This document shows, one piece after another, positions 1 through 64,000 of a stretch of DNA of 64,000 nucleotides. Within the stretch, counting starts at the first letter, position 1; each line of letters opens with the position of its first letter. The stretch lies in NCBI RefSeq assembly GCF_900116115.1, contig NZ_FOZP01000010.1, positions 1-64,000 of the forward strand, read 5' to 3'. The position numbers and the translations under genes are program-made. A model generated the notes under the pieces. It searched no databases, was not told the DNA's origin, and saw nothing but the letters and a program-made list of their open reading frames with translations. This stretch comes from Lutibacter maritimus. GTDB taxonomy: Bacteria > Bacteroidota > Bacteroidia > Flavobacteriales > Flavobacteriaceae.

Positions 1-7
1 TACACAA

Positions 8-134
8 CGTCAGTTCGAGTGGTTTTAATACGAATGAAATTCGTGTTAAAATTGTATCGAGAACCTTTACTACTCCAAACCACTTCTCGATACGATTATA
101 CTCCGCGTCGCTCGTATAATCACTCGAAGTGACG
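8..134. repeat. Dispersed palindromic intergenic repeat (GTCA..TCGAG family)
   Basis: This gene-free edge of the window is filled by one copy of a repeat seen again at 9.45-9.65 and 15.6-16.05 kb. It has an outer CGTCAGTTCGAGTGG (8-22) facing CACTCGAAGTGACG (121-134), and an inner GTATCGAGAAC (54-64) facing CTTCTCGATAC (83-93). It can fold as one long imperfect hairpin. Its right end overlaps the 3' end of the neighbouring cytidylyltransferase gene. Confidence 0.8.
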
Positions 135-791
135 ATTTATTATATACTCTGCATGCTCTAAATCTTCTATGGTATCAATATCAACATTTGCAAAAGGATG
201 ATTCACTATAAACGGAAAATTGTTTTCTCCAACTATTTTACCTTCTAATATTAATGATGCTTTTGTAATATATAGCAAGCCATTTTCAAAATACAAAGGC
301 TCTAAATCCTGACTGCGTTGTCCTATTGTATAATTGTATGGAACAAACCTACCATCAATAATTTTTCCAAATTTTTGTTCGTTTCTACTTACAGTCATTA
401 AGCTTTCATAATTCCCTTCAGCCATTTTTAAAAAAGCTTCTTTAAATAGGTTTTTTGGGCGTAACGGATTTGTAGGTTGTAATAAAGTTACAGTATCAAA
501 AGTTTCAGTGCTAGTTTCTAAAACGTGCTGTAAAGCTGAGACCGTTGTACAATCATCTCCTGATAATGCTGCGGGTCTATCAATTACTTCAACACCGTGT
601 TGCAACGCAATGTCTTTAAGCTGTTTGTTATCAGTTGTTACAACAATTTTTGCATGGATACAATTTTCTTTCGCATACTGAATGCTGTGCACTATTAATG
701 GAATACCACCTAATAGTTTAACATTCTTATTTGGTAATCTTTTAGAACCACCTCTTGCTGGTATTATTACTATATTTTTTATATTATTCAC
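120..791 (-). CDS. CMP-nonulosonate synthetase (acylneuraminate cytidylyltransferase family)
   Basis: This cytosolic enzyme activates a sialic acid-like nine-carbon sugar with CTP to give the CMP-sugar used by glycosyltransferases. The 223-residue protein carries the nucleotide-binding signature PARGGSKRLPNKN at residues 11-23 and a LLQPTNPLR stretch near residue 103, both diagnostic of the family. Length is normal for the short form (NeuA/PseF/LegF type). The exact sugar (sialic, pseudaminic or legionaminic acid) cannot be decided because the partner synthase gene is not in the window. It is the last gene of the minus-strand glycosyltransferase run, 17 bases after the next gene. Its last four codons (RHFE) and stop lie inside the dispersed repeat at 8-134, so the natural C-terminus was probably replaced when the repeat arrived. 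Confidence 0.9.
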   Translation of the reverse strand: MNNIKNIVIIPARGGSKRLPNKNVKLLGGIPLIVHSIQYAKENCIHAKIVVTTDNKQLKDIALQHGVEVIDRPAALSGDDCTTVSALQHVLETSTETFDTVTLLQPTNPLRPKNLFKEAFLKMAEGNYESLMTVSRNEQKFGKIIDGRFVPYNYTIGQRSQDLEPLYFENGLLYITKASLILEGKIVGENNFPFIVNHPFANVDIDTIEDLEHAEYIINRHFE

Positions 792-808
792 GGTGATGTA
801 AATATACT

Positions 809-1720
809 TTAATTTTCATTTTCATTGGGTTCCCAATACAATTTAGTTTCATTCAATTTCATAAATTGTTCAAATTCTATCATCGTTAATCTATTGGCAT
901 TTTTATAAAGTTTTGGTATATTCCAAATTACATCAAACAACGCCTGGATAATTGCCAACAATGCTTTAAAATCGCCTTTAAAGACTTTTAATTTGATTTG
1001 CATCAATAAAGAATATACCAATTTTTTTGGTATTAATTGTAATGGATAAAACAATAAATATAAATACCAACCAGAACGTAATGAACGCCTTAGCCTTAGT
1101 TGATAATCTTTGTCCTTTTTTCGTGCTTTAACATTAACCCTATGATGTACTAATATTTCAGGTACATAATGTACCTCCCACCCATTTTTAAATAACTGAA
1201 AAGCAGCAAAATCTTCTTCGCCATAAAACACAAACCAAGCAGGATAATTAGGAATTTCATGCCATGCTTTCATATTCCACACATGACCACAACCAACAAA
1301 ACTTCTTACTTTAGTTTCATTTTCGTTAATGCACCAATCATTTGGCAATATTAAACCCCAAAATATTCTACAAGCAAGTACGCCACATTTTGGATTATTT
1401 TGAAAAAAAGATTCTATTATTTTAAGTGGTTCATCACTTACAATATGTGCATCATCATCTAAAGAAATAGCATAATTAGCTTTTGTTAAATTTAACAACT
1501 TATTTCTGCTTGCAATTAAGCCTTTACTTATTGTATGTTCAATTAATTGAATGTTGGGATAGAATTCTTTAATGTATTTTGATGTTTCATCTGTAGACCC
1601 ATCATTACAAATAATACATTCAACATCAGGTCTATCAATTAAATGATGTATTTTTTGAAGCGTTATTTTTAACGCTTCTATCCTGTTTTTTGTAGTAATA
1701 AGTATTGAAAAAGTTTTCAT
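809..1720 (-). CDS. Glycosyltransferase family 2
   Basis: A GT-A fold transferase of 303 residues that adds a sugar from a nucleotide donor to a growing glycan, probably at the cytosolic face of the inner membrane. The N-terminal strand SILITTKNR (residues 5-13), the NDGST motif (39-43), the DDD metal and donor site (88-90) and an EED acid cluster (168-170) are visible. The C-terminal third (about residues 210-260) is rich in aromatic and hydrophobic residues and may lie on the membrane. Donor and acceptor cannot be assigned. It is co-directional with its neighbours, 12 bases from the upstream gene. Confidence 0.85.
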   Translation of the reverse strand: MKTFSILITTKNRIEALKITLQKIHHLIDRPDVECIICNDGSTDETSKYIKEFYPNIQLIEHTISKGLIASRNKLLNLTKANYAISLDDDAHIVSDEPLKIIESFFQNNPKCGVLACRIFWGLILPNDWCINENETKVRSFVGCGHVWNMKAWHEIPNYPAWFVFYGEEDFAAFQLFKNGWEVHYVPEILVHHRVNVKARKKDKDYQLRLRRSLRSGWYLYLLFYPLQLIPKKLVYSLLMQIKLKVFKGDFKALLAIIQALFDVIWNIPKLYKNANRLTMIEFEQFMKLNETKLYWEPNENEN

Positions 1721-1732
1721 TTTATAAGAACC

Positions 1733-2749
1733 TCAATAGTTTTGAATCATTTCTTTTGGTAACTTTTTGTACCTATAATACAACTTTTTAAAATGACTGT
1801 TTGAAAAAAGTTTCCCAAACAATCTGTTTTTTATAAAAAAGAGAAATGATGATATATTTTTTTTGCTTTTATACGTATTTAACAGTGGTATTTCAATAGC
1901 TTTTTCAGTTGGCGCAGTGCTTACCTCTTCCATCCAAGGTTCTACAACATTACCCATATGGTAAGCCATATTTTTTTCAGTTGTTAAGCGCCATAATCCT
2001 TTATACAAAGGTGCTTTATCTAAATAGCCCTCAGAATTTGCCCCCATTTTAGCGCCAATATATGTTTTAATAGTTTCAAACAATTCCTTTTTATAGGTTG
2101 CAACCACATGACCAGCGCCAATAATAGCCGTACATTGTGTATGCGTAATACTTAAATTCTGTTGTAAATAATTTGGATTATAATTGGGTTCCCAACCTAT
2201 ACTTTTATAGAATTGAGCCAATTCATCTTTGCTTTTCACTTTTGTGAATTGAACTTTTTTAGAAAAAAAAGTGTCAAACAACACATTCCCACAATATAGT
2301 TCAAACATTTTAAATTGTGGTATTAACCCTACAACGCCTGCTTTAGTAAACGTATTAAATACCTTATATGTTTCTTGTTGCCAATTGGGTTTAAAAAGTA
2401 CATCGGCATCTGTTATAGTTACTAAATCAATATTATTTCCTGCCAGTCCTTTTAAAATAGCATTTAACTTTCCTATATTTTCTGTATGTATTAGTTCATG
2501 TATTTTTTGTTGATAAAGTAATTCATTTAAATAATTTATAACTTTTAAATTACTGCCATTATTAACTATGGTAATAAATGTTTGCGAATGCACTGTAGTA
2601 ATTAAAGACTGCAAACAATAATTAAATATTTTAAAAGCATCTTTAAAATAGCCATCTTCATTAGGTATGTATACTGGCACAATTATTTGGTGTGTATACT
2701 TTGTTGTATCTAACTCCTTATCTTTATATGGATGGTTGCCTATGCGCAT
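1733..2749 (-). CDS. Glycosyltransferase, family 2-like
   Basis: A 338-residue protein with a GT-A type N-terminal half. It shows the strand HQIIVPVYIPN at 20-30, an NNGS motif near residue 63 instead of the usual DDGS, and the metal-binding TDAD at 113-116. A conserved-looking ENIGKLNAILKG stretch (90-101) matches the acceptor-side helix of family 2 enzymes. The second half is not recognised beyond this fold. It begins 2 bases after the stop of the next upstream gene, so translation is probably coupled. Sugar specificity is unknown. Confidence 0.75.
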   Translation of the reverse strand: MRIGNHPYKDKELDTTKYTHQIIVPVYIPNEDGYFKDAFKIFNYCLQSLITTVHSQTFITIVNNGSNLKVINYLNELLYQQKIHELIHTENIGKLNAILKGLAGNNIDLVTITDADVLFKPNWQQETYKVFNTFTKAGVVGLIPQFKMFELYCGNVLFDTFFSKKVQFTKVKSKDELAQFYKSIGWEPNYNPNYLQQNLSITHTQCTAIIGAGHVVATYKKELFETIKTYIGAKMGANSEGYLDKAPLYKGLWRLTTEKNMAYHMGNVVEPWMEEVSTAPTEKAIEIPLLNTYKSKKNISSFLFFIKNRLFGKLFSNSHFKKLYYRYKKLPKEMIQNY

Positions 2750-2751
2750 AA

Positions 2752-3696
2752 TTATTTATACTTACTCAATTTATGTTCAAATCGCTTTTTTATTTTTTTT
2801 AGGCGCAGCATAAAATTATCATTTTTAATTTGCTCTTTAAAGAAAAGCTTATTTTTACTTATTAAAATTGGGTATGTTTTTTTTAATTCATTATAAACAG
2901 CTTCCTTTTTTTTGCTAACGTAATTTGAACTAATCTCATTATATTTTATTAAAAACATGAGTTCTATCAATTTCCAACTATTTAAAAGTGAATTTGCTTT
3001 TTCAATGGAATTTAATAAACTTATATTATCATTAGAATGGGTTCTGTACCAAACATGAGTATTCTTATCAAAAATGATTTTTTCTGCATTCATAAATATT
3101 CTGAAAAAGAATTCTCCATCATCATTCATAATTAAATTTTCATTCCAATATCCTGACTTGTTAATTAATGCTTTGCTTAACAGAAAATTATGAGGTGGAA
3201 AAAAACCACCAATAATTCCAATTAAATCAAAATATTCTTTTAGTGAATTAAAATCTTTATAATCTTCTTTACTCTCATAAAGTTGACTTGAAGCTGGCGA
3301 AGAATTAAATTTACCCCATTTACACGTTGCAATAGATAATGAATCTTCATTTTTTAGTAAATTAATTTGGCTTTCTATTTTATTAGCAGCCAATAAATCA
3401 TCAGAATCTAAAAATTGAATGTAATCACCTTGTGCATTGTTTAAACCAATATTTCTTGAAATACTAGCACTCTGCATAAATTGTATAGGTTTAATTATTA
3501 TTTTAAACCTATCATCTTTTTTTTGGTAATATCTTAAAACATCTAAGGTACCATCTGTTGATCTATCATCTATAATAATACATTCCCAATTTTTATAGGT
3601 TTGATTTAATACAGAATCAAGTGTTTCTTTAATTAAGTTTACTCTATTAAATGTAGGAATAATGACTGTTACTAAAAAATCTTTACTTATTACCAT
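2752..3696 (-). CDS. Glycosyltransferase family 2
   Basis: A 314-residue GT2 enzyme. The N-terminus VTVIIPTFNR (residues 9-18), DDRSTDGT (43-50) and the DSDD metal site (97-100) are complete, so it should be active. The tail from about residue 240 is lysine-rich and amphipathic. It lies in the run of glycosyltransferases, 12 bases after the upstream gene, and its base composition is more AT-rich than the housekeeping genes further right, as is usual for polysaccharide loci. Substrate is unknown. Confidence 0.87.
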   Translation of the reverse strand: MVISKDFLVTVIIPTFNRVNLIKETLDSVLNQTYKNWECIIIDDRSTDGTLDVLRYYQKKDDRFKIIIKPIQFMQSASISRNIGLNNAQGDYIQFLDSDDLLAANKIESQINLLKNEDSLSIATCKWGKFNSSPASSQLYESKEDYKDFNSLKEYFDLIGIIGGFFPPHNFLLSKALINKSGYWNENLIMNDDGEFFFRIFMNAEKIIFDKNTHVWYRTHSNDNISLLNSIEKANSLLNSWKLIELMFLIKYNEISSNYVSKKKEAVYNELKKTYPILISKNKLFFKEQIKNDNFMLRLKKIKKRFEHKLSKYK

Positions 3697-3708
3697 ACTC
3701 CAACAATA

Positions 3709-4623
3709 TTAAGTTTGTGCAATTTTATTTTGATACTTTAATATAATAGATTTTAAAAAAAAATAATACCTTTTAAACAAAAATTTAGTTAATAAAAGAT
3801 TCGAAATTTCAAAGAACAATTTAATATTTTTTTTATCATTTAAATATAATCTCTCAATTTCGTCTAGAATATTATTTTTTTGAGTTAAATTAAAAAAGCT
3901 ATGTTTTTTGGTAATTAGATAATTTAAAAATTTAAAAGCAGCGACTTTCTTTTGTTTATTGTTTTCAAGACCTCCTGAAATACTATTTTTAGAAATTCTT
4001 ATAAAAACAATAGATTCATTTATTGAATATACATTTCCAAAATTGGAAACTTCTAAAACAGCTAAAATATCAGTACACCAAGCTAGTGGAAAATCTCTTA
4101 AACCTATTTCCTTAATCTTATTTTTATTAAATATATATTCACTTAATGATGACCTTCGTTCTCTAAAAAAGAAATTAACAGAATTTTCAATAATTGGATT
4201 TTTAAAAATCTTAGAAATAATTTGACCTTTATCATTAATATTACAACTAGAAAATCTAACTACATTAGAATATTTTTTTATATTTTCTAAATTATTGTAA
4301 AACATTTCTATTACATTATCACTTAAAACATCATCATCTCCTAATATCATGATATAATCCTCATCATTAACTAAATCTAAACAACGTTCCCAATGCTTTA
4401 CTAATGATATTTTCCCTAAATTAGTATTAAACTTTTTATATTCAAAATCTATTTTTCCTTTGTAATTATGTAATAAGTTGGTACAACTTTCTGTACTTGC
4501 ATCATCACCAATATAAACTTTAAAACGTTTATCTGTTTGTACAGCAAGTGATTTTAGGGTTTCATTAAAATAAGAAAACTTATAATATGGAATTACTATT
4601 GCTATTAATATTAATTTGTTCAT
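3709..4623 (-). CDS. Glycosyltransferase family 2 (tandem paralogue, copy 2)
   Basis: A 304-residue GT2 protein with DDAS at 40-43 and a GDDD metal motif at 95-98. It is clearly a paralogue of the next gene upstream (4620-5522). Both share FKVYIGDDAS, HYKG..DFEYK, NLG..SL and WERC at the same spacing, and both have the rarer S-L-S-E-Y-I-F motif mid-protein. The start codon overlaps the stop of that paralogue by 4 bases, which fits translational coupling and a local duplication followed by divergence. The two probably add related sugars; specificity cannot be read from sequence. Confidence 0.85.
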   Translation of the reverse strand: MNKLILIAIVIPYYKFSYFNETLKSLAVQTDKRFKVYIGDDASTESCTNLLHNYKGKIDFEYKKFNTNLGKISLVKHWERCLDLVNDEDYIMILGDDDVLSDNVIEMFYNNLENIKKYSNVVRFSSCNINDKGQIISKIFKNPIIENSVNFFFRERRSSLSEYIFNKNKIKEIGLRDFPLAWCTDILAVLEVSNFGNVYSINESIVFIRISKNSISGGLENNKQKKVAAFKFLNYLITKKHSFFNLTQKNNILDEIERLYLNDKKNIKLFFEISNLLLTKFLFKRYYFFLKSIILKYQNKIAQT

Positions 4624-5522
4624 TTTTTATTAAAATCAATTAAAAATCTTCTAACAAATTTTAAAAATGGTATTAATTTAAAATATTTCATATATAATTT
4701 TAAAATATAATACCAATCATTATTACTTAAAATATTAATTTTTTTAATCGTAATTTCATATTCTAAGATTAAATCTAATTTTTTATTTAAATCAAATTCA
4801 GTTAAAAATTGCTCAATTATATCTTTATAAAATAAATAAGAAGCCTTGTCTTTTAAATTTTGGTTCATTTTTTTTCCAGATAAGCTTATCTCAGAAAACC
4901 TATAGAATACAACACTTTCATTAATCGTAAATATATTACCTGCATTTGTAAAGACTAACCAAGCCATATCATCACTATGCCAAGCTAATGGATAGTTTCT
5001 AAAACCAAATTCTAAATACTTATTTTTGGAAAATATATATTCCGATAAAGTACTTCTAGTCTTTCCTTCATATCTTCTCCAAAATGAATCAATGCTACTT
5101 TCCCAAATTGGATGTTTATGAATTTTACTTATTCTATTAGTTTTTTCATTAACAACAATAGTTGCAAAGCGTACTACACTAGTTTTGCTTTCAAAATTTT
5201 TAAAATTATAGTACCAAGATGCTACAACATTTTCATCTAAATAATCATCATCTCCTAATAGCATAATCCATTCTTCATTATCAATCATTTCAATACAACG
5301 CTCCCATTGCTTTGTTAATGAAAGACCGCCTAAATTTGTTTCAAACCTTTTATACTCAAAATCAAATGTACCTTTATAGTGTTCTAATAAATCTAACGGA
5401 TTTTCAGGACTTGCATCATCGCCAATATATACTTTAAAACGTTTATCTGTTTGATTCGCTAATGATTTTAATGTATCATTAAAGTATATTAATTTAAAAA
5501 ATGGTATTACTATTGCAAGCAT
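4620..5522 (-). CDS. Glycosyltransferase family 2 (tandem paralogue, copy 1)
   Basis: A 300-residue GT2 enzyme with VYIGDDAS at 31-38 and the LLGDDD metal-binding motif around 88-93. It pairs with the downstream paralogue at 3709-4623 (see that entry for the shared motifs). Its first base overlaps the stop of the upstream gene (a TAATG-type junction), so the three genes are translationally linked. Cytosolic or membrane-associated; no signal peptide or clear membrane segment. Confidence 0.86.
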   Translation of the reverse strand: MLAIVIPFFKLIYFNDTLKSLANQTDKRFKVYIGDDASPENPLDLLEHYKGTFDFEYKRFETNLGGLSLTKQWERCIEMIDNEEWIMLLGDDDYLDENVVASWYYNFKNFESKTSVVRFATIVVNEKTNRISKIHKHPIWESSIDSFWRRYEGKTRSTLSEYIFSKNKYLEFGFRNYPLAWHSDDMAWLVFTNAGNIFTINESVVFYRFSEISLSGKKMNQNLKDKASYLFYKDIIEQFLTEFDLNKKLDLILEYEITIKKINILSNNDWYYILKLYMKYFKLIPFLKFVRRFLIDFNKK

Positions 5523-6373
5523 TAGAAGAATTTTAAATTAATATATTTAAGTAAATATTTGAAATGAGTTTTAATAAAAGGATTCAACAAAAATAATTTA
5601 TACCAAAACTCCTTTATCAACTTAACCTGGTTATATTGAAAACATAAATTAATAAACTTTTTCGCATTTTTTACTTCTAAAGATTTGTTATAAGTGGTAT
5701 TATAAAGTTTTAAAGGAAGGAAGTTTTCATAGGTTTTATATAAATTATAAGAAGAAATTACCCATTCTGAGTTTAAATTTCCGAGTGAAAAATGCTCAAT
5801 AAGTATCTCATTTGTAATTTTAATTTTATAATTTCTTTTTATTACCTCAATAGATATATTTAAATCATAATTATGGTAACCTTTTAAACTTTCAGAAAAT
5901 TGTAAACCATCAATTTTACGCATCACCATAAAAATACCATCTATTACAACTGCCTCTTGCAAAACATTATCAATAAAACCATAATTCAGCCTTTTAACTC
6001 TACCATCTGGAAAATGTTGAATTATATTTCCCATTTTATCTACTGAATCGCAATCCCACCAAGCAGAAGGCATTTTACTCTTAACTTTTGCTCCTGCAAC
6101 CCCTAACAATCCTAATTCTGAATTATTTTTAAAAATAGATTCTACTAATATTCCCCAATTTGCAGTATGTATTAAAATATCATCATGCATAAAACAACAA
6201 ATATCACGTTTACTCTTTTTTATTCCATAATTATATGCTTCAAAAATTGAATATAAATTATTTGAGTTATCAATAATTATTAATTCATAATCACATCCAA
6301 TTGTGCTTTTTATATTTTCAAAAAGTTCATTTTTAATTTCTTTAGTCCTTGAGCATATAATAATTGATAACAT
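5522..6373 (-). CDS. Glycosyltransferase with StrF-like (GT2) domain
   Basis: This 283-residue protein departs from its neighbours. It starts with LSIIICSRTKE and carries a SIFEAYNYGI helix (42-51) and a CFMHDD metal site (60-65). That arrangement (IICSR, IDNS, AYN.G, HDD, W near residue 73) is typical of the StrF-like GT2 subgroup, often found in O-antigen and lipooligosaccharide loci. Substrate unknown. There are 33 bases to the upstream gene. Confidence 0.78.
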   Translation of the reverse strand: MLSIIICSRTKEIKNELFENIKSTIGCDYELIIIDNSNNLYSIFEAYNYGIKKSKRDICCFMHDDILIHTANWGILVESIFKNNSELGLLGVAGAKVKSKMPSAWWDCDSVDKMGNIIQHFPDGRVKRLNYGFIDNVLQEAVVIDGIFMVMRKIDGLQFSESLKGYHNYDLNISIEVIKRNYKIKITNEILIEHFSLGNLNSEWVISSYNLYKTYENFLPLKLYNTTYNKSLEVKNAKKFINLCFQYNQVKLIKEFWYKLFLLNPFIKTHFKYLLKYINLKFF

Positions 6374-6406
6374 TAGGTAGTACGAGTAGATTTTAAAATT
6401 GTTAAA

Positions 6407-7240
6407 TTATCTAAAATTTTTAAACATATATATACCAAAAAAATTTTTACAAAAAATATTAATTGCAAATTTCCTACTTTTTAAACTTTTTGAATATCTA
6501 TAATTTATTATTTCAATTTCATTTTTCAATTTGTGAAATGAACCAAATTGATTTAATAACACTTCCACATGCTTTAAGGATAGATACTTATAAATTTTTT
6601 CTTCAGTATTTTTATTTAAATTTTTACTCCTAGATTCTTTTTTTATTCTATAATAAAAACCAATATAACTTAACCGTTTTACGGTACCTCCATTTTTTAA
6701 AATAGATATCCAAAAATCCCAATCCTCCCAACCTAAATACATACTTTCATCATACCCCCCAACAAATATCCAATCTCTTTTTTTAAATAATGCTGTGCAA
6801 AAAATAACATTTCTATGGCACAACTTCTTAAATGAATATGGTTCTAAATTCCAATATCCAATCTCATCACCAAATTTTTCAGCTTCACAATATACCACTT
6901 TTAGAGAGTCATCTGTCTTAAATGCTTCTATTGCCAATTCTAAATATTGTGCCCCTATTTTATCATCTGCATCTAAAGGTAAAATATATTCTCCAATAGC
7001 ACTTTCAATTCCTGTATTTCTAGCGTGTGAAACCCCTTTGTTTTTAGTTTTAATATATTTGAAGCGTTTATATTTATAACACCAAGCCAATGCTATTTCT
7101 TCAGTATTATCAGGGCTTCCATCATTCACTATAATACATTCCCAATTGGTATAGGTTTGTGCTAAAACAGACTGCAATGCCTCATCTAAAAATTGAGCTT
7201 GATTGTAGCATGGAACAATTATTGAAATAAATACTTTCAC
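6407..7240 (-). CDS. Glycosyltransferase family 2
   Basis: A 277-residue GT2 enzyme with ISIIVPCYNQ at 5-14, VNDGSPD at 38-44, the conserved acceptor helix GVSHARNTGI (69-78) and the DADD metal site at 90-93. A WEDWDFW motif further on is the usual ED motif of this subfamily. All catalytic landmarks are present. The gap to the upstream gene is 3 bases, so the two are co-translated. Substrate unknown. Confidence 0.88.
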   Translation of the reverse strand: MKVFISIIVPCYNQAQFLDEALQSVLAQTYTNWECIIVNDGSPDNTEEIALAWCYKYKRFKYIKTKNKGVSHARNTGIESAIGEYILPLDADDKIGAQYLELAIEAFKTDDSLKVVYCEAEKFGDEIGYWNLEPYSFKKLCHRNVIFCTALFKKRDWIFVGGYDESMYLGWEDWDFWISILKNGGTVKRLSYIGFYYRIKKESRSKNLNKNTEEKIYKYLSLKHVEVLLNQFGSFHKLKNEIEIINYRYSKSLKSRKFAINIFCKNFFGIYMFKNFR

Positions 7241-7243
7241 TTA

Positions 7244-8206
7244 TTAAAATTTATATTTCTTAATATTTTTTTCAATTCGGTAACTCCCTCTATTTATAAA
7301 TAAAAAAAAATTACAAAAAATAAAAAGTTTTAATGCTAATTGAAAGTTTTTTTTATGAACAACAGATAAAAGATTCGATAAAATTTTTTTTGAATTGCTT
7401 AAATGATTATTCTCTATGCCTCTGAAAAAAATATTTATTAAAAATTTATATAAGTAATTTGTTAATTCACAATCATTAATTACTATACTCTTCTTTAAAT
7501 TTTCAAAAGCAATTATAGTTTCAGACTCTTTATACTCTTTAACATAAGCTAAGTTTTTTGTAGATTTTGTATTTACATGTTGCCGGTATAAAAATAATGG
7601 CTCATTAATTATTTTAAAAGAATTTTCAGGTAACTTAAAAAACAACCTTGAAAATAATTCTGATTCTTGCCCTCTTTTAATTATATGACAATATAATTCT
7701 TTATTTTTTAAAAATGATCTTTTAAATAAGACACAGCCTGTAATTATTCTTAAACGCCACAACACATACTCTTTATATAAATCAGGCTTTTCATTTAAAA
7801 TAATGGCATTTTTATGTTCCAAATCACTATCCACCAAAAATCCTGAACAAATAACTAAATCAATAGATGAAGTAAAAGCATCCTTCTTCAATTTTATAAA
7901 ATCAGGTAACATCACATCATCATCATCAAACCAATTGATATACTCCCCTTTACTTAATTCAAAACCATAATTTCTACATGCATTGGCGCCTTTTGGTCTG
8001 TCCTTGGGTCTAAGATGGTATTGTATCCGGTCATCCTTGTCAACAAACATTTTTAATACTTCCTCCGTACCATCGGTACTACCATCATCTACCACAATAC
8101 ACTCCCAATGGGTATAGGTTTGTGCCAACACACTATCCAACGTTTCGCCAATTAAATGGGCGCGGTTGTAGGTAGGGATTATAATAGATACTAATGGGGT
8201 GTTCAT
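7244..8206 (-). CDS. Glycosyltransferase family 2 (first gene of the run)
   Basis: A GT2 protein of 320 residues with VSIIIPTYNRAHL at 6-18, VDDGSTDGT at 39-47 and FDDDD at 93-97. An upstream ATG at 8233 would add nine residues (Q, P, T and N only) encoded by a TTG-rich simple repeat. The ATG at 8206 puts the protein directly at the family N-terminus and is preferred. The C-terminal 70 residues are lysine- and phenylalanine-rich. It is the promoter-proximal gene of the eight-glycosyltransferase run, so the operon promoter should lie in 8207-8846, though no clear TAnnTTTG box was found there. Confidence 0.87.
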   Translation of the reverse strand: MNTPLVSIIIPTYNRAHLIGETLDSVLAQTYTHWECIVVDDGSTDGTEEVLKMFVDKDDRIQYHLRPKDRPKGANACRNYGFELSKGEYINWFDDDDVMLPDFIKLKKDAFTSSIDLVICSGFLVDSDLEHKNAIILNEKPDLYKEYVLWRLRIITGCVLFKRSFLKNKELYCHIIKRGQESELFSRLFFKLPENSFKIINEPLFLYRQHVNTKSTKNLAYVKEYKESETIIAFENLKKSIVINDCELTNYLYKFLINIFFRGIENNHLSNSKKILSNLLSVVHKKNFQLALKLFIFCNFFLFINRGSYRIEKNIKKYKF

Positions 8207-8233
8207 TTGGTTGTTGGTTGTTGGTTGTTGCAT

Positions 8234-8846
8234 CTCGACTGCGCTCGATGTGACAGTTGGTTGTTGCTCATTTAATTAAAAGGTAAAAATAGGAATTAAA
8301 CTTGAGTGTTAAAACTATAACAACACAAATGCGCTATAAACTACTAAAATTTACTTTTTTTCAACTTTTCAACAATAAAATGTTATTAACTAATAGCCAA
8401 AAAAAATGCTAAGGGTTTAAATATTTGGTATTTTTACAAACTAAATAGTAACAACAATTACTGTTTAAGAACCAGAAAATAGCAAAGTGCTATTTTCTTA
8501 CTAGTACCAAATTAGGTGCTATAAAACAAAAAGTCTTAAAGTTGGAGCTTTAAGACCTGATTGAGATGGTAATGCTAAAAGAAGCATTAGATTTTTTAAA
8601 TTTGTTCTACAAATCTACAATTCTTCTTTTAGCCTACCTAAAGTTTTAACAAAAATTTTAGTAAAGCTAGTTTTATGACATAATTTAATTTTTAAACACT
8701 CTTAAAGTATTTTTAAGCGAATACCACTAAAAACGTAGTGGATTTAGTTACCAAACGTAACAGTGTATTTTAATGCGTAAAATTTAAAAGAAGGTGTCGG
8801 TACAACTACCTTTTTCAAAGTTGTACAAAATAAATTATATATTTTA
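8234..8846. other. Gene-free stretch rich in perfect hairpins
   Basis: No open frame here resembles a protein. The stretch holds a series of stem-loops: 8475-8497 (10-bp stem), 8533-8556 (9-bp stem), a nested long one at 8574-8633 (11-bp outer stem 8574-8584/8623-8633 and 7-bp inner stem 8588-8594/8611-8617), 8724-8741 (6-bp stem) and 8800-8826 (8-bp stem, 20 bases before the HU-like start). It could be a long structured leader of the HU-like gene, one or more small RNAs, or remnants of repeats. Confidence 0.5.
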
Positions 8847-9230
8847 ATGGTTTGTATTAAGGCCTTAGAAAGAAGAAATCCGCAAGACGTTAACGCGGAA
8901 AACAAATATTATGCGAAAGCAATATCGCAAGGTGTTATAGATTTTGAACGCTTGGCATATCTAGTGTCTAACCAATGTACAGTGCGTGAATCGGACTGCT
9001 ATGCGGTGCTTCGTGCATTAGAGCATAATATTATGGATGAATTAAAACAGGGTAAAATTGTGCAATTAGGTGGACTTGGAAATTTACAAGTAGGTGTTAC
9101 CTCAAAAGGTGAAATTACACCTGAAGAAGTAAGTGCTAACACGGTTAAAAAAGCACATTTAAATTTTAGACCTGGGGCTAAATTAAGAGATATGCTAGAA
9201 ATTGTGAAGTTTAAAACCATTGGTGGGTAA
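8847..9230 (+). CDS. HU-family DNA-binding protein
   Basis: A 127-residue nucleoid-associated protein of the HU-related branch common in Bacteroidota. The helical N-terminus is followed by a beta-arm region. G-x-G-N-L-Q-V near residue 77 and LNFRPGAKLRDML near 110-122 correspond to the HU core and C-terminal helix. It is longer than classical HU (about 90 residues) because of an N-terminal extension. It should bind or bend DNA. It is the only plus-strand gene between two minus-strand polysaccharide blocks and stands alone, with a strong terminator 34 bases downstream. Whether it controls the locus is not shown. Confidence 0.85.
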   Translation: MVCIKALERRNPQDVNAENKYYAKAISQGVIDFERLAYLVSNQCTVRESDCYAVLRALEHNIMDELKQGKIVQLGGLGNLQVGVTSKGEITPEEVSANTVKKAHLNFRPGAKLRDMLEIVKFKTIGG

Positions 9231-9263
9231 GCTAATTATTTAGTTTAATACTAATTTGGATAC

Positions 9264-9299
9264 AATCCCGAACTGTTAATTCAGTTCGGGATTTTTTTT
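9264..9299 (+). terminator. Intrinsic terminator of the HU-like gene
   Basis: A perfect 12-bp stem (9264-9275 with 9282-9293, GC core CCCGAACTG) closes a 6-base loop and runs into a T tract to 9299. Confidence 0.92.
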
Positions 9300-9339
9300 A
9301 TGCTTTTTATACCAAAAATTTAATAGTATAAAATTTTAA

Positions 9340-9437
9340 TTTATTAGTATAATACAACCAATTTATACTAATAAAGCTCTAAGTTTATTAGTATCTTTTT
9401 GAATAACTATACTAATAAATATTTTTTTTATTAGTAT
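9340..9437. repeat. Five alternating copies of an 11-mer (TTTATTAGTAT)
   Basis: TTTATTAGTAT occurs forward at 9340, 9384 and 9427 and as its exact complement at 9365 and 9409. Start spacing is 25, 19, 25 and 18 bases. Adjacent inverted copies form two perfect 11-bp stem-loops (9365-9394 and 9409-9437). A degenerate sixth copy may lie near 9318-9329. Confidence 0.85.
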
Positions 9438-9450
9438 GATTTTTTTAACC

Positions 9451-10014
9451 GATACTTCTCGATACAATTTTTTTCCATTTCATTTCAAAAAACCACTCGA
9501 AGTGACGACAATAAAACACCGTCAGTTCGAGTGTTTCAATGTAGCTCGGCGGAATTGAAATGTATCGAGAACCAGTAAGGAAAACTTCTCGATACAATTT
9601 TTTTCCATTTCATGTCAAAAAACCACTCGAAGTGACGTTCATTCATGTCATTCCGACAACGGAGGAATCGCATAAAAAGGCTCAAAATAATGGGATTTCT
9701 CGCTATCGTTCGAAATGACAAGAGGCTTTTCATTTTAACTATAAGATTCCCGCTTACGCGAGAATGACGGACGCAAGGGAATGACGGTGCGTCACCCTCA
9801 GCTTGACTGGGGGTCTGCAACTACAGAGTGAAAGATTCCCGCTTACGCGAGAATGACGGACGCAAGGGAATGACGAAAGAACGTCACCCTCAGCTTGACT
9901 GGGGGTCTGCAACTATAAAGTGAAAGATTCCCGCTTACGCGAGAATGACGGATGCAAGGAAATGACGAAACAACGTCACCCTCAGCTTGACTGGGGCTGT
10001 TGGTTTTAAAGAGT
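9451..10014. repeat. Cluster of dispersed palindromic repeats
   Basis: Two partial copies of the TCGAG/GTCA family (about 9457-9640) are followed by three near-tandem units of about 90 bases beginning near 9745, 9834 and 9926. Each unit pairs an ATTCCCGC..GCGAGAAT hairpin ending in GAC with an ACCCTCAGC..CTGGGGGT hairpin starting with GTC. No gene is supported: the open frame crossing 9536-9820 is made of repeat sequence. Confidence 0.85.
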
Positions 10015-10024
10015 CAAATTCCTT

Positions 10025-10894
10025 TTATTCATTTGGCTCTATATGAACTAATACGTGTCCTAAATTTGGTATTTCACTTCGTAAAAAGTCTTTTAAATTA
10101 TGTGCAATATCGTGCCCTTCCTTAACGGAAATTGCTCCGTCAACTATTGCATGCAAATCAACGTGGTATTTCATTCCTGCCTTACGGATAAAACATTTTT
10201 CGGTTCCTAAAACACCTTGCACTTTTACAGCTTGCAATCGGATTTCCTCTAAAAGGTCATCATACAAATGCTCATCCATAATCTCCCCTAAAGCTGGTCT
10301 AAAAATAAGGTAACTATTGTACAAAATAAAAACTGCTGCAAACAAAGCCGCCCAATCATCAGCGGTTTCAAAGCCTTTACCAAAAATTAAGGCGATAGAA
10401 ATTCCGATAAATGCCATTACTGATGTTATGGCATCACTTCTATGATGCCAAGCATCGGCTTTTAGGGAAGAACTGTGTGTTTCTTTACTTTTTTTAATAA
10501 CTATTCTATAAGAGATTTCTTTCCATAAAATAATACACCCAAGCACAATTAAAGTCCAAGGTTCAGGAACTTTATGCGGTGTTTTAATATTTTGGATGCT
10601 TTCATGAGCAATAATACTAGCCGATAGCACTAAAAAGGCCACTACTAAAAAAGTGATGAGCGGTTCAATTTTTCCGTGTCCGTAAGGATGATTATCGTCT
10701 GCGGGGCGTTTGGCATATTTTAAACCAAACAGCACCAATAGCGATGAAAAAATATCGGTGGTAGATTCAATAGCATCGGCAATAAGCGCATACGAATTTC
10801 CAAAAACTCCGGCGAAGCCTTTTATTAAAGCTAAAGAAGTATTGCCAATAATACTAAAGTAGGTAGTTTTTATAGCGGTTTGTTCGTTGGTCAT
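10025..10894 (-). CDS. Cation diffusion facilitator family transporter
   Basis: A 289-residue inner-membrane exporter of divalent metal ions driven by proton exchange. Six hydrophobic segments are visible (about 15-35, 40-58, 80-100, 113-130, 150-172 and 178-195), followed by a cytosolic C-terminal dimerisation domain (about 205-289) with HVDLHAIVDG and HVLVHIEP. The transport site shows H-x3-D in HHRSD near residue 150. In segment 2 the partner motif reads E-S-T-T-D, an E-x3-D where the family usually has H or D at the first position, so metal choice may differ. It stands alone beside the polysaccharide genes and has no obvious tie to them. Confidence 0.9.
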   Translation of the reverse strand: MTNEQTAIKTTYFSIIGNTSLALIKGFAGVFGNSYALIADAIESTTDIFSSLLVLFGLKYAKRPADDNHPYGHGKIEPLITFLVVAFLVLSASIIAHESIQNIKTPHKVPEPWTLIVLGCIILWKEISYRIVIKKSKETHSSSLKADAWHHRSDAITSVMAFIGISIALIFGKGFETADDWAALFAAVFILYNSYLIFRPALGEIMDEHLYDDLLEEIRLQAVKVQGVLGTEKCFIRKAGMKYHVDLHAIVDGAISVKEGHDIAHNLKDFLRSEIPNLGHVLVHIEPNE

Positions 10895-10955
10895 TTGATT
10901 TATTGGGTTGTGTTCAAGTTGTTTTTGATGAGGTAAAAGGTTATACTAACTTTAT

Positions 10956-12164
10956 TTACTTTGACGTTATTTGTTGATTAACAACATTTAAAAGTATTTT
11001 AATCTTATTTTGTACTGCATCCCTTGAATAAATATCAAACAATATTCGTTGATTCCTTTTAAATTCATCTAAAGTTAAATTTGTAATTAATGTATTTTTA
11101 TTAATTTGTTTTATACCTTTTAAATTAATTCCAATACTTTTATAATATTCATACACAGGGCTTTTTTCATTCAAAAATATTTTAGCTCCCATATAACTCA
11201 TGGCAATTATATTAGCAACTGCTTGTTGACGTACATGATTAAAAACTACAAAACCACAACTTGAAACTAATTGATTATACTCTTTTAATGGCATAAAATT
11301 TACTAATGGAATAAAATTTTCACCAAAATAACGTTTCCCAATTTCTATTACATGTGCTATATAATCTTTAGAACCGGCATAACTTAATGGTACAATTATT
11401 TTTCTATCATGAATACCAAGTTCATTTAATTTTTTAAATATATCTAAATGATTATTTGAAGGGTCACCTGAATTTCCAATTAAAATATTCCTAGCATCTA
11501 AAACATTATCATTAATTTTATCATTTAAAATATCTTCTATACATCCATAGGTAAAAGGCCCATAAACATTATTATCATCAATTTTTCTCACTAATTTATA
11601 CTCAGTTGGTACTACAGGAACAACAATATCTATTTTTTTAACTGCTTTATAAAAAGCTGTATCATATTTATTTTTTAAAATCCTTATTATTTTATTTGGT
11701 AATACATTCTCTAGTTTGTATAAATTTTTAAAAAGAAATAAAGAAAATGTATTATAAATTATTTTTTCCTTTGTGTTGAAATTAATATTTAAATATTTCT
11801 TGGTTTCTTTTTCAAATATATTCTTTTTAAATAAAGGCCAATTATAATACAAATCGTACCCCCAAATAAACCAAACTTTTAAAATTTCATCTTTTAACAA
11901 ATTAACAAGGTGTTGCTTTTTAAAATCTAAAGCATGAAAAAAAACAACCTTTATTTTGTTATCATGAATAAATTTAACAAAATTTATTTCATCTTCACTT
12001 CCTTTCAAAATTAAAGGTTTTCCTAAAGGAGATTTAACATATTTAAATGGACTCTCATTTGATTGAATTATGAAGTATAAAGAGCTATTAGGATAAACTG
12101 ATTCAATTAATTTTATTGCAGGATCAATAAATTTATCATCGTTAAAAACATGTAAAATTTCCAA
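10956..12164 (-). CDS. Family 56 glycosyltransferase (WecF-like, 4-acetamido-fucosyltransferase)
   Basis: A 402-residue protein matching the enterobacterial common antigen transferase family, which adds TDP-4-acetamido-4,6-dideoxygalactose to a lipid-linked acceptor. Recognisable parts are the N-terminal LHVFNDDKFID, the central GNSGDPSNNHL (about 230-240), PLSYAG and the acceptor-side NHVRQQAVANI stretch (about 325-335). The function in this organism is inferred from the family; the sugar may be another amino-deoxyhexose. It follows wzt in the same direction with a 42-base gap, so it is probably in the exporter operon and builds the exported glycan. Confidence 0.85.
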   Translation of the reverse strand: MEILHVFNDDKFIDPAIKLIESVYPNSSLYFIIQSNESPFKYVKSPLGKPLILKGSEDEINFVKFIHDNKIKVVFFHALDFKKQHLVNLLKDEILKVWFIWGYDLYYNWPLFKKNIFEKETKKYLNINFNTKEKIIYNTFSLFLFKNLYKLENVLPNKIIRILKNKYDTAFYKAVKKIDIVVPVVPTEYKLVRKIDDNNVYGPFTYGCIEDILNDKINDNVLDARNILIGNSGDPSNNHLDIFKKLNELGIHDRKIIVPLSYAGSKDYIAHVIEIGKRYFGENFIPLVNFMPLKEYNQLVSSCGFVVFNHVRQQAVANIIAMSYMGAKIFLNEKSPVYEYYKSIGINLKGIKQINKNTLITNLTLDEFKRNQRILFDIYSRDAVQNKIKILLNVVNQQITSK

Positions 12165-12206
12165 TTTAATCTACTTAAATATTATTTATAAAATCTATAA
12201 ACCTAA

Positions 12207-13472
12207 TTAACTTTTCCAAATAAATGTTGGTGTAATGTAGCCAGGTTCTCTACCCATATATACCCCCAAATCTCTGTGCCCATTTACAACTGTAAATTGA
12301 ACAATATCTCTTTCTGAAAAAATAGACCTTCTTTTATCTTCAACAATAAAAAGAGTTAATGAAAAATTTCCTGATTGTAAAAAAGATTTTGGGATAATGC
12401 ATTTTATTTCGTTCTTACCTTGAGCTAATTTTAATTTATTATGCTTGTCAAAAAAAGAAAACATTACCTCTCCAAGTTCATTAACCATATGATATGTTAA
12501 ACTAAACCTATGAAAATCTTTGGTTTTAAAAGATATGTCAGTAATTAATTCAATTTCTTTATCTTCCACAATTGGTTCATTTTCACTACTTCCTACATTT
12601 TTTAATTTTATCCCATGTAAATGAAATATTTCTTTATTGAATTCTTTATCAAAAACAACCTTATTAAGCATATCAATACCCTTACCACCCAAATAATAAC
12701 TTACAGCACTTTCAACATTTCCATCCATTGCAATACACCCTTGTTCTAACACAATCCCTCTGGTACACAAACTCTTTACAGCTGCCATATTATGACTTAC
12801 AAATAACACGGTACGCCCCTCGCCTTTGCTAATATCCTGCATTTTACCAATGGCTTTCTTTTGAAACTCAGCATCACCCACAGCCAATACTTCATCTATT
12901 ACCAAAATATCAGGCTCTAAATGTGCGGCTACAGAAAAAGCCAAACGCACTGTCATACCACTGCTATAGCGTTTAACAGGAGTATCAATATAACGTTCGC
13001 AACCTGAAAAAGAAACAATTTCATCAATTTTAGCGTTAATTTCGGCTTTGGTCATTCCTAAAATTGCGCCATTTAAATAAATGTTTTCTCTACCTGTTAA
13101 TTCTGGGTGAAATCCTGTACCTACTTCTAACAAACTAGCAATACGTCCGTTGCTTTTAATGCTTCCGGTTGACGGACCTGTTACTTTGGATAGTATTTTT
13201 AATAAGGTTGATTTTCCTGCACCATTTTTGCCAATAATACCCAATACTTCGCCTTTTTGTACTTCAAAATTAATGTCTTTTAAAGCCCATACATAATCTG
13301 AACTACCTTTTGTTGCTCGGTCATTTACATCGCCTATTTTTAAAAAAGGATCTTCTAACCCACGTACTTTATGCCACCATCGGTTAAGGTCGTGACTTAA
13401 CGTACCTGTGCCCACCGTACCCAAACGGTATTGTTTACTTAGGTTTTCTATTTTTAAAATTATCTCGCTCAT
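12207..13472 (-). CDS. wzt: ABC exporter ATPase for polysaccharide with C-terminal substrate domain
   Basis: The ATP-hydrolysing subunit of the O-antigen/capsule ABC exporter, 421 residues. The nucleotide-binding domain (about 1-245) has Walker A GKNGAGKST, signature YSSGMTVRLAF and Walker B ILVIDEVLAVGD. The rest (about 260-421) is a beta-rich Wzt-type C-terminal domain that in characterised systems recognises the end of the finished polysaccharide. The long form implies export of a glycan with a recognised terminus. Its permease partner is wzm at 14256-15125, separated here by a four-helix-bundle gene and repeat arrays. Confidence 0.93.
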   Translation of the reverse strand: MSEIILKIENLSKQYRLGTVGTGTLSHDLNRWWHKVRGLEDPFLKIGDVNDRATKGSSDYVWALKDINFEVQKGEVLGIIGKNGAGKSTLLKILSKVTGPSTGSIKSNGRIASLLEVGTGFHPELTGRENIYLNGAILGMTKAEINAKIDEIVSFSGCERYIDTPVKRYSSGMTVRLAFSVAAHLEPDILVIDEVLAVGDAEFQKKAIGKMQDISKGEGRTVLFVSHNMAAVKSLCTRGIVLEQGCIAMDGNVESAVSYYLGGKGIDMLNKVVFDKEFNKEIFHLHGIKLKNVGSSENEPIVEDKEIELITDISFKTKDFHRFSLTYHMVNELGEVMFSFFDKHNKLKLAQGKNEIKCIIPKSFLQSGNFSLTLFIVEDKRRSIFSERDIVQFTVVNGHRDLGVYMGREPGYITPTFIWKS

Positions 13473-13489
13473 TTCAATCGCTGGCTAAA

Positions 13490-13665
13490 GTGAGAAGTCT
13501 TACGTGAAACGTGAGACGATCTCTTTTTAACTTTTGTTAATTCTTATAATTATAATATTATTTAGTAAAACGTCTTTTAGTGATACGTTTGTTCGTGAGT
13601 CGTTTTTCGTCTAACAATTCACGTATAACTTCTAACTTCTAACAATTCACGTCAAACGTCTAACT
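13490..13665 (-). repeat. GTTAGAA-type heptad repeats, wzt side
   Basis: The spacer between wzt and the four-helix-bundle gene is largely built from 7-base units that on the coding strand begin with GT or GA: GTTAGAC, GTTTGAC, GTGAATT, GTTAGAA (twice), GTTATAC, GTGAATT, GTTAGAC (about 13601-13665). GTGAAAC and GTGAGAC occur on the other strand near 13503-13517. The first heptad contains the stop codon of the four-helix-bundle gene. Confidence 0.8.
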
Positions 13666-14004
13666 TTTTAAATAATTTCTAAATCCCAATAATAATCTTT
13701 TAACATCGTTTATTAATACTTCTATGTTTTTATCTTTCTCTGTATAATTTAACCTAACCGCAATTAAATATTGAGTTTCTAATTCCGAAAGAGAACCAAA
13801 AGCAATATGAATGAATTGAATAAACTCTTTATTACTTTTTCTTCCTGCTCCCTCTGCTATGTTAGAAGGTACTGAAACTGCTGCTCGCCTTATTTGACTT
13901 ATTAAACCAAATTTCTCAGCATCAGGAAATGAGTTTGAAAGTTTATATATAATTTCAACCAAATCCATACTTTTTTTCCAAACATCTAATTCTTTATGAT
14001 CCAT
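13660..14004 (-). CDS. Four-helix-bundle protein (S23 / 23S rRNA intervening-sequence family)
   Basis: A 114-residue protein with the family signature: LDVWKKSMDLV at the N-terminus, PSNIAEGAGRKSNKEFIQF in the middle (about 47-65) and a SLSELETQ helix (about 71-78). Members were first found inside 23S rRNA intervening sequences and are related in fold to the accessory protein of diversity-generating retroelements. Their role is unsettled; RNA or DNA binding is the usual guess. Here it is free-standing between wzm and wzt, in the same direction, and embedded on both sides in GTTAGAA-type heptads. Its final AGT TAG codons are part of the array. This looks like an insertion into an export operon. 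Confidence 0.88.
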   Translation of the reverse strand: MDHKELDVWKKSMDLVEIIYKLSNSFPDAEKFGLISQIRRAAVSVPSNIAEGAGRKSNKEFIQFIHIAFGSLSELETQYLIAVRLNYTEKDKNIEVLINDVKRLLLGFRNYLKS

Positions 14005-14029
14005 TTTTTTATTTCGTTATACGGTTTTT

Positions 14030-14251
14030 CGTGAAACGTGAGACGTCTTTTCACTTTTCACTTTTCACTATTCACTATTGAGCCCTCGAAGCCATTTCTC
14101 ACATCTAACTTCTAACGAGTACACGTTTAACTTCTAACTAAAAACGTCTCACGTCTAACTTCTAACTTCCAACGAGTACACGTTTAACTTCTAACTAAAA
14201 ACGTTTAACTTCTAACTAAAAACGTCTAACGTCTAACTTCTAACTTCTCAC
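14030..14251 (-). repeat. GTTAGAA-type heptad array, wzm side
   Basis: Read on the coding strand from 14251 downward, the spacer parses almost wholly into 7-base units: GTGAGAA, GTTAGAA, GTTAGAC (twice), GTTTTTA, GTTAGAA, GTTAAAC and so on, with an 8-base GTGTACTC at two places. It ends in GTGAATA and three GTGAAAA units (14048-14075). A 34-base block is exactly duplicated (14114-14147 and 14171-14204, offset 57). The array starts 4 bases after the wzm stop codon. Confidence 0.85.
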
Positions 14252-14255
14252 AAAA

Positions 14256-15125
14256 TTACACCGTATCAATAAAACTTTTTTCTGTTCTATTAAAGATAAC
14301 CACACCTATTAAAAAAATAATAACGGTGCAAGCTACCGAATAACCAATACCATTCCATGACAAACTTCCATCATTTAACAACATATAACGCGAAGTTTCA
14401 ATAATATGTGCCATTGGGTTAAATTCTACTACCCAAGCATAATCTGCTAATTTTTCTTTTACCAAGGCCATTGGGTACATTACAGCCGAAACATACATTA
14501 ATAATTGCACACCAAAACTTACTAAAAAAGTTAAATCTCTATATTTTGTAACCATGGATGAAATAATCATTCCCAACCCTAATCCTAACATGGCCATAAT
14601 TAGTATTAGTAAAGGATAGGCAATTAATAATGTGTTTGGTACAATTGGCATCCCTTTCATTACATAAAATATATAAAATCCAATAAATACACTTAGTTGA
14701 ATACCAAATTTAATTAAATTAGATACCACAATGGATAATGGCATAATCATGCGTGGAAAATAAACTTTTCCAAACAAACCTGCATTGGCTTTAAAAGTGT
14801 CTGACGTAGCAGTTAAACATTCTTTAAAATAATTCCAAGAAGTGACTCCTGCTAAATTAAATAAAAACGGAGGTACTGTTCCTGTATCAATACCAGCAAC
14901 ATTGTTAAATATTATAGTAAAAATTACGGATGTAAATAACGGTTGAATTAAATACCAAAGCGGACCTAATATCGTTTGTTTGTATACGGTAACTACATCT
15001 CTTTTTACAAATAAAAATAGTAAATCACGATACTGCCAAACTTCTTTTAAGTTAAGCGAAAACAATTTATTTTTAGGGGTTATTTCAAATAACCATTCAT
15101 TGGAATCTGTGGCCTTTTTATTCAT
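14256..15125 (-). CDS. wzm: ABC-2 type polysaccharide export permease
   Basis: The membrane subunit that works with Wzt to move undecaprenyl-linked polysaccharide across the inner membrane. The 289-residue protein has an amphipathic N-terminus (KEVWQYRDLLFLFVKRDVV, then YKQTILGPLWYLIQP), which is the Wzm/TagG-family hallmark, and six membrane segments (about 60-80, 100-118, 140-160, 168-188, 197-215 and 260-280). It is the first gene of the exporter block. A near-consensus -7 box (TATCTTTA on the minus strand, 15188-15195) lies about 60 bases upstream. Confidence 0.92.
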   Translation of the reverse strand: MNKKATDSNEWLFEITPKNKLFSLNLKEVWQYRDLLFLFVKRDVVTVYKQTILGPLWYLIQPLFTSVIFTIIFNNVAGIDTGTVPPFLFNLAGVTSWNYFKECLTATSDTFKANAGLFGKVYFPRMIMPLSIVVSNLIKFGIQLSVFIGFYIFYVMKGMPIVPNTLLIAYPLLILIMAMLGLGLGMIISSMVTKYRDLTFLVSFGVQLLMYVSAVMYPMALVKEKLADYAWVVEFNPMAHIIETSRYMLLNDGSLSWNGIGYSVACTVIIFLIGVVIFNRTEKSFIDTV

Positions 15126-15271
15126 AAAAACTCGTAAGCTACCTATTTTATTGAGGTTTGATGTTTTTTTTGTGTAAAAATTTAGTGTAAAGATACTTTA
15201 TTTATCAGTAATGTAAAAAATGTACTTTAATTAATTGTTTTTTTAGCTCCTCTTTGTCATACGTTTCCATC

Positions 15272-15570
15272 CGTCATTCTCGCGGAAGCGGGAATCTATT
15301 GCTTTGGAGTAACAGACCCCCAGTCAAGCTGAGGGTGACGAACACGCACCGTCATTCTCGCGAAAGCGGGAATCTTTCTCTTTTGAAACCAGCATACCCC
15401 CAGTCAAGCTGAGGGTGACGCAGTGTCATTCTCGCGAAAGCGGGAATCTGTTGCTTTGTAGTTGCAGACCCCCAGTCAAGCTGAGGGTGACGAACACGCA
15501 CCGTCATTCTCGCGAAAGCGGGAATCTGTTGCTTTGGAGTAACAGACTCCCAATCAAGCTGAGGGTGACG
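15272..15570. repeat. Four palindromic repeat units, about 76-base period
   Basis: Units start with GTCATTCTCGCG at 15273, 15351, 15425 and 15503. Each carries an ATTCTCGC..GCGGGAAT hairpin ending CTR, then a second AC(C/T)CCCA..GAGGGT hairpin ending GAC. The first has GCGGAAGC where the others have GCGAAAGC. The stretch between wzm and pyrD (15126-16067) otherwise holds only the repeat at 15599-16055; no gene is supported. Confidence 0.85.
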
Positions 15571-15598
15571 TGCTTATTGCTAAGGATAACGTTCTTTA

Positions 15599-16055
15599 CG
15601 TCACTTCGAGTGGTTTTGTGGAATGAAATGTAACAAAATTGTATCGAGAAGCATTACGTAACTGTTCTCGATACACCTCCGTTGCACTTCGGCACTCGAA
15701 CTGACGGTATGTTAAAAACACACCCTCTTACCCACTCTGAAAAGGTAAATTAGACCAAAGAGTAAAAAGATTCCCGTATACGCGAGAATGACGATTTAAA
15801 CGTCACTTCGAGTGGTTTTGCGGAATGAAATGTAACAAAATTGTATCGAGAAGCATTACGTCACTGTTCTCGATACACCTCCGTTGCATTTCGGCACTCG
15901 AACTGACGGTATTTTAAAAACACACCCTCTTACCCACTCTGAAAAGGTAAATTAGACCAAAGAGTAAAAAGATTCCCGCTTTCGCGAGAATGACGATTTA
16001 AACGTCACTTCGAGTGGTTTTGTGGAATGAAATGTAACAAAATTGTATCGAGAAG
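15599..16055. repeat. Tandem 202-bp compound repeat
   Basis: CGTCACTTCGAGTGG recurs at 15599, 15801 and 16003, exactly 202 bases apart. Each full period contains a TCGAG/GTCA palindromic pair, a unique-looking segment with CACACCCTCTTACCC, and one ATTCCCG..CGAGAAT hairpin. The third copy stops after about 53 bases, just before the pyrD stop codon. The copies differ by a few substitutions (for example GTATACGCG versus CTTTCGCG in the hairpin loop). Confidence 0.88.
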
Positions 16056-16067
16056 CTAATTATACTA

Positions 16068-17102
16068 TTAATTACGCCCTAAAATTGCCTTGTTTATTTT
16101 TTTTGCTAATGATGGTCCTTCATAAATAAAACCAGTATAAATCTGTACTAAATCAGCACCAGCTTCTAATTTTTCTAAAGCATCTTCAGCAGTATGAATA
16201 CCCCCAACACCAATAATTGGAAAAGCTTTGTTTGATTTATCGGCTAAGTATTTAATAACTGCCGTACTTCTATCTTTTATAGGTTTTCCACTTAAACCAC
16301 CATTGCCAATGGCTTCTAATTGTTGTGATGACGCTTTTAATCCCTCTCTTATAGTAGAAGTATTTGAGGCTATAATACCATCAATTTTTGTTTCGGCAAC
16401 AATTTCAATGATTTCATCTAACTGAACAGGATTTAAGTCTGGTGCAATTTTTAGTAAAACAGGTTTTTGGTTGGTATGTGTTGCATTTGCTTTTTGAATA
16501 GTGGTAATTAACGCTATTAAATAATCTTTATCAGTTAATTTTGCATGGCTACCAACATTTGGGCAACTTACATTTAGCACAAAATAATCTACATACGGAT
16601 GTAATGCCTCAAAACAAGCTACATAATCTTTGGTATAATCTGCAGGCATGGTTGTTGTATTTTTACCAATATTTCCACCAATTAATACGTGTCCTTTGTT
16701 TTGTTTTAGTTTTTCTATAGCGGCTTCAATACCATTGTTATTAAAACCCATGCGGTTTATTAAACCATTATCTGCTTTTAATCTAAAAATCCTTTTTTTA
16801 GGGTTTCCTGCTTGTGCTTTTGGAGTTACTGTTCCTATTTCAATAAAACCAAAACCGAAATTAGCCAACTCATTGTACAATACAGCGTTTTTATCAAATC
16901 CAGCAGCTAAACCAACCGGATTTTTAAAGGTTAATCCAAACAATTGTCGCTCTAACTTTTTATCGGAAATTGTAAATAAACTTCTAAAAATGAAAGGAAT
17001 ACCAGGAATTTTAGAGAGTATTTTTATAAGTGAAAAAGTAAAATGATGTATTTTTTCTGGATCGAAAAGAAAAAAGAAAGGACGGATAACACTTTTATAC
17101 AT
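16068..17102 (-). CDS. pyrD: Dihydroorotate dehydrogenase, quinone-dependent (class 2)
   Basis: Oxidises dihydroorotate to orotate in pyrimidine synthesis, passing electrons to membrane quinone. The protein starts [23 protein letters not shown], the membrane-associating N-terminal helix of class 2 enzymes. The frame could begin 16 codons earlier at 17150, but the ATG at 17102 gives the family N-terminus. Seen: AAGFDKNA flavin motif, IGTVTP, NRMGFNN, and [10 protein letters not shown] with the class 2 catalytic serine. Length (344) is normal. It is a single gene between two repeat-filled spacers. Confidence 0.95.
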
Positions 17103-17218
17103 ATACTGTTGTTTGTGCAAAATTAATAAAAGGGATTGGATTGAACGCAAAAAATTACAATTTCAATGCCTCATTTCCTTCTCATCATCATTCTCTTCTC
17201 ATCATCATTCTCTTCTCA

Positions 17219-17946
17219 CCGTCATTCTCTTCTTACTGTCATTCCCTTGCAAAAGGGAATCTTTCACTTTGGAGTAACAGACCCCCAATCAAGTTGAGGG
17301 TGACGAACACGCACCGTCATTCTCGCGAAAGCGGGAATCTGTTGCTTTTGAAAACGACAGACCCCCAGTCAAGCTGAGGGTGACGTGCTTTCTCTGAGGG
17401 TGACGAACACGCACCGTCATTCTCGCGAAAGCGGGAATCTGTTGCTTTTGAAAACGACAGACCCCCAGTCAAGCTGAGGGTGACGTGCTTTCTATGAGGG
17501 TGACGAACACGCACCGTCATTCTCGCGAAAGCGGGAATCTGTTGCTTTTGAAAACGACAGACCCCCAGTCAAGCTGAGGGTGACGTGCTTTCTCTGAGGG
17601 TGACGAACACGCACCGTCATTCTCGCGAAAGCGGGAATCTGTTGCTTTTGAAAACGATAGACCCCCAGTCAAGCTGAGGGTGACGTTTCTTTTTGCTGAG
17701 GGTGACGAACACGCACCGTCATTCCCTTGCAAGAGGGAATCTTTCACTTTGGAGTAACAGACCCCCAGTCAAGCTGAGGGTGACGTGCTTTCTCTGAGGG
17801 TGACGAACACGCACCGTCATTCCATTGCAAAAGGGAATCTGTTGCTTTTGAAAACGACAGACCCTCAGTCAAGCTGAGGGTGACGTGCTTTCTCTGAGGG
17901 TGACGTTTCTTTTTGCTGAGGGTGACGTGCTTTCTATGAGGGTGAC
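17219..17946. repeat. Tandem 100-bp palindromic repeat array
   Basis: TGACGAACACGCACCGTCAT recurs at 17301, 17401, 17501, 17601, about 17702 and 17801, so the unit is 100 bases (once 102). Each unit has GTC-ATTCTCGC-GAAA-GCGGGAAT-CTG, a 14-20 base linker, then CAG-ACCCCCAG-TCAA-GCTGAGGGT-GAC, and a short GTGCTTTCTCTGAGGG filler. Two units carry a variant first hairpin (CATTCCCTTGCAAGAGGGAAT type). The array fills the whole pheT-pyrD spacer; no gene is supported in it. Confidence 0.92.
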
Positions 17947-17952
17947 TTTGTA

Positions 17953-17985
17953 GCAAAAAAAATGACGGCTAAAAGCCGTCATTTT
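17953..17985 (-). terminator. Intrinsic terminator of pheT
   Basis: A stem of ATGACGGCT (17962-17970) with AGCCGTCAT (17974-17982) and a 3-base loop, extended by A-T pairs. On the minus strand it is followed by a run of eight T. It lies 22 bases after the pheT stop. Confidence 0.92.
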
Positions 17986-18006
17986 AAAATATATATTTAT
18001 AATTTA

Positions 18007-20433
18007 TTAACGCAATGTAGCGCCAACATTCTTTTCAAAAGTTTGTTGTAACTTTTGCATTATTTTATCTATCTGTGTATCATTCAATGTTTTAGAAGTG
18101 TCTTGTAATAAGAAACTAACCGCGTACGATTTTTTACCATCGGCTAATTTATCACCTTCGTACACATCAAATAAATCTACTTCTTTCAATAAATTTTTCT
18201 CTGCCTGAAACGCTAAATTATAAATTTCACTAAAAGTAACTTGCGTATCTAAAAGTAAAGCAAAATCTCTTTTTACTGAAGGAAATTTTGGTAATTCAGT
18301 TACTTTTATTTGCCCTTTTCCACCAACTTTTAATACATTTTCCCAATCAAAATCAGCAAATAACACTGGTTGTTTAATACCAAAGTCTTTTAATATTGAT
18401 TTTTTTACAAGTCCAACATCTACCAATTTAATTTTCCCTAAACTTAACGTAATTCCTTCAGAAAATACATCGTTTTTGGTAGGAGTTGTTTTTAAATTTT
18501 TAATTCCTAAACGCTCTAATAATGCAATTGCAATTCCTTTTAAATAAAAGAAATCAGAAGGTTTATCAGCAGTATTCCAGTTAGATTTATAACGGTTTCC
18601 AGAAACAAATAAGGTTAAGTGTTTTTGTTCGCTATAACCACTTTCAAAACGATGATATGTTTTACCAAATTCAAAGAATTTTAACGCATTATTTTTTCTG
18701 TTAATATTGTACGCAACCGACTCTAAGCCGCTGAATAACAATGACTGACGCAATACACCTAAATCGTTACTTAAAGGGTTTAAAATTGCTACATTATGTT
18801 CAGGATTTAAAACTTCTGAAAAAGAAACATATGCTGGTTTTGTTAAAGAATTTGCCATGGTTTCATTAAATCCTTGTACCATTAGTTGGTTAGCCGCAAT
18901 GTTTTCAATTTTAGTTGGATCAAATTCAGAAAAAGAAATTGAAGTATTTAATTTATGTGAAAACGCTACATTATTGTAACCATATACACGTAAAATTTCT
19001 TCAATAACATCGGCTTCTCTGGTAACATCAACTCTGTATGCTGGTATGGTTAAACCCATTCCTGCTTCAGTTACGCTGTTAAATTTAATTTCAAGTGATG
19101 CTAAAATATTTTTTACGGTTTCTTTTGGGATTTTAGCTCCAATTATTCTATTCATTTTTTCAAAAGAAAGAAATACTTGAAAATCTTCTATCTTTTTAGG
19201 GTATAAATCAACAATTTCAGATGCTACTTTACCGCCAGCTACTTCTAGAATTAAATTGGCTGCACGTTTTAAAGCATATTCTGTAATATTAGGATCAATT
19301 CCTCTTTCAAACCTAAAAGAAGCATCAGTATTTAAAGCGTGTCTTTTAGCTGTTTTACGAATGGCAACTGGATTAAAGTACGCACTTTCTAAAAATATTG
19401 CATTGGTATTTTCAGAAACTCCAGATTCTAAACCTCCAAAAACACCTGCCATACACATAGGCTCTTCATTACCATTACAAATCATTAAATCTTCTTCGTG
19501 TAGTTCTCTTTCAACTCCGTCTAACGTTGTAAATTTAGTGCCTGATGGCAAGGTTTTTACAATTACTTTATTTCCTTTTACTTTTGATGCGTCAAATGCG
19601 TGTAGCGGTTGTCCTAATTCATGCAATACATAATTGGTAACATCTACAATATTATTAATTGGAGTTAACCCAATAGCTTTTAATCTATTTTTAATCCAAT
19701 CTGGTGATTCTTTTACGGTAATACCCGAAATAGTTACACCGGCATAACGCGGTGCTTTTTCAGTATCTTCTACAACTACATCAAACTTTAGTGTTCTATC
19801 TTCTACTCTAAAATCACTTACAGATGGCGAAATTAACTCTAAAGAAATTTTATTTTGAATTAAGCCTGCACGCAAATCTCTTGCCGTACCTAAATGACTC
19901 ATTGCATCGGCTCTGTTTGGAGTTAGCCCAATTTCAAAAACTTGGTCTGAGGCTACATTAAATACTGTTGAAGCTGGTGTTCCTGCTTTAAAAGTATCTG
20001 CTAAAACTAAAATTCCCTCATGACTAGCACCTAAACCTAGTTCATCTTCAGCGCAAATCATTCCGTGACTTTCTTCTCCTCTTATTTTTCCTTTTTTAAT
20101 AACAAAGGGTTCACCTTTATCATCATATAAAGTTGTGCCAATGGTGGCAACTGGAACAGTTTGCCCTGCTGCTACATTTGGTGCACCGCACACAATTTGT
20201 ACAGGTACTTCTAAACCAATATCAACCGTTGTAATTTTTAAGCGGTCAGCATTAGGGTGTTGAATACACGTTAAAACTTTACCAACCACTACACCTGCTA
20301 AACTTCCTTTAATAGACTCAACGGTTTCTATACCTTCAACTTCAAGTCCTAAATCGGTTAATAATTCTCCTGTTTTTTCCGCTTCCCAATCAATCTTTAA
20401 AAACTGTTTTAACCAATTGTACGATATTTTCAT
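18007..20433 (-). CDS. pheT: Phenylalanine-tRNA ligase beta subunit
   Basis: The large subunit of the cytosolic alpha2-beta2 enzyme that charges tRNA-Phe. The 808-residue protein has the family order: N-terminal tRNA-binding OB domain (about 40-150, with GKVLTCIQHPNADRL and QIVCGAPNV), B3/B4 editing domain (about 200-400, with GQPLHAFDA), B5 (about 405-475), the catalytic-like core and a C-terminal FDX-ACB domain (about 712-808, with FPSVKRDFALL). Start at MKISYNWLKQFL is the standard N-terminus. The alpha subunit gene is not in this window. It has its own TATCTTTG box upstream and terminator downstream, so it is monocistronic. Confidence 0.97.
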   Translation of the reverse strand: MKISYNWLKQFLKIDWEAEKTGELLTDLGLEVEGIETVESIKGSLAGVVVGKVLTCIQHPNADRLKITTVDIGLEVPVQIVCGAPNVAAGQTVPVATIGTTLYDDKGEPFVIKKGKIRGEESHGMICAEDELGLGASHEGILVLADTFKAGTPASTVFNVASDQVFEIGLTPNRADAMSHLGTARDLRAGLIQNKISLELISPSVSDFRVEDRTLKFDVVVEDTEKAPRYAGVTISGITVKESPDWIKNRLKAIGLTPINNIVDVTNYVLHELGQPLHAFDASKVKGNKVIVKTLPSGTKFTTLDGVERELHEEDLMICNGNEEPMCMAGVFGGLESGVSENTNAIFLESAYFNPVAIRKTAKRHALNTDASFRFERGIDPNITEYALKRAANLILEVAGGKVASEIVDLYPKKIEDFQVFLSFEKMNRIIGAKIPKETVKNILASLEIKFNSVTEAGMGLTIPAYRVDVTREADVIEEILRVYGYNNVAFSHKLNTSISFSEFDPTKIENIAANQLMVQGFNETMANSLTKPAYVSFSEVLNPEHNVAILNPLSNDLGVLRQSLLFSGLESVAYNINRKNNALKFFEFGKTYHRFESGYSEQKHLTLFVSGNRYKSNWNTADKPSDFFYLKGIAIALLERLGIKNLKTTPTKNDVFSEGITLSLGKIKLVDVGLVKKSILKDFGIKQPVLFADFDWENVLKVGGKGQIKVTELPKFPSVKRDFALLLDTQVTFSEIYNLAFQAEKNLLKEVDLFDVYEGDKLADGKKSYAVSFLLQDTSKTLNDTQIDKIMQKLQQTFEKNVGATLR

Positions 20434-20457
20434 TTCTATTTATTTTTTTACGAACTG

Positions 20458-20465
20458 CAAAGATA
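20458..20465 (-). promoter_or_regulatory. pheT promoter -7 element
   Basis: TATCTTTG on the minus strand, an exact match to the Bacteroidota TAnnTTTG consensus, followed by CAG as in many flavobacterial promoters. It is 25 bases before the pheT start. No good -33 TTG at the right spacing. Confidence 0.6.
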
Positions 20466-20599
20466 ATTAATACAATTTAGATTGATAACGTGAAAAGTTA
20501 CTTTTTCACCTTTAATTTTAAAATAAATTAACTTTTGTTTCACAATTTATTATTCATATTTTATAATTTTTTTAACATCTATATCGATTTCGAAATTGT

Positions 20600-20783
20600 A
20601 TAATTGTAACAAATAAAGTTCTAAGAAATACTAACTATAATTTAAAACTAAGAATGATAATAGCATTCTAATTTAAATTTTAACATATAACTTTTTGATT
20701 GATTGTTATTGAAGGTTTTTGTGAAGTAAGAAAGTAGTTAAAAAAACACTACTCTTTTACTTCATATTAACCTTCTTTTTTTT
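20600..20783 (+). ncRNA. Candidate small RNA in the pheT-recG spacer
   Basis: The 404-base spacer between pheT and recG has no protein-coding frame. A plus-strand hairpin (20653-20671, AGAATG/CATTCT) is followed by a long stem ending in eight T at 20776-20783. Both flanking genes are on the minus strand, so a plus-strand terminator here implies a plus-strand transcript of its own. The 5' end is not identified; 20600 is a rough limit. A tiny frame ATGATAATAGCATTCTAA sits in the first hairpin. Confidence 0.35.
20711..20783 (+). terminator. Long intrinsic terminator
   Basis: A segmented stem: GAAGGTT (20711-20717) with AACCTTC (20769-20775), GTGAAGTAA (20721-20729) with TTACTTCAT (20757-20765), AGTAGT (20733-20738) with ACTACT (20748-20753), then a T8 run. 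On the minus strand there is no T tract, so it serves only plus-strand transcription. Confidence 0.7.
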
Positions 20784-20837
20784 GCGATAATTTTAAAAGA
20801 AACAAATAGACAAATAGTTAGTTATTATTGTGTTACA

Positions 20838-22943
20838 CTAACTTATATTAGCCCAAATAGTACTTTTTTTGCTAATTTCTATATAGGCAGTTTTTATCAT
20901 TATATTTTCTGGTTTTGCAAGCGACTGATCATTTGTGAGTAGCTCAATAGCTTGTTTTCTGGCTAATTTTAATAAGTTTCCATCTTTAAGAATATCAGCT
21001 ATTTTTAAGTTTAATATACCACTTTGTTGTGTTCCCATTAAATTTCCAGGACCTCGTAATTTTAAATCAACTTCCGATATTTTAAATCCATCACTGGTAT
21101 CAACCATAGTTTGTAATCTAATTTTTGCATCATCAGATAGTTTAAAACTGGTCATTAAAATACAATAACTTTGTTCTGCTCCACGCCCAACTCTACCTCG
21201 TAACTGATGCAATTGCGATAATCCAAAGCGCTCGGCACTTTCAATCACCATGACACTTGCGTTGGGAATATTTACACCCACTTCAATTACCGTAGTTGCT
21301 ACCATAATTTGTGTTTCACCTTTTAAAAAGCGTTGCATTTCATATTCCTTGTCTTCGGCTTTCATTTTTCCGTGCACAATACTTATTTGGTATTGCGGTT
21401 TTGGAAACTCGCGTGAAATACTTTCATAGCCATCCATTAAATCTTTATAATCCATGGCTTCGGATTCATTAATTAACGGATATACAATATAAATTTGACG
21501 GCCTTTTGCAATTTCTTCTTTTAAAAATTTAAATACCGATAATCTATTTTTATCGTACCGGTGTGCTGTCACTATTTCTTTTCTACCTGGTGGCAATTCA
21601 TCAATTACAGAAATATCTAAATCGCCATACACACTCATTGCCAATGTTCTAGGTATTGGAGTGGCAGTCATTACCAATACGTGCGGTGGTAATTCATTTT
21701 TTTTCCACATTTTAGAACGTTGCTCAACACCAAACCGATGTTGTTCATCAATAATTGCCAATCCTAAATTATAAAACTGCACTTTATCTTCAATAAGTGC
21801 ATGCGTACCAATTAAAATATGCAATTCGCCTGTTTGTAATTGTTCATGAATTAGTTTTCGTTCTTTTGTTTTGGTTGAACCTGTTAGCAATTTTACAGTA
21901 ACATCCATTCCGTTTAATAATTCAACCAGCGAATTATAATGCTGTGTTGCTAAAATTTCTGTAGGAGCCATAAACGCTGTTTGAAAACCATTATCTATAG
22001 CAATTAAAATACTTAACAATGCCACAATTGTTTTTCCAGAACCAACATCACCTTGCAACAATCGGTTCATTTGAGCGTTAGAACCCATATCTTTTCGGAT
22101 TTCTTTTAACACTCTTTTTTGCGCATTGGTTAAAGCAAACGGTAACTTATTGGCATAAAAATGATTGAAGTAATCCCCTACTTTATCAAAATTATAGCCT
22201 TTAATCTTTGCTTTTCGAATCATTTTTTTTCGAATCAATTGCATTTGAATAAAAAATAATTCTTCAAATTTTAAACGCTGTTGGGCTTTTGTAAGTAATT
22301 CTTGATTTTTTGGAAAATGAATATTTAATAATGCATCAGTTTTAGAAATAAATCCAAAATTTTGCATTATTGCTGCGGATAATGTTTCCGTAAATGTTGC
22401 GTTTACTTCTTCAAACAAACTTTCAACCATTTTTGAAATCACTCTGTTGGTAACGCCTTTATTTGATAATTTTTCGGTAGAAGGATATATAGGTTGCAAC
22501 GCAGTTCGTAAACTTTTTTTATAATCTGTTAACAACTCCATTTCAGGATGTGGCATTGAAAATGTGCCATTAAAATAGTTTGTTTTTCCAAAAATAACAT
22601 ACGGCGTATTTACTTTTAATGCCGTTTTAATCCATTTTACACCTCTAAACCACACCAATTCCATTGCGCCAGTTTCATCAACAAACGTAGCTACTAATCT
22701 GCTTCCTTTCTTTTGCTGTACTGTTTTAATGGCTGTTATTGTACCAATTACCTGAATTTCAGCCGCATTTTGTTGTAACTGATTCATTTTATAAAACTGT
22801 GTACGATCTAAATACCTGTTCGGATAAAAGTTCACCAAATCACCAAACGTATAAATACCTAACTCAGATTTTAGTAAATCTGCCCTATTAGGTCCTACAC
22901 CTTTTAAATAAGCTATAGAAGTGTTTAGTGTGTAAATTGCCAT
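20838..22943 (-). CDS. recG: ATP-dependent DNA helicase RecG
   Basis: Remodels stalled replication forks and branch-migrates Holliday junctions. Seen are an N-terminal wedge domain (about 1-250, with VIGTITAIK), Walker A GDVGSGKT, helicase motif II DEQHRFGV, TATPIPRT (motif III) and QLRGRVGRG near the C-terminus. The frame is open to 22973, but a promoter for this gene lies at 22957-22987, inside that extension. The ATG at 22943 (MAIYTLNTSIAYLKGVG) gives the usual N-terminus and 701 residues. It is divergent from the methyltransferase gene with abutting promoters. Confidence 0.95.
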   Translation of the reverse strand: MAIYTLNTSIAYLKGVGPNRADLLKSELGIYTFGDLVNFYPNRYLDRTQFYKMNQLQQNAAEIQVIGTITAIKTVQQKKGSRLVATFVDETGAMELVWFRGVKWIKTALKVNTPYVIFGKTNYFNGTFSMPHPEMELLTDYKKSLRTALQPIYPSTEKLSNKGVTNRVISKMVESLFEEVNATFTETLSAAIMQNFGFISKTDALLNIHFPKNQELLTKAQQRLKFEELFFIQMQLIRKKMIRKAKIKGYNFDKVGDYFNHFYANKLPFALTNAQKRVLKEIRKDMGSNAQMNRLLQGDVGSGKTIVALLSILIAIDNGFQTAFMAPTEILATQHYNSLVELLNGMDVTVKLLTGSTKTKERKLIHEQLQTGELHILIGTHALIEDKVQFYNLGLAIIDEQHRFGVEQRSKMWKKNELPPHVLVMTATPIPRTLAMSVYGDLDISVIDELPPGRKEIVTAHRYDKNRLSVFKFLKEEIAKGRQIYIVYPLINESEAMDYKDLMDGYESISREFPKPQYQISIVHGKMKAEDKEYEMQRFLKGETQIMVATTVIEVGVNIPNASVMVIESAERFGLSQLHQLRGRVGRGAEQSYCILMTSFKLSDDAKIRLQTMVDTSDGFKISEVDLKLRGPGNLMGTQQSGILNLKIADILKDGNLLKLARKQAIELLTNDQSLAKPENIMIKTAYIEISKKSTIWANIS

Positions 22944-22956
22944 TTTTATAAAAATA

Positions 22957-22987
22957 CGAAGGTAACAATTCAAGTGGCAATAAACAA
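22957..22987 (-). promoter_or_regulatory. recG promoter
   Basis: On the minus strand TTG (22985-22987), 20 bases, then TACCTTCG (22957-22964), one mismatch from TAnnTTTG. The -7 box is 14 bases before the chosen ATG. Confidence 0.65.
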
Positions 22988-23021
22988 TTGCAAAATCTTA
23001 TAATCTAATTATGTATCTTTG
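22988..23021 (+). promoter_or_regulatory. Promoter of the RsmB-type methyltransferase gene
   Basis: TTG (22988-22990), 23 bases, then TATCTTTG (23014-23021), an exact -7 match. Its -33 triplet directly abuts that of recG, so both share a CAATTG palindrome. The predicted leader is only about 12 bases. Confidence 0.75.
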
Positions 23022-23038
23022 CAGTCCAAAATTTTAAT

Positions 23039-24247
23039 ATGAGATTACACAGAAATTTAGTGTTTACGGTTATCGATTCTATGAAATTAATTTTTAATGA
23101 AGGAGAATATGCCGATAAAGTTGTAGAAAAAGCATTAAAAAGAGACAAACGTTGGGGCGCAAGAGATCGTAAATTTGTTGCAGAAACTATTTATGATATG
23201 GTGCGTTGGAAACGTTTATACAATGAAATTGCAGGAACAAAATCGCACTATACAACTGAAAACGTTTGGAAAAATTTTGCCGTATTAGCGGTATTAAAAG
23301 GTTATAAATTACCTGATTGGAATCAATTACAAGGAGTTCCAGAACGTAGAATTAAAGGGAAATTTGATGAACTTCAAAAAGAACGTGTTTTTAAAGAATC
23401 TATTCCAGATTGGATGGATGAATTAGGTGTAAAAGAATTAGGTGTCGAAAAATGGACGAAAGAAATTAGTGCATTAAATGAACAAGCCGAAGTAATTTTA
23501 CGTGTAAATACTTTAAAAACCACAAAGCTAGCATTGCAAAAAAAGTTAGAAGATGAAGGTATTGAAACCGAACCTATTAGAGGCTATGAATATGCGTTAA
23601 AATTAAAAGAACGTGCCAACGTTTTTACTACGGAAGCTTTTAAATTAGGTTTTTTTGAAGTGCAAGATGCCTCATCGCAATTAGTAGCTGAGTATTTAGA
23701 TGTAAAACCAGGAATGAAAGTTATTGATACGTGTGCTGGTGCTGGCGGAAAATCGTTGCATTTAGCTGCTTTAATGGAAAATAAAGGACAATTAATTTCA
23801 ACTGATATTTATGAAAGTAAATTAAAGAAATTAAAAATTAGAGCTAGAAGAAACGGGGTACACAACATTACTACCAAAGTAATTGATTCATTAAAAGTAA
23901 TGAAGAAAATGAAAAGTACGGCAGATAGAGTGTTAATTGATGCGCCTTGCAGCGGCATTGGTGTTTTAAAGAGAAATCCTGATAGCAAATGGAAATTACA
24001 ACCAGAATTTGTGGACAATATCATTAAAACACAAGCTGAAATACTTGAAGAATATTCACAACTAGTAAAAGTTGGAGGAAAAATGGTGTATGCTACATGC
24101 TCTATTTTACCTTCGGAAAACGAAAAACAAGTACAACTGTTTTTAAATAGTCATCCAGAATTTCAATTAGAGAAACAAAACAAAGTTTCAGCATACAAAT
24201 CTGGTTATGATGGATTTTATATGGCTTTGTTAGAAAGAATAAGTTAG
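23039..24247 (+). CDS. RsmB/NOP-family rRNA (cytosine-5) methyltransferase
   Basis: A 402-residue SAM-dependent RNA methyltransferase, probably acting on a cytosine of 16S rRNA. The SAM-binding motif is DTCAGAGGKSLHLA. The two catalytic cysteines are in DAPCSGIGVLKRNPD and YATCSILPSEN. A short N-terminal NusB-like helical region (about 1-110, with RWGARDRKFVAETIYD) precedes the catalytic domain. The start MRLHRNLVFT fits the flavobacterial family and follows a consensus promoter. The exact modified base cannot be told from sequence. Confidence 0.92.
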   Translation: MRLHRNLVFTVIDSMKLIFNEGEYADKVVEKALKRDKRWGARDRKFVAETIYDMVRWKRLYNEIAGTKSHYTTENVWKNFAVLAVLKGYKLPDWNQLQGVPERRIKGKFDELQKERVFKESIPDWMDELGVKELGVEKWTKEISALNEQAEVILRVNTLKTTKLALQKKLEDEGIETEPIRGYEYALKLKERANVFTTEAFKLGFFEVQDASSQLVAEYLDVKPGMKVIDTCAGAGGKSLHLAALMENKGQLISTDIYESKLKKLKIRARRNGVHNITTKVIDSLKVMKKMKSTADRVLIDAPCSGIGVLKRNPDSKWKLQPEFVDNIIKTQAEILEEYSQLVKVGGKMVYATCSILPSENEKQVQLFLNSHPEFQLEKQNKVSAYKSGYDGFYMALLERIS

Positions 24248-24286
24248 ATTTTTTAATAAAAAAACAATTATTTAACATATGGTTTT

Positions 24287-24294
24287 TAAATTTG
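24287..24294 (+). promoter_or_regulatory. Promoter -7 element for the secreted nuclease gene
   Basis: TAAATTTG, an exact TAnnTTTG match, followed by CG. It would start transcription near 24300, just before the in-frame signal-peptide codons that begin at 24316. No matching -33 TTG. Confidence 0.5.
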
Positions 24295-24315
24295 CGAATT
24301 ATTCTCCAAATTTAA

Positions 24316-24399
24316 ACTAAGCATAAATTTTTACTCTTTTTTTTCTTTGTTACAACAGCTACTTTTAGTCAAATTCCCGCTGGATATTATGATAGTGCT
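24316..24399 (+). other. In-frame signal-peptide codons upstream of the annotated nuclease start
   Basis: Directly in frame with the nuclease, after a stop at 24313-24315, the codons read TKHKFLLFFFFVTTATFSQ and then IPAGYYDSA. That is a textbook signal peptide joined to the nuclease N-terminus. There is no ATG, GTG, TTG or CTG in this stretch: the expected initiation position holds ACT AAG CAT. Either the start codon has been lost, a very unusual codon is used, or the sequence has an error here. Confidence 0.75.
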
Positions 24400-27141
24400 T
24401 TGGGCACTGGATACACCTTAAAAACCCAATTATATAATATCATAAAAGGTCATACAGATAATGGGTATTCAGGTTTATGGGTAACTTATGAAACCTCGGA
24501 TAGAGATTATTTCTATGAAAATGATGGTACTATTTTAGATATGTATTCTGAAAATCCATCAGCTTCAGATCCATACAATTATACCATTACAACAGATCAA
24601 TGTGGAACTTACAGTGTTGAGGGAAACTGTTACAACAGAGAGCACATCATACCGCAATCAGTATTCAATCAAGTGTCTCCTGAACGAAACGATGCACATT
24701 TTATAACAGCCACTGACGGAAAGGTAAATGGAATGCGTTCTAATTATCCGCACGGAATGGTTGGAACGGCTACCTATACTTCTCAAAATGGGTCTAAACT
24801 GGGCGCAGCATCAAATTCAGGATATGCCGCTGGTTATACAGGAACGGTATTTGAACCTATTGATGAATTTAAAGGAGATATTGCTCGGATGTACTTCTAT
24901 TTTGCCACCAGATATGAAAACGAATTAACTACTTGGGGCGTTTCTTACGCTATGTTTGATGGTTCTACAAATAAAGTTTTTACCGAGCCTTTTTTAACCA
25001 TTTTAATGACTTGGCATCAACAAGATCCTGTAAGTTCATATGAAATAGCGAGAAATAATGCTATTTATGCTCGACAAAATAATAGAAACCCTTTTATAGA
25101 TCATCCTGAGTATGTGGCGCAAATTTGGAGTGCAACACCTGATTCAGAAGCACCCTCTGCTCCTACTAATTTAATCGCTTCAAATGAAACAAATACCACA
25201 ATCGATTTAAATTGGACGGCTTCCACAGATAATATAGGGGTGACATCTTATGAAATTTTTAAAGATGGTGTGCTGTATAGTTCAGCAGCAACAAATTCAC
25301 ACATAATTACCGGATTAACGCAGAATACTACATATAACTTTACTGTGTATGCTAAAGATGCCTATGGAAATACCTCGTTAGTAAGTAATACTGAAACTGC
25401 AACTACCACCAATTTTATTGATGTTACTGCTCCAACAAAACCTACTAATGTTATTGTTAGCAATGAAACGAATGCATCTATAAAATTAACATGGACACCT
25501 TCTACAGATGCTATTGGAGTTGCCAATTATGATATTTATGTTGATGGCATTTACCATGCGACTTCTACTGCCACCTCCTATACTGTTACTGGATTAACAG
25601 CATTAACCATTTATAGCTTTACCATTATTGCAAAAGATGCTGCAGGAAATTCGTCTGCTGCAAGTGACGCCGTAAATGGCACTACCATAGCAACTCCTTC
25701 AATTTGTGCCTCTGAAACTTTTGATACTATTGGAGCAAGTAACTCTAGCTATACAACAGTGACTTGGACAGGAGATAACGGAGGTTCTTGGAGTGCTACG
25801 GATGCGCGAACCGATCAGGTTTTAAATGGAAAAGCCATAACTATTAGAAATGGCGCAATCACTTCACCGACTACAGTAAATGGAATTGCCAATTTAACAG
25901 TGACTACACAATTGGTATTTACAGGAACTTCTGGAACGTTTGATGTAAAAGTAAATGGCAATTTAATAGGGACCATTCCATATGATGCTACAGAACAAAC
26001 CACAACCATTTCAGGTATCAACACCAGTGGGAATGTTATTATCACAATTGATGGCAATAGCACTACAAGTAATCGTGTTATTTTTGATGATATTTCTTGG
26101 TCGTGCTACTCTGGTGTTGCTGATACAGAAGCTCCTACTGCCATAACTGATTTAAATGCCGCTTCTGTTACAAACACAACGGCCTTATTATCGTGGTCTG
26201 CTTCAACAGATAATATTGGTGTATCTCAATATGATATTTATAAAAACGGTGTATACTTAACTTCTGTTGCTACAAATTCATACAATGTTACTGCATTAAC
26301 TGCAAATACCTCTTATCATTTTACAGTATATGCTAAAGATGCTGCAGGAAATACTTCAGAAGTAAGTAATACATTATCCATTACAACAACCAATACTTCC
26401 ATAACAGCTTCTGAACTTTTTATTTCTGAATACATAGAAGGATCTGGCAATAATAAAGCCATTGAAATAGCTAATTTTACAGGGAGTCCTATAGATTTAT
26501 CTGTGTACTCAATAAAGAAACAAGCAAATGGAGCAGGTGCTTGGGTAAATGAAATAGTTTTAAGTGGTAGTTTAGCCAATAACAATGTATATGTAATAGC
26601 TAATAGCGGTTCTAATACAACTATATTAGCTGCAGCCAACAGAACAGTCGCTGGTACTCCAATGGATTTTAATGGAAATGATCCGATTGGATTGTTTAAA
26701 AATGGTGTTTTAATTGATATTGTTGGAGTTTTAAATAATACTGCCAACTTTGCAATAAATACAACTTTAAGAAGAAAAAGCACTATTACTGCACCTAATA
26801 CTTCCTACACGGTTTCGGAATGGGATACTTTTGCTTCTGATACCGCAGATGGTTTAGGAACACATACTGTAAGTTCATTATCTGTACCAGAATTTATTGA
26901 AAACTTGTTTTCGGTGTATCCAAATCCTACCAATACGCATTCTGTAACCATTTCGTTTAAAAAAGAATTTGGCAACCATGAAGTTCAACTATTTAATTTT
27001 ATGGGGCAATTACTATATGCTATGGATACTCGTACCACTTTTAAAAATAAAATAGAAGTTAAAAATATTCCTACCGGATTGTATATCCTAAAAGTATTTA
27101 ACGACCAGTACTTTTCAACAAAAAAAATAATTGTTAACTAA
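24400..27141 (+). CDS. Secreted endonuclease I-family multidomain protein with T9SS sorting domain
   Basis: An extracellular nuclease, as read from TTG 24400 (913 residues), although that codon lies inside the conserved domain and the true protein should begin upstream with the signal peptide at 24316-24399. Order: endonuclease I domain (about 1-245, catalytic NREHIIPQS near 78-86), two fibronectin type III domains (about 253-338 and 345-430), a beta-rich segment (about 437-568), a third fibronectin domain (about 577-665), a lamin-tail domain (about 669-790, starting SELFISEYIEGSGNNK) and a type IX secretion C-terminal domain (about 838-913, VYPNPT..GLYILKV). It probably releases nucleotides or phosphate from environmental DNA. 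As written it would not be exported. Confidence 0.85.
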   Translation: MGTGYTLKTQLYNIIKGHTDNGYSGLWVTYETSDRDYFYENDGTILDMYSENPSASDPYNYTITTDQCGTYSVEGNCYNREHIIPQSVFNQVSPERNDAHFITATDGKVNGMRSNYPHGMVGTATYTSQNGSKLGAASNSGYAAGYTGTVFEPIDEFKGDIARMYFYFATRYENELTTWGVSYAMFDGSTNKVFTEPFLTILMTWHQQDPVSSYEIARNNAIYARQNNRNPFIDHPEYVAQIWSATPDSEAPSAPTNLIASNETNTTIDLNWTASTDNIGVTSYEIFKDGVLYSSAATNSHIITGLTQNTTYNFTVYAKDAYGNTSLVSNTETATTTNFIDVTAPTKPTNVIVSNETNASIKLTWTPSTDAIGVANYDIYVDGIYHATSTATSYTVTGLTALTIYSFTIIAKDAAGNSSAASDAVNGTTIATPSICASETFDTIGASNSSYTTVTWTGDNGGSWSATDARTDQVLNGKAITIRNGAITSPTTVNGIANLTVTTQLVFTGTSGTFDVKVNGNLIGTIPYDATEQTTTISGINTSGNVIITIDGNSTTSNRVIFDDISWSCYSGVADTEAPTAITDLNAASVTNTTALLSWSASTDNIGVSQYDIYKNGVYLTSVATNSYNVTALTANTSYHFTVYAKDAAGNTSEVSNTLSITTTNTSITASELFISEYIEGSGNNKAIEIANFTGSPIDLSVYSIKKQANGAGAWVNEIVLSGSLANNNVYVIANSGSNTTILAAANRTVAGTPMDFNGNDPIGLFKNGVLIDIVGVLNNTANFAINTTLRRKSTITAPNTSYTVSEWDTFASDTADGLGTHTVSSLSVPEFIENLFSVYPNPTNTHSVTISFKKEFGNHEVQLFNFMGQLLYAMDTRTTFKNKIEVKNIPTGLYILKVFNDQYFSTKKIIVN

Positions 27142-27143
27142 TA

Positions 27144-27174
27144 AAAAAGCGACTCACATTTTGAGTCGCTTTTT
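27144..27174. terminator. Bidirectional terminator between convergent genes
   Basis: AAAAAGCGACTCA (27144-27156) pairs with TGAGTCGCTTTTT (27162-27174). The T run on one strand and the A run on the other allow termination of both the nuclease gene and the DUF2461 gene. Confidence 0.9.
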
Positions 27175-27197
27175 ATATGATTATTTTTTAAAGTTTA

Positions 27198-27869
27198 TTA
27201 AAGTATTGAAACTCCATTTAAATCGGTAGTGAGCACATCACTCATATAATTAAAAAATGGGCGCATTGCTTTAAAACTTTCATTTACATCATGTAAGAAA
27301 TTAGGAGAAAGCACTTCATCATCTGTAAATTTACGCATAACAATAAATTGCTTCATTCTAATTAAATCCATATCAGGGTGTTCTTTATCAAAACCGCGTG
27401 GTGCAGTTTTTAAAGATTCTCCTTCTAATTTTCCAAAATACTTTACAAAGGTTGAATGATTCATAATTTCACGAATTTCAGTAGCATCCATTTCAAATTC
27501 TTTACGAATACGCAACAAATCTTCTTTATTAGGTTCCCAAAAACCTCCAGCTAAAAAACTTTCACCTGGTCGAATTCTTAAATAATAACCGCCTCTTAAT
27601 TTATTGGTAGCTCTTACAAAATTTCCAGCAAAATGTGGTTTATAAGGTGTTTTATCTGGTGAAAAACGCACATCGCGATAAATACGAAACATTTTAAAAC
27701 TTTCAATAGCATCATGATTTTTTAATTGCTCCATTACAGCATTGTAAAAACTTTTTGCTTTCTTTTGTTCTTGTTGAAATTCATTTTTATGCGCTGCAAA
27801 CCAATCTCTATTGTTATTTTCTTTCAAAGCTTTTAAAAAATGGATGGTCGTTTTTGATATTGAAATCAT
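27198..27869 (-). CDS. DUF2461 domain-containing protein
   Basis: A 223-residue cytosolic protein of the DUF2461 family (function unknown). Family landmarks are FLKALKENNNRDWFAAHK at the N-terminus, MFRIYRDVRFSPDKTPYK (about 60-77), and GGYYLRIRPGESFLAGGFW (about 93-111). Length is normal for the family. It is co-directional with the his operon but separated from hisIE by 125 bases containing a hairpin pair, so it is probably not part of histidine synthesis. Confidence 0.88.
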   Translation of the reverse strand: MISISKTTIHFLKALKENNNRDWFAAHKNEFQQEQKKAKSFYNAVMEQLKNHDAIESFKMFRIYRDVRFSPDKTPYKPHFAGNFVRATNKLRGGYYLRIRPGESFLAGGFWEPNKEDLLRIRKEFEMDATEIREIMNHSTFVKYFGKLEGESLKTAPRGFDKEHPDMDLIRMKQFIVMRKFTDDEVLSPNFLHDVNESFKAMRPFFNYMSDVLTTDLNGVSIL

Positions 27870-27913
27870 ATGAGTTAAATTTCAGTTTTTAAAGTTATTA
27901 ATATTTAACAGTC

Positions 27914-27988
27914 GTCATGCTGAACTTGATTCAGCATCTCATACAACAAGTTAATAATTATGAGACCCTGAATCAAGTTCAGGGTGAC
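27914..27988. repeat. Paired inverted hairpins after the his operon (cargo-less unit)
   Basis: GTC-ATGCTGAA-CTTGA-TTCAGCAT-CTC (from 27914) faces GAG-ACCCTGAA-TCAAG-TTCAGGGT-GAC (27962-27988) across a 20-odd base AT-rich spacer. It has the same GTC-hairpin..hairpin-GAC layout as the repeats flanking the GIY-YIG gene and the 100-bp array, but with nothing between the halves. Confidence 0.85.
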
Positions 27989-27994
27989 TTTTTA

Positions 27995-28594
27995 TTACTT
28001 ATGTCTGCCTTCTAAAACGCTCACAATATCTTTTAGCGTATATCCTTTAGCTTGCAATAAAATTAGGTAATGAAATAATAAATCTGCGCCTTCATTTAAA
28101 AACAAATCATCATTATTGTCTTTAGCCTCAATCACAATTTCCACCGCTTCTTCTCCTACTTTTTGTGCAATTTTATTGATGCCTTTTTCAAACAATGAAG
28201 CTACATAACTTTTTTGAGAATCTGCATTTTCTCGTCGGCTTGTAATTACATTTTCAAGTTCTGATAAAAACCCAAATGATTGTTCATTGACATCATTCCA
28301 ACAAGTATCAGATCCTGTGTGACATGTTGGACCAACTGGGTTTACTTGAATTAGCAAGGTATCATTATCACAATCATTTTTTATAGAAATAACATTTAAA
28401 AAATTACCGCTTTCTTCACCTTTTGTCCATAACCTATTTTTAGTTCTGCTAAAAAAAGTTACTTTATTTGTTGCTGTAGTTTTTTCAAACGCTTCAGCGT
28501 TCATATAACCCAACATTAACACTTTATTTGTTTTAGCATCTTGAATAATTGCAGGAACCAATCCATCGTTATTTTTATTAAAATCTATGTTCAT
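27995..28594 (-). CDS. hisIE: Bifunctional phosphoribosyl-AMP cyclohydrolase / phosphoribosyl-ATP pyrophosphatase
   Basis: Catalyses steps 2 and 3 of histidine synthesis. The 199-residue fusion has an N-terminal HisI domain (about 1-105: VLMLGYMNAEAF, TKGEESGN, zinc cysteines in CDNDTLLIQV and GPTCHTGSDTCW) and a C-terminal HisE domain (about 110-199: KIAQKVGEEAVEIVIEAK, LFLNEGADLLFHYLILL). Last gene of the his operon, 61 bases after hisF. Confidence 0.96.
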   Translation of the reverse strand: MNIDFNKNNDGLVPAIIQDAKTNKVLMLGYMNAEAFEKTTATNKVTFFSRTKNRLWTKGEESGNFLNVISIKNDCDNDTLLIQVNPVGPTCHTGSDTCWNDVNEQSFGFLSELENVITSRRENADSQKSYVASLFEKGINKIAQKVGEEAVEIVIEAKDNNDDLFLNEGADLLFHYLILLQAKGYTLKDIVSVLEGRHK

Positions 28595-28655
28595 TTTTTT
28601 ATTTTTTATTTCTTTTCAAATCGCCATCCTAAACTTATTTTAGACTAACGTACTC

Positions 28656-29411
28656 TTATAACCTTACTGGGATATTATTTCTTTTTAATTCGTTTTTTAA
28701 ATCAACAATTTCAATTTCTTTAAAGTGAAAAACGCTTGCGGCTAATGCTGCATCTGCTTTTCCTTCAATAAAAGTATCGGTAAAATGTTGCATAGTTCCT
28801 GCACCTCCTGAAGCTATAATTGGAATATTTACCAATTCACTTAAATTGGCCAATGCTTCGTTTGCAAAACCATTTTTTGTACCATCGTGATCCATGGATG
28901 TAAATAAAATTTCACCTGCGCCACGTTGTTCTACTTCTTTTGCCCATTCAAATAATTTTATAGCTGTTGGTACTTTTCCTCCTACCAAATGTACCATCCA
29001 TTCACCATTTATTTGTTTGGCGTCAATAGCTACCACTACACACTGACTTCCAAATTTTGCAGCTAAATTGTTTATTAATTGCGGATTTTTTACTGCAGAA
29101 GAATTGATTGAAACCTTATCTGCGCCAGAATTTAGCAATATTTCAACATCTTCCACTGACGAAATTCCGCCACCCACTGTAAACGGAATGTTTACCTTTT
29201 CTGCTACGTGCATGACCAATTCAGCCAAGGTTTTTCTTTTTTGTTCTGTGGCAGTAATATCTAAAAACACCAATTCGTCAGCACCTTCATTTGCATAAAT
29301 TTCAGCTAATTCTACTGGATCACCAGCGTCTCTTAAATCCACAAAATTTACACCTTTTACAGTTCTACCGTTTTTTATATCTAAACAGGGAATTATTCTT
29401 TTTGTTAACAT
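28656..29411 (-). CDS. hisF: Imidazole glycerol phosphate synthase, cyclase subunit
   Basis: Uses ammonia made by HisH to form imidazole glycerol phosphate and AICAR. The protein is a (beta-alpha)8 barrel with [17 protein letters not shown], a VVAIDAK strand holding a catalytic Asp, and IIASGGAGT phosphate loops. The frame opens at a TTG (29417), but ATG 29411 ([12 protein letters not shown]) is the family start and gives 251 residues. It follows hisA, separated by a 65-base palindromic unit. Confidence 0.97.
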
Positions 29412-29476
29412 CTTCAAAAGTTAGAAGTTAGAAGTTAGAAGTTAGAAGTATCAATTGCACTTCTAATATCGTAAAT
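29412..29476. repeat. GTTAGAA heptads and palindrome between hisA and hisF
   Basis: Four perfect plus-strand GTTAGAA units (29420-29447) face ACTTCTAATAT..ATCTAAC to their right, so the spacer can fold back on itself. A related unit lies between hisB and hisH (31260-31320). The hisA stop codon (AGT TAG) falls in the GTTAG at its edge. Confidence 0.75.
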
Positions 29477-30226
29477 CTAACTTTGCATTATAAATTTCTC
29501 TATTTGTTTCATACTAATTTTATGCTCGTAAATGGCTTTACCAACAATAGTTCCTTCGCAACCCATTTCAGCTAAGCGAGGTAATTCATCATACGTTGAA
29601 ATTCCACCTGAGGCAATTAATTTAATCTTCTCAACTGCGCTTGAAGTGACAATGCTGGTTTGATTCAATATTTTTTGATACAAATCAAAAGAAGGCCCTT
29701 GTAACATACCATCTTTAGAAATATCGGTGCAAATTACATAACGCACGCCTTCTTTCATGTAATTTTGAATAAAAGGAATTAACTCTTCATTACTTTCTTC
29801 TTGCCAACCACTTACGGCAACTTTTTCATCCAGCGCATCGGCACCTAAAATAATTTTATCAGCTCCAAATTTTTGCAACCAGCTTTTAAATATGTCAGGA
29901 TTTTTAACTGCAATACTTCCGCCAGTAATTTGATTTGCGCCGCTTTCAAAAGCAACACGTAAATCGTCATCAGTTTTTAATCCGCCACCAAAATCAACAC
30001 TTAAACTGGTATTTGTGGCAATAGTTTCTAATACTTTATGATTTATGATATGACTTGCTTTTGCGCCATCTAAATCTACCAAATGCAAATATTTTACACC
30101 GTGTGCTTCAAACATTTTAGCGACTTCTAACGGATTTTCGTTATATATTTTTTCAGTTGCATAATCGCCTTTTGAAAGACGTACACATTTACCGTTGATG
30201 ATATCTATTGCTGGGATGATTCTCAT
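29477..30226 (-). CDS. hisA: Phosphoribosylformimino-AICAR-phosphate isomerase
   Basis: The isomerase step before HisHF, in a (beta-alpha)8 barrel paralogous to HisF. Seen: [17 protein letters not shown] with the catalytic Asp, [36 protein letters not shown] with the second catalytic Asp, and IASGGIS. 249 residues, normal length. A GIY-YIG gene unit lies between it and hisH, replacing what is usually a short junction in this gene order. Confidence 0.97.
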
Positions 30227-30265
30227 TGTTTTTTCTATATTGAAAGTTTATAGGTGTTTACTTTT

Positions 30266-30291
30266 GTCATTCCTGCGAAGGCAGGAATCTA
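30266..30291. repeat. Left hairpin bracketing the GIY-YIG gene
   Basis: GTC-ATTCCTGC-GAAG-GCAGGAAT-CTA: a perfect 8-bp stem with 4-base loop, 2 bases after the GIY-YIG stop codon. It is in inverse orientation to the hairpin at 30624-30648. Confidence 0.88.
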
Positions 30292-30293
30292 TA

Positions 30294-30608
30294 CTAATCT
30301 TTTAAAGTATCATTAAACCAATCAGAAGAAAGGTCTAACCATTTTTTATTTTCTTCTTCAATTAATTTAATTTTCCAATCTCGTTTCCATTTTTTCAAAT
30401 TCTTCTCTCTTTTTATTGCTTCATCAATACTTTTAAAAGTTTCAAAATACATTAATTTATGTACTCCATACTTTTGCGTAAATCCTTTCACAAGTTCCTT
30501 TTTGTGTTCATAAACTCTTCGCTGTAAATCGTTTGTAATTCCAATATATAATGTTCCTCTTATTTTACTTGCTAAAATATACACATAATATTGATGTATA
30601 GTTTTCAT
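30294..30608 (-). CDS. Small GIY-YIG nuclease inserted in the his operon
   Basis: A 104-residue single-domain GIY-YIG protein of the short YhbQ-like class. The catalytic signature is YYVYILASK (7-15) for GIY and LYIGITND (20-27) for YIG, then LQRRVYEH (28-35) with the catalytic Arg, and the glutamate region DEAIKREKNLKKW (about 62-74). Nuclease activity is inferred. It has no role in histidine synthesis, yet sits in the operon in the same direction between hisH and hisA. Inverted ATTCCTG hairpins bracket it on both sides, so it looks like the cargo of a small mobile unit (30266-30648, 383 bases). No flanking target duplication is visible. Confidence 0.9.
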   Translation of the reverse strand: MKTIHQYYVYILASKIRGTLYIGITNDLQRRVYEHKKELVKGFTQKYGVHKLMYFETFKSIDEAIKREKNLKKWKRDWKIKLIEEENKKWLDLSSDWFNDTLKD

Positions 30609-30623
30609 TTACAATCGTTTTAT

Positions 30624-30648
30624 AGATTCCTGTTTTCACAGGAATGAC
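30624..30648. repeat. Right hairpin bracketing the GIY-YIG gene
   Basis: AG-ATTCCTGT-TTTC-ACAGGAAT-GAC with an 8-bp stem (30626-30633/30638-30645), 15 bases upstream of the GIY-YIG start codon. It mirrors the left copy, so the pair reads GTC-hairpin-CTA, gene, TAG-hairpin-GAC. Confidence 0.88.
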
Positions 30649-30661
30649 AACGTTAATATAT

Positions 30662-31243
30662 TTATAAATTCAAAAAATTTTGTAATATTTGTGATCCTGC
30701 TTTGCTGCTTTTTTCTGGGTGAAATTGTACGCCATAAAAGTTTTTTTCTTGTAATGCAGATGCATATTTTAATCCGTAATTAGTGGTTGCAATAGCTTTA
30801 TCGTTCATTGGAACATAAAAACTATGCACTAAATACATATATTCTTGCTCTTTGATTCCTTTAAATAAATTGGATTTTAAATTTTCAATTTGATTCCAAC
30901 CAATTTGCGGTACTTTTTCTGAATCAGAAAATTTAATAACGTCGCAATCAAAAATACCTAATCCTTGCGTATCACCTTCTTCACAATAGTTACACATTAA
31001 TTGCATTCCTAAACAAATTCCTAAAACGGGTTGTCTTAAAGTTGGAATTACTTTATCTAACCCTGTTGCTTTTAACATTTGCATAGCACTACTTGCTTCA
31101 CCAACACCCGGAAAAATCACTTTATCAGCATTTCTTATTTCCGCTTCATCGTGACTCAAAACTGCTTCATAACCTAAGCGTTGAATGGCGAATTTTATAG
31201 ATTGTATGTTTCCTGCTCCGTAATTTATAATGACTATTTTCAA
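30662..31243 (-). CDS. hisH: Imidazole glycerol phosphate synthase, glutaminase subunit
   Basis: A class I glutamine amidotransferase that feeds ammonia to HisF. The nucleophile is in LGICLGMQLM (residues about 75-84). The catalytic His and Glu are in YGVQFHPEKS near residue 175. IINYGAGN is the normal N-terminus. 193 residues. It follows hisB after a 78-base palindromic spacer. Confidence 0.97.
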   Translation of the reverse strand: MKIVIINYGAGNIQSIKFAIQRLGYEAVLSHDEAEIRNADKVIFPGVGEASSAMQMLKATGLDKVIPTLRQPVLGICLGMQLMCNYCEEGDTQGLGIFDCDVIKFSDSEKVPQIGWNQIENLKSNLFKGIKEQEYMYLVHSFYVPMNDKAIATTNYGLKYASALQEKNFYGVQFHPEKSSKAGSQILQNFLNL

Positions 31244-31259
31244 TTTATTATTTTTAAAA

Positions 31260-31320
31260 GTTAGATATTAGAAGTTCAATTGTAAGATTACCCTCATACT
31301 TCTAATATTTAATATCTTAC
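31260..31320. repeat. Palindromic GTTAGA-type unit between hisB and hisH
   Basis: GTTAGATATTAGAAGT at the left faces ACTTCTAATATT..ATATCTTAC at the right, with CAATTG near the middle. Its layout matches the hisA-hisF spacer unit and it begins directly after the hisB stop codon. Confidence 0.7.
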
Positions 31321-31321
31321 T

Positions 31322-32461
31322 TTACAAAAGTCCTTTGGTGCTTGGCAAAATCATTTTTTCAGCATCTCTTTTAACAGCAGCTTTTATAGCTTTTGCAAAG
31401 GCTTTAAAAATACCTTCAATTTTATGATGTTCATTAGTACCTTCTGCTTTTATATTTAAATTACAACGTGCACCATCTGTAAAGGATTTAAATAAATGAT
31501 AAAACATTTCTGTTGGCATTTCACCAATTTTTTCACGTTTAAAATCTGCATCCCAAACCAACCAATTTCTTCCACCAAAATCTATGGCTACTTGCGCTAA
31601 ACAATCATCCATTGGCAAACAAAATCCATAACGCTCAATACCCAATTTGTTACCTAAAGCTTTTGTAAAAACTTCACCTAAAGCTATCATAGTATCTTCA
31701 ATAGTATGATGCTCATCAACTTCTAAATCTCCTTGTACTTGAATGGTTAAATCCATACTTCCGTGGCGTGCAATTTGATCGAGCATGTGATCAAAAAATG
31801 GCAAACCTGTTGCAATGTTACTTTTACCTGTTCCATCCAAATTTAATTGGATATAAATTTTTGTTTCGTTGGTATTTCTGGTTAATTCAGCTGTTCTATT
31901 ATTTAGTTTTAAAAACTCATAAATTTTCTGCCAATCGTTACTTTCTAAAGCAATAAATGGATCTAATTCAGCTCTTTTAACTGTAATTTCATCGGTACCT
32001 AAATTGGTATTGTCATTTATAAATATTCCTTTTGCACCTAAATTTTTTGCTAATTCTATATCCGTTAATCGATCGCCAATCACAAATGAATTTTCTAAAT
32101 CATAAGCATCAGAAAAAAATTCTGTTAACAACCCAGTGTTTGGTTTTCTTGTTGGTGCATTATCTTTCGCAAAGGTTTTATCAATAAACACTTTATTAAA
32201 TTTGACACCTTCATTTTCAAAACATTGAATTACAAAATTTTGAACAGGCCAAAAGTTTTCTTCGGGCATACTTGTCGTGCCTAAACCATCTTGATTGGTA
32301 ACCATTACCAGTTCAAAATCTAATTCATTTGCTATTTTTCCTAAATAGGTAAATGCTTTTGGGTAAAATATAATTTTTTCAAATGCATCAACTTGTTCAT
32401 CTGCAGGTTCTTTTATAATTGTTCCGTCTCGGTCAATAAATAATACCTTTTTTTTCTTCAT
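31322..32461 (-). CDS. hisB: Bifunctional histidinol-phosphatase / imidazoleglycerol-phosphate dehydratase
   Basis: Fusion enzyme for two steps of histidine synthesis. The N-terminal HAD phosphatase (about 1-165) has FIDRDGTI with both catalytic aspartates, VTNQDG and [13 protein letters not shown]. The C-terminal dehydratase (about 188-379) has the metal-binding [21 protein letters not shown] and [10 protein letters not shown] motifs. ATG 32461 is 2 bases from the hisC stop; an ATG at 32473 overlapping hisC would add four residues. The [14 protein letters not shown] start fits the family better. Confidence 0.96.
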
Positions 32462-32462
32462 G

Positions 32463-33497
32463 TTATAATTCATTTAAAACGCTGCACATTGCTTTGTTTT
32501 CTTTTTTAGTTCCAATAGTGATTCTTAAAGTATTTTCACATAAAGGTTGTGTGGTTCTATTTCTTATTACAATTCCTTTTTTCAATAATTGATGGTATCT
32601 TTTTACTGCATCATCTACTTTTATTAGTACAAAATTTGCATCTGAAGGATACACTTCTTCTACAAAATGAAGTGTTTTTAATTTTTCAATTATTTTCCCT
32701 CGCATTTCTATAAGCGCTTCAATTTCTTCCTGTACTTTTTTAATTACCAACAACCTTTTTAATGCTCTTTGTTGTGATAATTCATTTACATTGTAAGGAG
32801 GTTTAATTTTATTTAAAATAGCAATTATTTCAGGCGATGCATAGCAAATTCCTAATCGAATTCCTGCTAAACCATAAGCTTTAGACAAGGTTTGAGTGAT
32901 TATTAGATTTGGAAATTCATCTAAACGTTCTAACCAGCTTTTTTTAGAAGAAAAATCAATATAGGCCTCATCTATCACAACCAATCCTTTAAAAGTGGTT
33001 AATAACACCTCAACAGCTTCTTGTGAAAAAGAATTACCTGTTGGATTGTTTGGTGAGCATAAAAACAAGATTTTAGTATTCTTATCGGCTGCTTCTAATA
33101 TTTCCTTTACTTTAGGTTGAAAACAACTCGTTAAAAACACTTCTCTTTCTTCAACATTATTCAAGTTTGCCAAAACTTTATACATTCCATAGGTTGGAGG
33201 CAATGTAATTACATTGTCAACTTTTGGTTCACAAAAAGCTCTATAAATTAAATCCAACACTTCATCACTTCCATTTCCTAATAAAATTTGATTTGCTGGA
33301 ACATTTTTAAGTTTTGAAAGTTCAATTTTTAATGCTTTTTGTTGCGGATCTGGATACCTGTTTACACCACTTTCAAATGGATTCTCATTGGCATCTAAAA
33401 AAACCATGTTGGTAACATCGTCTTTAAACTCATCTCTAGCAGATGAGTATGGTAGCATTTTTTTAATGTTTTCTCGTAGTAGTTTTTCAATTTTCAT
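32463..33497 (-). CDS. hisC: Histidinol-phosphate aminotransferase
   Basis: PLP-dependent enzyme (fold type I) transferring an amino group from glutamate to imidazole acetol phosphate. Seen: [34 protein letters not shown] and the PLP lysine in [14 protein letters not shown]. The frame opens with TTG at 33506, but the ATG at 33497 ([10 protein letters not shown]) is preferred, giving 344 residues. Downstream it touches hisB. Confidence 0.96.
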
Positions 33498-33544
33498 TTG
33501 TAACAATTATTAATTTCCAAATTTAAAAAAGTTTCTTAAATTTT

Positions 33545-34828
33545 TCATTTTAAACTGTTTAATCTCAAAGTAACGGCATTTTTATGTGCATCTAACCCTT
33601 CTTCTGAAGCTAAAACCTCTATTGCGTTTCCTATCTTTTGAATGCCTATTTCTGAAATTTTTTGAAATGAAATGGCTTTTAAAAATGAATCTAAATTTAC
33701 TCCAGAATATGCTTTTGTATACCCATTTGTTGGTAAGGTATGGTTGGTTCCGGAAGCATAATCACCGGCACTTTCAGGTGTATAATTACCAATAAAAACA
33801 GATCCTGCATTTTGTATTCCGTTTACATAAAAATCGTTATCATTGGTACAAACAATAAAATGTTCAGGGCCATATTCATTAATCAACTCCAACGCAATTT
33901 CTTTCGTTTCCACAAAAATTAATTTAGAATTTTCAATGGCTTTTTCAGCTATTTTTTTTCTTGATAATTGTTGCAATTGATTTTCTAAAGCAATTTCTAC
34001 ACTTTTTAATTTTTCTAATGAAGTTGAAACCAAAATAACCTGACTATCTGTACCATGTTCAGCCTGACTTAATAAATCAGACGCTACAAAATCTGCATTG
34101 GCGCTTTCATCAGCAACTACTAATAATTCACTTGGTCCTGCAGGCATATCAATAGCCACACCATATTTAGTAGCTAATTGTTTTGCAACTGTTACAAATT
34201 GATTTCCAGGTCCAAATATTTTATAAACTTGCGGAATAGTTTCTGTACCAAAAGTTAAAGCAGCAATTGCTTGAATACCACCAACTTTTACAATTTTTGT
34301 AACACCACATTGTTGTGCAGCATAAATAATTGCTGGGTGAATTTTTCCTTTTTTATTTGGAGGTGTAGATAAAACAATTTCATCACATCCTGCAATTTTT
34401 GCAGGAATTGCTAACATTAAAACCGATGAAAACAATGGTGCTGTTCCTCCAGGAATGTACAAACCTACTTTTTGAATCGGTCTTTTTTCCTGCCAACAAG
34501 TAACACCTTCTGTTGTTTCAATAGTAACTTTTGCAGTTTTTTGAGCAGTATGAAAAGCTGTAATATTTGCTTTTGCTAAAGCAATGGCTTGTTTTAGCTC
34601 TTCAGAAATTAATTGATTGGCTTCATCAATTTCAGCTTGCGATACAAATAATTCATCTAGCTCAACACCATCAAAAATAGAAGTATAGCGCTTAACACCA
34701 TCATTTCCATTTCTTTTTACATCAGCAAAAATAGCTGTAACTGTTTCTTCAATAGCTTCTACAGTTTGTGTTGGTCTTTGCAATAGCTCTAACCATACAT
34801 TTTTTGGAGGGTTTATAACTTTTTTCAT
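33545..34828 (-). CDS. hisD: Histidinol dehydrogenase
   Basis: Oxidises histidinol to histidine in two NAD-dependent steps, with zinc. The 427-residue protein shows the family signature VTKIVKVGGIQAIAALTFG, PAGPSELLVVAD, the zinc-binding LLSQAEHGTDSQ and GPEHFIVC, and a late zinc ligand in LDAHKNAVTLR. It follows hisG by 17 bases. Confidence 0.97.
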   Translation of the reverse strand: MKKVINPPKNVWLELLQRPTQTVEAIEETVTAIFADVKRNGNDGVKRYTSIFDGVELDELFVSQAEIDEANQLISEELKQAIALAKANITAFHTAQKTAKVTIETTEGVTCWQEKRPIQKVGLYIPGGTAPLFSSVLMLAIPAKIAGCDEIVLSTPPNKKGKIHPAIIYAAQQCGVTKIVKVGGIQAIAALTFGTETIPQVYKIFGPGNQFVTVAKQLATKYGVAIDMPAGPSELLVVADESANADFVASDLLSQAEHGTDSQVILVSTSLEKLKSVEIALENQLQQLSRKKIAEKAIENSKLIFVETKEIALELINEYGPEHFIVCTNDNDFYVNGIQNAGSVFIGNYTPESAGDYASGTNHTLPTNGYTKAYSGVNLDSFLKAISFQKISEIGIQKIGNAIEVLASEEGLDAHKNAVTLRLNSLK

Positions 34829-34845
34829 TATTTTAATTTTTACTA

Positions 34846-35703
34846 TTATAAAACCATTTTTTCAATTGGCACTACTAATAACCCTTCAGCACCATTTGCT
34901 TTTAACTCATCTATTACTTCCCAAAAAGAATTTTTTTCAATTACGGTGTGTATAGAACTCCAGCCTTCTTCAGCAAGAGGTAATACTGTTGGACTTCTCA
35001 TTCCTGGCAATAATTTAATAACAGCTTGCACTTTATTATTGGGTACATTCATTAAAATATATTTGGAATTGCGTGCTTTTAAAACCGATTGAATTCTGAA
35101 TTGAAGTTTATTTAAAATTGCTTTATTTTCATCAGAGATATTAGGTGAAACAGCTAATACAGCCTCACTTTTAAGCATAACCTCTACCTCTTTTAAGTTG
35201 TTTTTAAATAAGGTACTTCCACTAGAAACAATATCGCAAATAGCATCTGCTAAACCAATATTTGGAGCAATTTCAACCGAACCATTAATTAGGTGAATGT
35301 CAGGTGTTACATTAAACTGTTTAAAATATTGTTGAACTGTGTTAGGATACGATGTAGCAATACGCATTCTATCTAAATCTTCTATTCCTTTATATTTAGT
35401 TCCTTTAGGCACTGCTAAAGAAACGCGACATTTAGAAAAACCTAAACGCTCAGCAACAATAATATCGCCTCCTTTTTCAATTAAAACATTTTCGCCAATA
35501 ATAGCTATATCTACCACGCCATCTCTTAAATATTGAGGAATATCACCATTTCTAAGGTACAAAACCTCTAATGGAAAGTTACTGGCTGAAGCTTTTAATT
35601 GATCTTTTCCATTGTCTATAGAAATGCCACAATCTTTTAATAATTGCAAGGAATCTTCGTTTAATCTTCCTGCTTTTTGAACTGCAATTTTAATTTTACT
35701 CAT
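34846..35703 (-). CDS. hisG: ATP phosphoribosyltransferase (long form)
   Basis: First committed step of histidine synthesis, joining ATP and PRPP. The 285-residue protein is the long HisG form with a C-terminal regulatory ACT-like domain (about 210-285) that binds histidine in characterised enzymes. Seen: QKAGRLNEDSLQLLKDCG, RNGDIPQYLRDGVVDIAI, and the PRPP-binding IVSSGSTL. First structural gene of the operon, 110 bases after the end of the His-rich leader peptide. Expect feedback inhibition plus attenuation. Confidence 0.97.
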   Translation of the reverse strand: MSKIKIAVQKAGRLNEDSLQLLKDCGISIDNGKDQLKASASNFPLEVLYLRNGDIPQYLRDGVVDIAIIGENVLIEKGGDIIVAERLGFSKCRVSLAVPKGTKYKGIEDLDRMRIATSYPNTVQQYFKQFNVTPDIHLINGSVEIAPNIGLADAICDIVSSGSTLFKNNLKEVEVMLKSEAVLAVSPNISDENKAILNKLQFRIQSVLKARNSKYILMNVPNNKVQAVIKLLPGMRSPTVLPLAEEGWSSIHTVIEKNSFWEVIDELKANGAEGLLVVPIEKMVL

Positions 35704-35737
35704 TTTTTTTGTTGTTATGTTTGAGCAATCTTTAAGG

Positions 35738-35777
35738 TATTAAAATAATAAACCCGTTTGATTAACTCAAACGGGTT
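35738..35777 (-). terminator. Attenuator-like terminator in the his leader
   Basis: On the minus strand AACCCGTTTGA pairs with TCAAACGGGTT (35751-35761/35767-35777), an 11-bp stem with a 5-base loop, followed by a TATTATTTTAAT tract. It lies between the leader peptide and hisG, the position of a transcription attenuator. Confidence 0.75.
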
Positions 35778-35813
35778 ATAAATATATCTTTTTTAATTTT
35801 ATTCAATACATTT

Positions 35814-35870
35814 CTAGCTCGCTCGAGTGCAAGTATGGAAATGATGATGATGTAATTGAATAAAACGCAT
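35814..35870 (-). CDS. Histidine operon leader peptide
   Basis: An 18-codon frame reading MRFIQLHHHHFHTCTRAS, with four consecutive His codons and a fifth two codons later, all CAT. It starts about 14 bases after a plausible transcription start and ends 36 bases before the attenuator stem. The DNA of codons 4-7 (35850-35861) can pair with 35801-35811, so a ribosome stalled at the His run would change the leader fold. By analogy with the enterobacterial his leader this senses charged tRNA-His. Too short for most gene callers. Confidence 0.88.
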   Translation of the reverse strand: MRFIQLHHHHFHTCTRAS

Positions 35871-35890
35871 TGTTCTTTAATTTTACATCG

Positions 35891-35898
35891 CAAATATA
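35891..35898 (-). promoter_or_regulatory. his operon promoter -7 element
   Basis: TATATTTG on the minus strand, an exact TAnnTTTG match, followed by CGATG. It is 21 bases before the leader peptide start. No -33 TTG at normal spacing (the nearest is 26 bases away). Confidence 0.55.
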
Positions 35899-35952
35899 TA
35901 CATTTGTTTAAAATAGCACTAGTACAATTGTAAAAAATTTACAAAAAATAAT

Positions 35953-35976
35953 ACTTTGTTAACTATTTAACAAAGT
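35953..35976. promoter_or_regulatory. Perfect 10-bp inverted repeat in the divergent his/GNAT region
   Basis: ACTTTGTTAA (35953-35962), CTAT, TTAACAAAGT (35967-35976). It lies 30 bases before the GNAT start and about 55 bases upstream of the his -7 box. It could be an operator for a dimeric regulator or a hairpin in the GNAT leader. Confidence 0.5.
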
Positions 35977-36005
35977 AACAAAAATATATTCTTAATTTAA
36001 ATCGA

Positions 36006-36524
36006 ATGTCTAACGTTAAAACCATTGAAACTTCACGTCTTATACTTCAACAATCTAATATTAAAGATGCTGCTTTTTTTCTTGAGTTGTTAAACACAAC
36101 TAAATGGTTACTTTATATTGGAGATAGAAATGTACATTCCGTTAAGGATGCGGAAAAATATATAACCGAAAGAATGTTACCTCAATTTAATGAACTTGGG
36201 TATGGAAATTATACAGTAATTAGAAAAACTGACGGAATAAAAATTGGAAGTTGTGGTTTATATAACAGAGAAGGCGTTGATGGCGTTGATATCGGTTTTG
36301 CATTTTTACCAACATATGAAAGTTTGGGATATGCCTTTGAAAGTGCCCAAGCCTTATTAAATTTGGGTAAAAATAAATTAAAGCTCTCTAAAATAAGTGC
36401 GCTTACAACTGAAGAAAACTTGCAATCACAACGACTCATAGAAAAATTAGGACTTAAATTTATTAAAAAAATTAAAATTCCTAATGATAGTGAAACCTTA
36501 TGTTTATATACCATTACTTTTTAA
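36006..36524 (+). CDS. GNAT-family N-acetyltransferase (RimJ/RimL type)
   Basis: A 172-residue acetyl-CoA-dependent acetyltransferase of the RimJ/RimL-like subgroup. TSRLILQQSNIKDA at the N-terminus and a GSCGLYNREGVDGVDIGFAFLP strand pair around 80-100 are the fold hallmarks. The acetyl-CoA loop is around YESLGYAFESAQALL, and TTEENLQSQRLIEKLG (about 138-153) is the conserved C-terminal helix motif. The acceptor (protein N-terminus, antibiotic or other amine) is unknown. It is divergent from the his operon. Confidence 0.88.
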   Translation: MSNVKTIETSRLILQQSNIKDAAFFLELLNTTKWLLYIGDRNVHSVKDAEKYITERMLPQFNELGYGNYTVIRKTDGIKIGSCGLYNREGVDGVDIGFAFLPTYESLGYAFESAQALLNLGKNKLKLSKISALTTEENLQSQRLIEKLGLKFIKKIKIPNDSETLCLYTITF

Positions 36525-36595
36525 ATTGTTAAAAACTCATTTAACAAATGATTGATTATTATGGTTTGTGTTTACTTACTTTCTAATTATTTGGT

Positions 36596-36603
36596 TAAAT
36601 TTG
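36596..36603 (+). promoter_or_regulatory. purL promoter -7 element
   Basis: TAAATTTG, exact match to TAnnTTTG, followed by CA, 33 bases before the ATG at 36637. Because it lies within the longer frame opened by GTG 36568, it argues against that start. Confidence 0.6.
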
Positions 36604-36636
36604 CATTTTTCTAACAATACACTAAAAAATCACTTT

Positions 36637-39600
36637 ATGATTCATTTCTTTGGAAACCAAAACAGCAAAATTTATGCTGTGCAAACGTCAAAAGAACTTA
36701 CGCAAGAAGACTCAAAAAAATTATTTTGGCTTTTTGGAAATCAACCACAAATAAATCAGGCATCAATCGATGCTTTTTTTATTGGCCCTAGAGCAGCAAT
36801 GATTACTCCTTGGAGTACCAATGCTGTTGAAATTACCCAAAATATGGCCATTGAAGGCATTATTCGTATAGAAGAATTTTCAGCTTCAACAAAAGATGAA
36901 AAATTTGACCCTATGATTTTTCAAAAATATACTGAATTAAATCAAGATATTTTTGACATTCATATTGAGCCAGCTGCAATTTTAGCTATAGAAGATATTG
37001 CTACCTACAACAAGCAAGAAGGATTGAGTTTAAGTGATGAAGAAGTAGAATACTTAAATAATTTAAGTATAAAAATTGGTAGAAAACTAACCGATTCTGA
37101 AGTATTTGGATTTTCTCAAGTAAATTCTGAACACTGTCGCCATAAAATATTTAATGGAACTTTTGTAATTGATGGTGAAGAAATGCCTACTTCATTATTT
37201 AAGTTAATTAGAAAAACATCCGAAACACATCCAAACACCATAGTTTCAGCTTATAAAGACAATGTGGCTTTTGTTGAAGGACCTATTGTTGAGCAATTTG
37301 CTCCAAAATCTCCAGACAAACCTGATTTTTATGAGAAAAAAGACTATAAATCAGTAATTTCATTAAAAGCTGAAACCCATAATTTTCCAACAACTGTAGA
37401 ACCTTTTAACGGTGCCGCAACTGGTAGTGGTGGAGAAATTAGAGATCGTTTGGCTGGTGGAAAGGGTTCATTACCGTTGGCTGGAACGGCTGTTTATATG
37501 ACCTCCTATTCTCGTTTAAATGAAAATAGACCTTGGGAAAATGGAATGCAAGAACGTAAATGGTTGTACCAAACACCTATGGATATTTTAATAAAAGCAT
37601 CTAACGGAGCATCTGATTTTGGAAATAAATTTGGTCAACCTTTAATTACAGGTTCTGTATTAACTTTTGAACACCAAGAAGAAGCTCGTAAATTAGGTTT
37701 CGATAAAGTAATTATGCAAGCTGGTGGAATTGGTTATGGTAAAGCAGATCAAGCATTGAAAGACAAACCTTCAACTGGTGACAAAATAGTAATTTTAGGT
37801 GGAGATAATTACCGTATTGGTATGGGTGGCGCTGCAGTATCATCTTCTGATACAGGTGAGTTTGCAAGTGGTATTGAATTAAATGCTGTGCAACGTTCTA
37901 ATCCGGAAATGCAAAAAAGAGCTGCCAATGCTATTCGTGGTATGGTTGAAAGTGATAACAATTCAATTGTTTCTATTCACGATCACGGTGCTGGTGGGCA
38001 TTTAAATTGTTTATCGGAATTAGTGGAAGAAACTGGCGGATTGATTGATTTAGATAAATTACCTGTGGGTGACCCTACACTTTCATCCAAAGAAATTATT
38101 GGAAATGAATCTCAGGAACGTATGGGATTGGTCATTGGAAAAGAAGATGCCGCATTTTTACATAGAATTGCAGACCGAGAACGCTCTCCTTATTATGAAG
38201 TAGGTGATGTTACAAATGATAACCGCTTTACTTTCAAATCTAAATCAACTGGAGTAAAACCAATGGATTTGGAATTGAATGATATGTTTGGTAGTTCGCC
38301 AAAAACAATAATGACCGATAAAACTGTTGTTAGAAATTATGAAGATGTTTCATACGATGTAAAAAATATTCAAACCTACATAACACAAGTATTACAGTTA
38401 GAAGCTGTTGCTTGTAAAGATTGGTTAACAAATAAAGTAGACCGTTGCGTGGGTGGTAAAGTTGCTAAACAACAATGTGCTGGATCTTTGCAATTACCTT
38501 TAAATAATGTAGGTGTAATGGCGCTTGATTATAATGGTAAAGAAGGAATTGCAACTTCTATTGGTCACGCACCTGTTAGTGCTATTATTAATCCGGTTGC
38601 TGGTAGTAGAAATGCCATTGCTGAAGCCTTAACAAACATTATTTGGGCTCCTTTACAAGATAATTTAAATTCTGTTTCATTATCCGCTAATTGGATGTGG
38701 CCTTGTAAAAATGAAGGTGAAGATGCACGTTTATATAAAGCTGTAAAAGCTGTTTCAGAATTTGCAATTGAATTAGGAATTAATGTTCCTACTGGAAAAG
38801 ATTCACTTTCAATGAAACAAAAATATCCAAATGATGAAGTGTTATCTCCTGGAACTGTGGTAATTTCAGCAGCTGCACATTGTAATGATATTACTAAAGT
38901 TGTGGAGCCTGTTTTACAAACAAGTCCAAATAATCGTATTTATTATATTAACTTATCTAATGATGCTTATAAATTAGGAGGTTCATCATTTGCACAAACG
39001 CAAAGTAAAATTGGTAAAGAAACGCCAACTATTGCGGATGCAGCTAAATTTAAAAATGCATTTAATACCATTCAACACTTAATTAAAGAAGGTAAAATAT
39101 TAGCTGGTCATGATATTTCAGCTGGTGGAATGCTTACTACTTTATTAGAATTATGTTTTTCTAACGAAAACATTGGTGCAACTATTGATATTTCAAATTT
39201 AGGTGAGGAGGATTTTATAAAAGTTTTATTCGCAGAAAATAGCGGAATTATCTTCCAAAGTTCTGACGAAGAAATTCCTAGTATTTTAAACGCTGCTAAT
39301 GTCGAATTTTTCAATATTGGGAAAGTTGTAAAAGGTGATAATGTAACAATCACTAATCATGGAAATACAATTGAATTTAACGTTGCTGAATTACGTGATA
39401 TTTGGTACGAAACTTCTTATTTATTAGATGCAAAACAAACTGCCAACAATAAAGCAAAAGAACGTTTTGATAACTATAAAAATCAACCATTAAAATATTC
39501 ATTCCCTTTAAACTTTACAGGTAAAATTCCTACTGTTGATGCTACAAAACCAAGACCAAAAGCCGCTATTATACGTGAAAAAGGATCAAATTCTGAACGT

Positions 39601-40299
39601 GAAATGGCAAATGCTATGTATTTAGCTGGTTTTGATGTAAAAGACGTACATATGACCGATTTAATTTCTGGTCGTGAAACGTTGGAAGATATTCAATTTA
39701 TTGGAGCTGTTGGAGGATTTTCTAATTCCGATGTTTTGGGTTCTGCAAAAGGTTGGGCTGGTGCATTTTTATACAACGAAAAAGCAAAAACTGCTTTAGA
39801 TAATTTCTTTAAAAGAGAAGATACCTTATCTGTTGGAATTTGTAATGGTTGTCAGTTATTTATGGAATTAGAAGTTATCAATCCAGAACACGAAGTTCAC
39901 GGAAAAATGTTGCATAACGATTCTCATAAACACGAAAGTAACTTTACATCGGTAACTATTCAAAAAAACAACTCTGTAATGCTTTCAACATTAGCAGGAA
40001 GTACCTTAGGCGTTTGGATTTCACATGGAGAAGGTAAATTTAACTTACCAATGGAAGAAAATGCATACAACATTGTTGCCAAATATAGATATGAATCGTA
40101 TCCTGCAAATCCGAATGGTTCAGATTATAATGTTGCAATGATGAGTAGTAAAGATGGAAGACATTTAGTAATGATGCCTCATATTGAACGTTCAATTTTT
40201 CAGTGGAATTGGGCAAACTATCCTTCAGGCAGAAAAGATGAAGTTTCGCCTTGGGCTGAAGCTTTTGTAAATGCTAGAAAATGGTTAGAAAAAGAATAA
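36637..40299 (+). CDS. purL: Phosphoribosylformylglycinamidine synthase (large single-chain form)
   Basis: Step 4 of purine synthesis: converts FGAR, glutamine and ATP to FGAM. The 1220-residue protein has the proteobacterial-type layout in one chain: N-terminal PurS-like part, linker, two synthase halves (KAETHNFPTTVEPFNGAATGSGGEIRD and DHGAGGHLNCLSE in the first; LDYNGKEGIATSIGHAP and AGHDISAGGM in the second) and a C-terminal glutaminase (from about residue 965) with the nucleophile in VGICNGCQLFMEL and HGEGKF. ATG 36637 (MIHFFGNQNSKIYAVQ) is the family start. Single gene with its own promoter and terminator. Confidence 0.97.
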   Translation: MIHFFGNQNSKIYAVQTSKELTQEDSKKLFWLFGNQPQINQASIDAFFIGPRAAMITPWSTNAVEITQNMAIEGIIRIEEFSASTKDEKFDPMIFQKYTELNQDIFDIHIEPAAILAIEDIATYNKQEGLSLSDEEVEYLNNLSIKIGRKLTDSEVFGFSQVNSEHCRHKIFNGTFVIDGEEMPTSLFKLIRKTSETHPNTIVSAYKDNVAFVEGPIVEQFAPKSPDKPDFYEKKDYKSVISLKAETHNFPTTVEPFNGAATGSGGEIRDRLAGGKGSLPLAGTAVYMTSYSRLNENRPWENGMQERKWLYQTPMDILIKASNGASDFGNKFGQPLITGSVLTFEHQEEARKLGFDKVIMQAGGIGYGKADQALKDKPSTGDKIVILGGDNYRIGMGGAAVSSSDTGEFASGIELNAVQRSNPEMQKRAANAIRGMVESDNNSIVSIHDHGAGGHLNCLSELVEETGGLIDLDKLPVGDPTLSSKEIIGNESQERMGLVIGKEDAAFLHRIADRERSPYYEVGDVTNDNRFTFKSKSTGVKPMDLELNDMFGSSPKTIMTDKTVVRNYEDVSYDVKNIQTYITQVLQLEAVACKDWLTNKVDRCVGGKVAKQQCAGSLQLPLNNVGVMALDYNGKEGIATSIGHAPVSAIINPVAGSRNAIAEALTNIIWAPLQDNLNSVSLSANWMWPCKNEGEDARLYKAVKAVSEFAIELGINVPTGKDSLSMKQKYPNDEVLSPGTVVISAAAHCNDITKVVEPVLQTSPNNRIYYINLSNDAYKLGGSSFAQTQSKIGKETPTIADAAKFKNAFNTIQHLIKEGKILAGHDISAGGMLTTLLELCFSNENIGATIDISNLGEEDFIKVLFAENSGIIFQSSDEEIPSILNAANVEFFNIGKVVKGDNVTITNHGNTIEFNVAELRDIWYETSYLLDAKQTANNKAKERFDNYKNQPLKYSFPLNFTGKIPTVDATKPRPKAAIIREKGSNSEREMANAMYLAGFDVKDVHMTDLISGRETLEDIQFIGAVGGFSNSDVLGSAKGWAGAFLYNEKAKTALDNFFKREDTLSVGICNGCQLFMELEVINPEHEVHGKMLHNDSHKHESNFTSVTIQKNNSVMLSTLAGSTLGVWISHGEGKFNLPMEENAYNIVAKYRYESYPANPNGSDYNVAMMSSKDGRHLVMMPHIERSIFQWNWANYPSGRKDEVSPWAEAFVNARKWLEKE

Positions 40300-40318
40300 T
40301 AGTTACATATACTATTTT

Positions 40319-40355
40319 AAAACAGCTTTTAGAATATTCTAAAAGCTGTTTTTTT
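40319..40355 (+). terminator. purL intrinsic terminator
   Basis: A 30-base perfect palindrome centred on AGAATATTCT (40321-40350, arms AACAGCTTTTAGAA and its complement) ending in a run of T. It starts 19 bases after the purL stop. The minus strand also has a short T run, so weak bidirectional use is possible. Confidence 0.9.
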
Positions 40356-40484
40356 ATATAAGTGCTGTAATCTTTTTTATTTTATTCAGAATGAATTATT
40401 TCTAAAAAAACGAATCAATTATTTCGAAAAGATAATACGTAACATCATAGAAACCTTATTTTCTAAAACTTTCAAAAATATAGA

Positions 40485-42899
40485 TTACTCATATTTTAAA
40501 TACTTTATTAAATCAATTTTGGTGGCATTGTATGCTTTTAATCCTACTACTACAAAAACCAATATTATAAGGAGTATTGGTGTAATAATAAATGGTAGCA
40601 TAGGCATCTCAATTCTATACACAAAATTATCTAACCAATTTTGCATAAGATAATAGGCAATTGGAATTAAAATAACGGAAGCTATTAACGTAATTTTTAA
40701 AAAACTTTTTATAAGTTGATACATGATTTCTTCAACTGATGCCCCTAATGTTTTTCGAATGGCTACTTCTTTTAAACGTTGCTGAATTGTTAATGTTGCC
40801 AAGGCAAATAAGCCTAATAACGACACTATAATGACTATACATGTTAATATAAAAAATAAAATTTGTTGCTTTTGATATTTCTCATAGGTTTGTGCAAAAC
40901 GTTTGTTTACAAAATCAGGATTAAACGGATATCCTTGTTCTATGTTTTCATTCCAATATTTCTCTATAAAATTTAATGTTTCTTGCATATTGTTTGGCTT
41001 TATTTTAAACTGAATCATCCATAAATTATTTTTCATCCAATCAAAACTATTCCAATGCATAAATGCTGTTGGTGGTATTTCTGTATCAAAACCATATGTA
41101 TTATAATCTTTCACCATACCTATTATCTTTAAATTTTTTCCATCATTATCATCACCTCCAAAACCTGCATTTACTATTTTACCAATAGGATCATTGTAAA
41201 TATTTAATGCTTTAGCCAATGTTTCATTAATTAAAATATTCTTAATAGTATCAGAAGCTATTTCTTCTTTAAAACCTCTTCCTTTTAAAATTTTAATACC
41301 CATCACATCTAAATAATTATAGTCTATAGCATTTCCATTTGTTTGTACCGAAATATCTTTATAATTAAAATTAGTTGAAAGAGAAGTTCCTCCTCCTATC
41401 AAAAAAGAATTAGTGGTAATTGCTTCAATATTTGGATGTTTAATTAACTCGTTTTTAGCTAGCAAGTAATTTTTATACCTATCTTTAAATTTATTCATAG
41501 GAATCATTATTACTTGGTCTCCATTAAACCCTAAATCTTTTTGCATCATAAAGCTTACTTGTTCATTTATAATGATTGAGCCTGATAAGAAAAAACCAGA
41601 AATTAAAAATTGAATTCCTAACATTAAATTTCTAGCAAAAACACCATGCTTACTTCTTGATACATTTCCTTTTAAGACTTCAACTGCTTTAAATTTTGAC
41701 AAGTAAATTGCTGGAATAACCCCAATTGAAACTGAAACCAGTATGGCCAACAATACAACTTTTAGTAATAGGTCTATCTCTAATATAGAAATATCTTTAC
41801 CTATAAAATGATTAAAAGATGGCAAAATAAGTTCTACCAACAGTAAAGAAAATACAAACGCAATAAAACCTTGTAAAACGATTTCTAAAGAATATTGTCT
41901 GATTAATGTAGTTTTAGACAATCCTAAAGTTTTCTTTACACCAACTTCCTTTGCTCTTTGTGTTGCTGAGGCTATAGAAAGATTGATAAAGTTTACACAA
42001 GAAATTGTAATTAACAAAATAGATAAAGTTAACATAATAATTATCAACTGATAATTACCTTTACCCTCTGGTCCTGCATCACTTGAAATGGTTTTTAATC
42101 GAATGTTCTTAATAGATTCGAAAATAGGAGTTGTTCCGTATTTTTCTATAAACTCTTGTGGTGAAATACCATCTCTTTTTGAAGATGGTAAAACTTCATT
42201 TTGATACCAAACATCTAGAGCTTTTTTATTTAATATCTCTATATCAGGTTGTTTTGTTGTTTTTACAAACAGAATGTTAGAAAAATTACCCCAATGTCCT
42301 TCTGGTTCTTTTTCAAATTGTAGAATTATATTTGGCATAAAATAATGTTTTCCTTCTATTTTATAAACCGTTGTTACAATAAATACCCTATTAAAAATTT
42401 CAACAGTTTTTCCTATTGCAGATTCTTTTCCAAAGAAAGTATTCGCTTGTTTTTCTGAAATAGCTATATGATTTCTTGCTTCTTGAAATGTTTTTTCATT
42501 CCCTTCAATAATTTTAAATGGAAAAAAATCAAAAAAGTTTGGATTTCCTTGTAGAACTTTTTCAGAAAACAACTCTTTCCCATTTACACTTACCAAAGTG
42601 CTTTCATACCAGCCTTCACACAAATAATACGCTAAAATTTCAGGAATATCTTCTTTGTATTTTGGGCCTTCTAAATTATTACTGTTTGACCAAATTTCAC
42701 CACTAGAAATTTTATGAATTACTCTAAATACTTCTTCTTTATTAGGATTATTTGCATTATAGCTTTGCTCATCATTAAAATATAGTAATACAATTAATAA
42801 ACCTGCAAAACCTAACGTTAATCCTAAAATATTGATAAGTATGTTTAGCCAATTTTTTTTACTATTTCTAAAAAATATTTTAAACCAAGTTAGTATCAT
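40485..42899 (-). CDS. MacB/FtsX-type ABC transporter permease
   Basis: An 804-residue inner-membrane permease of the duplicated FtsX/MacB type common in Bacteroidota. It has an N-terminal membrane helix (about 20-42), a periplasmic core (about 45-280), a first FtsX block of three helices (about 285-405, with ATQRAKEVGVKKTLGLSK), an internal helix pair near 425, a second periplasmic part and a second FtsX block (about 675-800, ending LKEVAIRKTLGAS..LIKYLKYE). Such proteins move substrates or lipoproteins mechanically without a classic channel. Substrate unknown. It closes the adaptor-ATPase-permease operon, 16 bases after the ATPase gene. Confidence 0.92.
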   Translation of the reverse strand: MILTWFKIFFRNSKKNWLNILINILGLTLGFAGLLIVLLYFNDEQSYNANNPNKEEVFRVIHKISSGEIWSNSNNLEGPKYKEDIPEILAYYLCEGWYESTLVSVNGKELFSEKVLQGNPNFFDFFPFKIIEGNEKTFQEARNHIAISEKQANTFFGKESAIGKTVEIFNRVFIVTTVYKIEGKHYFMPNIILQFEKEPEGHWGNFSNILFVKTTKQPDIEILNKKALDVWYQNEVLPSSKRDGISPQEFIEKYGTTPIFESIKNIRLKTISSDAGPEGKGNYQLIIIMLTLSILLITISCVNFINLSIASATQRAKEVGVKKTLGLSKTTLIRQYSLEIVLQGFIAFVFSLLLVELILPSFNHFIGKDISILEIDLLLKVVLLAILVSVSIGVIPAIYLSKFKAVEVLKGNVSRSKHGVFARNLMLGIQFLISGFFLSGSIIINEQVSFMMQKDLGFNGDQVIMIPMNKFKDRYKNYLLAKNELIKHPNIEAITTNSFLIGGGTSLSTNFNYKDISVQTNGNAIDYNYLDVMGIKILKGRGFKEEIASDTIKNILINETLAKALNIYNDPIGKIVNAGFGGDDNDGKNLKIIGMVKDYNTYGFDTEIPPTAFMHWNSFDWMKNNLWMIQFKIKPNNMQETLNFIEKYWNENIEQGYPFNPDFVNKRFAQTYEKYQKQQILFFILTCIVIIVSLLGLFALATLTIQQRLKEVAIRKTLGASVEEIMYQLIKSFLKITLIASVILIPIAYYLMQNWLDNFVYRIEMPMLPFIITPILLIILVFVVVGLKAYNATKIDLIKYLKYE

Positions 42900-42915
42900 T
42901 TCTTTATTTTAATAA

Positions 42916-43620
42916 TTATTGAATAAGTACATCTACTTTATGATTATTTTCTTTTTGAGAAATAATTTCTCCATCTTTTACAGTAATTATTCTAGACGAA
43001 AATTGAGCATCATAAGGTGAATGTGTAACCATAATAATAGTTGATCCTGTTGCATGCAATTCTGTTAATAATTCCATTACATCATTTCCACTTTTACTGT
43101 CTAAATTCCCCGTTGGTTCATCTGCTAAAATTAGTTTTGGATTTGTTACTAAAGCTCTTGCTACAGCAACTCTTTGTTGCTGACCTCCAGAAAGTTGCAA
43201 CGGAAAATGTTTAGCTCTATGCGCAATACCAACGCGTTCTAAAATTTCTGTTACACGTTGTTTTCTTTCTACTAATTTTATATTATTATATATTAATGGC
43301 AGTTCAATATTCTCATATACCGTTAATTCATCAATCAAATTAAAGTTTTGAAATACAAAACCAATGTTAGCTTTTCGCAAGTTTGATCGTTGTTTTTCAT
43401 TAAAATTAACAACTTCCGTTTCATCAAAAAGATAACTTCCTCCATTTGGTGCATCTAACATTCCAATAATGTTTAACAAAGTAGATTTTCCACAACCTGA
43501 AGCTCCCATAATTGATATAAATTCACCTTTTTTAACTTCTAAACTTAACTTATTTAAAGCGGTTGTTTCTACCTCTTCAGTTCTATAAATCTTTACTAAA
43601 TCTTTTATTTTTATCATCAT
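42916..43620 (-). CDS. MacB/LolD-type ABC transporter ATPase
   Basis: A 234-residue soluble ATPase driving the adjacent permease. Walker A is GASGCGKST (near 40-48). Q-loop is VFQNFNLIDELTVYEN. Signature is LSGGQQQRVAVARAL (about 142-156) and Walker B LILADEPTGNLD. This is the LolD/MacB subfamily. It lies between adaptor and permease in the same direction; there are 101 AT-rich bases between it and the adaptor. Confidence 0.95.
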   Translation of the reverse strand: MMIKIKDLVKIYRTEEVETTALNKLSLEVKKGEFISIMGASGCGKSTLLNIIGMLDAPNGGSYLFDETEVVNFNEKQRSNLRKANIGFVFQNFNLIDELTVYENIELPLIYNNIKLVERKQRVTEILERVGIAHRAKHFPLQLSGGQQQRVAVARALVTNPKLILADEPTGNLDSKSGNDVMELLTELHATGSTIIMVTHSPYDAQFSSRIITVKDGEIISQKENNHKVDVLIQ

Positions 43621-43721
43621 TTGTATTTATTAAAAAATTGCAGTTATAATTTCTATAGTCAATACTATTATTAATGCTATTATCATTATTATATATTTTT
43701 ATTGTTATTTTTTGTTTTAAA

Positions 43722-44969
43722 TTACTGTTCTATATTTATTTCTTCAACATCTTTAAAATCATCATAATTAGAAGTAATTACTTTATCTCCAGCTTTTAAG
43801 CCTTCTAAAACCTCGTAATAGAAAGGATTTTCTCTTCCAATTTTAATGTTTCTTTTTACTGCCTTATCCTCAGAATTCAAAACAAAAATCCATTGACCAT
43901 TTGTGCTTTGATAAAACAACCCTTTCGATACCAATAAAGCTTTACTTTTACCTGATAAAAATACTTTTGTTTTTAAAGACATTCCTCTTTTAATATCAGC
44001 AGAAAGTGAATCTTGTTTAAAATTCAACTCTACTTTAAATTGCCCATTATTAATTTCTGGATAAATTTTAGATAACTTTACTTCATAGCTTTTATCATTA
44101 ACAGCTACGCTACCACTTATGCCATCATATAATTTAGAAATATAATATTCATCTACATTTGCAACTAATTTATACCCATCTAGTACATCAATTTTTCCAA
44201 TAGGCTGTCCTTGGTTGTAATTCTCTCCTAAAATTGGGTTAAAAGATGATAACAAACCACTGACAGGTGCTTTTACAATAAAATTCTCTTTGTTTTTATG
44301 AAGTAATTCTAAGCTTTTTTCCATATTTAACAAAGAAGTGTCTATCCGAGATAATTGTACAACCCTACTTCTTTTTTCTTCGGATACGCTTTTCTTTATC
44401 ACATTATTTCTCTCTTTTTGAAACGTATATTCTTGTTCTGATTTATAAAAGTCATTTCTAGCAATCACTTCTTTTTTATACAAAGTAGAATCTATTTTAT
44501 ACTGTCTTCTTGCATTTCTAAAATCATTATCTATACTCAATAATTGCTGATCTAAATTTAATTGTTGATTTTTTATACTCACTCTTAAATTTCTTAAATT
44601 ATTTATCTGCTCTACCATAGCCGTTTCTTGAGTTAAATAATTTAATTCTGCATTAGGATTGTATACTTTTAAAAGTGGCGTGCCATTATTAACAATTTGT
44701 CCACTTTCTACAAAAATTTCTGAAACCGCTCCCCCTTGAATTACATTTACTAAAACTGAAGTTTTGGGTTCTACAGTAGCATTAAATAAAATTACATCTT
44801 CAAAATCACCTTTAATTACTTCTTGAATTCGTAAAGTATCTCTCTTTAAATTTACTTGCTTTTTATTTGTTACATTTACCAAAATAATTGTTAATAAAAA
44901 AATTATTAAAATTCCCCAAAGTAACCCTTTTTTAACTGCTTTATTTTTTGGTTGAAGTTGTTTATCCAT
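43722..44969 (-). CDS. HlyD/MacA-type periplasmic adaptor
   Basis: A 415-residue membrane-fusion protein bridging the inner-membrane ABC transporter and an outer-membrane channel (not encoded here). One N-terminal membrane anchor (about 14-36), a biotinyl-lipoyl half-motif (AVSEIFVESGQIVNNGTPLLKV), a long alpha-helical hairpin (about 100-205) and a second lipoyl half (FIVKAPVSGLLSSFNPILGE), then beta-barrel parts. The frame opens at TTG 45014, but that triplet is part of a sigma-54-like promoter. ATG 44969 (or 44972 directly before it) is the likely start. Confidence 0.9.
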   Translation of the reverse strand: MDKQLQPKNKAVKKGLLWGILIIFLLTIILVNVTNKKQVNLKRDTLRIQEVIKGDFEDVILFNATVEPKTSVLVNVIQGGAVSEIFVESGQIVNNGTPLLKVYNPNAELNYLTQETAMVEQINNLRNLRVSIKNQQLNLDQQLLSIDNDFRNARRQYKIDSTLYKKEVIARNDFYKSEQEYTFQKERNNVIKKSVSEEKRSRVVQLSRIDTSLLNMEKSLELLHKNKENFIVKAPVSGLLSSFNPILGENYNQGQPIGKIDVLDGYKLVANVDEYYISKLYDGISGSVAVNDKSYEVKLSKIYPEINNGQFKVELNFKQDSLSADIKRGMSLKTKVFLSGKSKALLVSKGLFYQSTNGQWIFVLNSEDKAVKRNIKIGRENPFYYEVLEGLKAGDKVITSNYDDFKDVEEINIEQ

Positions 44970-44997
44970 CATTATTATATTAATTAAATATTTTATA

Positions 44998-45013
44998 TAC
45001 CATAAATATGCCA
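44998..45013 (-). promoter_or_regulatory. Sigma-54-like -24/-12 promoter for the efflux operon
   Basis: On the minus strand TGGCAT, five bases, TGGTA, matching the spacing of TGGCAC-N5-TTGCA with a perfect -24 GG; the -12 position has GT in place of GC. It is 29 bases before the adaptor ATG, next to a divergent gene for a sigma-54-type activator. Confidence 0.5.
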
Positions 45014-45076
45014 ATAAAAAATAAAACGTAAAATCCTAAATATCAAAACTATACAATTGTAGTTATTTTTTTTAGT

Positions 45077-45090
45077 GTTCAAAATTGAAC
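45077..45090. promoter_or_regulatory. Palindromic candidate activator site upstream of the sigma-54-like promoter
   Basis: GTTCAA-AA-TTGAAC, a 6-bp inverted repeat about 70 bases upstream of the -24/-12 site, where enhancer-binding regulators usually bind. A looser inverted repeat (ATTGTTT..AAACAAT) follows it directly. Confidence 0.4.
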
Positions 45091-45131
45091 ATTGTTTTGT
45101 TCATATTCAAACAATTGATTATTTATGTAAT

Positions 45132-46502
45132 ATGAGAAAAAAAGAAGCAACCATTTTGCTGATTGATGATGATGATGATATTTTATTTTCAGCAAGAATT
45201 AGTTTAAAAAACTATTTCACCAATATTATTACAGAAAATAACCCAAAGAATATCAATCAACATCTTACAAAAAATTTGATTGATGTAATTTTATTGGATA
45301 TGAATTACTGCATTGGTTTTGAAGATGGAAGAGAAGGTTTGTATTGGTTAAAACACATTAAAGAAATTAGTCATGAAACTACAGTAATTTTAATGACCGC
45401 CTTTGGTAGTATTCATTTAGCTGTAGAAGCTATAAAACAAGGTGCTACCGATTTTATTTTAAAACCGTGGAATTCAGAAAAATTATATGCAGCAGTAAAT
45501 TCTGGAGTAGAACTCGCTCGTTCTAAACGAAAAAATACGCAATTAGAAACTATTCAAAAACAGCAAGACAAAGAATTTCATCAAAAAACAGAACATATAA
45601 TTGGTAACTCTACCACTATGCAAACAGCTATTAATTTAGTTAAAAAAGTAGCTCCAACTGATGCAAATGTGCTTATTTTAGGTGAAAATGGAACTGGAAA
45701 ATACGTGTTTGCAAAAGAAATACATTTGCAATCGAATCGAAAAGATTATCCATTTATTCATATTGATTTAGGTTCTTTAAATGAAAACTTATTTGAAAGT
45801 GAATTATTTGGTTATGTAAAAGGCGCATTTACAGATGCTTACAAAGATACAATAGGTAGGTTTGAATTAGCAAAAGGTGGAACTATTTTTTTAGATGAAA
45901 TTGGTAATTTACCACTGCATTTACAATCTAAACTACTAACTGTTATTCAAAATAGAAAAATAACACGTTTAGGTGAAGGTAAAGAACGAGCAATTGATGC
46001 AAGAATTATTTGTGCAACAAATGCTCCTATATATCAAATGGTAGCAGATGAAACATTTAGGCAAGATTTACTCTTTAGAATTAATACCATTGAATTGAAT
46101 TTACCTCCTTTACGAGATAGAATTGAAGACATTACATTATTAGCCAATCATTTTTTACAAAAATTAACCCTAAAATATAGAAAGAAAATTGGTAGTTTTA
46201 CTAAAGAAGCCATAAATGCAATGGAAAATTATCATTGGCCAGGAAATATTAGAGAAATAGAACATATTGTTGAACGTGCTGTTATTATTACAGATAATAA
46301 CCAAATTCAAACTTCAGATTTGTATTTCTCTTCAAAAGGCATGAACATTAATGTCTCTGACAATTTAAATTTAGAAGAAACTGAAAAAGTATTAATTCAA
46401 CAAGCTATTCAAAAACATCAAGGAAATATTTCTAAAGCAGCAAAAGATTTGGGTTTAACAAGAGCTGCTTTGTATAGACGGTTAGAAAAATATCAACTAT
46501 AA
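45132..46502 (+). CDS. NtrC-family sigma-54-dependent response regulator
   Basis: A 456-residue transcription activator. The receiver domain (about 5-125) has acidic residues IDDDDD, phospho-acceptor D56 in LLDMN and K111 in LKPW. The AAA+ domain (about 155-385) has Walker A GENGTGKY, Walker B-type GTIFLDEIGNL and a sigma-54 contact loop that reads GAFTDA (231-236) in place of GAFTGA. The C-terminus is a Fis-type helix-turn-helix (SKAAKDLGLTRAALYRRL). ATG 45132 (MRKKEATILLIDDD) is chosen over an ATG 19 codons upstream that would add an unrelated tail. The histidine kinase follows with no gap. Confidence 0.93.
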   Translation: MRKKEATILLIDDDDDILFSARISLKNYFTNIITENNPKNINQHLTKNLIDVILLDMNYCIGFEDGREGLYWLKHIKEISHETTVILMTAFGSIHLAVEAIKQGATDFILKPWNSEKLYAAVNSGVELARSKRKNTQLETIQKQQDKEFHQKTEHIIGNSTTMQTAINLVKKVAPTDANVLILGENGTGKYVFAKEIHLQSNRKDYPFIHIDLGSLNENLFESELFGYVKGAFTDAYKDTIGRFELAKGGTIFLDEIGNLPLHLQSKLLTVIQNRKITRLGEGKERAIDARIICATNAPIYQMVADETFRQDLLFRINTIELNLPPLRDRIEDITLLANHFLQKLTLKYRKKIGSFTKEAINAMENYHWPGNIREIEHIVERAVIITDNNQIQTSDLYFSSKGMNINVSDNLNLEETEKVLIQQAIQKHQGNISKAAKDLGLTRAALYRRLEKYQL

Positions 46503-47825
46503 ATGGGAAAACCACAATACATTCAAGTTATAACTAGATTGTTTTTATTAATTATAAATGGTATTATTATTGCTTATAGTTTTAAAAGTAGCTTTTTTAT
46601 AAATGGAGTTGGTTTTACTTTGCTTCTTATATTTCAACTTTTTATTTTTATAGAATATCTTAAAAAATTATTTTCTGACATAGAAAAATCAATAGACTGT
46701 TTATTGTATGAAGATTATTCAAATACAATTTCTGCAAAAAAAAGAAAAAATCCTTTACATAATAAAACTGCTTTATTATTAGATAAACACAGAAAACAGA
46801 GTCTTCAAAATTTTTCTGAACGGCTTATTTTTACTAATATTTTAGAAAGTTTAAGCATCGGTATTTTGATTCTTAGAAAAAATACAGATAATGATGTTAC
46901 TGTTTTTCAAATTAACAATGCATTTGTTCAATTTTTAAAAATTCCAAAATTTTACAACTGGAATTTACTACAACAAAAACTTGGGAAATTATCAAACTTT
47001 ATCAACAAGTGGGAAGAAATTAAATATACAATTTCATTAAAAATTAATGAAAATCAAGAATCTTTTTTCTTAAAAACATCGGTTACACAAACTAATGAAT
47101 TTGAATATCTTATTGTTTCCTTAGAAACCATTCAACAATTAATTGACCAAAAAGAAAAAGAAGCTTGGTATAAATTAATGAATGTTATGTCTCACGAAAT
47201 TATTAATACTATTACACCAATTAGCAGTTTAGCAGAAAATTTAGGCTCATTGTTACTAGAAGAAAACACAGATGAAGATACTATTTCTGAATTGTCCGAA
47301 GGATTAGATATAATAAAAAAACGTTCACATCATTTAACTTCTTTTGTAGATGCCTACAGAAAACTTACAGAGCTACCACTGCCAAATAAAGAGAACATTG
47401 ATCTAATTAATATTATTAACAACACAATTCTTCTTTATAAGCAAGAATTTACATCACGAAATATAAAAGTTCTATTTAAAGCCAAAAATAAAATAACATT
47501 AAATGCCGACAAACAGCAAATTGAACAAATACTTATAAATTTAATTTCTAATTGTTTATATGCTTTAGATAGAACTGAAAACCCTACCATTGAAATTAAA
47601 GTTTCAGAAGAAATTAATCGTATTCATTTACAAGTAATTGATAATGGCATTGGAATTTCAAGCGAAATAAAAGACAATATTTTTATTCCTTATTTTACTA
47701 CAAGAAAAAACGGTTCTGGTATTGGTTTAACACTTACAAAAAGTATTGTTGAAGCACATAAAGGAATTATCTATTACAATTCAATAAATGGAAAATCAAT
47801 ATTTACTTTAAGTTTCCCTATTTAA
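46503..47825 (+). CDS. Sensor histidine kinase partner of the NtrC-type regulator
   Basis: A 440-residue membrane kinase. Two N-terminal helices (about 9-26 and 32-52) are joined by a very short external loop, so it probably senses a signal in or at the membrane. A PAS-like region spans about 105-210. H231 in MSHEIINTITPI is the phosphorylation site. The ATPase domain has NLISNCLYAL (N box), DNGIGIS, FTTRKNGSGIGLTL (G boxes). Its ATG directly follows the regulator's stop codon, so they form one transcription and translation unit. Signal likely reports on envelope stress or the efflux substrate; this is inference. Confidence 0.93.
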   Translation: MGKPQYIQVITRLFLLIINGIIIAYSFKSSFFINGVGFTLLLIFQLFIFIEYLKKLFSDIEKSIDCLLYEDYSNTISAKKRKNPLHNKTALLLDKHRKQSLQNFSERLIFTNILESLSIGILILRKNTDNDVTVFQINNAFVQFLKIPKFYNWNLLQQKLGKLSNFINKWEEIKYTISLKINENQESFFLKTSVTQTNEFEYLIVSLETIQQLIDQKEKEAWYKLMNVMSHEIINTITPISSLAENLGSLLLEENTDEDTISELSEGLDIIKKRSHHLTSFVDAYRKLTELPLPNKENIDLINIINNTILLYKQEFTSRNIKVLFKAKNKITLNADKQQIEQILINLISNCLYALDRTENPTIEIKVSEEINRIHLQVIDNGIGISSEIKDNIFIPYFTTRKNGSGIGLTLTKSIVEAHKGIIYYNSINGKSIFTLSFPI

Positions 47826-47954
47826 ATATATGGATACTAAAATTTTATAACATTTATTTTAAAAAGCTAAAGCTTTTGAAAATGCTAAAAGTTGGTTAAT
47901 AAAATACTATTTATTTGAATACTAATAAAATAACTTCTTTAATATTATAATGAT

Positions 47955-48734
47955 TTATTTTGTTTTCCCATATAAATAACCATATAGAGTTCCAACAAAA
48001 AATGCTCCCCCCACAATATTGCCTAAGGTTGCTGGAATTAAGTTCTTCACTATAAATGTTGTCCAAGTAATATCAGCACCTTCAAAAATAGCTAATGGAA
48101 TAAAGTACATATTAGCAATACTGTGCTCAAATCCCATAGCTACAAACGCCATTACAGGAAACCAAATAGCTAATATTTTTCCAGTAGTATCTTTTGCTGC
48201 CATTCCTTGCCATACTGCTAAACAAACCAACCAGTTAGCTCCTATTCCTTTAAGAAAAGTAACTAAAAAAGTATGACTCGTTTTTCCTATTGCAATTTCA
48301 CGTACAGCATCTACAAATGGCGCATTACTTACTAAATGTGTTAAATGTGTAATTACATAGGCAACAAAAACAGCACCTACAAAGTTACCAACATATACTA
48401 ACCCCCAATTTTTAAAAACTGTGCCTATTTGTTGTTTTTTTACTAAAACATTTGGCATAAAGTAGGCGTTATTACCCGTAAAAAGTTCAGCACCTAATAT
48501 TACTACCAAAATAAGTCCTAGCGGGAACATTGCTCCAAAAAGAAACTTTGTAATTCCTGGGTTACTAGCTGCAATACCCGGAGAACCACCGCCTACAATT
48601 ATGGCTAACAAACCACCAAAGGCAATATAAGCACCCGCCAAAAAGGCTAAAATTAAAGTTTTAGATACTTTATATTTTCCTTTAGTTTCTGCAATTTTAC
48701 TTACTATTTCAATAACTTCTTTGGGTGTATTCAT
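47955..48734 (-). CDS. focA: Formate/nitrite-family channel (FocA-like)
   Basis: A 259-residue pentameric membrane channel that moves formate (or nitrite) across the inner membrane. Six membrane segments are visible. The family signature GAELFTGN holds the conserved Thr at the pore, and GFEHSIANM holds the pore histidine. Placement downstream of pflB and pflA in the same direction makes formate the likely substrate. It is 32 bases after pflA; the usual enterobacterial order (focA first) is reversed here. Confidence 0.93.
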   Translation of the reverse strand: MNTPKEVIEIVSKIAETKGKYKVSKTLILAFLAGAYIAFGGLLAIIVGGGSPGIAASNPGITKFLFGAMFPLGLILVVILGAELFTGNNAYFMPNVLVKKQQIGTVFKNWGLVYVGNFVGAVFVAYVITHLTHLVSNAPFVDAVREIAIGKTSHTFLVTFLKGIGANWLVCLAVWQGMAAKDTTGKILAIWFPVMAFVAMGFEHSIANMYFIPLAIFEGADITWTTFIVKNLIPATLGNIVGGAFFVGTLYGYLYGKTK

Positions 48735-48766
48735 TATAAAAAATTTATGTTGCTTTTAAACACGCA

Positions 48767-49495
48767 TTAATTGATTTTTACTTCTTTAAAATATTTTTTG
48801 AGGATTGCTGCTGCTTCCTCTAATTCTTCAGGTGTATTTTCTCGAGCATCTTTTAATTGGTACTCCCAACCTAAGGCTTCCCATTTGTGTATTCCTAATT
48901 TATGATACGGTTGTATTTCAATTTTTTCAATGGTTTTGAATTCCTTAAAATAATTTCCCATAGCGTGTAATAATTCTGGCTTACTTGTAATTTCAGGAAT
49001 TAACACATAACGCAACCACATATTTTTACCTGATGCTTCTCTGTGCGCAGCAAAATTAAATGTAGTTTCTTTACAACTAACACCTGTTAAAGCAAAATAA
49101 CCTTCTTCTGTCATGTGCTTAATATCTAGCATTACCAAATCGGCATACTCATCAATTAATGTTTTTGCGAAACTGTTTAAAATTCGCCCATTGGTATCAA
49201 CATTTGTATGAATACCTTCTTCTTTTAATCGCTTAAAAAAAGGTATTAATTCTTTGGCTTGTAATAATGGTTCACCACCTGAAACGGTAACACCACCTTT
49301 TTTACCAAAATAAGGTTTCATTTTTAAGGCGATTTCAACAAGTTCTTCTATTTTATATTCAGTTCCTCCTGATGTTTCTATGGTATCAGGATTATGACAA
49401 TACAAGCATTTTAGTTTGCAGCCTTGTAAAAAAACAACCAAACGAATACCTGGCCCGTCGTGAGTTCCAAACGATTCAATCGAATGTACTCTCAG
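48767..49495 (-). CDS. pflA: Pyruvate formate-lyase activating enzyme
   Basis: A radical SAM enzyme that installs the glycyl radical on PflB. The [4Fe-4S] ligands are C26, C30 and C33 in CKLKCLYC. VSGGEPLLQ follows near residue 74. A TTG at 49441 is the first conventional start, but it falls after the conserved SIESFGTHDGPGIR segment, which is encoded in frame just upstream. Between the upstream stop (49523-49525) and that TTG there is no ATG or GTG. A CTG at 49495 gives the family N-terminus (RVHSIESFGTHDGPG) and a normal length of 242, so it is taken as the start. Confidence 0.85.
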   Translation of the reverse strand: MRVHSIESFGTHDGPGIRLVVFLQGCKLKCLYCHNPDTIETSGGTEYKIEELVEIALKMKPYFGKKGGVTVSGGEPLLQAKELIPFFKRLKEEGIHTNVDTNGRILNSFAKTLIDEYADLVMLDIKHMTEEGYFALTGVSCKETTFNFAAHREASGKNMWLRYVLIPEITSKPELLHAMGNYFKEFKTIEKIEIQPYHKLGIHKWEALGWEYQLKDARENTPEELEEAAAILKKYFKEVKIN

Positions 49496-49541
49496 TGTAT
49501 TTTCTTCTGTTTTGATAGTCTTTATTTTTTTGTAGTTAGTA

Positions 49542-49583
49542 AAAAAAGCATTGAAAAGTTATGCGTACCTTTTCAATGCTTTT
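49542..49583 (-). terminator. Terminator between pflB and pflA
   Basis: A 15-bp stem (49545-49559 with 49569-49583, GCATTGAAAAG core) and 9-base loop, followed on the minus strand by seven T. It lies after the pflB stop and upstream of pflA, so pflA and focA would be reached only by read-through or from another promoter. Confidence 0.88.
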
Positions 49584-49599
49584 AGTAGATTATAGTTGA

Positions 49600-51825
49600 T
49601 TACATAGATTCGTGGAACGAACGTGTAATTACTTCTAATTGTTGTTCTTTGGTTAAACGCACAAAGTTTACTGCATATCCAGATACACGAATTGTTAACT
49701 GTGGATATTCATCAGGATTTTCCATGGCATCTAACAGCATTTCTTTATTTAACACATTTACATTTAAATGTTGTGCATTACGTGAGAAATAACCATCTAA
49801 AGTAGTTGCTAAGTTTTCTATTTGTTCTTCTTCATTAGCACCTAAAGATTTTGGTACAATAGAGAATGTATTAGAAATTCCATCTTTAGAATCATCATAA
49901 TTAATTTTTGACACTGAGTTTAATGAAGCAATAGCACCGTTACAATCACGTCCGTGCATTGGATTTGCTCCTGGCGCAAAAGGAATTCCTTGCGCTCTAC
50001 CATCAGGCGTTGCTCCAGTTTTTTTACCGTAAGAAACATTTGAGGTAATAGTTAATACCGACATGGTAACTTCCGCATCTTTATAAACTGGTAATTGTTT
50101 TAATTCGTTATTAAATTCTGCAACTGCATTACTTGCTAAAAAGTCAACTCTATCATCATCATTTCCATACATTGGGAACTCTCCTTCAATTTCAAAATCA
50201 ATCGTTAAGCCTTTTTCGTTTCTAATCGGTTTTACTTTTGCATATTTTATGGCTGATAAAGAATCGGCAACAATTGATAAACCTGCAATACCGTAAGCAA
50301 TGTTAATACCTGGATTGGTATCAATTAATGACATTTGTGCCTTTTCATAATAATATTTATCGTGCATATAGTGAATAATATTCATAGAATCATTATACAC
50401 TCTTGCCACTTCTTTCATAGCAATTCTAAAGTTTGCCATTACTTTATCAAAATCTAAATATTCATCTGTATATTCAGGAATACCTTCAACAATTTGAGTT
50501 CCAGTAAATTCACAACGTCCACCATTTAAAGCTAATAATAATGTTTTTGCTAGGTTTGTACGTGCACCAAAGAATTGTATGGATTTTCCTAATTCTTGAT
50601 ATGATACACAACATGCAATTCCATAATCATCTGAACCACGACTGTTACGCATTAAATCGTCATTTTCAAATTGAATTGAAGAAGTGTCAATTGCTACTTT
50701 TGCACAATAGTTTTTAAAGTTTTGTGGTAAACTTTCAGACCATAAAATAGTGATATTTGGTTCTGGTGATGGGCCTAAATTATATAATGTATGTAAGAAA
50801 CGGAACGAAGTTTTTGTAACCTTTGTTCTTCCGTCTGCTAACATTCCTCCAATTGCTTCAGTTACCCACGTTGGATCACCTGCAAAAATTTCATCATAAG
50901 CTTCCATACGCAGGTGACGCACCATTCGTAATTTCATTACAAATTGATCGATATATTCTTGAGCTTCAACTTCAGTAATAATACCAGCTTCTAAATCTCT
51001 TTCAATAAAAATATCTAAAAATGATGATACATTTCCTAAAGACATTGCTGCACCATCTTGTTCTTTAACCGCAGCTAAATACGCCATATAAGTCCATTGT
51101 ACAGCTTCTTGTGCATTTTCAGCTGGGCGAGCCAAATCTAAATTGTACGCTTTACCCATTGCAATCATTTCTTTTAAAGCTTTTATTTGCTCTGAAACTT
51201 CTTCGCGCAAACGAATAGCTTTATCGGTCATTGGACCTGTGATTGCTGCTAAATCTTGTTTTTTAGCTTCAATTAAACGTGTTATTCCATATAGTGCAAT
51301 TCTACGGTAATCTCCAATGATTCTTCCACGTGCATAATTGTCTGGCAAACCTGTTAAATAACCTAATGAACGGTATTTTTTAATTTCATCAGTATAAGCA
51401 TCAAAAACACCATCGTTATGAGATTTTACATATTTTGAAAATAATTCTGATAAATTATCACTTGGTTTTAAACCATGTTCAGATAATGCTTTTTCAACAA
51501 CTTTAAATCCTCCGAAAGGTTTCATTGCTCTTTTTAACAATTCATCCGTTTGTAAACCAACAATTACTTCATTTTCTTTACTAATATATCCGGCTTTAAA
51601 AGCATTAATTCCTGAAATAACTTCGGTATCTACAGAACGAACTCCATTTCGTTGTCTTTCTTCTTTTGTACCTTCTTTACAAATTTCCCATAATTTTAAA
51701 GTCTTTTCACTTGGCCCAACTAAAAAGCTGTAAGTACCATGGTAAGGTGTAATATTTCTTGTAACAAAGTCTCTTAAATTTATGGTTTCATTCCAAATTC
51801 CTTCGTTAAATTTTTTAGTTTTCAT
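49600..51825 (-). CDS. pflB: Pyruvate formate-lyase (formate acetyltransferase)
   Basis: Splits pyruvate and CoA into acetyl-CoA and formate without oxygen. The 741-residue glycyl radical enzyme has the adjacent catalytic cysteines in GIACCVSYQ and the radical glycine in [14 protein letters not shown] near the C-terminus. [21 protein letters not shown] is the usual N-terminus. The cluster implies fermentative or microaerobic growth. An FNR-type box and a TAATTTTG -7 box precede it. Confidence 0.97.
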
Positions 51826-51881
51826 GTATTTATTTTAAAATTTGATTCTTTTTTTAGTTATTGAAATCCTCAATTACCGAG

Positions 51882-51889
51882 CAAAATTA
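51882..51889 (-). promoter_or_regulatory. pflB promoter -7 element
   Basis: TAATTTTG on the minus strand, an exact TAnnTTTG match, followed by CTC. The -33 region lacks a TTG, as expected for an activator-dependent promoter. Confidence 0.6.
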
Positions 51890-51911
51890 GGGCATTTATA
51901 AATGAAAAATA

Positions 51912-51923
51912 TGATAAATATCA
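51912..51923. promoter_or_regulatory. FNR/CRP-type box upstream of pflB
   Basis: TGAT-AAAT-ATCA, the core of the FNR site (TTGAT-N4-ATCAA) without the outer T and A. Its centre is about 40 bases upstream of the start expected from the -7 box, the classic activator position. The rest of the 51826-52146 spacer holds only the terminator at 52094-52127 and AT-rich sequence. Confidence 0.6.
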
Positions 51924-52093
51924 GCTAAAAAAAGAGTTGTTTGTCTTTGGTTTTTTGAATGTTTTACTAAAACGTTTGAAGTATATAGTTCTTAAAAAAA
52001 TGAATTTCTAAAAAAAAATATATTATTCCCTAACAAGTACAAAAAATAACACTTTTGGAGGCATTTTAGCATCCATGTTTTTATTAAACAAAC

Positions 52094-52127
52094 AAAAAAA
52101 GGACACCAAAATGGTGTCCTTTTTTTT
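52094..52127 (-). terminator. Terminator of the M16 peptidase gene
   Basis: GGACACC (52101-52107) pairs with GGTGTCC (52113-52119), flanked by A7 and T8 runs, so it can act on both strands. It lies 20 bases after the peptidase stop. Confidence 0.92.
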
Positions 52128-52146
52128 GATTTTAAAAGTATTTAAA

Positions 52147-55014
52147 CTATTGTTTAACTTTTTCTAATTTTACTTCTTTACCATCTTTAGTGATTAATTT
52201 CACTTCATCAAATCCCATAGATTTAAATTGAGCATATTGTGAAGCTGCATCACCAACAACAACATACACCATTTTAGATTCATCTAAATATTTATTTGCT
52301 AATGCTTTGTGTTGTTCTAAAGTCATATTATTTATAATTGCCTCTTCGTTTTCAATATAATTAGGTGCTAAGTTATAGTTGCTGATATCTTGTAGCATTC
52401 CTAATAAAGAATATTGCGTTTCAAAACGGCGAGCATTCGATTTTATTAAAGCATTTTTAGTAAAATCTAAATCCTCTTGGCTAATACCTTCTTTGTATTT
52501 TGCAATTTCATCTTTAAAAATTTGAACAGATTCACCCGTGGTATTTGTTCTTACACTTGAACTTGCAGTAAATGTACCTGGTGTTTTAGATCCGCTAAAA
52601 CCAGTTCTTGCACCATAAGTATAGCCTTTTTCTTCACGTAAAATTAAATTTACGTTTCCAGAAAAAGAACCTCCTAATTTATAGTTCATCACTTCTGCAG
52701 GATAAAAATCAGCATCCGTTCTTGGTAAACCAATATAGCCAATATTTATTACAGATTGTTTTGCATTAGGGATGTCTACAAAATATAATGAGGCTTTATC
52801 TCTAGTATTTACAATTGGAAACTCAGGTATTTCTACTTGTTTAGCTTTCCAATTTTCTTCTAATTTTTTTAAACTGCTTAATGCTTTTTCTTTTGATATT
52901 TTTCCAACTACGTTAAATTTACTTATAGATGGTGAAAAATTAGCCGTATAAAATGTTTTTAAATCATCCATTGTGATTGCTTCAACAGTAGCCTCTGTAC
53001 CACTTGTTGGATACGCAAAAATATGATCATCTCCGTACAGTATTTTATTATACACAGTTGCAGCTACACTATTTGGATCGGCATTAGAACGCTTAATTTG
53101 ATTGATTGTTTTTGTTTTAATTCTTGCAAATTCCTCTGCATCCCAACGTGGTTTTAATAAAATTTCTTCTACTAAATCCATTGTTTTATCAAAATTACGA
53201 ACTAACGTATTTCCACTAATTACAATAGATTCGTTGGTTGTATACATATTGATACTTGCGCCTAACATTTCAATTTCTTCTTCTAATTGTTCTGGCGTTT
53301 TATCGGCTGTTCCTTCCATCATAATATCGGTAATTAAATTGGCTACACCATTTTTATCTTTGTTATCTAATAAATGGCCACCATCAATTACCAAACTAAA
53401 GTTTACAGTTGGAATTTCATTTTGTTCAATTCCATAAACTTTCATTTCATTTGATAATGTTGCATTCCAACTTTCAGGTATTTTTAGTTTTGGAGAAATT
53501 CCTGTTTCTGGTGCTTTAGATCTATCAATTTTAGAAGGTGTTTTAACAATTTCTTCTTTTACATCTGTAACTGTTTTAACCACATTTTCTTTAATTTCTT
53601 CTTCAACAACTTCTGCCTTTACAGAATTTTCTGTTATTAAATTTAATTGCCCTTTAGGCACAAAACTTGTCATTACATACGGTTTATCCTTAATATAAGT
53701 GTTGTACACACGCAACACGTCTTCTTTAGTAACTTTTTTAATATTTTCAATATCTTTTTCAATAAATGCAGGATTACCAGCAAATACGTTGTATTGCGCT
53801 AATTGGAACGATTTTCCTAAAACACTGCTAATTCCGTTATAGAAACTTGTTTCTAAACCAGCTTTAATTCGCTCTACATCTTTATCTGTAACACCTTCTT
53901 TTTCAAACAATTGAAAAGCTTCAAAAATACCAGCCTCCACATCTTTTAAATCTTTACCAGCATTTGCAGTAATTATAATATGAAATTCACCTGCTAATTC
54001 TTGGGAATTATTATAAGCCGTGGTTCTTGATGTAATATCTTTTTCTTTTACTAACACTTTATACAAAGGAGCTTTTTTCCCACTTGATAAAATTTCAGCT
54101 AAAAAATCTAATGCATACGCGTCATCTGTATATTGTTGTAGAGTTGGCCAAACCATATTTAATTGTGGTGCTGTTGCAAAATTATCTTCATGAAAGAAAC
54201 GCTTTGTTTCTGCAATAGATACTGGTTGTGGCTCTAATTTTTTAACTTCTTCTCTTCTTTTTATTTCACCAAAATATTTTTCAACCAATGCTTTTGCGTC
54301 ATCCATTTCAAAATCTCCAGCTAATACTAATGTAGCATTATTTGGCCCATAATATTGGTTATAAAAATCTTTTACATCTTGTACGGTTGCATTTTGCAAA
54401 TCTTCTAATTCCCCTATTACTTGCCAGTTGTATGGATGTCCTTCTGGATAAATATTTTTGTCTAAAACCCAACTTGTGTGTCCATAAGGATTATTATCTA
54501 CACGCTGTCTTTTTTCATTTTGAACTACTTCTTGTTGATTGTAAAAAGCCGATTCAGTTACTGTATTTATTAAGTATCCCATTCTATCGCTTTCTAACCA
54601 TAAAACAGTTTCTAATGCATTGTTTGGAACAACTTCATAATAGACGGTTCCATCTTTCCAAGTTCCTCCATTTAATGTTCCTCCTAAATCTTGAATTTTT
54701 TTAAAAAATTGATCTTGTGGAACATTTTCAGACTCTTGAAACAACATATGCTCAAATAAATGAGCAAAACCTGTTCTACCTGTTTTTTCTCTATTTGAAC
54801 CCACACCGTATTGAATGGCTACAGATACAATTGGATCACTTTTGTCTTGATGTAATATAACATCTAAACCATTTGCTAGTTCATACTTTTCAAAATCAAT
54901 TGAAAATTTTGAATCATCAGCAATACTTTGTTTTAATGAATCTTTACATGAAAGCACCAAAAAAGATACCATCAATAAAGTTAACATTGAAAATTTAAAT
55001 TTAATTTTTGTCAT
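52147..55014 (-). CDS. M16-family zinc peptidase, lipoprotein
   Basis: A 955-residue secreted protease with two tandem M16 (pitrilysin-like) units. A lipoprotein signal peptide ends in the lipobox FLVLSC (Cys near residue 23), so it is anchored in the envelope, probably the outer membrane. The first M16 unit has the inverted zinc motif HLFEH followed by a downstream Glu region (YNQQEVVQNEKRQRV). The second unit (from about 520) lacks HxxEH and should be the inactive partner that closes the chamber. ATG 55014 is chosen: 12 further upstream codons do not look like a signal peptide. It probably degrades peptides in the envelope. Confidence 0.92.
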   Translation of the reverse strand: MTKIKFKFSMLTLLMVSFLVLSCKDSLKQSIADDSKFSIDFEKYELANGLDVILHQDKSDPIVSVAIQYGVGSNREKTGRTGFAHLFEHMLFQESENVPQDQFFKKIQDLGGTLNGGTWKDGTVYYEVVPNNALETVLWLESDRMGYLINTVTESAFYNQQEVVQNEKRQRVDNNPYGHTSWVLDKNIYPEGHPYNWQVIGELEDLQNATVQDVKDFYNQYYGPNNATLVLAGDFEMDDAKALVEKYFGEIKRREEVKKLEPQPVSIAETKRFFHEDNFATAPQLNMVWPTLQQYTDDAYALDFLAEILSSGKKAPLYKVLVKEKDITSRTTAYNNSQELAGEFHIIITANAGKDLKDVEAGIFEAFQLFEKEGVTDKDVERIKAGLETSFYNGISSVLGKSFQLAQYNVFAGNPAFIEKDIENIKKVTKEDVLRVYNTYIKDKPYVMTSFVPKGQLNLITENSVKAEVVEEEIKENVVKTVTDVKEEIVKTPSKIDRSKAPETGISPKLKIPESWNATLSNEMKVYGIEQNEIPTVNFSLVIDGGHLLDNKDKNGVANLITDIMMEGTADKTPEQLEEEIEMLGASINMYTTNESIVISGNTLVRNFDKTMDLVEEILLKPRWDAEEFARIKTKTINQIKRSNADPNSVAATVYNKILYGDDHIFAYPTSGTEATVEAITMDDLKTFYTANFSPSISKFNVVGKISKEKALSSLKKLEENWKAKQVEIPEFPIVNTRDKASLYFVDIPNAKQSVINIGYIGLPRTDADFYPAEVMNYKLGGSFSGNVNLILREEKGYTYGARTGFSGSKTPGTFTASSSVRTNTTGESVQIFKDEIAKYKEGISQEDLDFTKNALIKSNARRFETQYSLLGMLQDISNYNLAPNYIENEEAIINNMTLEQHKALANKYLDESKMVYVVVGDAASQYAQFKSMGFDEVKLITKDGKEVKLEKVKQ

Positions 55015-55133
55015 TGTACAATTATTTTTTAGATTACGATAAATATACAATAGTTTATTGAAACTCAGCCTGCATAAATTACTCTAAATTAACCTTTAAC
55101 AATATTCAATTATCATTTTAAAAAAGGTATTTT

Positions 55134-55162
55134 TTGCAAATTGCTTTTTTATTTCTACTTTG
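55134..55162 (+). promoter_or_regulatory. Promoter of the first acyl-CoA synthetase gene
   Basis: TTG (55134-55136), 19 bases, TACTTTG (55156-55162) followed by CAA. The -7 box is one base shorter than TAnnTTTG, the same variant seen upstream of the second synthetase. Confidence 0.55.
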
Positions 55163-55183
55163 CAACTAACCAAATATATATTT

Positions 55184-56962
55184 ATGACAACGAATATAAC
55201 GCGCTTGTTTGATTTTGCATACAATCAATTAGAGGTTAAACCTCAATTAAAATGCTTCAACTCTAAAATTGAAAATGAATGGGTTGCAACTTCAACAAAG
55301 CAATACATTAACCTAGCCAATACTATTAGTAGAGCTTTGTTACGATTGGGTGTGAAGGCAAACGATAAAATTGCAGTTGTGACTACCAATAACCGATTGG
55401 AATGGAGCGTTTTAGATATTGCAATTTTACAAATTGGTGCTGTAAATGTGCCGCTATACCCAACCATAACTTCATCAGATTATCAATATATCATCAATCA
55501 TTCCGACTCAATTTTGTGTTTTGTTTCCGATAAAGCATTGTATGAAAAAGTTGTTAAAATAAAAACTGAAACCCAACTTTTAGATATTTATTCTTTTGAT
55601 ACTCTTCCAAATATTTCCACTTGGGAAAGTTTATTAAAATTAGGTGAAGATACCAGTAATCAAAATGAAGTTGATCGTTTAAAAGCTGCCGTTTTACCAT
55701 CAAATTTAGCTACTATAATTTATACTTCCGGAACAACTGGAACACCAAAAGGTGTAATGTTAACGCATAAAAACATTGTTGAAAACACTTTAGTAAGTGC
55801 AAAAGCATTAGATTTTAATTCGGAAAGTCATAAAGTTTTAAGCTATTTACCTATTTGTCATATTTTTGAAAGGTTTGCTTTATACTATTATCAAATGATG
55901 GGTTTTGAAATTTATTTTGCAGAATCTATAGATAAATTAGCAGAGAATTTAAAAGAAGTAAAACCGCATTTTATACCGGTTGTGCCACGCCTTTTAGAAA
56001 AAATATATGATAAAATTGTTGATAAAGGAAGTGCTTTAAATGGCGTAAAAAAAATGCTCTTTTTTTGGGCACTAAATTTAGGAAAGCAATACGAGCCTTA
56101 CCAGAAAAATGGATGGTGGTATCATTTTCAATTAAAAATTGCTCAAAAGCTTGTATTTATTAAATGGCGCGAAGCATTTGGTGGCAATATTAAGTTTATT
56201 GTTTCAGGAAGTGCTCCATTACAACCTATTCTTATAAGAATTTTTACAGCCGCTGGAATTCCAGTTTTTGAAGGCTATGGAATGACAGAAACTTCGCCAG
56301 GAATTTCTATCAACGATTTCAGAAATAATGGTTTTAAAATTGGTTCTGTTGGAAAAGTATTAGATGGTATTGAAGTTAAAATTGCAGATGATGGTGAAAT
56401 TTTAGTAAAAGGAAGCAATGTTATGCTAGGATATTATAAAGAAGAGGCGCTAACAAAAAAAACGATTATTGATGGATTTCTTCATACCGGAGATATTGGT
56501 AAAATGGACGAAAATGGTTTTTTAAAAATTACAGACCGAAAAAAAGAAATGTTTAAAACTTCTGGTGGAAAATATATTGCTCCGGCTGTTTTAGAAAGTA
56601 AGCTTAAAGAATCACGTTTTATTGAACAGATTATGGTTATTGGCGAAGGCGAAAAAATGCCAGCTGCTATTATTCAACCACATTTTGAATTTATTAAAGA
56701 ATGGATAAAACACAAAAACTTAAAAATTGAAAATGCATCATTTGAAGAAATTATTGCTAATAAAAAAGTTATAAAACGAATTCAAAAAGAAATTGATAAA
56801 GCGAATCTTAGCTTTGGTGATTGGGAAAAAATTAAAGCCTTTGAATTAACTCCAGAAATTTGGAGCATTGATAACGGATTGCTTACGCCCACTTTAAAAA
56901 TGAAACGTAAAGAAATTAAATTAAAATTCGAAAATTTATATCGAAATATTTACCAAAAATAA
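55184..56962 (+). CDS. Long-chain acyl-CoA synthetase (AMP-dependent), copy 1
   Basis: Activates fatty acids to acyl-CoA through an acyl-adenylate, at the inner membrane or in the cytosol. The 592-residue protein has the AMP-binding P-loop YTSGTTGTPKGVMLTH, the A5 motif GYGMTETSPG, HTGDIGK and the C-terminal lysine motif region GGKYIAP. The frame is open 8 codons upstream, but ATG 55184 (MTTNITRLFDFAYNQ) aligns with its paralogue and follows the promoter. A tandem paralogue follows after 80 bases with its own promoter. Chain-length preference cannot be read. Confidence 0.92.
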   Translation: MTTNITRLFDFAYNQLEVKPQLKCFNSKIENEWVATSTKQYINLANTISRALLRLGVKANDKIAVVTTNNRLEWSVLDIAILQIGAVNVPLYPTITSSDYQYIINHSDSILCFVSDKALYEKVVKIKTETQLLDIYSFDTLPNISTWESLLKLGEDTSNQNEVDRLKAAVLPSNLATIIYTSGTTGTPKGVMLTHKNIVENTLVSAKALDFNSESHKVLSYLPICHIFERFALYYYQMMGFEIYFAESIDKLAENLKEVKPHFIPVVPRLLEKIYDKIVDKGSALNGVKKMLFFWALNLGKQYEPYQKNGWWYHFQLKIAQKLVFIKWREAFGGNIKFIVSGSAPLQPILIRIFTAAGIPVFEGYGMTETSPGISINDFRNNGFKIGSVGKVLDGIEVKIADDGEILVKGSNVMLGYYKEEALTKKTIIDGFLHTGDIGKMDENGFLKITDRKKEMFKTSGGKYIAPAVLESKLKESRFIEQIMVIGEGEKMPAAIIQPHFEFIKEWIKHKNLKIENASFEEIIANKKVIKRIQKEIDKANLSFGDWEKIKAFELTPEIWSIDNGLLTPTLKMKRKEIKLKFENLYRNIYQK

Positions 56963-56987
56963 TATCATTTTTAGGTAACAAACATAC

Positions 56988-57017
56988 TTGTACAATCATA
57001 TTAAATTTTATACTTTG
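56988..57017 (+). promoter_or_regulatory. Promoter of the second acyl-CoA synthetase gene
   Basis: TTG (56988-56990), 20 bases, TACTTTG (57011-57017) followed by CAA, 25 bases before the ATG. Confidence 0.6.
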
Positions 57018-57042
57018 CAATATTGCAATTAAACTAAACCAA

Positions 57043-58824
57043 ATGTCAATAGAAATTAAAAGATTATTCGATTTTGCTTACTCACAGCAAGAAACCTACA
57101 AATTAGAGAAAGCATTTAATACTAAATACAATGGTAATTGGGTATCAACTTCCTCACAAGAATTTTTAAACAAAGGAAATGCCATAAGTAGAGGTTTATT
57201 ACGATTAGGTGTTAAGCCAGGCGATAAAATTGGACTAATATCTTCAAACAATAGAACCGAATGGAATATTGTTGATTTTGGAATTAGTCAAATTGGTGCA
57301 ATTAACATTCCAATTTACCCAACTATTTCAAAAGAAGATTACGAATATATTTTCAATCATGCTGAAATATCGTATTGCTTTTTATCTGATAATGAACTGT
57401 TTGAAAAAGCAAATGCTGTAAAATCTAAAGTACCATCTTTAAAAGAAATTTACATCTTTGAAAGTAATGAACATTGTAAAAATTGGGATGAAATTTTAAA
57501 AATTGGTGAAGATTCTAGCAATCAAAACGAGGTTGAAGCAATAAAAAACACCATAAAATCTGATGATTTAGCTACCATAATTTATACTTCAGGAACTACT
57601 GGAAAACCTAAAGGAGTCATGCTTTCTCACGGAAATATTGTAAGCAATGTTACAGATTGCACACCTATAATTCCAATTAAAAAAGGAGAATCTGTAACAT
57701 TTAGTTTTTTACCTGTTTGTCACATTTTTGAAAGAATGCTAATTTACTTATATCAATATGCCGGTTGCTCAGTTTATTTTGCAGAAAGTATTGAAAAAGT
57801 AGGTGAAAATATTAAAGAGGTAAAACCTAATTTAATGACTGTGGTTCCTCGTCTATTAGAAAAAGTTTATGATAGCATTATTGCAAAAGGAACTGAATTA
57901 AAAGGCATTAAACGATTTTTATTTTTCTGGGCAGTTGATCTTGGTTTACAATATGAACCCTATGAAAAAAACGGATGGTGGTACCATACTAAACTAGCAT
58001 TAGCAAATAAACTTATTTTTAGCAAATGGCGTGAAGCTTTAGGTGGTAATTTAGAAGTTATGGTTTCTGGAAGTGCTCCACTTCAACCAAGATTAGCCAA
58101 AGTATTTTCTGCTGCACAAATGCAAGTTTGGGAAGGCTACGGACTTACTGAGACTTCTCCAGTAATTTCTGTAAATGAATATAAAAATAACGGATTAAAA
58201 ATTGGAACTGTTGGTAAACCAATTAAAAATGTTGAAGTAAAAATTGCTGAAGATGGAGAAATTTTAGTGAAAGGTCCAAATGTTATGCAAGGTTACTATA
58301 AAGATGCAGAAAAAACAGCTGGCGTTATGACGGGTGATTTCTTTCATACAGGTGATAAAGGAGAAATTGATGATGAAGGCTTCTTAAAAATTACGGGCAG
58401 AAAAAAAGAAATTTTTAAAACCTCTGGCGGAAAATATATTGTACCTGCATTTATAGAAAATGAAATGAAACAATCACGTTTTATTGAACAAATTTTAGTA
58501 ATTGGTGAAGGTCAAAAAATGCCAGCAGCTTTAATTCAACCAAACTTTCAATTTTTACGTGATTGGGCAAAAATTCACCACGAACCAATTCCTGGAAATA
58601 ATGAAGATTTAATTGCAAATCCAAGTGTAATTGCACGTATACAGCTAGAAATAGATAAAGGAAATGAAAACTTTGGTAAGTGGGAAATGATAAAACGCTT
58701 TGAATTAACACCTGATGTTTGGGGAATTGATAATGGGCTTTTAACACCAACAATGAAACCAAAACGAACTGAGATTATCGCAAAATATCAACATTTATAC
58801 AATAAAATTTACGAAATAAAATAA
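57043..58824 (+). CDS. Long-chain acyl-CoA synthetase (AMP-dependent), copy 2
   Basis: A 593-residue paralogue of the preceding gene, about as long and co-linear over its whole length (RLFDFAYSQ, RGLLRLGVK, YTSGTTGKPKGVMLSH, GYGLTETSPVIS, HTGDKGE, GGKYIVPAF). Both keep all catalytic motifs, so this is a duplication with two working enzymes, perhaps of different chain length or regulation. Both have separate TTG-N19/20-TACTTTG promoters, so they can be expressed independently. Confidence 0.92.
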   Translation: MSIEIKRLFDFAYSQQETYKLEKAFNTKYNGNWVSTSSQEFLNKGNAISRGLLRLGVKPGDKIGLISSNNRTEWNIVDFGISQIGAINIPIYPTISKEDYEYIFNHAEISYCFLSDNELFEKANAVKSKVPSLKEIYIFESNEHCKNWDEILKIGEDSSNQNEVEAIKNTIKSDDLATIIYTSGTTGKPKGVMLSHGNIVSNVTDCTPIIPIKKGESVTFSFLPVCHIFERMLIYLYQYAGCSVYFAESIEKVGENIKEVKPNLMTVVPRLLEKVYDSIIAKGTELKGIKRFLFFWAVDLGLQYEPYEKNGWWYHTKLALANKLIFSKWREALGGNLEVMVSGSAPLQPRLAKVFSAAQMQVWEGYGLTETSPVISVNEYKNNGLKIGTVGKPIKNVEVKIAEDGEILVKGPNVMQGYYKDAEKTAGVMTGDFFHTGDKGEIDDEGFLKITGRKKEIFKTSGGKYIVPAFIENEMKQSRFIEQILVIGEGQKMPAALIQPNFQFLRDWAKIHHEPIPGNNEDLIANPSVIARIQLEIDKGNENFGKWEMIKRFELTPDVWGIDNGLLTPTMKPKRTEIIAKYQHLYNKIYEIK

Positions 58825-58855
58825 CTTTTAATTACGTTATCAAACTTACGTTTTA

Positions 58856-58863
58856 TATTTTTG
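58856..58863 (+). promoter_or_regulatory. dnaX promoter -7 element
   Basis: TATTTTTG, exact TAnnTTTG, followed by CA; 23 bases before the dnaX ATG. It would serve the dnaX-miaE-DUF4268 operon. Confidence 0.6.
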
Positions 58864-58885
58864 CACAATAACCTAATTAAAAAAA

Positions 58886-60583
58886 ATGGAACATTTTATA
58901 GTATCAGCCCGTAAATACAGACCTCAAACTTTTGAGGAAGTTGTTGGGCAACAAGCCATTACTAACACGCTTGAAAATGCTATAAAAAATAACCATTTAG
59001 CGCAAGCATTGTTGTTTACAGGTCCTCGTGGCGTTGGAAAAACAACTTGTGCGCGTATTTTGGCAAAAAAAATCAATCAAAATAGCACAACTTCATCCAA
59101 TTTGGATGAAGATTTTGCTTTTAATATTTTTGAATTAGATGCTGCTTCAAACAATTCTGTTGATGATATTAGAAGTCTAACCGATCAGGTTCGAATTCCA
59201 CCACAAACAGGAAAATATAAAGTATATATTATTGATGAGGTTCATATGTTGTCTCAAGCAGCATTTAACGCCTTTTTAAAAACTTTAGAAGAACCACCTA
59301 AACATGCTATTTTTATTTTAGCTACAACCGAAAAGCATAAAATAATTCCAACAATTTTATCACGCTGTCAAATTTTTGACTTTAAAAGAATTGGCGTTAT
59401 TGATGCTAAAAAATATCTTGAAAAAATAGCTTTAGAGGAAAATATTAGCGCCGAAGATGATGCGTTACATATTATTGCCCAAAAAGCAGATGGCGCAATG
59501 CGTGATGCTTTATCAATTTTTGATAGAGTTGTAAGTTTTTCAGGAAATAAACTAACTCGTAAAGCTGTAACAGAAAATTTAAACGTATTAGATTACGATG
59601 AATATTTTATTACAACAGATTTATTGCTTCAAAATAAAATTCCTGAGGTTTTAGTACATTTTAACACCATTCTTTCAAAAGGATTTGAAGGACATCATTT
59701 TATAAATGGCTTGGCTTCTCATTTTAGAGACTTGTTGGTTGCAAAAGATAAAATTACTTTAGAATTATTAGAAGTTGGTGACAATGCTAAAAAGAAATAT
59801 TTAGAACAATCGCAAAAATGCGAACTACGCTTTTTATTACAAGCTATAGATTTAGCAAATGAGTGCGATTTAAAATACAAAGGCAGCAAAAACCAGCGGT
59901 TAATGGTTGAACTCACTTTAATGCAATTAGCCTCTATCACTTTTGATGGAGAAAAAAAAAATAACAAACCATATATAATTGCATCGGTTACTTTTAAAAA
60001 CACCAAAAAAAGAGTCAGATTACAACCTGAAACTCCAATTACACTTACAAAAAAAGAAGCTCCAAAAACTTTAGAAAAACCAATTTTAAAGACTGAAAAT
60101 GAGCCTACTAAAGTTGTTTTAAACACTCCTAGAAGACGCTCAGCACTCTCTTTAAAAAGCATTGAAAAAGATAAAGAAGTAAAAAACATTGAAGTTGTTG
60201 TTGAAGAAGTTTCTGGACCAACCGATGACTTTTCTGAAGAAAAAATGCAACAAATTTGGAGTGAATACAGTAACTTATTACTAGAAAATGGTAAAAAGAT
60301 TTTAAATTCTATACTAAATTCCGATAAACCAAAGTTAGTAAACAATAAAATACACTTTGAAGTTCCTGCGCCAGGAATGAGAGACCAGTTAGAAACTGGA
60401 AAACCTTTACTAATGAAATTTATTAAAGAAAAATTAAATAACTATAAAGTTGATTTAATTATTCATTTAAACGAAAAAGCGGAAAAAAAGTTTGCCTATA
60501 CACCGGTTGAAAAATATGAAAAATTAAAAGAAAAAAACAAAGCGATAGAATTGTTGAAAAAAACTTTTGATTTAGATCTTTAA
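58886..60583 (+). CDS. dnaX: DNA polymerase III subunit gamma/tau
   Basis: Clamp-loader ATPase that places the sliding clamp on DNA. The 565-residue protein has an AAA+ domain (about 1-225) with Walker A GPRGVGKTT (46-54), Walker B IIDEVHMLS, the sensor-1 region FILATTEKHKIIPTILSRC, and a collar domain (about 230-355). The zinc module with four cysteines found between Walker A and ELDAAS in most DnaX proteins is absent: residues 64-76 are short and cysteine-free. The C-terminal 200 residues are lysine-rich and correspond to tau-like parts. First gene of a three-gene operon. Confidence 0.96.
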   Translation: MEHFIVSARKYRPQTFEEVVGQQAITNTLENAIKNNHLAQALLFTGPRGVGKTTCARILAKKINQNSTTSSNLDEDFAFNIFELDAASNNSVDDIRSLTDQVRIPPQTGKYKVYIIDEVHMLSQAAFNAFLKTLEEPPKHAIFILATTEKHKIIPTILSRCQIFDFKRIGVIDAKKYLEKIALEENISAEDDALHIIAQKADGAMRDALSIFDRVVSFSGNKLTRKAVTENLNVLDYDEYFITTDLLLQNKIPEVLVHFNTILSKGFEGHHFINGLASHFRDLLVAKDKITLELLEVGDNAKKKYLEQSQKCELRFLLQAIDLANECDLKYKGSKNQRLMVELTLMQLASITFDGEKKNNKPYIIASVTFKNTKKRVRLQPETPITLTKKEAPKTLEKPILKTENEPTKVVLNTPRRRSALSLKSIEKDKEVKNIEVVVEEVSGPTDDFSEEKMQQIWSEYSNLLLENGKKILNSILNSDKPKLVNNKIHFEVPAPGMRDQLETGKPLLMKFIKEKLNNYKVDLIIHLNEKAEKKFAYTPVEKYEKLKEKNKAIELLKKTFDLDL

Positions 60584-60598
60584 CTAAAAATTATACTT

Positions 60599-61180
60599 AT
60601 GCTAGGTTTAAAATTACCAACCGATCCGCGTTGGGTAAATATTGCAGAAAAAAACATTGATGAAATTTTAATTGATCACGCACACTGTGAATTAAAAGCA
60701 GCATCAACTGCAAATTCATTAATAATGAGTTTTCCTGAATATTCAGACTTGGTTACAGAAATGGTTTCATTAGTAAAAGAAGAAATGAGCCATTTTAAAA
60801 TGGTGCATGAACGTCTTTTAAAAAGAGGCATAAAATTAGGCCAAGATAGAAAAGACGAATATGTAAATAGTTTGTTAAAATTTTTTCCAAAAGGTGGAAG
60901 CAGAACTACACAATTAGTTCATAGATTATTGTATGCTGCTTTAATAGAGGCAAGAAGTTGTGAACGTTTTAGATTACTTTCTGAAAATATTAAAGATAAA
61001 GAATTGGCAAAGTTTTATAGAGATTTAATGGCTTCAGAAGCAAATCATTATACATTATTTTTAAATTTTGCTCGAAATTTTGGCGATCGGAAAGAAGTGG
61101 ATAAAAAATGGAATGAATTGCTTGAATTTGAAGCCGAATTAATGAAAAATTTAGGAACAAAAGAAACCATTCACGGATAA
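60599..61180 (+). CDS. miaE: tRNA-(ms2io6A37) hydroxylase
   Basis: A di-iron monooxygenase that hydroxylates the isopentenyl group of 2-methylthio-N6-isopentenyladenosine at tRNA position 37. The 193-residue helical protein has ferritin-like iron ligands in DHAHCELKAASTA, KEEMSHFKMV, EARSCERFRLL and ASEANHYTLF (E..ExxH pairs). It starts 15 bases after dnaX and ends directly at the next ATG, so it is within one operon. Oxygen dependence makes it a possible link between oxygen level and translation. Confidence 0.94.
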   Translation: MLGLKLPTDPRWVNIAEKNIDEILIDHAHCELKAASTANSLIMSFPEYSDLVTEMVSLVKEEMSHFKMVHERLLKRGIKLGQDRKDEYVNSLLKFFPKGGSRTTQLVHRLLYAALIEARSCERFRLLSENIKDKELAKFYRDLMASEANHYTLFLNFARNFGDRKEVDKKWNELLEFEAELMKNLGTKETIHG

Positions 61181-61624
61181 ATGTTTAGTAAAGAAGAATC
61201 TGCTCAATTGCGTAAAGAATTTTGGACTAGTTTTGGAAAATCATTTCCAAGAAAATGGTTATTGTACAATACAAAAATTAAAGATTTTAATTTTAAGTTT
61301 GTTGCAGACAAAAAACAAGCGTTGGTTTGTTTAGATATAGAATCGTATGACAGAACTAAAAATGAACTACTTTATGGGCAAGTGTTAGAATTAAAAAGCA
61401 TTTTAATAGAAGATTATTTACCCGATATTATTTTTGATGACATTTACTTATTAGACACCGGTAAAATCATCCACAGAATTTATGTAAAATACAACGGTAA
61501 ATTTAATATCCACAACAAAAATACGTGGCAAGGAGCTTATTTATTTTTTAATGAAGCAATGCACCAATTTGAAGAGTTTTATGAAGACTATGAAGATTTT
61601 ATAAAACAAGCCATTTACCTATAA
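61181..61624 (+). CDS. DUF4268 domain-containing protein
   Basis: A 147-residue protein made almost wholly of the DUF4268 domain: FSKEESAQLRKEFWTSFGKSF at the N-terminus, KDFNFKFVADKKQALVCLDIES (about 30-51), and a C-terminal F..F..YEDYEDFIKQAIY helix. Function unknown; the domain also occurs next to nucleases in other proteins. No signal peptide. Its ATG immediately follows the miaE stop, so it is translated with miaE and dnaX. Confidence 0.85.
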   Translation: MFSKEESAQLRKEFWTSFGKSFPRKWLLYNTKIKDFNFKFVADKKQALVCLDIESYDRTKNELLYGQVLELKSILIEDYLPDIIFDDIYLLDTGKIIHRIYVKYNGKFNIHNKNTWQGAYLFFNEAMHQFEEFYEDYEDFIKQAIYL

Positions 61625-61652
61625 AAAAAGCACCATTTTAAAATGATGCTTT
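61623..61652 (-). terminator. Terminator between convergent DUF4268 and dps genes
   Basis: AAAGCA..ATTTTAAAAT..TGCTTT stem (61627-61652) with two mismatched pairs. The strong T7 tract is on the minus strand (61623-61629), so it mainly ends dps transcription. The plus-strand tail is only TTTCTCTT. Confidence 0.7.
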
Positions 61653-61683
61653 CTCTTCCCTTAACTCTTACACAAATAACAAA

Positions 61684-62199
61684 TTAATTGGAAGCAATTT
61701 TTGAAATCATTGGTTTGGCTAAAGTATCAGTGGTTTTTGAATGCCAAGCATCCAACATCCAAGAAGATTTTTCAAGTTCTTTAATATAACCTCCTATTAA
61801 ATCTACAGTTCCTTCATCTTCAGCTTCATTGGCATATTTAAGTACTGTACGCATTTGCTGTAACAATAAAATATGATCTTTTAATAACATTTCAACCATC
61901 TGAATATCAGAACCATCGGCAGAAGCTTCTTTTAAATTTGAAATATTCAAATACTCAGAATAATTACTTAATGGCTGGTATCTTAACGTTAAAATTCGTT
62001 CTGCTAATTCATCTATTTTTTTGGAAGCATCAGTATACATACTTTCAAACTTCGCATGCAAATCAAAAAAGTTTTCACCCAATACATTCCAATGAAAATT
62101 TCTTAATTTTTGATGATAGATATGATAATCTGCCAAAAGTAAGTTTAATTCAAATACTGTTTTTGATGTTTTCTCTTTATTTAGATTTAAATAATTCAT
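61684..62199 (-). CDS. dps: Dps-family ferritin-like DNA-protection protein
   Basis: A 171-residue four-helix ferritin-like protein that forms dodecamers, oxidises and stores iron with peroxide, and protects DNA. The ferroxidase ligands are in LRNFHWNVLG, FFDLHAKFE and MYTDASKKIDELAERI, the Dps arrangement at a dimer interface. LKDHILLLQQMRTVL and DEGTVDLIGGYIKELEKSSWMLDAW follow. ATG 62199 gives normal length. Stand-alone gene; the 269-base spacer to mnmE is AT-rich with only the mnmE promoter box recognised. Confidence 0.94.
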   Translation of the reverse strand: MNYLNLNKEKTSKTVFELNLLLADYHIYHQKLRNFHWNVLGENFFDLHAKFESMYTDASKKIDELAERILTLRYQPLSNYSEYLNISNLKEASADGSDIQMVEMLLKDHILLLQQMRTVLKYANEAEDEGTVDLIGGYIKELEKSSWMLDAWHSKTTDTLAKPMISKIASN

Positions 62200-62455
62200 G
62201 TGCTGTTTTAAAGTTTTTTATTTGTTAAACATTCAGTCTATTCTTAAAATAGATTTTTTTATTTAAAATCAAAATTATATTGAATTTAAATCTATTTTTT
62301 AACACTTTTTATGATTATTTAACAATACAAACTTCAATTTTCATTTTCTTGTATACTTTGGTTTTGGTATAAATTAATTTATAAATTATAAGGTTTAAAA
62401 TAAATAGTGCACAAATTGGTCTATAAATAATATTTTATAACATCTTAAAATACTG

Positions 62456-62463
62456 TATTTTTG
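62456..62463 (+). promoter_or_regulatory. mnmE promoter -7 element
   Basis: TATTTTTG, an exact TAnnTTTG match, followed by CAGCT and the ATG at 62469. Transcription would begin within a few bases of the start codon, so the mRNA is probably leaderless or nearly so. Confidence 0.6.
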
Positions 62464-62468
62464 CAGCT

Positions 62469-63857
62469 ATGAATACTGCTATTACAAACGATACTATTAT
62501 AGCTTTAGCAACTTCTTCTGGAGTTGGGGCAATTGCTGTTATTCGATTATCTGGAGAAAAAGCTATTGAAATTGTTAATGATTTTTTTCAATCTAAATAC
62601 ACTAATAAAGATTTAACAAAAGTAAAATCTCACACCATACATTTAGGAAATATTATTGACAATCAGCGTATTATTGATGAAGTATTGGTGTCTGTTTTCA
62701 AAAATCCAAATAGTTATACCGGTGAAAATGTAGTAGAAATTAACTGCCACGGATCTGTATATATTCAACAAGAAATTTTACAATTATTTATAAAAAATGG
62801 TGTTCGTAATGCCAATCCAGGCGAATTTACATTACGTGCTTTTTTAAATGGAAAAATGGATTTAAGTCAGGCAGAAGCAGTTGCCGATTTAATTTCATCT
62901 AATTCAGCAGCATCTCATCAGGTTGCTTTGCAACAAATGCGTGGTGGATTTAGCAACGAAATTCAAAATTTACGATCACAATTATTAAATTTTGCCAGTT
63001 TAATTGAGTTAGAATTGGATTTTTCTGAAGAAGATGTTGAATTTGCAGATAGAACAGCATTCACAAATTTAGTAAATAAAATAAGTGCAGTTTTAAAAAG
63101 ACTTATCGATTCATTTGCATTGGGTAACGTATTAAAAAACGGAATTCCTGTAGCCATTGTTGGAGAACCAAATGTTGGAAAATCTACTTTATTAAATACA
63201 CTTTTAAACGAAGAAAAAGCCATTGTTAGTCACATTGAAGGCACAACACGTGATGCTATTGAAGATGAAATTTCTATTGATGGAGTTACCTATCGTTTTA
63301 TTGATACCGCAGGCATAAGAGCTACAGAAGATTTTGTTGAAAATATAGGTATTCAAAAAACTTTTCAAAATATTGAAAAAGCACAATTAGTATTACATTT
63401 AATTGATAGTAAAAAAATTACCAACATACAACAAACAATTAAAGAATTAAAGGATAAATATCCGTCTAAAAAAATATTAACCATTGTAAATAAAGCCGAT
63501 TTGTTAAGTGTAGAACAAATCTCAACTTTGAAATCTCAATTCTCAAATCTAATTATTTTATCAGCGAAAGAAAAACAAGGAATTCACGATTTAACCACTA
63601 CCCTAACCAATTTAGCCAACAAAGGAGCTTTAAGTAATAACGAAACCATTGTAAGTAATTCACGACATTTTGAATCACTAAACAATGCCTTTAGCGCAAT
63701 AAAAGAAGTTCAAAAAGGAATTGAAAATCAAGTTAGCACCGATTTGTTTGCAATTGATATCAGACAAGCTTTATTTCATTTAGGTGAAATTACAGGAGAA
63801 GTAACTACAGAAGATTTATTAGGTAATATTTTTGCTAATTTTTGTATCGGGAAATAA
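62469..63857 (+). CDS. mnmE: tRNA modification GTPase MnmE (TrmE)
   Basis: With MnmG it modifies wobble uridine-34 of several tRNAs (carboxymethylaminomethyl group). The 462-residue protein has the N-terminal tetrahydrofolate-binding domain (about 1-120, TIIALATSSGVGAIAVIRLSG), a helical domain, an inserted G domain (about 215-380: GEPNVGKST, EGTTRD, DTAGIR, NKAD) and the invariant C-terminal FCIGK with the catalytic cysteine. The complete 3' end is present, so nothing is inserted into this copy within the window. Confidence 0.97.
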   Translation: MNTAITNDTIIALATSSGVGAIAVIRLSGEKAIEIVNDFFQSKYTNKDLTKVKSHTIHLGNIIDNQRIIDEVLVSVFKNPNSYTGENVVEINCHGSVYIQQEILQLFIKNGVRNANPGEFTLRAFLNGKMDLSQAEAVADLISSNSAASHQVALQQMRGGFSNEIQNLRSQLLNFASLIELELDFSEEDVEFADRTAFTNLVNKISAVLKRLIDSFALGNVLKNGIPVAIVGEPNVGKSTLLNTLLNEEKAIVSHIEGTTRDAIEDEISIDGVTYRFIDTAGIRATEDFVENIGIQKTFQNIEKAQLVLHLIDSKKITNIQQTIKELKDKYPSKKILTIVNKADLLSVEQISTLKSQFSNLIILSAKEKQGIHDLTTTLTNLANKGALSNNETIVSNSRHFESLNNAFSAIKEVQKGIENQVSTDLFAIDIRQALFHLGEITGEVTTEDLLGNIFANFCIGK

Positions 63858-64000
63858 TTTCCAAAATTTTACATAAAAAACACACTTAAAACACTTAGTT
63901 ATTAACAATTTAACATTGTTTTCAGCACCTTCCATTTTGTAATTTATTGTAGGTTTTTGGCTCCTTTTGTACCTTTATTGTACCTCATTTGTGTTTTTCA
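63858..64000. other. AT-rich spacer after mnmE with a short direct repeat
   Basis: No gene is supported in the last 143 bases. TTGTACCT occurs twice 11 bases apart (63967-63974 and 63978-63985), giving a phased direct repeat of about one helix turn. No clear mnmE terminator was seen. Confidence 0.5.

Follow-up and report, generated by a model that had tools for sequence, protein, structure and literature searches.

A GIY-YIG nuclease gene between mirrored CGTC-type REP hairpins in the his operon of Lutibacter maritimus: a candidate mobile unit

The GIY-YIG Gene Between hisH and hisA

In the window, that is, the whole stretch of 64,000 nucleotides analyzed here, the his operon lies on the minus strand, and a GIY-YIG nuclease gene of 104 aa (30294..30608, minus strand; identified from the ORF list and the PF01541 profile) is located between its upstream neighbor hisH (30662..31243, minus strand) and its downstream neighbor hisA (29477..30226, minus strand), both of which were named by recognition of their translations. 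The gene is bracketed by two TGTC-tagged REP hairpins with outward tags, one at its 3' end (30266..30291, plus strand), 2 bases past the stop codon, and the other at its 5' end (30623..30648, minus strand), 14 bases ahead of the ATG. The first-pass annotation of this DNA, which had placed a 104-residue GIY-YIG gene flanked by mirror-image hairpins in the hisH-hisA interval, is thereby confirmed, as is its spacing of 2 bases after the stop; the 15 bases it gave before the start were measured as 14. The hairpin at the 3' end reads GTC-ATTCCTGC-GAAG-GCAGGAAT-CTA on the plus strand (30266-30291), and that at 30623-30648 is its mirror image, with a loop of the TGAAAA type. Their anatomy consists of a TGTC tag, an 8-bp stem ATTCCTGC starting with AT, a 4-nt loop, and a CTA tail. 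The whole proposed mobile unit, tag to tag, spans 383 bp (30266..30648), and its limits were drawn from the mirror repeat, the gene-less hairpin pairs at the same junction in other genomes, and the tag-to-tag alignment of paralogous units in genome G121.

The window protein scores 63 bits against PF01541 (cut-off 22.6) in the profile search, and the residues Y10, Y21, G23, R31, E68, and N87, which we take to be of catalytic type, are conserved or nearly so among its relatives. This 104-aa ORF is the sole small GIY-YIG gene found in the source genome (G000, 3.48 Mb), where PF01541 otherwise matches just two open frames, of 603 and 472 aa. Folded as single-stranded DNA, each of the two hairpin stretches is more stable than 200 of 200 shuffles (z of -5.10 and -5.23), and the arms 30264-30306 and 30608-30650 show 79% complementarity along 43 nt. 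The hairpin pattern has 3 exact matches in G000, two bracketing the GIY-YIG gene and a third standing alone at G000:C9 (L004); when up to 3 mismatches are allowed, there are 6 matches, of which the sole two perfect ones are those bracketing the gene. Since two of the three exact matches in 3.48 Mb bracket the GIY-YIG gene, the hairpin pair is more than a chance occurrence.

Mirrored Flanks From the Genus to Other Phyla

A protein match was obtained in 36 of 38 genus genomes, and the genus sample comprised 90 loci with 93 GIY-YIG units after weak, partial, overlapping, or adjacent protein matches had been left out. As a mirror score, the 200 bp upstream of each gene were aligned with the reverse complement of the 200 bp downstream, and windows displaced by 600-900 bp served as the control; displaced windows were used as the null because the hairpins of different loci resemble each other, with 11% of swapped-flank pairs reaching 30. 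Units with short flanks were dropped (5/93 in the genus, 3/80 in the cross-phylum set), as was 1 of 29 family loci. In the genus, a score of at least 28 was reached by 48 of the 88 scorable units versus 3 of 119 displaced windows, and a score of at least 32 by 36/88 versus 0/119, the other 40 of the 88 units falling under 28. Mirrored flanks were also present at 21 of 28 scorable loci in other genera of the family (0/110 displaced windows). The cross-phylum set, which holds the best 80 of at least 558 confirmed relatives and leans to the subfamily of the window, gave scores of at least 30 in 50 of 77 scorable units versus 5 of 429 displaced windows and of at least 40 in 35/77 versus 3/429; 27 of the 77 units stayed under 30, for example, a Sphingomonas locus (L112) at 17. 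Not every locus shows them, but mirrored hairpins accompany small GIY-YIG genes in the genus, in the family, and across about ten phylum-level groups. The first-pass annotation had named the lack of these hairpins at other GIY-YIG loci as the outcome that would speak against it; the reverse was found, matching hairpins flanking other GIY-YIG genes.

Among the many cross-phylum loci with GTC-tagged palindromic ends are those of Bradyrhizobium, a Sphingomonas MAG (L143), and Methylomonas, together with a planctomycete (L124) and MAGs of Chloroflexi (L107), Clostridiales (L139), and Treponema (L127). Many relatives carry CGTC or TGTC tags, and their tails are CCA or CTA, the latter being that of the window. 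Under a strict test, which required GTC immediately ahead of a stem with 7 or more pairs and no more than 1 mismatch, and outward-pointing tags on both sides, 39 of 163 units (16/88 genus and 23/75 cross-phylum) scored positive versus 1 of 405 displaced windows. Six of eight plasmid loci have mirror scores of 36-167; L147, at 15, counts against the pattern, and the score of 17 at L148 is not a fair test, its ORF end being misplaced (300 aa). When the two hairpins belonging to one unit were compared, 57 of 59 stem differences left both paired; as the hairpins were chosen for pairing, this comparison demonstrates no more than differing stems with pairing kept. Up to 23 exact copies of the hairpin pattern per genome occur in the genus and 34 in the family. 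A search of 50,697 phage records at E 1e-5 gave no match. Near-identical GIY-YIG genes with hairpins were observed in tandem at L194 (G026) and L208 (G007).

Protein Clusters and Their Hairpin Motifs

When the 93 genus units were clustered by protein and their 200-bp flanks scanned for hairpin motifs, the table of protein cluster against hairpin motif was nearly diagonal. In the cluster of the window, all 7 units have CCTG/CAGG hairpins on both flanks (control windows, 1/28). Palindromes of the CTGAA type or related to it stand on both sides in 17/22 units of the cluster characterized by MKESFVYMLSNK- and MKLSYVYILTNK-like starts (controls, 5/65), and TTGCGA-type hairpins do so in 11/15 units of the MKKSYIYFMANKNNTV cluster (controls, 5/42). 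For other clusters, the corresponding both-flank counts were 12/24 for the TTCGAGTG type (controls, 6/51), 9/24 for the TGTCGAAG type (8/51), 3/7 for the GGAGGAAT type (1/15), and 4/9 for the GGCTGAGCGG type (0/18). Clusters 1 and 2, with 3 units each, showed no motif on both flanks, and 2 of the 3 units of cluster 1 have the CTGAA type on one flank.

Because these motifs were written post hoc from the same flanks, a motif-free test was run. In a Mantel comparison of protein distance with flank similarity, rho was -0.30 for 86 genus units and -0.33 for 74 cross-phylum units, and 0 of 999 permutations were as extreme in either set. The share of genus pairs with a flank match was 89% at protein distances of 0.05-0.3 (n=215), 75% at 0.3-0.45 (n=232), and 13% at 0.45-0.6 (n=713). 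Displaced flanks gave rho values of -0.05 and -0.02, with 16% and 19% of close pairs still matching, probably through shared position. Judged from these sequence comparisons, each nuclease subfamily tends to carry its own hairpin family.

Nuclease Genes and Hairpin Numbers Per Genome

Per-genome hairpin and protein counts were used whole, except that 24 genomes lacking a protein match go unnamed. All 8 genus genomes with a close gene or a remnant of one contain the hairpin pattern (2-23 copies), versus 12 of 30 without a close gene (0-20 copies; Mann-Whitney p 8.7e-5). In the family (149 genomes), the pattern was present in 14 of 15 genomes with a close GIY-YIG gene (E <= 1.3e-34) versus 34 of 134 without one (p 3.4e-7). 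These 34 genomes, which include G043, G124, G146, G149, and G167 with 17-22 copies each, indicate that the hairpins can outlive a close gene or do without it.

Y1 transposase genes (PF01797) occur in 20 of the 38 genus genomes and are missing from 18, including G000. Hairpin number falls as Y1 number rises (Spearman -0.60, genus), and no Y1 match was obtained in 7 of the 8 genus genomes that have 12 or more hairpin copies. After 13 of 30 Y1 loci had been dropped on account of contig ends, long ORFs, or short flanks, none of the 17 scored genus loci had any coded hairpin motif on either flank, and 9 of the 17 had mirror repeats of their own. The earlier suggestion of a nuclease family different from RAYT is borne out by both the lack of a Y1 match in G000 and the 0/17 count.

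Occupied and Empty Sites

The first-pass annotation would also have been contradicted by a gene always residing at hisH-hisA; instead, among 30 genus genomes in which this junction was compared, the gene is present in G000 alone, and several junctions are nearly bare. G006, G008, G029, and G020, whose contig stops short of hisA, have a gene-less pair of the same hairpin family at this spot, and G002 has a decayed one. Elsewhere the junction contains hairpin pairs of different families, an unrelated ORF (G022, G024, G015, G026), or other sequence, and in G036, G037, G019, G017, and G032 it measures just 1-14 bp. Because gene-less pair and gene unit share the hisH-hisA spot, the junction is compatible with insertion of the gene into a pair as well as with its loss from a unit, and a hisH/hisA protein tree does not separate a gain into a pair in G000 from loss in the other genomes.

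In the plasmid collection, relatives were found in 33 records. For one Sphingobium junction, the full query including the gene was matched by 7 records, and both of its sides, but not the gene, by 4; three of the seven occupied records and all four gene-less ones were aligned. L157 and L158 have neither the gene nor these hairpins. L155 and L156, also without the gene, retain a single symmetric hairpin tagged on both sides, which would be the expected leftover of a deletion between matching stem arms of the end hairpins; at least 5 overlapping double-tagged hairpins appeared in the hairpin-pattern scan of the genus. One of the three occupied copies aligned (L160) has a one-base gap in the gene. 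On Shinella plasmids (L161, L162), the unit and its hairpins are missing in both relatives aligned, these being 2 of 5 candidate records. Searches for near relatives of the plasmid loci L147 and L150 gave no usable empty site, and a target-site duplication is not definable at hisH-hisA, Sphingobium, or Shinella, the empty sites being too diverged to fix the target. At L035 (622-3264), an HsdR-like ORF of 881 aa contains a GIY-YIG unit in frame; stretches that match helicase/ATPase profiles lie on either side of the unit, and the repeat end is translated (PVEG). The comparison of occupied and empty sites suggests that the unit moves, or has moved.

Two further observations concern his genes. 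One is a second independent insert in a his operon: between genes of G024 recognized as hisC-like and hisB-like lies a GIY-YIG gene that belongs to another cluster and has CCTGAA-type hairpins (L033, 1492-1779). In four genus genomes (L038, L039, L044, L049), a different small ORF, presumably encoding a four-helix-bundle protein, lies at hisH-hisA amid AGAAGTTA/ATATTAGAAG repeats and is possibly another gene-plus-repeat unit; repeats of this type also occur in the window at 29415-29484 and 31245-31326.

Pairs Without a Gene and Shortened Units

Gene-less hairpin pairs were present at 16 of the 17 loci fetched for them and measure 65-142 bp tag to tag. They recur at unlinked loci with conserved interiors: two pairs in G012 are identical at 132/142 positions, with flanks at 40/97 and 47/88, and the his-operon pair of G006 is identical to another G006 pair at 61/66 positions, with flanks at 48/95 and 53/95. 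Random 80-mers give identities of 0.495 (median) and 0.544 (95th percentile), so that one flank of the G006 pair lies slightly above this null. L262 (G056) is a row of three units, one of them full and two internally deleted, and all three retain both hairpins; in G121, two unit copies align about tag to tag at 77%. From their sequences, the gene-less pairs look like internal deletions of the gene unit, and the gene-less and deleted forms parallel the RAYT-linked REPINs as presented in PMC3116915.

Proposed Mobile Unit and Alternatives

The explanation that we favor, at a probability of roughly 0.7, is that the insert represents an autonomous mobile unit whose GIY-YIG nuclease recognizes its own hairpin ends and also mobilizes gene-less pairs. 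It builds on the bracketing, the partner specificity, the presence and absence of the unit, the gene-less and internally deleted forms, the commoner hairpin pattern in genomes with a close gene, the conserved catalytic-type residues, and the absence of a Y1 transposase observed above. Against it stand the mirror scores below the cut-offs in 40/88 genus and 27/77 cross-phylum units, the 34 of 134 family genomes with the pattern but without a close gene, the few copies (3 exact) in the source genome, the target-site duplication that could not be delimited, and the hisH-hisA spot shared by gene-less pair and gene unit. The first-pass annotation had proposed a minimal mobile unit whose nuclease recognizes and spreads its own hairpin ends; the data support the unit, and recognition, cutting, and spreading are what we infer from it. 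In the proposed mechanism, the small GIY-YIG gene and the two outward-tagged CGTC-type REP hairpins would form one autonomous mobile unit, in which the nuclease may serve its own hairpin family as a dedicated partner, much as RAYT is held to do for GTAG REPs. The protein could recognize the hairpin and its GTC tag in extruded form, in single-stranded DNA or a cruciform, and may cut each of the two hairpins where tag and stem meet. The tag-to-tag segment would then be lost, copied, or re-joined elsewhere by host repair. GIY-YIG enzymes hydrolyze DNA and are not known to form a covalent transposition intermediate, and for this reason host repair would have to complete the move. Cleavage and transposition by the nuclease are predicted from sequence, and the nuclease could likewise act in trans on the gene-less, REPIN-like hairpin pairs.

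A different division of labor, which we regard as unlikely, would make the GIY-YIG gene a selfish homing nuclease: it would cleave REP pairs that lack the gene and use recombination to place its own copy there, with the REPs being moved otherwise. GIY-YIG proteins include homing endonucleases, and the window protein matches the group I intron GIY-YIG homing endonuclease family NCBIfam TIGR01453 weakly, at 23 bits, under the cut-off of 56.05. The gene does sit between the hairpins of a pair, five genus genomes (one decayed) have a same-family gene-less pair at hisH-hisA, and the matching of subfamilies with hairpins is expected under homing too. However, no other mover is in sight, Y1 transposases being excluded as the flanking partner, and further points against homing are the sites with neither gene nor hairpins (the hisH-hisA junctions of G036, G037, G019, G017, and G032; Sphingobium L157 and L158; Shinella L161 and L162) and the two internally deleted units beside a full one at L262. 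Less probable still is a housekeeping role, in which the nuclease would remove or process hairpins, for example, cruciforms in replication, and stay beside them without moving them. Such a role would suit the nearest solved relatives, which are UPF0213 proteins, the annotation of E. coli YhbQ as a DNA damage response nuclease, and the single symmetric double-tagged hairpins, which look like deletion products; it nevertheless leaves unexplained the gene-less pairs with conserved interiors at unlinked loci, the several gene copies per genome, and the higher hairpin numbers in genomes with the gene. E. coli yhbQ itself has no bracketing hairpins (mirror score 16).

Movement of the hairpins by RAYT/Y1 transposases, with mere clustering near GIY-YIG genes, has next to no probability left, despite the link of GTAG-class REPs to RAYT described in PMC3116915 and PMC3733652 and the presence of Y1 genes in 20/38 genus genomes. 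The Y1 flanks (0/17 loci with motifs) and the Y1 counts (Spearman -0.60; 7/8 hairpin-rich genomes, with at least 12 copies, lacking Y1) rule it out within the genus. Ordinary terminators or regulatory his-operon hairpins that are mirrored by chance deserve equally little credence: both hairpins adjoin coding ends and could affect the his transcript, but two of the three exact copies in 3.48 Mb flank the GIY-YIG gene, and mirrored, subfamily-specific ends recur at unrelated loci. Chance or terminator hairpins are contradicted by the displaced-window and Mantel controls.

Relation to Known Repeat Systems

The CGTC-tagged REPs described by Di Nocera, De Gregorio, and Rocco in 2013 (PMC3733652) include dRS3 of Neisseria and RPE-4/RPE-6 of Rickettsia. 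As defined there, they have an unpaired 4-nt tag, CGTC or often TGTC, a stem of 8-9 bp starting with AT, a loop of 4-5 nt, a tail that is mostly CCA, and many genomic copies. The window hairpins agree in tag, stem, and loop, with TGTC at both outer ends, a stem of 8, and a loop of 4. Shared with the account in PMC3733652 are the CGTC/TGTC tag, the 8-bp AT stem, the 4-nt loop, the short tail, the frequent inverted dimers, and the presence in Bacteroidetes among other phyla; unlike the CGTC-tagged REPs as described in that source, the window hairpins bracket a gene. The REP/BIME frame of the first-pass annotation needs a correction, since the hairpins belong to the CGTC-tagged class and not to the GTAG/BIME class that RAYTs are held to move.

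In the REP-RAYT system, GTAG REPs are linked to RAYT (PMC3116915, PMC3733652). As in the system portrayed in PMC3116915, the partner gene of the present units is flanked by its own REP family, REP doublets occur as gene-less units, and there are several nuclease lineages, each with its own REP. The partner, however, is a GIY-YIG protein and not a Y1/HUH tyrosine transposase, and the tag is GTC, not GTAG. In size and domain, the window protein resembles the small GIY-YIG proteins of the UPF0213/YhbQ type, and the closest solved sequences to the family profile are the UPF0213 proteins PDB 1zg2 and 1ywl (E 1.1e-8 and 6e-6); E. coli yhbQ, in contrast, is without mirrored hairpins. With the GIY-YIG homing endonucleases of group I introns, it shares the catalytic domain and possibly the nature of a selfish gene, but no intron was seen, and the gene lies between REP hairpins.

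According to PMC3733652, the superfamily of CGTC-tagged REPs "apparently lack[s] a dedicated transposase", and their mover, for repeats scattered over several phyla, was left open there in 2013; GIY-YIG has 0 occurrences in that paper. Full-text searching of an open-access library, which covers neither preprints nor subscription papers, yielded no paper linking GIY-YIG to REPs as judged by title and abstract, and priority is not established by it. In the parts available, PMC9465073 merely has a RayT and a GIY-YIG gene in one table, PMC6006769 and PMC12306157 have no mention of GIY-YIG, and PMC12306157 has none of nucleases either. The present data provide a testable candidate mover with ends, cognate hairpins, and gene-less derivatives, and small GIY-YIG genes are a strong candidate for the missing mobile partner of CGTC-tagged REPs. 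Whether they are the general mobilizing enzymes of the whole CGTC-tagged REP superfamily, including dRS3- and RPE-like members, in a bacterial transposition system of about ten phylum-level groups that would rely on a hydrolytic nuclease and hairpin ends instead of a known type of transposase, with nuclease subfamilies co-evolving with their hairpins, is a broader proposition on which we would place even odds. If the candidate mover is right, REP-partner systems arose at least twice from unrelated nucleases, a hydrolytic nuclease performs the job of a transposase, and many genes annotated just as "GIY-YIG nuclease family protein" gain a function.

Other Repeats in the Window and in Neisseria

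The window contains repeats of further hairpin families. A tandem stretch at 15600-16030, with 202 bp from start to start, consists of repeats that begin with GTCACTTCGAGTG and pair with ..CACTCGAACTGACG; they are orphan REPs of another CGTC-type family in a source genome with one small GIY-YIG gene. At 9450-9720, further TTCGAGTG-type pairs occur along with a GTCATTCCGACAACGGAGGAATC hairpin, a third family, for which the source genome likewise has no cognate gene. A gene-less pair of the CTGAA family, CGTCATGCTGAACTTGATTCAGCATCTCAT..ATGAGACCCTGAATCAAGTTCAGGGTGACT, lies at 27914-27988, just past the hisIE-like ORF at the operon end. In a Neisseria gonorrhoeae record (L152), a GIY-YIG relative was observed among GTCATTCCCGC..GCGGGAAT repeats resembling dRS3, the CGTC repeat of Neisseria known from the account in PMC3733652.
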